A stretch of 64,000 bases of DNA, taken from Tenrec ecaudatus. Its lineage: Eukaryota > Chordata > Mammalia > Afrosoricida > Tenrecidae. Every line of letters starts with the position of its first letter. Positions within the stretch are counted from its first letter, which is position 1. Below, in pieces: positions 1-64,000 of the stretch. The stretch spans positions 18,189,001 through 18,253,000 of the forward strand of contig NC_134546.1 in assembly GCF_050624435.1 (NCBI RefSeq), written 5' to 3'. The notes beneath the pieces are model-generated. The model saw only the letters and a program-made list of their open reading frames with translations. It was not told the DNA's origin and searched no databases. The translations under genes were made by a program, and so were the position numbers.

Positions 1-223
1 GATAGTCTCAGTTGAGCCGGTTTGGCCCTAAGCAAAGAAAGGCACCTATGACCCAGTCTAACCTGATCAAGGGCAGGACCCGAGTTAGTTCCCTGTCCTC
101 ATTTATAAGAATCCCGGAGAGGTGGGCTGGTAGTTGTTGTTTTATTTCTGTAGTTAATTCTTAATGTCCGTGCTTTTCTTGGTTTGTCTCTCTTGGGTTG
201 TAATAGGTTTCTCTCTTCTGCAG

Positions 224-3200
224 ATATGCAGCCAGTGTGCAGGGACTGCGCGGAATTTGTCGCAAGTGGCTCTTTTTTGTACGCAGACACCGAAGCTGAT
301 ACTGCACGCCCGCTGCTGCCTGAATCAGAAGGGCACCATCTTGGGGTGAGAGAGGAGAAGACATCCCTGGATACAGGAGGGGGAAAAAAGGGTTTCTCAG
401 ACAGACTGTCATGGAAAATGCTTGATAGACTTTTGGTGTAAATATTGATGCCTATTTGGCACCCTCTAGACCGTGATTCATTCTCAGACTTTTAAATCTG
501 TATATCGTTTTTGGCCAGGGAATAATCCTGAAATTATTTCTGGTTGAAGCTGCATAAAAATCATAATTTTTGCCTTTAAAAACATAATAAGCTCTATTAG
601 GCCTTCCTTTTAAAAAGAGGTTTGCTCTTTTGCTTACGATCAAGTCTGTTACTCACTGTGTGTCTCCGTGAAACTCTCCCCATATCCTCCATGAGACACG
701 TAAGATTATCTTTTTTTCTGAGCCCTTCACGCTTGTCTTTGAGCCATGTTCCTCTCACTGGCCACTGTTTTTCTTAATCCCTCAGATTCATTCCTTGGCC
801 CTCTACTCGTCTCCCTGTACATTCTTTGAGAGTCCACCTATTTAGTTCCCCAAATGAAATCTCTTAGCATCTTTTGACACCTCTTGAAGCTCCAGGTATA
901 TACTTCCAACTTCTGTGCTATGTGTATTACTGTTTTGCTGGTGGGAGAAAGTTCACATCATGAATTCAGCATGAACTGTCTACCACAGACTGGTCCCATA
1001 TCCACCTTTCCAATACTAATTCTAGTTATTTGTCGAATCAAGCTCCATGATCAGGGTTTGGCTGCAGCCAGAGTTGCCTACTCAAAGGCACTGAGTCTTT
1101 TTGTTGTTTTGGAAGGCCTTTCTCCTCCGTACTTGGGACTGCTTTCACCAATTTAGGACATCCCCATCCTTGAATGTCCCCATCTTCTGTGAATGCGCCC
1201 CCCTCCACAATCCCAGGATCATAGTTCATTGATTCACCGCTCACCTTTATATGCTGGTCTGTTGTCTTTTTCATACCGCACCTTGATATTTATATTGTTT
1301 TTCTTTTTGGTGATTTCTTTTCATGTTTCCCTACTAAATTGTAATCTACTTCAAGGCAGAGATGATGAGTTACATGTTTTCATATATATATAGTAACTTG
1401 ATTTAATCTATATATTCATAAAAGAAATCATGTGGCATGGCCCTGAATGTCCAGCCCACAGTAGGAAATATGCCTGGAGCATGTTCCTTGCTTCTCTCCC
1501 ACAGCGTCTCCCAGTTGAAAGGCCTTCATGGATCTGGGAATCATAATGTTATAATATGTGAGCTACTAAATCCAGACCAGGACCAACTTTCTTGCAATGA
1601 ATGGGCAGGAGTGAACTGATAGGGCATAGTACTTGGGAGAGCTCATTGCTATCAAGTCGATTCGGATTCATAGCAACCCTCTGTGGGGTTTTTGAGGCTC
1701 TATCTCTACAGGAGCAGACAGCCTCACATTTCTCCTGAGGAGCAGCTGGTAGGTTTGACTCACTGACCTTGTGGTTTGCAGTCCAACGCTTCCCTAACAG
1801 TACTGCCAGGGCTCCTTTATTTAGGAGAACATTAACATCCAACCAGAACTTGGTGCAAAGATGGCAGTGTTCATACCTGCACTACCCAATGCAGCAGCTG
1901 CCAACTACATGTGAGTGTGTACCTAGCACTTCAAGTGTGGCCAGTGCAAATGAGAGACAGGATTCCTAATTTAGTTTTAATTCTAAGACCATGCATGTGT
2001 TCCCAGGTTGAGTTCTTTCCCAGCGTCTGGTTTTCTAAATGCTGGTGCTAAGTCAAATCTGAATTTCTGTATGAAATGCAGGAAATGGTTGGCACTCCAA
2101 GCATCTTCAAATTTAAGATGACTGTCTAGTAAAATAACTGGAAAATAACAACTGCTGATTTGCAGAATTTATGTCTAAAGAAGGGACATTCTGCAATGAC
2201 CAGTTTTCACTAATTAAATGTAAAATTGTTGTAGTTCATACATGTAATAAGAATAAATAAACAATATGCTAAAATAATAATTATCTTTAAATTATTAAGG
2301 GGGAGGGGGAGGGAGGGGAAAAATGAGCTGATACCAAGGGCTCAAGTAGAAAGCAGGTGTTTTGAAGATGATGGCAACATATGTACGAATGTGCTGGACA
2401 CAAATGATGTGTGTATGGATTGTGAAAAGAGTTGTATGAGCCCCTAATAAAATGATAAAAATAAATAGCTAGATGTAGCAAGTGATAACACTGTTGGACA
2501 ATGCAGGGTTAAAACAAACCACAGCACCTAGTATGTGATTCTAGCACAGCTGTGGTCAATGAATCCACAAACCTAGAAGGGAGTTGGGTATTGTTTTTTT
2601 TAAATCATTTTATTTCTCACAATCCATCCATCCATTGTGTCAAACACATTTGTACATTTGTTGCCATCATCATGGGAGTTGGGTATTAAAGACAAACCTT
2701 GTCATATATACGGAAGACATTTCCTTACAGAGGTTACTTGTGTTTCCTCAGGCTGGATCTCCAGAATTGTTCTCTGAAGGACCCTGGTCCAAACTTTCAT
2801 CAGGCATATACTGCTATCATCATGTAAGTGGTCACAACAACAAGCATATTGCCATAAATTCTGACTCAGCAGAGTAGGACAGAGTCGAACGGGCCCTGCG
2901 GCTTTCCGAGACTGGAACTAACTCTATGGGAGTAGAAAGCCTCATCCCTCTCCCACGGAGCGGTGGGTGGTTTGGAACTGCAGCCCTATTTGTTTCATTC
3001 CCCCCAAATATGAATGTGGCAAAGGGTTGGTGGGAAAATCTTTGGGATGGATTCCTAAAAAGATAGATGAATAGTGATGTCTAAATTTGCTCTGGGTGGG
3101 GCCGTATTACCAGACTAGGAGGATGACTAGGGGAGGAGAATACTAACCCTGTGCTTCACAGAGACCTGCAAGCAAACCCCCTCAAGAATGACTTGGCTAA

Positions 3201-4044
3201 TGCCTTCCGTGGCTTCACTCAGCTCCAGACTCTGTAAGTAAAGAGGGTGGGGAACTGCTGGGAGCTCAGCAACATTGTGTTGAGTATATTACAACTTGTA
3301 CTGCCTTCAGGTTACTGCCGAAAGATGTCAACTGCCCTGGAGATATTGGTGCCTGGAGTACAATCACCACTTACGTAGACAAGCAAGCCTGCCAAGGACA
3401 GAGGAACCTGTGCAATAGCACTGGTGACCCAGGTGTGCCTTCTCACCTTTACCTTCCTGGGAACTGCCTTCCTCCCTGTATTCTCCACGTGAAATCGGAC
3501 AAAAAGCAGTGAAGGTGCTGAGAGTTCTGAGCACCTTTCTTGGGGGAAAAATGATTGTTCTGTTCTGCCTATCTGACCTACAAAGGATGGGGGAACCTAA
3601 GTTGAAGCAGCTGTTTAAGAAATCTATCTGATGAAACCCACTGATCCTCTCTGTTTCTCTCTGGCTCCCAGAAATGTGTCCTGAGAATGGACTGTGTGCG
3701 TCGGATGGGCCTGGGCTCTGGAAGTGCCTTTGTGCTGATGGCTTTCACGGCTACAAGTGCATGCGCCAGGTGAGGAAGCAGGCCTCAGGTAGGAGAGGGA
3801 TGCATAGAGTGGGAACCTCGGTGAGGCTCTTGCAGATAGCTTTACAGAGGGTCAGTGGTCTAGATTTGCTCCAAATGAGGTGGACTAGGGAAGAACTAGC
3901 TGATAAAGGGTAATGCTCAATGAGATGGTTAATTCGCAGGGCTCCTTCTCACTAATTGTGTTCTTCGGGATTCTGGGATCCACCACGCTATCCATCTCTA
4001 TTCTGCTGTGGGCGACCCAGCGCCGAAAAGCCAAGGCTTCATGA
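224..4044 (+). CDS. ATRAID: ATRAID, all-trans retinoic acid-induced differentiation factor, exons 2-7 (5' partial)
   Basis: Six exons join in frame: 224-345, 2752-2823, 3162-3233, 3311-3432, 3672-3769 and 3940-4044, all with AG acceptors and GT donors, ending in TGA. The protein runs from ICSQCAGTARNLSQVALF through HARCCLNQKGTILG, a short leucine-rich stretch (IDLQANPLKNDLANAFRGF), an EGF-like module (CPENGLCASDGPG..CLCADGFHGYKC) and one membrane segment (SLIVFFGILGSTTLSISILLW) followed by a basic tail ATQRRKAKAS. This matches human ATRAID almost residue for residue. The first exon, with start codon and signal peptide, must lie upstream of base 1. The family is a type I membrane glycoprotein linked to osteoblast differentiation and to cell response to nitrogen-containing bisphosphonates. 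It sits directly upstream of CAD, as in human. Confidence 0.96.
1640..1830 (-). mobile_element. AfroSINE, antisense, ATRAID intron 2
   Basis: Read inverted, it runs from aggagccctggcagtactgt through the box-B-like region to the tail with ..gaatcgacttgatag. The copy is nearly full length and diverged. Confidence 0.75.
2270..2468 (+). mobile_element. 3' end of a LINE-like retroposon (family A), ATRAID intron 2
   Basis: G-rich run, then atgagctgataccaagggct, then gtatggattgtgaaaagagt, ending tgagcccctaataaaatgat and an A-rich tail. The same 3' end recurs at least ten times in this window with different 5' lengths, the pattern of 5'-truncated LINE copies. I do not know its catalogue name; it resembles an afrotherian L1-type 3' UTR. 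Confidence 0.65.
2598..2680 (-). mobile_element. Family A LINE-like 3' end, antisense
   Basis: Inverted short copy: tcattttatttctcacaatc, ccattgtgtcaaacacattt, gttgccatcatcatg. It is truncated to about 80 bases. Confidence 0.6.
2855..2985 (-). mobile_element. AfroSINE fragment, antisense, just after ATRAID exon 3
   Basis: Inverted tail and middle of the SINE (gactcagcagagtaggacag, gggagtagaaagcctcatcc), starting about 30 bases after the exon 3 donor. The head is missing. Confidence 0.65.
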
Positions 4045-4415
4045 ACCCATGGGTCTCCCTAGTGACCTAAAGAACATGGATCTAGCGGAGCCCTGCCTGG
4101 GAGTTGTGCTTCCTAGCCAAGGTGACCAGATTTTAACATTGGTCAAGCGGGACACCAGCAGGACACCGTTGATAAAACTCATATCCTGGTGAAATAGCCA
4201 CATGGCAGCCGAAAACTGTACCCTAGCTTGTCGTTCATTCTTTCCAAAAATTGGGACTTTTAAAAAACGCTGCGGGACACGGGAAAAATTGTTCAAAATC
4301 GTGACGCCTAGGACCTAGACTGGCATCACCAAGCCCAGGCCGCCTTTGGAAGGAAGATGGAAAACTGCCTCCATCCCCCTGCGCGGGGGACGCATCTCCA
4401 TTTGCTGCTGACCCT

Positions 4416-25734
<21,319 letters not shown>

Positions 25735-25950
25735 GGCCCACCTTCCTCCATCTCTGTTCCTCTGGCCCAGCTGCTGGGCAAGGAATCCTGGTGCCCCCCA
25801 CGGGGGCAGCACAGTCAAGGCTCATCAGCTCTGGACACACATGCAGGCTTGAGGTGCTGCGCTGGATCTCGAGAGCTGGGGGTCACGCCTCAGGGGAGCC
25901 TGGGCCCGGTCTGCCCCGCCCCCCTGCTGCAGTCCCTTTTCTACTTACCT

Positions 25951-25956
25951 AATAAA
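25951..25956 (+). terminator. CAD poly(A) signal
   Basis: AATAAA lies 217 bases after the CAD stop, with a T-rich run (agttctcccgtcttcctcag) downstream. The short 3' UTR is typical for CAD. Confidence 0.85.
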
Positions 25957-26424
25957 CAGCCGAGCTCCTCCAGTTCTCCCGTCTTCCTCAGTAGCAAGGG
26001 CTTTAATGTCTTAGGACGGTCCTTTGCTAGAGCGCGGCCATGCCGGGCAGGACTGAGCATCTTCTGGTCCTGGCTCTAGGGTTCTGGGCCAGGTACGTGG
26101 TTCTCTTGATGCGCCGCCTGCAGTAGAAACACACATACCAGAGGCAGTCAAGGGATGTGACAAAGCAGCCGGGCCTCTTGCCCACTGTGGGGCGGGCCTG
26201 GGCTAGAAGAGGCCGAGCAGCAGCTGGGGCCTGACTGGTGAAGGTCATTACCCTGTGGTGTTTCACTTATTTGGGGGCCTCAAACCGTGCCCGTGGGGTT
26301 CCCCAACTGCCATCACTTTTGAGCCCCTCCTCCCCTTCCTCAGAGCCCCAGCCTCTCACTGAACCAGGGGCAAGGGCAAGTGCCATGCCAGCAGTGTGCA
26401 AACTAGAGGCACTGGGGTACATTA

Positions 26425-26512
26425 GTGCAAGGAGTGGGGGCCCCAAGAATCTGTGGGAAAATGGAATTAAAGATAATGTAACTTTTCCTCAAACTTTTTG
26501 AGAGGGTTTTGT
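26425..26512 (+). mobile_element. Possible mariner-derived MITE 3' of CAD
   Basis: gggggccccaagaatctgtg, ggaaaatggaattaaagata and cctcaaactttttgagaggg resemble a mariner MITE with weak inverted ends. The arms pair poorly, so the call is tentative. Confidence 0.4.
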
Positions 26513-26599
26513 GGAAAGTTTGTTGTGAGCTCTTCCATCCCATGAACCTAATGGCATGGAGATCTCCACATGAAGACCTCTGGCCACAGAGCAAGAGCG

Positions 26600-26775
26600 C
26601 TGGGAGTGCAGTGAGTTCCAGGTGTCAGCAGTTCACACACCCCCAGCTGCTCCACAGGAGAAAGATGAGGCTGCCTGGAAAGATGGAAAGTCTGGGAAGC
26701 CCACAGGGGCACTTCCGCTCTGTTCTCCAGGGTCTCCATGAGTCAGAATTGACTCACCAGCAGGAAGTTTTGGAT
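26600..26775 (+). mobile_element. AfroSINE, sense, worn, 3' of CAD
   Basis: The body ggtgtcagcagttcacacac, gagaaagatgaggctgcctg and the tail atgagtcagaattgactcac are clear. The head is degraded. Confidence 0.65.
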
Positions 26776-28329
26776 ACAGAGCACTAAGAAATAGGAAGCT
26801 AAACATGATTTCAGGAAGACTCTACTTCATGCACACGGATAGAAACGAAGGAACTCGATACGTTTGTTGTTTTTAGTGTGAACAGGATCTTTCTACTTTT
26901 ATAACTTCCTACCATTTTATAGACGAGAAACTGGCTGAGTTACTTGGTGACTTGCCTAAATACATAGCTAGACCTTGTATTAAAATAAAAAGGGAAAAAT
27001 CATTCCTAGTCTTAAGGGCATCCAAAACTAATGGGAGAGACAAATCGACGTGGAAAACAAGTCTTTAAGGTCCTGTGGAACCCACTTTGAGAAAAGAGAC
27101 GGTGCAGAAGCAAATCTTGGGTTTGTCTTGGGGTGAGGGGAGTGATTGAGGGCAAATGGAAGTCCTGTGTGTCCAGCACTGAGGAGAGAGAATTGGCTGC
27201 AGCAGGGGAGTCTTGCTTGGGAGTGCCAAGGTCGAGAGGCTAAAGGGCCTGCTCAAGTTAGGCTTCCATAGAAATATTGACAGCCACAGGCGCTAGGGGG
27301 GACTAGGCACACTGATGTCCTACACTGGAGAGCTGAGACCTTCGTTGGCCCTGGTCTTTGCAAGTCGAGATCCTGACAAGATCTCCCTCTCCAGTCTCCT
27401 GCAAGACTTGGTTGGAAGATTCCTATAGCATATCTAGAAACCTCCTTTCAGAACTTGAGCTTCCCTTTTGAAGCTATTACTTTCTCAAGTACTGTTGAGT
27501 ACTGGAAATCTGTTGCACACACATTCCCACAGAACCTGCAGAGCCTTGATTTCAAGTACTAGCACCCGCCTTTGCTGCCAAACACACACATTCTACTCAG
27601 TCGTGAAGCGGTGGGAGGTGTTCCTGCCCTGAGCCTTTCTTTGGCTTTTTCTAATCTCATAACACAGCTCTGAAGTTGAATAAACCTCTTTACAACCAGA
27701 AACTACATCGTAATGCATTTGGGAATTAAGACAAAAGCAGCCACCAGCAAAGTACAACCACCCTTACAATGATACACCTGAGGCTGAGCCCGTAACCTTG
27801 TTGAGTTACATTAGGGGATCCCATCGGTTTTTCATGAAGGGTGGAAAGGTTGGTTTTACATCCCTGTCCTCCCTCCTGAGATACTTAGGGAATTTGGATC
27901 TATTTCTTTTTAATTACATGACGAGCACTGTTAATAAAATTTGGCAAAGATTCCTTTTAACTTTTGGATGAGCCTCTTACATAATCTTCAAACTTACCTA
28001 CACCAGCTAATCCACTTGACAGGTGCCACTGCAAGGTCGTTCCCTCCACAAGTCTCAGTCGTCCCTCTGACAGTCCTCCCTTGCCCCACTTTGCCAAAGG
28101 CATCTTGTCCCTGCCTTCCGCCCCTCGCTGAGCTGCAATCACCGGGTGGTGCCCCTCGGGGTTTTGAGTTGGAAAGGGTAGAGTTGGAAGTCCCAGGTGG
28201 AAAACAATGGTGAGTCCTAGAATGCTGTACAATGCTTTCACCAGCTCCCACAGACAGGAGACCCTGGCTCTAAGGCTAAGGCCTGAGCAAAGTCCTCCAA
28301 GGCTCAATGTCAAGAAGAGGGAGCTATGT
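26776..28329. other. Intergenic, no gene seen
   Basis: No exon-like open frame, no RNA gene and no recognisable repeat apart from ordinary low-complexity patches. Confidence 0.5.
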
Positions 28330-28692
28330 GAATCTAGGGCGGACGAACCCCTCAACACCAGCGGTAGGAGTGGCGACCAGGAGGGAAGGGGGTGTAGAAA
28401 GGGAGAACCGATCTTGGAGATCTATGACCTCCTCTCTGGGAGATGGGCAATGGGAGTGTGGGTGAGGGAAGACGCTGGGCAGTGTAAGATAGAATAATTA
28501 TTTAAAAACTATTAAGAGAACGGGGAGGGAGGGGGGAAAAAGGGAAACCGAGCTGATTCCAGGAACCCAAGTGGAAGGTGAATTTTGAGAATGACGAGTG
28601 CAACGAATGTATAAGGGTGCTTTGCTCAATTGATGTATGTATGGATTGTGATAAGAGTTGTATGAGCCCCAATAAAAAGATTAATTAAAAAA
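28330..28692 (+). mobile_element. Family A LINE-like 3' end
   Basis: It starts near tgtgaatctagggcggacga and proceeds through ggagaaccgatcttggagat and the G-rich run to gtatgagccccaataaaaag and an A tail. It is immediately followed by another copy. Confidence 0.65.
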
Positions 28693-28734
28693 AAAAGAAG
28701 AGGGAGCTATCTGTAGTCAGGTCTTGCAGATGGC

Positions 28735-29652
28735 CTAAGAGAGTGATGTCTAATGGGTGCATAAGCAAATGTGGTGAAGAAAGCTGATGGTGCCCGGCTA
28801 TCAAAAGAGATAGTGTCTGGGGTCTTAAAGGCTTGAAGGTGAACAAGCGGCCATCTAGCTCAGAAGCAAAAAAGCCCACATGGAAGAAGCACACCGGCCA
28901 GTGCGATCACGAGGTGCCAAGGGACCAGGTATAAGGCATCATGCAAAAAAAAAAAAAAGATATGTGTGTACGTATGTGTATATATGTATATGTATATATA
29001 TATCATATTAAATGAAGGGGGAAGTGCAGAGTGGAGACCCAAGGCCCAAGTGTCGGCCAATGGAGATCCCCTCATAGAGGCGTTTACGAGAGGAGATGGG
29101 TTAATTAGGGTGCGAGGTAGTATCGATGAAGAACACAGCTTTCCCCCAGATCCTGGATGCTTCCTCCCCCCAACTACCATGATCCGAATTCTACCTTGCA
29201 GGGCTGGATAGGACAGAGGCTGTACACTGGTACATATGAGGGCTGGAGGTACAGGGAATCCAGGGTGGATGATACCTTCAGGACCAAGGGTGTGAGGGAC
29301 GATGCTGGGAGAGTGGAGGGTGAGTGGGTTGGAAAGGGGGAACTGATTACAAGGATCCACATGTGACCTCTTCCCTGGGAGAGGGACAGCAGAGAAGGGG
29401 GGAAGGGAGACTCCGGATAGGGCAAGATATGACAAAATAACGAGGTATAAATTACCAAGGGCACATGAGGGAGGGGGGAATGGGGAGGGAGGGAAAAAAA
29501 AAAGAGGACCTGATGCAAGGGGCTTAAGTGGAGAGCAAATCCCTTGAGAATGATTGGGGCAGGGAATGTATGGATGTGCTTTATACAATTGATGTATGTA
29601 TATGTATGGATGGTGATAAGAGTTGTATGAGTCCCTAATAAAATGTAAAAAA
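28735..29652 (+). mobile_element. Family A LINE-like element, about 0.9 kb of 3' region
   Basis: The best copy here. It contains gtgcataagcaaatgtggtg, gtgcccggctatcaaaagag, aaggtgaacaagcggccatc, a simple AT-rich patch (28935-29005), atcctggatgcttcctcccc, ggatccacatgtgacctctt and the common end gagtccctaataaaatgt plus A-rich tail. Poly(A) signal and tail with variable 5' truncation support a non-LTR retroposon. No reverse transcriptase is present in this piece. Confidence 0.65.
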
Positions 29653-29790
29653 AGAGGAGAAAAAAATGATTAGGGCAAAGACTGTACAGATGTGCTTTAT
29701 ACAATTGATGTATGTATATGTATGAACTGTGATAAGAATTGTATGAGCCCCTAATAAATTGTTAAAATTTTAAATAAAAAAAATAGAGTG
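29653..29790 (+). mobile_element. Family A LINE-like 3' end, short tandem neighbour
   Basis: A second tail (gtacagatgtgctttataca, tgagcccctaataaattg) directly after the previous A-rich tail. It may be a separate insertion into the tail or a duplication. Confidence 0.55.
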
Positions 29791-30114
29791 ATGTCTGGGG
29801 CAAGGATCGGGGATTGACACCATTGTTTCTGGCCTGAGGCTCAGGTGGGCACCAGAGGCCCTAGGGCTGGTGAAGGACTGGTAGAGGCAAGGAAGAAGAG
29901 GCAGGTCGCAAAGAAGGAATCTAGAAGTGGTGGGGAGAGCCGTGAAGTCTGCAGACAATTAAGCATCAGCGCGACCCCAGAAGACGCCAGGCATGGTAAA
30001 TCTGTGATGGAGGCTAAGAAACAAATGTCCAAGAGCAGGAGTATGAAAGAGGCAAGTCACCTAGCCTGGGGAACACTGGGGGCCATCAACGACCTCAAGT
30101 TCAACAGAAGCCCT

Positions 30115-30270
30115 GCACCAGTCATACGAGGCTGTGCTTGAGTCCATGGCTACAGCCAATGTGTCAACCCATCTGACCCCTATTTAACCAAACATGACGT
30201 CCTTCACCGGCATCGCTCCTGATAACATATCCACAGCAGGTGGAGGCAAAGCCTCACCATCTTAGTTTCT
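30115..30270 (-). mobile_element. RTE/BovB-type LINE 3' fragment, antisense
   Basis: Inverted piece of the RTE C-terminal region (gagtccatggctacagccaa, aaacatgacgtccttcaccg). It is short and diverged. Confidence 0.45.
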
Positions 30271-30429
30271 GGCTGTTCATTCTTTCAAGTTCTTCGGACA
30301 GTTCACAGTATTCTGTAATCTTCATTGACAACACACTCCGATTCTCTGACCTTTCCAGTCAGTAGCCCGATATGTAGCTGCATTAACCCAGTTCATGTCT
30401 TGATAGTTTTACCTTGTATCTTGGATTAG

Positions 30430-30955
30430 ATACGTATATGGACACCGATGAAACATACAACTTTCCTCTAGTACTTTAATGCTTCCTCCCCCTCACTATC
30501 ATGACCCCAATTCTACCCTAAAAATCCAGCTAAACCAAAGGATGTACACTGGTACAAGTAAGAGCTTGAAACACAGGGAATCCAGGACAGATAAACCCCT
30601 CAGGACCGATATTGGGAGTAATGATATCAAGAGGGTAAGGGGAAGGTTGGGGAGAAAGGGGGAACCTATCACAATGATCTACATATAACCCCCTCCCTGG
30701 GGGGTGGACAACAGAAAAGTGGATAAAGGGAGACATCAGATAGTGTAAGACATGAAAAAAGAATAATTTATAAATTTTCGGGGGAGAGGGAGAGGGAGAG
30801 GGACGTGAAAAAATGAGCTGATACCAAGGGCTCAAGTAGAAAGAAGATGTTTTGAGAATGATGACAACAAATGTACTGATGTGCTTGATTCAATGGATGT
30901 ATTGAGTGTGGTAAAAGTTGTATGTGCCCCCAATAAAATGATTTTTTTAAGTATA
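30430..30955 (+). mobile_element. Family A LINE-like 3' end, about 0.5 kb
   Basis: It aligns by eye with 29140-29640: atgcttcctccccctcacta, ccaaaggatgtacactggta, gatctacatataaccccctc, then tgtgcccccaataaaatgat and a T/A tail. Confidence 0.65.
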
Positions 30956-31029
30956 TGGATACATTCTAGTAGTTTGGCCAATATCTTGCCTACTCAATAC
31001 CAGTCTATTTCCATTTACTAACACATCCC

Positions 31030-31155
31030 ACTTTTTTTTTAATTTTAAGCATTTATTGGGACCTCATAGTAATTATTACAACCCATAGTTCCATTAGATT
31101 GAGCATAAACAATTGCTGCCATCATCATTTTCAATATTTTCTTTTCATCCCACTT
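31030..31155 (-). mobile_element. Family A LINE-like 3' end, antisense
   Basis: Poly-T start, then atttattgggacctcatagt and gctgccatcatcattttcaa; the inverted 3' end only. Confidence 0.55.
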
Positions 31156-31819
31156 TATTTTTGACAGCTTCTAATTTTAGGAGTATAAATCACCACCTCC
31201 TTGAGGTTACCAATAAATGCTTCTGCATATTTACCCCAAAGAAGTCACTAATGTAAGAGACTGACCTGGCAATCAGGGGGTTAAGATGGTGCTTCATTGA
31301 CTCGCTGGCTGGGGATGGGTCAATGGTGCCATTTCTTCCTTTTTTTGGTGCCATTTCTATCCATCCAGTTGTTTACCGCAGTTGTTAGTGAGGACGTGGT
31401 CTGTGCTCGGGGCTGGGGAGGAAACCTCCAGGAGCATGTGGCCTCTGGGCAACCTCACCCCCACGCCCACTCCCCACCATGGTGCTTCTCAGAAGACTCA
31501 GTTCTGACCCAACACTGGCAGCTCTGGCACCGCAGGGATGTGGGTGGAGGGGAGCCTGGAGGCTCTCTCTCGGAAGCCTTTCCCATCAGGAATGAGCAAG
31601 TTTGCTGTTGCAGAGCCTGTAACCTGCTTATTTTGGTCAGCTCCACTGACTTTTGTATTTTCTAGATTTGGTTTCATTTCCTTTCTCCCTTAGCTTTTGG
31701 CTGCAGGCCTTTTAAAACTGACAGCCCATCTTGGTTGAATCAGAGGGCACAGGTGCATGGGATTCACCGTCTTCAGGCTGCTGGGGTCAAGGGAAAGCTG
31801 GGCAGCCAATCTTGGGATG
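31156..31819. other. Intergenic, no gene seen
   Basis: About 660 bases of apparently single-copy sequence without convincing coding potential. Confidence 0.45.
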
Positions 31820-33125
31820 AGGTACCATGAGCACAGTGTCAAATGAGAGGAAAACTCAAAAGGAGAACACCTGGGTGTCCTTCTACACAGTCCTGTCCTC
31901 TTCTAGCCTGGGGAGTGTTGGGCTTCCTTTTAAGAATGAAGACTGCCCACCCCACCCCAAAAGAATTCACTTCAGAGGGCAGCACTGACGCTACAGCACA
32001 GGGAGAGGGGGCACATCTGATGAAAGCACACAGGAGCAAACGAAGAGGGAAGGAGAGAGAATGAAACACATCCTGGCCCACCAAACCTGGAGGAAGATAT
32101 TCCTGCTCAGAGCAGCCAGCACAGAGAGGACTGTAGGGCTGGCCCTACCACGAGACAGGACGTCCCTCAATGACCCATAGCACTGTAAGGGACAACACAA
32201 AGGCACAGTGCGGAAATTGTGCCCAATCTGACCCCACCACTCCAAAGCAAAACACTAAGGGCGTGCAACGGAGCAGCAAGGGGAGCAAAGCAATGAAATC
32301 CCCAGGGAATACCAAATACAAACTTTGGGGCTAGAGTATGGCACTGCATCAAACTCAACCGGAAAACACTTCTAAAGGTCAACAAACAGACCTTGAACTA
32401 TTGATAGGCTTTTCTTTTTTTGTCGTGTGCTTGTTGTAGTTTTGTTTTCTTTGGCTGCTTTGTTTTGCTCTGTCTTGTTTTTGTGCTTATTATTGTCTTT
32501 GCATGTCTATCTAGATAAGATAGGTGGGATAAATGATCCAGAGGAGAAAACAACGAAACCAATGGTTCGGGGGACATAGGAGAGGGGGTGGGGTGGAAGG
32601 AAGTGGGTGTTAACAAACCCAGGGACAAAAGAACACAAAGTGAACTAAAATCGAGGTCCAGGAGGTATAGGAAACCTGATAGGGCTTGATCAAGGGCAAT
32701 GTAAACAAGAGGAATTACTGAAACCTGGAGGAAGGCTGAGCATGACGGTAGAACAAGAGGAAAATAAAAGGAAATAGAGGAAATAACTAGGAGGCAAAGA
32801 GTACTTATAGAAGTCTCAATACAGGCAGGTACATATGTAAATATATTTGTATATAATGATAGGGAAATAGATCTATGTACATATATTTAATATATTAGGT
32901 ATCAAGTAGTAGACAGACATTGGGCCTCTACTCAAGTACTCCCTCAACACAAGAACACTTTGTTCTAATAATCTGGCATTCCGCGATGCTCACCTTCCCA
33001 ATAGGATCGCTGAAGACAAAATGGGTACATAAGCAAATGTGGTCAAGAAAGCTGGTGCCCGGCTATCAAAAGATATAGCATATGGGGTCTTAAAGGTTCG
33101 AAGATAAACAAGCGGCCATCTACAA
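31820..33125 (+). mobile_element. Family A LINE-like internal/3'-UTR segment, 1.3 kb
   Basis: It carries sequence upstream of that in the other copies, from ggagaacacctgggtgtcct through aaactttggggctagagtat and cattgggcctctactcaagt to gtgcccggctatcaaaagat and aaacaagcggccatct. It joins the same family by the stretch shared with 28750-28860. It stops short of the usual 3' end, so it was cut later. Confidence 0.55.
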
Positions 33126-33429
33126 CAACCACAAAGAGTGAAGTATGGAGGGAGCCTGCAGCACTCCGTGCTGAGGAGCTAAGAGCTTAGCTCCAAGCCT
33201 GGTCCGGGAGGCGGGAGGGAATTGGCTGGTAGCTTTCTGGAAGGGCATGGGAGTTCAGGTGTAGGCGAGGGAGTAGCCCAAAGGCAGCCATGAGATGCGC
33301 CCTTCCCAGGTGGTCACTCTGGGTTCTAGCGGTTCTTAGTGCTGCAGGGTCAGCTCGGACTTACCGTGTCCCCAGCGAGTCCTGGTGCGGCTCCCTGAGG
33401 GCGGGGGCACGGTACCCACCCCAAAATCC

Positions 33430-33608
33430 CCACGCACGGCCGTGGAGTCCAAAGCGACCCTCTGGGGCAGAGTAGAACTGGCCCCTGCGAGTTTCTGAGA
33501 CGGTAACTTGGGGAGACTAGAAAGCGTCTTTCTCCCTCGGAGAGGCTGGGGATTTAAACCTTGTCCTCAGCAGCCTAACGCTTACCCACTGCGCCAGCAG
33601 GGCTCCTA
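33430..33608 (-). mobile_element. AfroSINE, antisense
   Basis: Inverted copy with ggggcagagtagaactggcc and the head side cccactgcgccagcagggct, immediately before the orphan CpG island. Confidence 0.72.
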
Positions 33609-33689
33609 GCACGGAAAGTGGGAGAAGGCCAGAGATGGGGCTAAAGAGGGGAGCCACAACCCAGGTCACCTGGGGACCCGCCTTTCCGA

Positions 33690-34450
33690 CCCATTGCCCC
33701 CACACGCCTTCTCTCCCGGCCCCCACAGCCTGGAGCTCGGCCCAGGAGGGCTTGGAAGAGGGCTGGGCTGGTTGGCCCTGGCGCTCAGACCCTTAGCGCT
33801 CACCGGGCGGCGGGAAGGGAGGATGAAGGGTCTCCACACCGGTCTCCGGAGTGGGGAGCTCCTGCCGGGAAGAGCGGGTGGCGGTCTGCACCCGGAGCCT
33901 CTCCGGGTGGGCTGGCGACTGCCGCTCCGCTGGCGTGCGCCTCCAGGGGGCGCTCCGGCCACTGAGCCTGCGTGAGCCCGCGGCGCAGCCTGCGTGAGCC
34001 CGCAGCGCCCCCTGCAGGTCGCCCGCCGCCGCCCGCGGGGCCTGGGGGCGGGGCCTAGGGGCGGGGCCGTGCCGCCCAGGCCCGCCCAGCACGACGGACC
34101 CGTCTCCCGGCAGCTCTCCGCCTCCGCCTCCCCTCGGCCTCCCCGCCGGCCCTCCGGCCTCTCCGGCGGGAGTTAATCAACTGTGTAAAGAGCTGCCAGG
34201 GCTGGGCTGATGGATGGCCCTTCCCTGCCCCATCTTCTGGCCGACCCCCACTAATCTCTCCCTGCACCACTATCTGAACTCTGATCGGTTGGGACGAGCA
34301 CCGCTGGATAAGCCAGCAGCAGAAGGGGTGGGGTGGGGTGGGGTGGGGGTGCAGGCCGCGCGGGGAGATAAGGCCGGCCTGGGCCCGGGGGAGTGTTGTG
34401 TGAATGAAGACCAGCCTTCCTAATCCCCGCGACCCCTCCTCATCCCTGAC
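33690..34450. promoter_or_regulatory. Orphan CpG island between CAD and SLC30A3
   Basis: GC and CpG content rise sharply here, with GC boxes (gggggcggggcc twice near 34045-34066) and a 22-bp tandem pair (gcctgcgtgagcccgc at 33966 and 33988). It lies 3 kb beyond the SLC30A3 3' end and 8 kb beyond CAD, with no protein-like exon that I recognise. It could be a noncoding-RNA promoter, an enhancer, or an alternative start. The sequence alone does not decide. Confidence 0.55.
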
Positions 34451-34904
34451 CCAGGGCTGCCCGCTGAGGCGGGGAAAGAGACAGGGTGGCGGTTGAGAAA
34501 AGGGCTGGGGATTTGGAAACACCGGAACTGAGTTTGGATCGCAATGTTGATGGCTAACAGCTGGGCCGTGCTAGGTAACGTCCAGGTAACCTCCTAGGTG
34601 GCTAGGAAACCTGGCGTGCCTATCTGGGCAGTGCGGCTCACACATCAACCTCACCAGGCCTTGCACACATAAACCCAATCATGTTAGTCCCCGTGTCTGC
34701 TGTCAGGGGATTGGGTCACCTGTACCCCTGAAATCGCTCTGCTGCACCCTGGATTTAATCCAATAGTAGTTTTGTAGGTACCGCCTCGTAGGCTTCGAGA
34801 CCCTATGTATGGGGGGTGGGAGGGCGTTCTGAGCCATCGCACAATTGTAGTTTGGAACCCTATGCCGCAGCCCAGCGCTGTGGTCACAACCCTTCCTGAA
34901 AGTC

Positions 34905-35025
34905 CCTGGGTGGCACAACAAACGGAGCACTCAACGACTAACTGAAAAGTCGGTTGTTCAAACCCACCCAGAGGCACCTGTGAGGGCAGGCAGGCCAATC
35001 TGCTTCTCAAAGGCCAGAGCTTTGT
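34905..35025 (+). mobile_element. AfroSINE fragment, sense
   Basis: Head and box-B-like part (gtcggttgttcaaacccacc) remain; the tail is lost. Confidence 0.55.
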
Positions 35026-36109
35026 CAGCTTTACAATGCAGGCCCAGCATCCCCCTCTTCTGCAACGTCCTCCTTCAGTGAAAGAAAATGAAGTGCAAGG
35101 AGGCTAATTGTGGCAGTGTGTGTGAAGCCCAAGGCAGAAACAAGGGCTCCAATGAGCCCCAGCCTTGGAGTGCTGGGGGTGCTGGTTGCCAGGGGCAGGA
35201 GCTGGGGGGGCGTTTGCTGAGAAAATCCACTGTGGGAGAGCTCCAGAGGAAGCGAGGGCAGGAGGGGGCGTGGGGCTGAGGCTCTGGCCCTGCTCCTGTC
35301 TCTTGCTGGGTGACCTTGGGGAAGCTCCTGTACTTCTCTGAGCCTCAGCTTCTTCTCCTCTGCAGGAGGGCAGGGCAGGGTGACCTGCTTTTTCCAGAGG
35401 AGACCCAGCCTGGTGCACAGAGAATGGGGCTGCCGCCATTCAAGGAATGAACTGCCTGTTCAGAGAGTAAAATTCTAGTACTCCTTGTCCTCATCTCCAG
35501 CCCTCTCCGCCCCCATCCTGTCATTTGGGGCCTATAATCAATGAGACGTAAAATGAGAAAGTACCAGTAAGCAGCAAAGCATGGAGACCAGCTGGGGCAG
35601 TTTCCGCCTGTCTTTCTCTGCTGGCCAGCCAGCGTGCTGGGCAGCCCGCCCACCCACCTTGGCCTGCTACTGGGCTGGCCCCAGCCACCCTGGAGAGTAA
35701 AGAGAGGGGGGACCATTTCCAGAGTCAAAATGCCTCAGCTGAAAGAGTGGGGGAACCTATGTGGAGTGGCACGGAAAGATGTGCCCAGGGTGTACGGCTG
35801 AGTCACGGAAGATTGCATCTATGAAACGACTCCATTTCTGGTATTATATGGAAGTGCATGTACTTTTTTTTTTTTAATGAAAAGTCTCCAAATTGCAAAC
35901 AGCAGTTCTCTCAGGAGTCTGATTATGAGGGAAAATCGTCACTTTCTGCTGGATACATGTCTCTTCCTTGCTGGATGCTTAAAACAAGCACTTTTGTTTG
36001 TATAATAAAAAGATCACTTCAGTATGGATTCTAATGATTCTGATTAAAAAGTAAGAGATGACTTTTATGAGGGGAAGAGCCTCACAGAAATTGCCGGTGG
36101 CAATGTGGG

Positions 36110-36265
36110 GGTGGTGTTTGCCATCAGAGCGCCCCTCTGGGGCAGAGTTGACCCGCCCCCCCCTGGTTTCTGAGGCTGTACTCTTTAGGGGAGAACACCT
36201 GGTCTGTTCATGGTGAGGCTTGAACTACCGGGCTTCCTGTTAGCAGGCGGGCATGTAACCCTTGT
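36110..36265 (-). mobile_element. AfroSINE, antisense, worn
   Basis: ctggggcagagttgacccgc and gtgaggcttgaactaccggg are the inverted middle parts of the SINE. Confidence 0.55.
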
Positions 36266-36675
36266 CCCCCCAGGACTCCGTATGTCACAGTGCCTCAGGG
36301 GCTAAGAAAAAAAGGTCAGTGTGTTGGCATTATGGTGGAATTCTATCCACCCCCAGCACAAACGGCACCAAAGTCGGTGGTATGAACCAGCCAAGAGGTG
36401 CCTCAGCAGACACACAGGCCCCGCCATCTGCTTCCCGAAGGTCGCACACAGCCCTGGGAACTCATTGGAGTTCTCCTCGCACCCACGAGGCTGGCAGGGG
36501 GTGGAGTTGACTGGAGCACCACCGGACAGTTGCTGCCTGCTGGTCCAAAGTCAAAAGCACAGACTTTGATTTTTAAAATGAGAAATAAAGGAACGTCCCC
36601 TTGGTAAAAGCGAGTTGTAAGACCAAACCCATCGATATTTGGTTGAAGCAGAGAGGTCCTTGGTGCCCGCCCCCC

Positions 36676-36875
36676 CCGGGAGCCCTGTGGCACCGCAGCT
36701 CCATGCTGGGGTGCAACCCACCAGGATTGAACTTTAGAACCAGCAGTTGGAAACTCAGGAGCAAGACAGGGCTTTCCACCCTCTTAAAGAGTTACAGTCC
36801 TGGAAACACACCCAGGTCGTCCTACCCTGGGTCACTATGAGTGGGCATCGACTCGATGGCAACCCACAGCCCAAA
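36676..36875 (+). mobile_element. AfroSINE, sense
   Basis: gccctgtggcaccgcagctc at the head, cagcagttggaaactcagga in the middle, and tgggcatcgactcgatggca at the tail, the most consensus-like tail in the window. Confidence 0.75.
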
Positions 36876-37156
36876 GCAGGGCTCAGGGTTGGAGGCTACT
36901 GGGGACATCCATAGCTTGGGACCCAGCCACATTGGCCAGGAGGTCCAACTGCTCTCACTCCGAAGGACCCTGCTGCCCCACTCGGGCCCAGAGGGCCCCC
37001 TGCCACTAGGAGGAGCTGTTAGGAGTGACTTAGAACCTCTTGGCTTCCACTTTCTTCTGCAACCCAACCCGTGGGGGTTGAGTCAGTGACTAAGGGAGGG
37101 GCTTGGCCCTGCTGATGGAGGCTGGAGCACCCTGTGAAACTGGAGGCCAGGGGCAG

Positions 37157-37221
37157 TGGGTGGTGGTGGGGGTGGTGGGGGTGGTGGGGGTGGTGGGGGT
37201 GGGGGTGGTGGTGGTGGTGGC
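37157..37221 (+). repeat. G-rich (GGT/GGGGGT)n repeat downstream of SLC30A3
   Basis: About 65 bases of GGTGGT and GGGGGT units, with many G3-plus runs on the plus strand. It lies about 170 bases past the SLC30A3 poly(A) signal and could form a G-quadruplex. Confidence 0.85.
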
Positions 37222-37389
37222 AGTTTGCAGCCTCTCTCTGAATGCTATTTAGCTCTGGAGAGTGGAGGCTTTGGGAAGGGTCTGAGAGGGCTGGCACAGG
37301 CCACTCCTGAGGAGGGGGTTCTGCAGGTACCCAGTTCCCTCTCCCACTCCGAGGAATTGGCACAGGCCTGGCGATGGGCTAAACTCGAG

Positions 37390-37395
37390 TTTATT
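37390..37395 (-). terminator. SLC30A3 poly(A) signal
   Basis: TTTATT on the plus strand is AATAAA on the minus strand, about 650 bases past the SLC30A3 stop. No other AATAAA lies nearer the stop on that strand in what I read. The 3' UTR would be about 38046 to 37375. Confidence 0.7.
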
Positions 37396-38046
37396 GGTGG
37401 CACTGCTGCAGAGTCCTCCCTCTCTCTGGGACAGCCGATGGTGCAGCACCAACAGTGGGATGGACAGACAGTACCCAGCCGGACGCAATGATGCAGACTC
37501 AGAGACCAGAGCACAGCCACACAGGCACAGGGACACACGGGCCACAGCACCAAGAAACACATACACAGACAAAACCACAGGGCAAGAGAACACTGAAAAA
37601 GTGCGGGCTTGGGGGCCCCTGCATAGACAGAGCAAGGCCACATGGGGAGGGGGCCCCGCTGACCTCCCCCAGGCACAGACAGGCACACGGACAGCACACA
37701 GACAGGCAGATGCCCACAGCCAGCCAGCCTGCCACAGACAGATGAGCTGCATGGAAGGGAGGTTCCCAGCTCCCCAGACCCAGGGACTTCCACAGCCCTC
37801 CACCACACTGAGCCCTAGGGCCCCCTGCTCCCACCATCTCCCTCAACTCCCCCCACACTTTGGTCTTGCCCACAAGGGCTGGGGGGCTGGAGAGTTGGGC
37901 AGGTGAAAGGAGGGAGAGAGGAAGGGGCCTGGGCCCCGCTAGGCTCCCTGTCTGTGAGCAGGGACACAGTTGCGGGGTCCAGGACTGAGCCTGGGCATGG
38001 CAGTGAGTGAGTGGGTGAGTGGATGGGTGGGTGTGGAGCCCACAGC

Positions 38047-41000
38047 TCAGGCTTGAGGGGGTTCCCGGCAGCGCAGGCACTGGGTCATCTCCGCATGGTA
38101 CTGCTCCACCTGCAGGGTGCAGCTGGAGAATCCAAACTGGGAGTGGAGCCGGGATGAGGCTTCAGCCAGGACAGCTTCGGGGTCTGCTGCCTCATCTGTG
38201 GGAAGTGATAAGAGGGAGATCAATCCCTAGGGAGGGTGTTGGGAAGCAGGTGGGGGGCTGAGATAAGGAGGGCTGAGCCTGTCCCTCTATAGAGGGGGAC
38301 TCCAGGCTCCCCCTGCACCCAGCAGGGGCTGGACTGCCTCTCTGTATTGTATGAGCCTGTAAAAGCACTGGAGCACTGGGAGAAGCTCAGGTCTACTCTA
38401 CCACACTCACACAGGAGACTGTTCTTTCCCGATTCTGCACTTTCTCTGGGCGTTACACAGCGTCCCACCACTCGGTATTCTGGGACGAGCCAGATGTTAA
38501 CCATTCTGTCCCATTGTCCCTCCCCGTTGTCACCGCCTGTCCCACAAGTCACAGTGTGTTTGGCAACCACGCAGCATGTCTCTGGCTGCTTCTTGCATCT
38601 GGAAGGAACTCAAAAATCCTTTGTCAGCTCGTGAGTCACCGTATGTATTTTTTTTTTAACCGTATGTATTTTTAATAGCTGGGTCACAGTGTAGATATAG
38701 CTTCATGTCCAGCCCCTTTTCTCCCACCATTAAACATACACACTTTTCCTAGCCTGCGTGACCCCATCTTCATAAGGCATGAAGACGCACTGAGTGGAGG
38801 CGCCATCATTTACCTGGCAGTGCCCCTTGTCACTGGGCCTATAGGTTTTAGGGAGCTTTTTAAAGGATCACCAGCTCACTCAGCTACTTCTGAGGGGGTA
38901 GAGTTTTCCCCAGAGCTTCCTTATCCCCAAAACGTGTGTGTGTGTGTGTGTGTGTGCGCGCGCCTGTGAGTGAGAGTGTGTGTGGGACAGACAGACAGAC
39001 AAGCAGAGAGGCTGCAGCAGTCCTCATAATCCAGGCTATTGACCCAGGTCAGGAGGGAATTGGCCTGGCCAGTGTGGACTCACCAATGGCCAGGTGTGCG
39101 GAGGCAACATGGTAGGTGAGCGTAAGGGCCCACAGGTGCAGCTCGTGGGTGGCCCGGACTCCTGGCACCGACAGCAGTGTGTCCCGCACCGGCTCAAACC
39201 CCACTCCGCAGGGAGTACCTGAAACCAGCATCCACCATGCACCCTGTTATCAGGGTTGCTTTGCCAGGGGCAGCCCTCGCCAGGCCCCACACTCCCCTCC
39301 TGAACCTTCTGAACCACAATTCACCCCTCACCGGACTCCCCTGCCCAGCAACAGGAAAACAAGGCCCGAGAGCAGGTGCCAGGAGGGCCGGGAAAGGGAG
39401 GGGAACCGAGACGCTGGCTCACCTTCCATAAGGACTCGAAGTACATCTCGGAGGGTTGGTGCGGTGGATCCAAGAGCACAGATGGAGAAGAGGAAGGTGC
39501 TGATGGGGTCAGCTGCCTTGTACTGAGGCTGTCGAGGAAGAGACCCCCTCCTAAGCCCAGGAGCCAGGGACCTTTAAGAGGCAAATCCAGGGGCCTCTCC
39601 AGCAAATCCAACCCAACAAGCCCCGCTGAGAGGCTGCTTATGGGGCTAAGGGGGTGTGACCAGGGCTGGGAGTCTGGGGAGCTAGAGGCGGCTAAGCTGT
39701 CTGGAATGAGCCCCACTTGCCCAGCAGTACCTTGAAGTAGATGAGGATGGAGGCAGCCAGGACCCCGAAGCTCTGCAGGAGATCCCCCAGCACGTGCACA
39801 AAGGCTGCCCGGACGCTGGTGTTCCCCAGGGGCAGGGGCTCCCCGGGCCCCTCCTCCAGGGGCGCATACTCAGACCCCCTAGACCCGTGGCTGTGGGGGG
39901 GCCCAGCCTGGTGCAGCACAAAGGCCATCCTGAGGGGCAAACCAAGAAGCTGAGCCCGGGCAGGCTGCTGGTCCACCAACCCGCCTCCTCCCACCCACCA
40001 GGCACCTCCCCACAGCCTTGTCTGAGAGCCACAAAGAAGGTGGTCCAGGTGGAGACCAACTGGACTTGGTGCCAGGAGTCCTGGGTTCAAGTCTGGCCCT
40101 ACTACAAAACAGCTAGATGACCTAGCCAAGTCAACTAGTCACCTCTCAGGTGCTTAACGGATCCAGTTGTCTCTGAGCTGTAGCTCTCTATCCCAGACCC
40201 AGAGCAGTGCAGTTGAGAATTGTGTGAAGGGGGATGGTGTGTCAGGGCCTGGGGAGAGCCAGTACCCCCTCCTGGTGCAGGGCCCCTCCCCTTGGGCCCC
40301 ATGCGGTGCCTGCTGCCCCTGGCACGCACAGCAGATTGGCACAGACGGCGATGCTGGCGGTCAGCAGCATGGCACCCCCCTCGATGTGGTAGTCGCTGTG
40401 CAGAAGGCGGATGAAGGCCAGGTACAGGAGGATGCCTGTGACCACCCAGAGGGAGACCACAGAGGCCAGCGCCCCCAGCGTCTCTGCGGGGTAGGGGTGG
40501 GGGCAGAGACAAGCTGTCAGAGGCCAGCAGGGTCCCCCACCCCAACACACCCTCGGACAAGATTGGAGGACCCGCTAGGCCAGGCAGGGACCTTACCTGA
40601 GCGGTGCCAGCCAAAGGTCATGGTGCGGGTGGCTGGACGGGTGGAGAGCCAAAGGGAGAAGAGGCTGGCCATCATGCTGCCCACGTCCGCCAGCAGGTGG
40701 GCTGCATCGGTCATAATGGCCAGGCTGTGCGCCAGATACCCACCTGCAAGGTGTTTCCATTTAAAAACTATAAAGCTGTGTGCCTGTGGGTGTGGGTGTA
40801 TAACACAGACGGGCAAGACACATACTAGAGTGTGAGTTGTGGTTTTCTCCCATGACGGCCTCACGGGGCATTCGTATGACTGGCTTTCTCTCATCCACAT
40901 GTGTCTAGCTCTGTCCCTCATCCCCTCTCTCGTCCTGAGTCCTGGGGCCCCTTCAGAGCATTCATCGCCCCCCCTCCCGGCCATCTCTGCCAGGGCGACT

Positions 41001-41460
41001 CCCTGGGAGCCTTAGTGGGGAGCCCTGTAGGCTGGTTGGGAGGGGGCTGAAGGAGCTGCTCTCCCACTTACCGACCACCTCTCCAGCCATGAAGACACAG
41101 CACACGGCGCAGGCGGCACACAGCTGCCTGCGGGCCTGCAGTCTCTCGGGGGTGAGCCCCTGCTGCGGGGTGGGCTCCCTGTGGCAGTGGTGGAGACACA
41201 TCTCCACAGATTTAGGCTCCTCAGGGGGGGCCTCTGAGGGCGCTGTGAAGAGACTGAGGCAAGCAAGACCGGTCAACCTGCACTCTGGCGGGGGTGCTAA
41301 GTTCTCACACCCAGCTCCTCACTGCTCCAGGCTGCCCTCATGAGCCAGGGCCACCTCTCACTCTCTCTGCAGGCCTGCTGACACCAAGGAGAATCAATGG
41401 GTGAGGGGAGGGCTCAGTGAACAGCTCAGGCCTGACTTCCCCCCTCCCCACCGTTCCTTA

Positions 41461-41500
<40 letters not shown>

Positions 41501-44313
41501 CTTATTTGTAGACCTGCACAGCTGGGCATCATCTCAGAGACGGGCTAGGCTAACACCTGATTAAGTAAATTACAAGTGTGAGGCTCGGTGGGGTAGACGG
41601 CTCACGGAGGCCACACGGCTAGTTAGTGACAACGACGAGGTGAGGACCCAATCAGATGGACTGATTGTGACAGGCAAGACCAGGGCTACAGAATGAGCGT
41701 GACCTTCTTCCCGGTCTCCAGGCTTTTGAGGGAGCAAGCTGCGTGCGTCAGTAGCTGTGATGCGCAGCCAAACATAGGTGGCAATGGTAGCAGGTGAAGG
41801 ACGCTAAGGCCCAGAAGATGGAGGACTAGACTGCGGCTGTACAATGGGGGACATGGTCGGGGGAGGTAAGAAGAGAAGGGCCTGGAAGAATTTGGGTCAG
41901 AATGGGGAAACCTGTCAAGGACCATGAAGGGAAGGTGGTGTGAAGGTGTGGAGGCAGGATTCAGCACATCGTGCCTGCCTGAGGACGGCCTCCCTCCCAT
42001 TCCCACCTCCCAGGGCCACTCCCAGCCCTAGGGCCTTCCCTGGACATGGCAGCTGGCAGCTGGTCCTATGTTTAAGAGGGGTGTGGAATGTTGAGACCCC
42101 CAAAGTCTGAAGTTCCTGGCACAGAGAACTGAGGCTAGATGGCAGAGATGGCGGTTGTCATGGGGAGGGGGTTGCCCTGCTGTGTTTGGGGTGGTAGTGG
42201 TAGAAGTGGACTTGGGGTTGGCCACGTGATGATCGCTCCTAGGAGAGGCCACTGTAACTGTGCAGGGTTGGCACCCCCCTTGCTGAATGAACGGTGGGGC
42301 CTCATGAAGAAGGTCAGAGACCCAGCTAAGGATGACTTGGGTTTTTGGTCCATTCGGACCCAATTCTCATCCCTAGGCTACCCAGCTTGAACTCCAACAA
42401 AGACAGATCTTGTGCAGAAGGACCCCCAAATTAAAAAAGTGATCCTAGAAATCCTTAGTCAGCTGTGACAAGAATACCAATGAGAGGGAGATGAGGAAAG
42501 GCGATCAGTCTTAAGACAGGGAGGGGTGTCTGGGGCCTTCGGACCAAAGAAAGTTCTGCCAAGTGCGTGAACAGAGGACTTTGTGGGTGGGGGGGCTCAG
42601 CCTCATTCATTCCTTGGTGAGGTGCATGAAGCCTGATCTAATGGGAGAGACAGACAGATGTGGAGGAACAAGTGACACTGAAGCCAGACGACAGCAGAGA
42701 GGAACAAAGGGCTTGGGGGGCAAGGGGGTGGGGGGCCAACCAACCCTACTGAGGTGAAGCGGCTGCCATAGGAGCTGTCTAAGGAGCGCCGACCTAGGGG
42801 GAGCTGCAGGGTTCTCCAGACAGGGGTGACGATGACAAAGGATTGGGGTGCGGAGTGTAAATGTGAGGGGTGAGGAGGTGAGAGCGCAGGGAGACACCGC
42901 CTGCCTTGGATTTGACAGATCATTGCCCAGCCCTGAGATGACCACGCCCATGTCTAATGGAGGACTTGGGGAGATGAATTCAGTGAGGGGCTAGGCCGAG
43001 GCTCCCTGCGTAGCCAGATTCGAGGAAGGGCAGGTCGGTCGGTGGGAGAATTCCTCTCAGAAATTGCTGCGGCACTCGGTGACGAATGGTCATCAGAATG
43101 GGGATGAGCTGGCCGTCAGCGATGGGCTCTGAAGAGCACACTCGCTGGTGGTCCCCGGGCGGAGGGCAAGATGCTGTCCCCCCCACCCCCACCCCACGTC
43201 CCCAAGCTCAGCCAACCATCAACAGGCTGCTCCCTTTTGTTCCGCAGGAAAGGGGCATGGGCATGAAAACTCGGCCGGGGGGAGCTGGCCCTCTGAACCC
43301 CCAGACAAATAACAAATCACGGCGAATGGGCTGCGTGCGGGGAAGATCTAGGACGAGGGAGAAAGATCAGAAAGCATTGCACGGATGTCTGCAGAGATGC
43401 CAGGGCTGGGGCCCCGGCGTCGCCCACGTCTGCAGTCCCCTGCGGGAAGGAGCCAGACGGGATGTCTTCCCTCCCTCTGCTCATCCAGTCCTCGCCCGCC
43501 CCGGGTCTGGGTCCCCACCCTGGGACACAGTGAGAAACACACAGAGACCCACGTCAGAGACAAAGGGAGAGAAAAAGAAGCATTGGAAGGGGTGGGGAGG
43601 GGGGGCACACACGCACCACACACGACTGGAGAATCTGTCACATCCCGGAGACAAACGGACGCTGGGCCGACAGACAAAATGACTAGCGGGAGTGCGCGGA
43701 GGCTGGCCGAGCGGGGGCGGTTCCCCGGCCGCCCCCGGCCCGCTGTCCCCGCCGCTCGGCGCGCCTCGTTTCACACCTCGCCGCCCCCGGCCCCGTCTGT
43801 GCCGAGCCGGGAATACCCCCCGCCGCCCAGCGCGCACCTGCTCCTCGCCGCCCGCGCCCGGGGGGGACCCGCCGCCGCCTCCCCGGCCCGCTCGGGCCCG
43901 GTGCCCACGGAGGCTTCCGCTGGAGGGGGCGCCCCGAGAGCGCGCGCGGAGCGGACGGCCGGGGGACTCGCAGGCCGGTGCTCCGGCCGCCAGCGCCCCG
44001 CGGCCCGGCGGACATCGGGGCAGCGGGCGCGCCCTCGGCCCGACGGAGGCGCGGGGCTCCCTCCAGGGAAGTGGGACGCGGCGGGGCGGCCGGGCCCGCG
44101 GGAGGCTGGGGGTGGCGGGGGCACCCGGGGCCGCGCCGCGGGAAACAACGAAATCGGCGCAGGGCCGGCGGGTGGTGGCCCCGCAGCCCGGCCCGGCCGG
44201 GCGCGCTCCTACCTCTTCAGCCGCAGGCCGCCGCCGCCGCCGTCGCCGCCGCGCTCCCGGGGGCTCACCAGGCGCGTGCTCTCCGAGCCCCCCGGGGCGG
44301 GAGAGGGCTCCAT
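38047..44313 (-). CDS. SLC30A3: SLC30A3 (ZnT3), synaptic-vesicle zinc transporter, complete, 8 coding exons
   Basis: Exons in transcript order (plus-strand coordinates): 44213-44313, 41072-41253, 40597-40743, 40330-40483, 39731-39929, 39423-39528, 39084-39218, 38047-38195. All have GT-AG ends, phases agree, and the total is 390 residues plus stop. The protein starts [20 protein letters not shown] and ends LRCREPPQA, matching human ZnT3 (388 aa). Six membrane segments of the cation diffusion facilitator fold are present, with the zinc-site HxxxD pairs HLLAD (TM2) and HVLGD (TM5), plus the histidine-containing loop [11 protein letters not shown]. ZnT3 exchanges protons for Zn and fills glutamatergic synaptic vesicles. 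The two extra residues lie in an N-terminal glycine run (GGDGGGGG; human GGAGGS). It is convergent with CAD. Confidence 0.97.
38936..38968 (+). repeat. (GT)n-(GC)n alternating repeat, SLC30A3 intron 7
   Basis: A GT run followed by gcgcgcgc; a pure purine-pyrimidine alternation in the intron before the last exon. Confidence 0.85.
41459..41501 (+). repeat. (ACGC)n microsatellite, SLC30A3 intron 1
   Basis: About ten ACGC units, strictly alternating purine and pyrimidine with a CpG in every unit, about 200 bases upstream of coding exon 2. Confidence 0.92.
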
Positions 44314-44640
44314 GTCGGCGCGGTCGCTGCCGTCCAGGCCCCGCCGAGGTGGGAGAAGCGGGGCGGGCCCCGCGCCCAGGCCGAGCGGCACGCCGACCCC
44401 CGGGCTCCCCGCAGAGACGCGGGGCCACCTGAGCGGGGCGAACTGCGGCGACTGTGGCGCTGGGAGTCCGAACTGCAGAGCCCGCGGCTGCCCGAGCCCC
44501 GCCCCGCGTGGGGCGAGCGCCCCAAGCCCCGCCTCCAGACTCCCCGGCTGGGTCCCCACGCCTAAGCCCCGCCCTGGGCGCCCCGCCCCCACAGCCCGAC
44601 CCCCATTGCTGGGCTCCAGGGGTAGGTGGGGGCGGGGGGA
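43680..44640 (-). promoter_or_regulatory. SLC30A3 CpG island and promoter region
   Basis: About 950 bases of extreme GC and CpG content cover coding exon 1 and extend into intron 1 and upstream. No TATA box is evident in the minus-strand upstream region (44314-44640), which has several GCCCCGCC-type GC boxes. The start site is not determinable from sequence. Confidence 0.75.
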
Positions 44641-47639
44641 GCACCACTGTAGCCCTGGCCTGGGGTTCTAGAGAATGTCCCTTCCCATAACCCCTCCCCG
44701 CCAACAGTTAGCCCCGCCCACAGATTCCAAGGCCGGCTCCTGCAGCCAGCCTTCCACCCAGAAACACGGACCCTCGCATGCCCACTCAGGGGACGTTACC
44801 AGGAAACCTGGTCACCTTGTGACCCCAGCCCCCTTGCATATTTATTCATTGCCTATCTCCAGAGAACCCGAAGGGTGCAAGGTGCTCAAGAGACCTCCGG
44901 GGACTCCAGCCAGGGACTCCTCCGTAGAGATTTCCGAGTTCGATGGAGAAAAGGGATGCCAACGTTGCTAATTATCACTCATTTTCATAGACATGCTAGT
45001 AACGAAAAAAACTTCCTGCCCTCTTTCAGTGTATTAGTACCCTGATTGTTTAATGAGGAAACTGAGACCCAGAGCAAGCAAAGTGTCCAAGGTTATGCCG
45101 CAGAGAGAAGCGGAGGGCCCTGTCTGGAATCTGGTGTGCTTTCCCTCCCTGGCAACAGGAGAGAAACTCACCTTCGCGGGAGCCTTACTGCCTATCTGGA
45201 GCCACAAGCCACCTTTCCTGGAAGAAAGAGGCAGCTTGTCGCCAGGTGATTCCTTACTTCCGCAACTGTAGTACTCTCCTAGGAGAAGCGATGGCTTACA
45301 GCAAAGTCTCTGGCTGAGCCTTGTGTGGACGCTTCAAATGCTCAGTGCCCTGTGCGCCAGTGCTTCCCGGCTCAGAAAACTCTAAGCAGCAACAGGCTGT
45401 GAAGAGGAGGGTCTGTAGGAAGGGAGAGCGAGCCTGAATAGGAGAGAGTGAAGGGGTGGGAGTAGTTGGTGAGCAGAGGCAAGAAGCCACCTACCATAAT
45501 GCTGAGCACACCTTGACCGACCAGAATTCGGGGTTCTATGGATGGACGCATAGTCCCAAATAATGTGACTGCGGGCACCCCTCCTGAAAGCAAAAGAAGC
45601 GAAGAAGAAGGGGAAAAAACAAAAACAAACAGGAGCCCCTGACAGATAAGAGTGGTTGGAACTGATGGGGTTAATCCGGGAGAGCTTCGCGGAGGAGGTG
45701 AGGTTTAAACGGATTAGGCAAACAGGGTGGCGGGCTGCCTGTTCGGCGGGGGAGATTGCAGTTCTGCCAAGATTTTCGAGGCGGTGGGAACGGAGGGATC
45801 GTTCTGCACCGGGGAGGGGAGCGAAAGAAGGAACAAAGGGGTCTGGTACCCTCCTCCCCGCTGCCTCCTCTCTGCGCCTCTGCTTCTGAGGGGCAGGGGG
45901 GTCAGGCAGCCAACTTTTTCCTCTTATCTCTGGACAGCGAGGCCAGCCCAAAGCCCCGGCGGGCCAAGGAGGAGGTGAGTTTCCCCCTTCAACCTCACAG
46001 AGCGTAGAGGGGAGGAGCTGGGGGGACTCCCTCCTCTGACCACAGAGTGGCAAACTGAGGCCCCAAGAGAGGCAGCCACTGCCAAGGTCATTCGTTGGCC
46101 CTAGTCAGAGGCGAGATGGAACCCAAGTCCCTGCCGACCTGGCCTGGCCCCAGGTACGGGATCTCCCCCAGCGGGCGCCACAGGTTTGGGAAGCTCTGGT
46201 ACCCCCTGGGGACTCTCCAGGTCTGACAGCCTCAGGGTTGGAGTGCAGAAGGAGGGACACTCCGCTCCAGAGATCGTAGACCCGAGTCTCAGCCCCAGCT
46301 ATCGGCCTGGCTCAATAGAGGGAGAATGAGGAGAAATTGCGGGGCCCTACAGAGAGCGTAGGGGCTTCTTGGCACGCCTCAGATGATGACGACAACAAGG
46401 GACATGATCACACTAACAATGGCTTCCTCCGGGATTTCCCTTCCACGGACTACAGCCCTGGTGCCCAGGAGAGGGCGCAGACGCTGGCATGTGCCAGCCC
46501 ACTAGCTACCGGGTGGGGTGCCAACAGGCTGGGAAGGGGGGGCGTGTTGGAGAGGATGGATAGCAGGGCTAGCTCCCGAAGCCAATGGCAGAAATCATCT
46601 GCGCAGGGAAATGAGTCAGGAAAGCATGACAGCGAGACAGACTGCTTGCACTGTTCCTCAAAAAGCCATCAAGTGGCCCTCAGACAATCTTTGCAAAGTG
46701 ACCTTGGTAATGCCCAGCTTGAGGAAGGGCTGCTGCCGCCAGGGACTAAAGGCAACAGCTCATCAGGGCTCTTCCAGAGAGGCCCCGACAGAGCAGACCA
46801 AGAGTAGGGGCTGTGTGGAGACCCAGCCTAGAAGCTCAGGCTGGGCCCATTCAGATGGGGAGAGACAGGGCAGGGCTGAGTTCAGGATTTAGGCTGGCTG
46901 GGGACCTCAGGTAACATTTGGAATCCAAGCATGGGGGGCAAGGATTAGCAGGTGATGAAAGGTCCAGATCAGGCTGAGGGTTTGAACAGAGGCCACGGGT
47001 CACTAACCTGGGGGTCTAACTTCAACTCCATTCTGTCATCTCCAGGAAGCCTTTTCTGAGTTCCCCAAGTTAGGCGGCCCTCCCTTCAAGCAGGACTTTG
47101 AGCCAGTTCAGTTATGGGCATTGAAGTCAAATCAGAACAGATCCAATGTTTAAAATGTAGGTGATGTGAAATGATACCCCAAAGTGGCTGGGGTGGGGGT
47201 AGGGTGGAATTATGCATTGAAATCCTGGAAGAAGAGACTTGGAAGGGACATATTGAGCCTGATGTGGGAAAATGGATTCTTGCCAGGACTGCAGATATCA
47301 ACAGACATTCAATGTGTGGAATTCAACACACATTCAAAGTAGAGCCATCTACCACCTGCGTTGAGCCAGGCACTGCTGTTTCTGACTTTGTCAGTCCAGA
47401 GATTTGGACACTTGCTTTGTTTTCCAGGAGGGAAGTTAAGTTTCTAGAAGGGTGTCAGCTCATAATTCTTCCCGTCCTGGTCATTATCCTGGTCCACTCA
47501 CATTTTATAAGTCCGGGTCTGTCCTGGTTTCACTTTGTTAGCCAGGACTGGACCAGTTTGAAGCTCATAAGGCTCACTGCAATAGTGTCAATTATGTCTT
47601 AGCTTATAAGACCTAATCATGGTCTTCTTCACCACACCA
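44641..47639. other. Intergenic upstream of SLC30A3, no gene seen
   Basis: Apparently single-copy sequence. The expected next genes in human, DNAJC5G and TRIM54, were looked for by their J-domain and RING-finger protein sequence and not found. Confidence 0.5.
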
Positions 47640-47803
47640 AAAACCTAACTCCCTACCTTAGTGTCAATGCTGACTCAGTGACCCCCCTGTGGCTCTCTCT
47701 CTCTCTCTTTCTCCCTCCCAAAGGGGAGTTGCTGGTGGTTTCAAACTGCCAATCATGGGGATTATGGCCCAACTGGTAACCACTACACTACCAGGGCACC
47801 TGG
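47640..47803 (-). mobile_element. AfroSINE, antisense, with internal CT-rich patch
   Basis: Inverted copy with gctggtggtttcaaactgcc and head side ccactacactaccagggcac. A (CT)n run of about 14 bases sits inside. Confidence 0.72.
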
Positions 47804-48519
47804 TCTTCACTACACTGTATTGAAGTTGTTTGCCTGTCTGACTTGATTAGAGGGCAAGTTCCCCAAAGGCTTCCACACAGTGGTTGGGATGTAGTCTTCC
47901 AGGAAACTATCCCAGAAAGGAGTGGAAAGCAGGATGGAAGAAATAGGATTTTACTTGGACCTTAAAGGAATACATAGAATTTGTTAATAGGATGAGGGAG
48001 GACTACAGGAAATGTCACCTTCTCAGGAATGCTATTATGTATTAAATTGGGTCCTCCTCAAATACTGTGTTGCAAATCTGAACCTCTCAACCTAAGACTA
48101 TAATCCTATTTGGGATTGTGTTGCTTTGTTATGTTAATGAGGCAAGATTAGTGTAGGGTGTATTTTGAGCCACTCTCTTTTGAAATATAGAAAAGATTGA
48201 ACAGTGAGCAGAGAGAGAGATGAGGTAAGATAGCTGCAAGCCCTGTGGAGCTCTCTGGGGAACCTGGACACAGAAGCTCCAGAGAAGAGGCTCTTCCTCC
48301 AGATGTGACAAGGGGCGCTAGACCCCTGAATTTGGATATCTAGCCTCCTAACTTGTGAGAGAATATATTTCTGTCGCAACAGAACTTCTCTTGTGATAGC
48401 ACTAGTAACTAAGACAAGGACCTTCCCTGGTCCTAAACTAAGTTGGTTCTCCTGTTGCACACTCTCGGTGCACACTACTTTTTCTTCTATAGCAATTACT
48501 CACTGACCACACCCACGGC

Positions 48520-48705
48520 CAGGGAGTCCATTCCCACTCATCCTGCCCCAATAGCACAGAGTGGAACTGCTCCATGGGCCTTCCAGGGCTGTCCGTCTTT
48601 CCAGAAGCACACTGCCTAATCTTTCTCCTGTGAAGAGGTGGATGGTTGGACCGGCCGGCCCTTCGGTTAGTAGCCAGCCCTTGACCCATAGTGCCACCAG
48701 CTTAT
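48520..48705 (-). mobile_element. AfroSINE, antisense, upstream of the RPL36 retrocopy
   Basis: Inverted copy with gcacagagtggaactgctcc and head side gacccatagtgccaccagc; diverged but nearly full length. Confidence 0.6.
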
Positions 48706-48767
48706 CATTCCGTCATGAAATCACTATTCTGGAATTGTTTTTTTCGCTTGGCTTCAGGAGACCATAA

Positions 48768-49418
<651 letters not shown>

Positions 49419-49427
49419 AAACAGAAT

Positions 49428-50207
49428 CTGTATAGTGATGATTCTCAGATCTCTCATGAAACTCATATTCCCAAATGTCAACTTGACCACGTCTCTTTGC
49501 CTAATAGGTAGCTCAAGCTTCATGAGCCCCGAGCTGAGCTCCTGATGGTCACCCATACCACACCTTCTCTTTCCACAGCTTCCCCCTAGCCCTTCTGTTG
49601 GCTCGGGCCCCAAATCTTGGAGTCATCCTTGACTCGTCTGTCTTCACCCCACATCCAGCCGGTCAGCAAATCCTGCTCCTACTCCTGTTCAAACAGCCAT
49701 CATCTGTTGCCTTGATCATAGAGCCTCCTGGGCATTTCTCTGATGCTGCCCCATAATCCATTCTCATCGGAGGAGCCAGGCAGCACAGGGACTTTGTCAC
49801 TCCTGAGTGCCGAACCTTCAGGTAACAGCCAGAGTCCTTCGCCCTATACAATCTGGCCTCTCACCTCTACTACTTCCACCCCTGTCCCCTGTCACTTTGG
49901 CCTGTTTCTAAGTTCTCCCACTCACCGTGGCATTTGCTCTTCCCTCTGCCTTCAATATACTCTACCATTGACCCTCACGACCGACCTCTACACCTACTTT
50001 GAATTTGACCCAATATCTTCTCAGGTCTTCCCAGCTTTTCACTTACTCATTTATTGTTAACTCCAAACAAGGTTCATTTTATATAAAGAGGAGAGGAAAA
50101 TACAGATGATCAACTATCACCTAAATCTTGCCCCTCTCAACTGTGATCAGGTCGCAAGATGGCCTCTGGCTGTAACTGTGGAAATTTAAATTCAGTAAGC
50201 CTGGCTT
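49428..50207. other. Intergenic, no gene seen
   Basis: No exon or repeat could be supported beyond the RPL36 retrocopy. Confidence 0.45.
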
Positions 50208-50385
50208 CCAGAGCCCTGGAGAAGCAGTGGTTACGCGTTGGGCTGCGATCTGCATGGTGAGCCATTCAAACCACCAGCAGCTCCGTGGGAGAAAGACTGG
50301 GCTTTCTACTCCTGTAAACTGCTATAGTCTTGGAACGTCACAAGGGGTCACTCTGAGTCAGCACTGCTCCATGGCTGTGAAGAAG
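50208..50385 (+). mobile_element. AfroSINE, sense
   Basis: agagccctggagaagcagtg at the head, gagccattcaaaccaccagc in the middle, gggctttctactcctgtaaa, and tail tctgagtcagcactgctcca. Confidence 0.78.
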
Positions 50386-50599
50386 CCTGTCTTCAACAGG
50401 AAAGAGAAGATTTCCTTTGAGTGAGAGAAAGAAAAGTCCCTGGCAGGATCAATCCTGGTCTGTCATATCCTTAGAGTGAGTATTTGGCTTTGTGGGTAAG
50501 AAAATCTTGAAATCAAAGCAGGATGTCTGCTATCTGCTTCTCTCTTTGACAGTCTGATGCCTGAAACACACACTTTTAGTCAGCCCCTCTTGTAAACTA

Positions 50600-51060
50600 A
50601 ACCTAGTGTCATGAGGTCAATTCCAACTCAACGACCCTTAGACTGAACATTTTCATGGGAGTGCAGAGCAGTTGGTGAATTTGAACCTACTACCTTGCGA
50701 TTAGCAATCAAATGCTTCCAAAACATCATCACCAGAACTCCTTTAAATGAAAGCCTGATGGCAAATATGACACAGGGACAGCTCTAGTCACCTCTGACTT
50801 CATGACAAACACTACCAATCACAGCGCTCCCTCGTGCTGAGGCCACATGACAGCACGAAGCCAAAATTCAGACCAAACTCACTGCCATTGAATCGGTCTG
50901 ACTCCTAGTGACCCTTCAGGACAGGGTAGAACTCACTGCCCCTGCCAGTTTCCAGACTGGAATTCTTTCTCCTGAGCACTAGACCAGTTACCCTCAAGTC
51001 AATTCCAGCTCATGAGACCTCCAGGTGGTTCAGAGTAGAACTGTGCGCCAGTTCTTGCTG
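50600..51060 (-). mobile_element. Two or three antisense AfroSINE pieces
   Basis: 50600-50750 (tgaggtcaattccaactcaa; aatttgaacctactaccttg) and 50870-51060 (actgccattgaatcggtctg; then a second start ctcaagtcaattccagctca) are inverted tails and bodies lying close together. Confidence 0.6.
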
Positions 51061-51300
51061 TTAGGTGCCGGCCATCCAGTGGGTCCTGACACAGTGACCC
51101 ATGCACAACAGAAGGGAACACCACCGGATCCTGCGCCAGCCTCGCCACTGCTCTGATGTTGGAGTCCATGGTCGCAGCCACTGCGTCCGTCTGTCCTGTT
51201 GAGGCTGCCCCTCTACTTTACCAAGCATGTGTCCTCTAGGGACTGGCCCCTTCCGACAACATGTCCAAAGTGTGTTAGAGGAGGTCTTGCCATCCTCACT
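51060..51300 (-). mobile_element. RTE/BovB LINE 3' end, antisense
   Basis: It begins ttaggtgccggccatccagt, the inverted 3' terminus of the afrotherian RTE, followed by ggagtccatggtcgcagcca and gggactggccccttccgaca. Its continuation resumes at about 51740 after an inserted stretch. Confidence 0.65.
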
Positions 51301-51329
51301 TTGTTTTTTTTAATACTTCAAATTCATTT

Positions 51330-51500
51330 TTCTTCTTCTTTTTTAAGTTTCATTGGCACATAATTTACATATCATACGAGTCAACAGTTCAATTGTTCAA
51401 TCATATCCAGAAGAATTGTACAATCATAACCACGTTAATTTTAGCACACACACACACACACACACCACCATGGTTAAATCACCTTTAAAATGAGTTTGCA
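51330..51500 (-). mobile_element. L1-type 3' UTR, antisense, with (CA)n
   Basis: ttcattggcacataatttac, atcatatccagaagaattgt and a (CA)n run resemble an inverted L1 3' UTR. It interrupts the RTE match. Family unsure. Confidence 0.4.
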
Positions 51501-51739
51501 ATCAAAGTCAGTTCAAATGCTCGCTTCCACCTTTATTTTGTATTCTTGAAATCCCCCTTCTCTCCCTGACACCCACCCACTCCCACCCCTGCAGCCCTTA
51601 TCAGTCCGGGTATCGATTATTATCGCTACACAACCACTACTCCTGTGGTTCACAAACTGGGACACCCAACAGAAACAATAAAACAAAATTAATATAAGGT
51701 GGTATGGATAAACTAATAATACATCCTCGCTTCTAAGGA

Positions 51740-52372
51740 GCATTTTGGTTGTACTTGTTGATTCTTTCAATATTTTTTGCTGACACCATAATTCAATACC
51801 TAAATTCTTCTTCGGTTTTCCTTTATTCAGTCCAGCTTTCACATTTATATGCTGTGATTGGAAACCCTATGGCTTGAGTCAGGCCTACCTTAGTCTTCAA
51901 TGAGCTGCCAGGTGCTTAGCCATTCCTCCACCAGGGCTCCCCCTACCTTAGTCTTCAAAGGAACACCCTGTGTCTCAACATTTTACAAAAGTCTTCTGCA
52001 GCAGATTTACCCAGTGCAATGTGTCATTTGATATCTTGCCTGCTGTGCCCACGAACTTTGAGTGTGGATCCAAGCAAGATGAAATAATTTCTGTTTATCA
52101 TAATGTTACCTATTGGTCCAGTTGTAAGGAATTTTGTTTTCTTTACATTAAGTTGTAATCCATACTGAAGGCTGCAATCCTTGATCTTCATCAGCAAGTG
52201 CTTCGAGTCCTCTTCATTTTAAGCAAGCAAGATTGTGTGATGTGCATACCGCAGGTTTTTTATAAGCCTTTCTACAAACTTGATACCATATTCTTCTTCA
52301 TGTAATCCAGCTTTTCTGATGATCTGTTCCGCATACAGGTTGAGTAAGGATTGTAAGGGGCTAGACCACCAC
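51740..52372 (-). mobile_element. RTE/BovB LINE reverse-transcriptase region, antisense
   Basis: On the minus strand it reads RTE RT: NLYAEQIIRKAGLHEEEYGI and RLIKNLRYAHHTILLA, where the catalytic YADD has become YAHH. Inverted landmarks are tccagctttcacatttatat and ttaagttgtaatccatactg. It carries a tiny SINE-head insertion at 51901-51941. It is dead. Confidence 0.78.
51884..51958 (-). mobile_element. 41-bp AfroSINE head with 17-bp target duplications
   Basis: Insert 51901-51941, read inverted, is ggggagccctggtggaggaa.. and stops after 41 bases. It is bracketed by identical 17-mers cctaccttagtcttcaa (51884-51900 and 51942-51958). The RTE match continues across once the insert and one repeat are removed. 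Confidence 0.75.
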
Positions 52373-53110
52373 ATGTCTGTCAGTTTGTTGCACTGTGGTG
52401 GCTTGCTTGCGTCTTGCTTTAATGTTGAAAGCGGTGCCACTGCTATTTCAAATACCAGCAGGGTCACCCAAAGTGGACAGGTTTCAACAGAGCTTCCAGA
52501 TTAAAACCAGATGAAGAAGGACTCCACTCCCCACTACAGAGGAAGAAGCCACTGAAAACCTTATGTAGAGCTTGGAATTACTGTCAAATACTGAAAGTCT
52601 AAACATTGTCAGGGATACTATCAGAAGATAGGCCCCTCAGGCCAGAAGGCACTTGAAATGTGACTGAAGAAGAGCTGATTTCGTGAAGGGGAGTGGGCCA
52701 TGGGGACGAGTCAAGTAAAGCCTGCAGGAGGGGGGCCTTTGGATCTTCATTTGTTGATGGGGCATGACTCAAAGTAAAGAGAAACAGCTGCAAAAATCTA
52801 ATGATTGGAACTTGAAATGTGTATGAATTTAGGAAAATTTAAAGTAGTCAAAAATGAAATGGACCATATGAAGATAGAGATCCTAGGCATTGGTGAGCTG
52901 AAATGGACGGGTATTGGCCATTTTGAATCAGAGAATCAGATGATTTACTATGCTGGGAATAGCACATCAAGAGGAATGGCTCTGCAGTCATTGTCAGAAA
53001 AGATCTTGCTAACTCCATCATGAAGCACAGTGCTTCTGTGATCAGAATATATCATCTACCTTCAAGGAAATCCAGTCAATCCTGGGATTCTGCGCTTCAT
53101 CATCTAAGAA
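52373..53110 (+). mobile_element. RTE/BovB LINE 5' end and endonuclease start, sense
   Basis: It starts at the family's 5' terminus (tgtctgtcagtttgttgcac), passes taccagcagggtcacc, cttcatttgttgatggggca, and the endonuclease region encoding GTWNV and GELKWTGIGHFESENQMIYYAGN. It then decays after about 53110. Frameshifts and stops are present, so it cannot act on its own. Confidence 0.75.
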
Positions 53111-53945
53111 ACTTAACAAAAACAGAGAAATCAAGAACGAAAACCAATCTGGGTGCAAGATGGTGAGTTCAGACGAGTGTGTGTGGTCTTGAGAGACTGA
53201 CATTTAGGTGATAATTAACCACCTCTGTGTACGAGTCCTAAAATTTGAGGGGCTTGGATTTCATAAGAATCATCAGCTTAGATCTGAGCCCAGATGCCAT
53301 CTGAACTTTTACTTACTGCCCCTGCCACTATCCAACCCTCAGACAGATGTAGGTACATACTAAAAAATTTCCTTTGCGTCTGTTAAACTCTTCTTAACCG
53401 CCATCAGTTAGTACCAACTCCAAGTGGCTCTGTGTCCCAGAGAATGAGAAACACTACCTAATCCTATGTGATCCTTGTCGGGGTGAGGGGGTCTCCAACA
53501 CTTGAGCGGGTCCTCAGGAGCAACTTTGCAATTGTGGAAAATACTAAAGACAGACAGACAGTGAGGCACAAGGGCTCCTTGTCCCATGTCAGAACTGAGC
53601 AAGAGAATGTGTTTTCTAATAGTATATAGAATGGGGCTTACAGATCTTTCATAAGGCATGCATGTCATACAGCTAATATCCGACATAATCAATAGGTAAT
53701 ATCATAACCAGGTAACATAATAAACACGCAATAAGATGAGTCAGCGTCTTGACCTAGTGCTAGTTGACCTCAACCCCCTTGATCCCTCCCCGGGGGGAGT
53801 AATCTCTGTTCAGTATCAGCAAGAAATATCAAAACAGAGTTTGAGACATTTTTCAGTGAGTTAGCTATAGAACCTGATTTTATCTACAGATAACTCTTAG
53901 GGATTGTGAAGTGGCCAGACACAGGAATGATTCATCTTTTTTTAA

Positions 53946-54540
53946 AAAAAAAAAATTATTAGGGGCTCATACAACTCTTATCACAATCCATACATACATC
54001 AATTGTGTAGAGCACATTTGTACATTCATTGCCTCATCATTCTCAAAACATTTGCTCTCCACCTAAACCCCTTGCATCAGCTCCTCATCTTTACCCTCCC
54101 TCCCCAGCCCTCCCTCCCTCATGAAGTCTTGATAATTTATAAATTATTATTTTGTCATATCTTGCCCTGTCTGACATCTCCCTTCACCCACTTTTCTGTT
54201 GTCCGTCCCCCAGGGAGGAGGTCACATGTAGATCCTTGTAATCGGTTCCCCCTTTCCAACCCACCCTCCCTCTACACTCCTAATATCACCATTCACACCA
54301 CTGGCCCTGAAGGGATCATCCGCCCATGATTTCCTGTGTTTCCAGTTCCTGTCTGTACCAGTGTACATCCTCTGGTCTAGCCAGACTTGCAAGATAGGAT
54401 TTGGATCATGATAGTGGGGTAGTGGAGGGAGGGGGGGCAGCATTTAGGAACTAGATGAAAGTTGTATGTTTCATAGTTGCTACACCGCACTCTGACTGGC
54501 TCCTCTCCTCCCTCAAGGGAGTGGAGGCCCTAGGTCCTTC
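53946..54540 (-). mobile_element. Family A LINE-like 3' region, antisense, 0.6 kb
   Basis: The inverted copy begins with A/T-rich tail and ttaggggctcatacaactct, then tcacatgtagatccttgtaa, gtgtacatcctctggtctag and aggaactagatgaaagttgt. It is a good match to 28990-29640 read the other way. Confidence 0.68.
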
Positions 54541-54664
54541 TGATTCATCTTATATGGTAGTTCCTCTATGACAGTTCCTTTATGGGGAGATATTGGAGGG
54601 ACTGTGTTCAGTCATGAGACTATATATATATATATAAAGATTTATTTATGTTTCATAACTGTGA

Positions 54665-55335
54665 GAGTCTTCCCCCACCAGAGTCGGCTTTCCAGACCCG
54701 TCATTATGAGTACAGATGAGTTAGCTGTGTGCCATTCTCATGCAGTCCCTCGGTTTACCACTGATCCTCATACCCACTGCTGTGTGAGCGCCTGTGCCAG
54801 GCCATTTCGACGAACATCTCCTCTTTATGCTAGCCTTCTACACGACCAAGCATTATGTCCTTTTCCAGGGACTGGTCTCTCCTGACAACAAGCCTAGAAA
54901 TGATGAGGGCTTGCCTCCTCCATTCTAAGGAGCAGCCTAGTTGTACGTCCAGGACAGATTTGTTTTTTTCTTTTGTCAGTCCATGATACTTTTTTAAAAA
55001 TCATTTTATTGGGGGCTCTTATAGCTCTTATCACAAGCCATGCATATGTCCACTGTGTCAAGCACATTTGTACTTAGGTTGTCATCATCATTTTCAAAAC
55101 ATTTTCTTTCTAATTGAGCCCTTGATATCAGTTCATTTCCCCCCCTCTCCCAGGTACTTTCAATATTCTTTGCTAGCACCATAATTCAAATGAATAATAG
55201 ATTCTTCTGTGAGAGTTCATATTCATTGTCCAACATCCATATGAATATGAGGTGATTGAAAAAACTGTGGCTTCCGTCTGGTGTCCTCCAGGTCTAGAAC
55301 ATGACACTCTAGATATTCAACACTTAAAGAAGGTC
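54665..55335 (-). mobile_element. RTE/BovB LINE 3' half, antisense, split by a family A tail
   Basis: RTE matches at 54665-54985 (ttttccagggactggtctct, ggagcagcctagttgtacgt) and 55157-55335 (actttcaatattctttgcta, atatgaggtgattgaaaaaa) flank an antisense family A 3' end at 54990-55155 (tcattttattgggggctctt). Confidence 0.68.
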
Positions 55336-55520
55336 TGTGGCACAGATGCCGCACCTTGGGCTGCTAACCACAAAGTCAGCAGTTGGAAACCATCAGTCAC
55401 TGTGGGAGAAAGACGAGGCTTTCTACTCCCATATAAGGAGTTGCAATCTCAGAAACCGACAGGGCCCTTTTCTACTGGATTGCTATGAATCAGCATCGAC
55501 TCGATAGCAGTGAGTTTTGG
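55335..55520 (+). mobile_element. AfroSINE, sense
   Basis: aaagtcagcagttggaaacc, gaggctttctactcccatat, and the tail atcagcatcgactcgatagc are clear. It lies exactly between an antisense and a sense RTE copy. Confidence 0.75.
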
Positions 55521-56942
55521 TGGAGAACCCACAGTGCTGAAGGAAGAAGCTCAAGCTGCACTCAATGCATTAGCCAAAAACAGGGTACAGGAATGGATGG
55601 AACACCCACTGGAATGTTTCAGAGCCAAAGAAGCACTGGAAGCACTCACTCAATTTTGCCAGGGTATTTGGAAGACACCTGGCCACGTGACTGGAAGAGA
55701 GCCATATTTGTGCCCATTCCAAAGAAAGGAATGCTCAAGCTATAGAATGCTATCAGTGAGGTGGCACACAAGTCTTAAGATCATCCAACAACTGTTGCAG
55801 CAGTACATTGACAGGGAACTGCCAGAAGTTCAGGCCAGGTTCAGAAGAGGATGTGCACCATTGTTGATATCAGGTGGATTTCGGTGCAAAGCAGAGACTG
55901 CCAGAAAGATGTCTACTTGTGTTTCATTGACGATGCAAAGGTGACTGTGTGGACCATATTCTGGAACACTTCATTATGCACATTCAGAAGTAGTACATGG
56001 AGCAAGAGGCCGTTGTGCGAACAGAACAAAAGAATACCGCACGGTTTATAATCAGGAAAGGGTGGGTCAGGGTTACATCCTCTCACCATATTTGTTCAAT
56101 CTATATATGGGGCAGATCATCAGAGAAGCTGGATTATATGAAGAAGAGTGTGGTATCAGGATTGGAGGAAGGCTTATTAACAACCTGAGGTATGCAGATG
56201 ACACAGCCTTGCTTACTGAAAGTGCGGAGGACTTGAAGCACTTGCTGATGAAGATCAAGGATTGCAGCCTTCAGTGTGGATGACAACTCCATGTAAGGAA
56301 GACTAAAACCCTCACGACTGGATCAATAGGTCACATCATGACAAACGGACAAACGGTTGAAGTAGTCAAGGATTTTGTCTGACTTGGATCAAGAATCGAT
56401 GCTCATGGAAGGCAGCAGTTCAGAGATCAAAAGAAATATTGCATCAGGTAAACCTGCTGCACAGACCTCTTTAGAGTATTCAAGGCCAAGGATGTTTGCT
56501 ACTTTGAGAACTAAGATGTGCCTGGCCCATGCCATGATATTCTCCATTGCATCATATGCACGTGTGAGTTGGACATTAAGTACGGATCACAGAAGAATTG
56601 ATGCATTTAAATGGTGCTGGTGAAGAATATTGAAAATACCAGGTACTACTAAAAGGACACACAGATCTGTATCAGAAGAAGTATGACCAGGGTGCTCCTT
56701 AGGGGCAAGGATGGCAAGACTTCCTCTCACAGACTTTGGATATATTGTCAGGGGAGACCAGTCCCTGGAGAAGGACACCATGTTTGGTGAAGTGGAAAAA
56801 GAGGGTTGACAGTGGCTGCATCAATGGGCTCGGCACAGGAACAATTGTGAGAATGATGCGGGACGGTGCAGTGTTTCATTCTGTTGTGCACAGGGTAGCT
56901 GTGGGTCTGAGCTGACTCAATGGCACCTAACAACAACATGTT
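55520..56942 (+). mobile_element. RTE/BovB LINE, RT to 3' end, sense
   Basis: Translated pieces: EEAQAALNALAKNRVQEW, IDRELPEVQARFRRG, YILSPYLFNLYMGQIIREAG, GGRLINNLRYADDTALLTES with the RT catalytic YADD intact, then SIASYARVSW and RRIDAFKWCW. The end reads caatggcacctaacaacaac, the RTE 3' terminus with a CAA-type tail. Several frameshifts and stops separate these pieces. It lacks the 5' half. Confidence 0.85.
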
Positions 56943-57960
56943 GTTTTGTTTCTTGACTGCTGCTTCTGTAAGCATTGATTGTAGAAATAAGCAAGATGAA
57001 ATTCTTGACAACTTCAGTCTTCCCCCCACTTATCCTGTTACCTATTAGTCCAGTTGTGAGGATTTGGGTCTTCATTACCTTGAGTTGTCATCTACCCTGA
57101 AAACTGCAATCCTTGGTCTCCATCAGCAAGTGCTTAAAGTCCTCCTCACTTTCACATGCAAAGTTGGGTCATCTGCATATCGCACATTGTTAAGAAGTCT
57201 TCCTCCAACCCTGATATTGCATTCTTCCCCACATAATCCCACTTCTCAGATGATTTGCTCAGCACACAGATTGATTTAGTATGGAGAGAGGACACTATCC
57301 TGACACACCTTTCCTGATTTCCTGAGCCACGTGAGAGCTCCACATGAGCACAGTTCAGTGTTCTGGGATCCCCATTCTTCTCCAGGTTGTTCATAATTTA
57401 TTATCTATATAAGCAAATCCCTCTGCATAGTCAATAAAAGACAGGTAAACGTCTTTCAAGTATTTTCTGCTTTCAGCCAAGATTCATCTGATGTCCGGAA
57501 TATCCCTTGTCCATGTCATCTTCTTTTTCAGCAATGCCCTGTCTCTGTGTTGCTGCAACTGGTTTGGAATGATCTTTAGTAAAGTTTTACTTGCACGTGA
57601 TATTAATGATATTGCTAGTTTCTGCAGTCTGTTGGATCAGAATCACCTCACTTTGGAATGTGCACATATATGGATCTCTTTCAGTCAGCTGGCCAGTTAG
57701 CTGTCTTCCAAATGTCTTGGCACGGTTGAGTGAGTGCCTCCAGCATTGCATTTGCTCACCGAATTGGTTTCCTGTCGGTTCCTGAAGCTTTGGTTTTTGC
57801 CAATGCTTTCTGGGCAGCTCAAGCGTACTCTATCAACACCATTGGTTCTTTATCACACCCCATCTCCTAGAATGGTTGAGTTGACCACTTCTTGTATACA
57901 GTGGCTGTGTGAATTTCTTCCATCTTCTTTTGGACCAAGCCCTGGGGCAGATTTAAATAC
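56943..57960 (-). mobile_element. RTE/BovB LINE RT region, antisense
   Basis: It starts one base after the sense copy's 3' end and reads inverted: cttgactgctgcttctgtaa, aatccttggtctccatcagc, tcatctgcatatcgcacatt, gacaggtaaacgtctttcaa, ggatctctttcagtcagctg. The minus-strand frame shows NAISGLEEDFL. It is diverged and broken. Confidence 0.8.
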
Positions 57961-59784
57961 ATAATGAAGGAAACATTTTTTTCTGTGATTAAACTAAAGA
58001 TAGATAATGAATATTCCTGAGGGAGGGTTTTGGCACAAGACCACTGCCAGAAATTTCTGTAGTAGCCTCAGGGAATGTTTTTAGATAATGACCTTATGGT
58101 CACTCTGTCAACACCCTCCTAGTCACGTATTTAAACTGGTGAATCCAAAGAACCCATATTCGTGGTTTTCAACTAATCACTGTCAAGATCCCTCCCTCTC
58201 CACTTTCCAGTCATCCGGTCTGTAGCTTCGCTGGCCTGCAACCTCCGAACCGGAATGCCATACCTTTAGTTCTTGGTTTACCTCATCGATCTTCCTGCTA
58301 CTCCAGCATGTCGGAGCATGGGACTTCACTTTGTGAGATCAGATGTGTCCCCAGTTTGAATGGCTTTGAGCCTTCGTAAGCTCTGCCTGTGTGGTCACTG
58401 CATCCGTGGATGTCTACGAGAGCTCCGAGGAAGAGAGAACACAACCTGCAGCACAGGATCAAGCCACGCAGACCGCCCCCAGGCAGAAGGTGAGAGCAGG
58501 AGCCAGAAAGGAAACTTACCAGAGATCCAGGAGGAGCATTTTAAAAATGCAGAACCACAGATGTGGGAAGAAATTGGTGGTAATAAATAAGAGAGGAGAT
58601 GGAAGGCCCCAAGTCTCTTCCCCAAAACATAGCCGGACATTTTCCACTTCATTCAGTTACATTGCCCCAAATTCTACTCATTATTCCTTCTGAATTAGTA
58701 AGAATTCAGGGAGTACCCCTAAAATTATTGCCCTGAGATAATCTTTCAATCTTAAACCCCAAGTAGCCCCTGAGGTGTTCTGAAACCAAGTCGCTCATAA
58801 AGAATGTATTGAGCATTATGGTCTCTGTGGGATCCCACTGACAACAGCCACGGAAAAGATTAGATGGGAACCTTAGGGAGCAGGGAGTGGATGTTGGCGG
58901 GAGAGGAAGGAGGAGGGAGAAGGGGTGCATGGCTCCAAGTGTGCCACCAATGCTACTGGGTGGTCCACACAGAATTGATCTCGCGTGTGTTTGCTGTGCT
59001 TACTCTCGACGCTAGAAATAAGAGATACGTGTTTTAAAAAGGAGTGAGGTATTAATGTTATTTCTCACCATAATCTGAATTAGTTTCTTAATCGGATTGC
59101 TTTCCTCTCAGTCCTTAGTATCAATCTATGGAGGTAGTAGATGTTTTTATTGGAAGGGCCGAATGTCGGGGAAGTGGGAAGTCATTTGAGAGCTCTGATT
59201 GCGTGCAGGGGACCGTGTGAGGTCTTTGTTTGAATCGCCACAAGGCTGGATGAGACCACTGGGTTGACGAATAAGGAAAAGGGCGTCGAAGAGGCTGGGG
59301 GAAAGAAGGATGGAGCAAAGGCAATGGAAGCAGGCCGGGGACAATTTGCAAATCTTCTCAGAGAAAGGATGCTGATTTTCCCTTTCTATCCACAGACTAA
59401 ATGAAAAGCGACTTTTTTTTTTAAACAAAATTGGGAGGAGACAGGATAGAAAGAATGCCGATGATTACCATGATGATAATGATGATGATAATAAGGTACT
59501 TAACATGTGCCAGACACTGTGCAAATTAAACATCCAATCCTCCAAGCCACGCAAAGAGAAAGACAGATCCTCTCTGTTTGACAGGAGAGGAGCCAGGTGT
59601 GCCCTGTTAGCTTGCCTGCCCTGAGGTCCACAAAATCTGGGGTTGCAGACTCGGGGGGGCAGGGAGGGTGGAGGTAAGAAACAGCCTCTCCATTTGAAAG
59701 CCCTTACCTCACCCCCCACCATCCCATGCCTGACCAGGGGAGAACAAGCATATGAACTGGGCAATGGATTTGGTTTTTCTTATT
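57961..59784. other. No gene recognised
   Basis: A 100-codon open frame at 58391-58693 has no similarity that I recognise, and splice signals are not convincing. The rest looks like old unique or unrecognisable repeat sequence, with an ATG/ATA-rich patch near 59465-59495. Confidence 0.4.
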
Positions 59785-60438
59785 AAAAAACAGTTCATTT
59801 TTTAGAGCAGTTCTAGGTTTATAGAAAAGTTACATCAATAGACCGAGTTCCCACAGCCCAACTTGCGCCCAGGCACATCCTTCCTCCTGTTAACATCTTG
59901 CGTTTCTGTGATACATTGTCCACAGTAGGACCAGCAATGAAACATTGTTACTCGCTCAAGTCCCTAGCTCACATAGGGGTTCATTCTGGGTGTTGTACAG
60001 GCTTGTGGGTTCTGATGCACGTTTTTGAGTCAGCACAACAGTATTCTACAGAACAGCTCCACTGCCCTGAAAATGCAGTGTTCCATTTAGTCATCCCTGC
60101 CCATGCCCTGGAGCCTCTGACAACCATGTATCTTTTTACTGGCTCTATAGCTTTCCCTCTTCAGACTGACATATAGCTGGAGTCACACAGGGTGTAGCTT
60201 GCCCAGACTGCCTTCATAGATGTAGTTGTATGCATTTAAGGGTCTTCCGGGGCTTTTCATGGCTCATCTTTTTATATTGCTGAATACTAATATACTCTTT
60301 TGTATGGATGGACACGTTTATCCATTCACTATTTTAAGAAATATTTTTGGGTAGTTAGAAATAAAACTGTAGAAATATCTGTATGCAGATTTTTATGTGG
60401 ACACAAATTTTCATCTCACTTGGGCAAATACCGTAGAG

Positions 60439-60629
60439 CAGTGGTTCTCATCCTTCCTAATGCCGCAAACCTTTAATACAGTTCCTCATGTGGTGGTGAC
60501 CCCAACCATAAAATTATTTTCATTGCTACTTCATCACTATGATTTTGCTACTGTTATGAATTGGGCAACCCCTGTGAAAGGGTCGTTCAACCCCCAAAGG
60601 GGTCGAGACCCACAGGTTGAGCACCTCTG
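60439..60629 (+). mobile_element. SPIN-type hAT DNA transposon (non-autonomous, internally deleted)
   Basis: 191 bp with inverted ends: left cagtggttctcatccttcct, and right, read inverted, cagaggtgctcaacctgtgg. The inner bodies (tttaatacagttcctcatg, accataaaattattttc, cctgtgaaagggtcgttc, cccaaaggggtcgagaccca) match my memory of the SPIN_NA family closely. The middle is shortened relative to that consensus. Flanks ccgtagag (60431-60438) and tcttagag (60630-60637) are a worn 8-bp duplication of the hAT TAGA type. SPIN elements are non-coding here and moved by a hAT transposase. It is inserted in an older L1. Confidence 0.88.
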
Positions 60630-60676
60630 TCTTAGAGCATGATTGATAGCTCAAATGGTCAGCCTATGTTTAGCTT

Positions 60677-60863
60677 AAGGAGCCCTGGTGAAGGAAGCGG
60701 GTTATCAGTTGGGCTGTTAGTCACAAGGTCAGCAGTTCAAATCCACCAGTTTCTCCATGGAGAAAGATGAGGCTGCCTACTCCCAGAAACCCGAGGGAGC
60801 AGTTCTACACTATCCTGTGAGGTCACTTTGAGTCAGAATGGAGTCACTCGCAGTGGGGCACAA
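60677..60863 (+). mobile_element. AfroSINE inside the L1
   Basis: Sense copy of the Afrotherian tRNA-derived SINE, from ggagccctggtgaagg through the box-B-like ggtcagcagttcaaatcc to tgagtcagaatggagtcac. It splits the L1 match, and gtttagctt / gttgagctt at its borders (60668-60676, 60864-60872) look like a target duplication with one change. Confidence 0.8.
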
Positions 60864-60940
60864 GTTGAGCTTTGTAAGAAACAGCCAAGGCGTTTCCCCA
60901 CCATGGGTACTCCATTTCTACCTTCCCAGCGGGAAGGATG

Positions 60941-62329
60941 AGGCGGTGGTGCTTTTCATCCCATGTAGTACTCATGCCTTCACTTGGCAGGAGGAAAAGA
61001 GGGGCACTACCTAGCCCGTTTACATGCACCTCCATGGAGGAGGGAAAGTGACCACAACCATGGCTCTGTCTTGTCTCTAGACCTGGGAGCCCTTGTGGTA
61101 TGAACACTGAATCTGAAGCCTGAAGACCTCACAGATGACCTTGAGCAAGGACAACCTTCCTCTCTGGCCATACCTTCCCCAACTGCATGAGGAAGGCACT
61201 GGGTTAGAGTTAAATATCTGAGGCCCCTCCCACCTTGAAAGCAATACATTTCTAGAACCTGGTGGCGGGGTGTGGCAAATTACGATCTCTCTCTCCCACT
61301 GCATATGTTCCAGAGCATGGTATTTTGGGTATAAATATGCCAATGTCTGCTGTCTGTAGATGTGTGTTCTAGCTATATGACTAAACCTTGGGTTGTTTGT
61401 GGGTAAATAAGGGATGCTCCTCCATTTCCTCCAGGAGAGGCCAAATGGCTCTCGGGGGAGTGAACTGTGAAAGCCCTGACTCAAAGTGTGGCAGGAGGGC
61501 AAATGACTCCAAATAGGTTTCAGTCTGTAGTCATTCCTGGGTGTCGTTCATAGTTTTGTTTGAGGCCCTTTTACAACCAAATCTAATTCAGTCTTCGCAT
61601 TGAGTCTGCGAAACCAACGCCGGCTTTTACAGAGGAGGAATCAACACTCAGAGACTGAGTGACTTGTTGAAGAGGCAGAGCCGGAGCAGGGCTAACATCT
61701 AGGCTTCCAGCAGTGTTCAAAAGGGTCTGGTGTTGTGGTTAAGTCAAAGTGGGGAACCTCTGGCTGAAAGATGCCCGGCTGATGTGTCTGCTCTGTTCCC
61801 ATCTCTAGTAGCTGCAAAGTCATCTAATGCAAATCACAGCTTCTGAGACTTAAATAGCTGGTTGAGGAGCCACCAATGGTGAATAATGAGAATGTCAGAG
61901 GGCATTGTTAAGAAGGAATAATATTTTGGAGCCTGTGACAAGATGTGAAGGATGGTTCCCAACTCTTCTCAGAACGGAAATCTCCCTTTCTCAGGACTCC
62001 ATTCTTCCATAAAGCAGGGATATGATCCGATCATGTCTCGGGAGTCTTGTGAGAATGCATGGAGATCATTCGGTGAAAATAACTTTGAAGCCACACCAAA
62101 GTTTATCCTTTCAGCCATTCAACAAACCAGCGTCTGTTGAACACTGACAATATCCCAACCTCGGAGCGGAGAGAACACGAAAACAAAAAGACACGAGCAG
62201 CTCAAGGTCACTGTGGTCTTCCCTCTGCGCTCTTTGTTGCTTCTTGTCTCAGGCTGGGTGAGGTGCAGTGAGCTGGATCTTGAGGGCAAGCAGGATCCAG
62301 CTCGTGGCGATCTCCCGTCTAGCACTGCG
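60941..62329. other. No gene recognised
   Basis: No exon-like frame, RNA gene or confident repeat was seen. Confidence 0.4.
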
Positions 62330-62960
62330 AGTCCTGTTCCCTCCTCACCGTCGCTGGTGTGTTTGAACTCAGAGCTGCAGCGATCGTGTCCACCCATCTC
62401 TCGGAGGGTTTCTCTCAATTTGCTGATCCTCTAGCAAGTAGGATGTCCTTTGCTAGTGAAGGCTCGTGTGGAGGGTGTGTCCAAAGGAAACGAGACTTCG
62501 TGCTTCTCGGGAACATTACTGCTGTCCGTCCTCTTGGTTTGGTTGTTCTTTTTTCGGTCTGTGGTGAATTCAATATTCTTTGCCAACACTGTAGTCATTG
62601 CGCAGCGTTTGCCCACAAAGACCGCACGTGCATCAGGCACACCCTTTCCTTGTCACCGGTGTCTGTGCTTTGCGACGCTCTACAGAGGTCTTTTGCAGCA
62701 GATTTCCCCGACACGATTCCTTACTTGTTTTTTTGATGGCAGCTTTGGTGGGGACTGATTCAAGTAGAATGAAATCTTTGACGATTTCAGTTTCTTCACC
62801 GTTTATCCAATCAGTTGTGAGGCTGTTTTCTTCATGCTCAGGTGCAATCCATCTTGGAAGCAGGAGGCTCTCACCTTCAAGTAGGTGCTCAAGTTGTCAT
62901 CAAAAGCGCTGCAGGGAATTCTTGGGGCAGCTTCACCCCCAGGTGTATTTTGAGCCAGTG
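62330..62960 (-). mobile_element. RTE/BovB LINE 3' half, antisense
   Basis: Inverted RTE landmarks: gaattcaatattctttgcca, aggtcttttgcagcagattt, tagaatgaaatctttgacga, tcagttgtgaggctgttttc, ggtgcaatccatcttggaag. It is old, with many changes. Confidence 0.7.
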
Positions 62961-63319
62961 GAGGCTCCCTCTGTAGTAGCTCATGTTACACAATAGTATT
63001 CGCTTACTGTGATTACATGGCTTTAGATGCTGAAGAGACAATGGTGAACAAACATGGAGCTCAGTCCACTGGGGAAAGCAGACATTAGAAATTTTATATT
63101 CAAAACCATTGCAGGGGTGTTATAGGAGCAGAGGCATGGAACCCAGTTTAGAACACATCTCTAAAGAGGGAACATGAAACTGAGATGCCCAAGGATGAGA
63201 AACCAGCTGCAGGACCGTGGGTTCTTTCTATCTGGTCTTTCCAGCCCTGGCCATGTAACTCTCACAAACGACTGGCTGGGCCTATGCGAATAAGGTGCTG
63301 GGGCCCTGGAGGTGCTGTT

Positions 63320-63446
63320 GCAGTGGGTTCAAGGCCAACAGTCGCTCGAGGGAGATGAAGCAGGCCTGCTCCTGTGAAGACTGACAGCCTCAGAAGCTGC
63401 ACAATGTCAGAAGGTTGCTGTGAGTCAGAACTGACGCGATGGCAGG
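63320..63446 (+). mobile_element. AfroSINE fragment, sense
   Basis: The tail portion gttgctgtgagtcagaactg acgcgatggca is clear; the head is not found. Confidence 0.6.
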
Positions 63447-64000
63447 GGGGCGGGTTTAGATGTACCCAGGGGATTTGTCGGTTTGGCTATCCTGCCAGGC
63501 TTATAAGGGGCTGAGTGGGATCTCACTGTCATCAAAAATGAAACCCAACAGCCACAGAATACATCCTCTGGACTTGAGGTCCCTACGCTGAAAACCTCCC
63601 GGACTGGGAGATGAAGAGTTGGAGCACTGGAGTGGAACGAGGCAGCATGAGGACGAGCAAGGCAGCACCAGTACAAGTGGTGGGAACCAGGAGACCAGAC
63701 TGGAGGGAGGCGGCTGCCTGGCTTCCCAGTCATGAAGGGAGGTGGATGTGGAGGACTCACCAGCCCACAGAGCAAGGTAGCTGTGGTGGGCATCCTGGTC
63801 CACCATGCAAGACGGCTACAGTGGGCTCACTGACCCACGCTGTGAACCAGCTCAGCAGCTTCAGGCAGAGGCTTGCTGGTAGAGTGGGGTTACAGCTAAA
63901 GAGGGGGCAGGCTGAGAGAGGGCCTGAAGGGCACAGCCGAGAGGGGGCCTGCCATAGTTATGCTGAAATGTTGGAAGTTGTCCAGACTGACAAGCTATAT
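63447..64000. other. Window end, no gene recognised
   Basis: The stretch has a repeat-like look (agagggggcaggctgagaga and cgagagggggcctgccatag near 63900-63955), but I could not assign a family. Confidence 0.35.

Follow-up and report, generated by a model that had tools for sequence, protein, structure and literature searches.

A short non-autonomous hAT element, very probably of the SPIN family, in the genome of the tenrec Tenrec ecaudatus

SPIN belongs to the Buster group of the hAT transposons, and the target of TcBuster is given as nnnTAnnn, according to PMC3499496. The presence of SPIN in tenrec, dated to 15-46 Mya, and its arrival there by horizontal transfer are already published, and tenrec is the sole afrotherian SPIN host named in the excerpts of PMC5857283 on which we draw. 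PMC3183009 names SPIN_NA_1_Et among the families of bat. Tenrec also harbours OposCharlie1 (OC1), a further DNA transposon that moved horizontally, for which Table 1 of PMC3621081 gives 6,837 copies in tenrec at 8.1% from their consensus. AfroSINEs are described, in PMC2211313 and PMC9223172, as a SINE family unique to afrotherians.

To this background we add one locus from a 64,000-nucleotide stretch of the Tenrec ecaudatus genome (contig NC_134546.1, 18,189,001-18,253,000; hereafter the window, meaning the whole stretch analysed). We confirmed a non-autonomous hAT-type element of 191 bp at 60439-60629, far above chance, whose inverted ends and worn 8-bp duplication were established from the sequence and from comparison of the genome with itself. 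The window copy is very probably an ordinary member of the very abundant and already described SPIN family, in a host, tenrec, where that family is known. We regard it as almost certainly a dead, non-autonomous SPIN of the hAT superfamily (Buster group) residing in the tenrec genome. The element and its surroundings comprise the following features:

60231..60430 (+): older interspersed repeat entered by the element, left part as far as searched (joined-flank search)
60431..60438 (+): left target-site duplication CCGTAGAG (flank of the element)
60439..60629 (+): very probable non-autonomous SPIN (hAT, Buster group), short subfamily, G54/C99 type, 191 bp (sequence, genome-wide copies, consensus)
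60439..60454 (+): 5' terminal inverted repeat, consensus CAGTGGTTCTCAACCT (consensus ends alike at 15/16)
60614..60629 (-): 3' terminal inverted repeat, minus-strand consensus CAGCGGTTCTCAACCT (consensus ends alike at 15/16)
60630..60637 (+): right target-site duplication TCTTAGAG (flank of the element)
60638..60673 (+): older repeat, part between the element and the AfroSINE-like SINE (joined-flank search)
60680..60869 (+): AfroSINE-like SINE within the same older repeat (profile match 60699-60857; edges by eye)

The element starts with CAGTGGTTCTCA, and its end, read on the opposite strand, is CAGAGGTGCTCAACCT. The sequence-only reading had placed the limits at 60439-60629 between 8-bp duplications, and this placement was borne out: the ends were confirmed, and the two flanks, CCGTAGAG and TCTTAGAG, are identical at 6 of 8 positions, with a central TA. 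A sensitive self-comparison of the 64-kb window for a second SPIN copy returned only the element itself and one 16-base match (E 0.4), and an Rfam search of 60300-60900 yielded three matches, every one under its gathering score.

We examined 78 loci, of which many were just 500-1,000 bases in length, and found a SPIN match in 44. Pieces were accepted as full length when a single alignment started by position 15 and ended from position 173 of 191, a rule that 31 pieces passed and by which the others were dropped. The 31 consist of the window copy and the 7 closest of its scored genome matches, 17 copies from loci drawn by an exact sequence pattern (one of them the second copy in locus L042), and 6 copies from stretches picked irrespective of SPIN. 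Their consensus is 193 bp long, with inverted ends. Leaving out the 8 similarity-selected copies yields a consensus of 194 bp whose two ends match at 15 of 16 positions, short terminal inverted repeats as in the Buster group of hAT.

The target-site rule of the Buster group is visible across these copies as well as in the window flanks, in the form of 8-bp duplications of the type nnnTAnnn. In 20 of the 31 full-length copies, at least 6 of the 8 positions match between the two flanks; when flanks were re-paired at random in 2,000 trials, a mean of 4.8 copies and a maximum of 11 reached this level. The central TA occurs in 25/31 left flanks and 25/31 right flanks, and in both flanks of 21/31 copies.

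To characterize the abundance of the family, we searched the 3.918-Gb tenrec genome (2,140 contigs) with a 26-base piece of the element that contains no CpG. This piece has 4,593 exact matches (2,277 + 2,316) and, with up to 3 mismatches, 56,278 (28,322 + 27,956); the reversed 26-base pattern, used as a control on the same 3.918 Gb, gave 0 matches both exactly and with up to 3 mismatches. The relaxed count is about eight times that printed for OC1 in tenrec, which was obtained by another method. With the element and its flanks as query, the genome returned 3,545 candidates; 40 were scored and all 40 matched, the 39 besides the window itself being 87-92% identical. A Poisson fit to the exact and 3-mismatch counts gives 11.2% change per site and ~84,000 copies, while fits with uneven rates to the same counts give ~121,000, 230,000 or 331,000 copies depending on the dispersion assumed, with correspondingly higher divergence. 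Random 10-kb stretches, one in each of nine large contigs, held SPIN in 5 of 9 cases (one stretch has 345 N), and of two more 10-kb stretches, whose positions were set manually, one held 1 copy and the other 0; the six copies in the ~110 kb sampled thus scale to 78,000-465,000 genome-wide. By the Poisson estimate, ~1.4 copies are expected per 64 kb, and the window holds 1. Pace and colleagues reportedly put SPIN in tenrec at nearly 100,000 copies in 2008, a figure that our ~84,000-copy estimate fits.

To examine the insertion site, we excised the element and the neighbouring SINE, fused the flanks, and searched the joined sequence against its own genome. It was found in 26 places, comprising 3 pieces of the window and 23 matches elsewhere. 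Of these outside matches, 22 cross the SPIN junction without an element-size gap (genome and query spans are within 10 bases of each other); the SINE junction is crossed as well by 19; in five alignments that we inspected, the target site is single-copy and the gaps are only small. The 22 continuous matches are therefore paralogous empty sites, and the continuity of the joined flanks elsewhere indicates that the target was an older interspersed repeat, entered later by both SPIN and the SINE. We take this older repeat to resemble the 3' end of an L1.

The AfroSINE background that the sequence-only reading described was recovered as an abundant AfroSINE-like SINE: a profile derived from the SINE copy in the window detected 22 stretches there and 128 across the 311 kb examined. 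The derived SINE consensus has a middle stretch, which is not known from the Paenungulata subfamily. A reverse transcriptase remnant (RVT_1), presumably of RTE/BovB type, lies at 55945-56280 (+), ~400 bases past a SINE match at 55337-55519. A 116-bp unit is repeated head-to-tail at 29549-29767 (1.9 copies, 87% matches) and resembles the 3' tail of the afrotherian RTE LINE.

The sequence-only reading had also noted that the window copy lacks the middle of SPIN_NA. The middle is indeed absent; its absence is not special to this copy. We drew the first 30 exact 26-base matches along one contig (C1) and found 16 with a full-length short copy, 5 with a longer copy that retains the middle, and 9 that were broken or unclassed. 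The longer copies (L035, L036, L043, L045 and L051) span 321-483 bp and carry an inner stretch that the short form does not have; among the 9 broken or unclassed loci, L053 keeps the middle with a 3' part that is not clean, and L042 has a short copy interrupted by an unrelated insert. With the short form at 16/30 and the longer form at 5/30 of these loci, lack of the middle characterises a subfamily, and a deletion private to the window copy is ruled out by the other full-length short copies together with the longer copies in the genome. The frequency of the short form is readable from the pattern-drawn loci and cannot be read from the 31 aligned pieces, because the full-length rule favours copies that span the internal junction.

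The copies fall into two types by consensus position 54 (T or G), which is linked to A or C at position 99: among 37 copies, 10 have G at position 54, 26 have T and 1 has another base. The window copy is of the G54/C99 type. Mean divergence is 0.079 for the G54 type (8 copies) and 0.142 for the T54 type (22 copies), with T values of up to 0.41 that we take for broken or misaligned copies; the claim of an age difference between the types was accordingly dropped. In L042, the short copy at 1465-1876 is split by a later insert that by eye looks like an AfroSINE/RTE tail, and a second SPIN copy lies at 2476-2673. If the insert is such a tail, elements of this kind were still mobile after SPIN arrived.

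The nearest named relatives of the window element are probably SPIN_NA_1_Et and its sister SPIN_NA families of tenrec, whose ends, body and abundance fit what we observe. For URR1A and URR1B of murine rodents, which we take to be the rodent SPIN, we used an uncurated SPIN_NA/URR1-type string of 311 bases. It matches the ends and the body, as well as much the greater part of the middle carried by the longer tenrec copies; the tenrec short form differs in lacking ~119 bases (positions 127-245) of the string. The string was composed with the long copies already in view and was therefore not blind. Its identity to the short genome consensus is 97.6% across 127 bp and 100% across 66 bp. For the window copy, the identity of this non-blind string is 92.7% across 124 positions and 91.3% across 69. 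In a search for outside references, exact SPIN patterns had 0 matches in the viral contigs and genome contigs scanned, a distant DNA search of phages with SPIN returned a single match, too short and weak to be informative, and a literature text search for SPIN sequence strings found none.

Could the element instead belong to a native hAT/Charlie family, inherited vertically among afrotherians and neither SPIN nor horizontally acquired? Similar ends are common to hAT families, and our comparison was made within one species, both of which leave some room for such an origin. The uncurated SPIN string, however, matches not just the ends but the body too, and the mean divergence of ~10-12% is young for a mammal-wide Charlie family; such families are generally far older than this. 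We consider a native family very unlikely. Still less credible, to the point of being negligible, is that the resemblance arose by chance or that the sequence is a fragment of a larger repeat that only looks like an element. The imperfect target duplication (6/8) could be taken to speak for such a reading; against it stand 56,278 genome matches compared with 0 for the reversed control, and the finding that, once the element is removed, its flanks join into a single uninterrupted repeat at other places. The reversed control and the joined-flank matches refute both versions.

The assignment to SPIN made from the sequence is supported by the structure, the target-site rule, the copy number and the age of the family, with the family name drawn from the uncurated SPIN/URR1 sequence; the tenrec host that the sequence-only reading proposed is supported as well. 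Copy number is very high, as expected of SPIN in tenrec, and the divergence is in keeping with 15-46 Mya.

Dates were obtained with a rate of 2.9173e-9 per site and year, which PMC4079192 gives as the tenrec rate along with hAT transfers, including that into tenrec, at 15-46 Mya. The window copy departs from the 31-copy consensus at 14 of 191 positions, 7 of them at CpG, which gives a non-CpG distance of 0.042 (7/173; ~14 Myr) and an all-site distance of 0.077 (~26 Myr). The 95% interval on the 7/173 non-CpG differences is 1.6-8.2%, and the consensus of 23 copies that were not similarity-selected gives 12/179 non-CpG differences. Since the value shifts from 7/173 to 12/179 with the consensus used, the window copy alone dates poorly.

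The family can be dated from groups of copies. Mean non-CpG distances are 0.049 (17 Myr) for the 7 closest scored copies, 0.0735 (25 Myr) for the 17 pattern-drawn full-length copies, and 0.101 (K2P, 35 Myr) for the 6 from stretches picked irrespective of SPIN; all 31 together, partly selected for likeness, give 0.072 (25 Myr). The first two groups read young because one was picked by similarity and the other by possession of an intact 26-base piece, and owing to this selection bias we relied on the 6-copy group and its 35 Myr. The Poisson fit to the pattern counts corresponds to 41.5 Myr, and both 35 and 41.5 Myr fall within the printed range of 15-46 Mya. The split between tenrec and golden mole is placed at 49.4 Mya in PMC13063843, so that a family age of about 35-42 Myr postdates it.

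The window also contains several features apart from the element. Exons of a pyrimidine-synthesis gene occupy 10272-24707 (+), where three open frames contain domains of carbamoyl-phosphate synthase and of aspartate carbamoyltransferase; the gene is most likely CAD, a name that we infer. On the minus strand, 40245-40574 is a possible cation-efflux transporter exon with a Pfam match of 20.6 bits, under the cut-off of 26.6, which we assume to be SLC30A3; the neighbouring frame at 39685-40086 has no Pfam match. The open frame at 48768-49349 (+) matches ribosomal protein L36e across the full profile (96/96) and looks like an intact, intronless processed retrocopy.

We propose that a SPIN transposase made elsewhere would have recognised the ends of the element and excised it, and that a staggered cut of 8 bases would have let it insert into an old repeat, which lies ~20 kb away from the SLC30A3-like exons. 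Expansion of the family may have followed its horizontal entry into the lineage of tenrec, as claimed in the literature, and the window copy would have undergone only decay since its insertion. As one of tens of thousands of copies left by a well-known horizontal transposon transfer, this element carries little weight alone; its use is as a dated landmark and as a check on the afrotherian, and tenrec, reading of the window.
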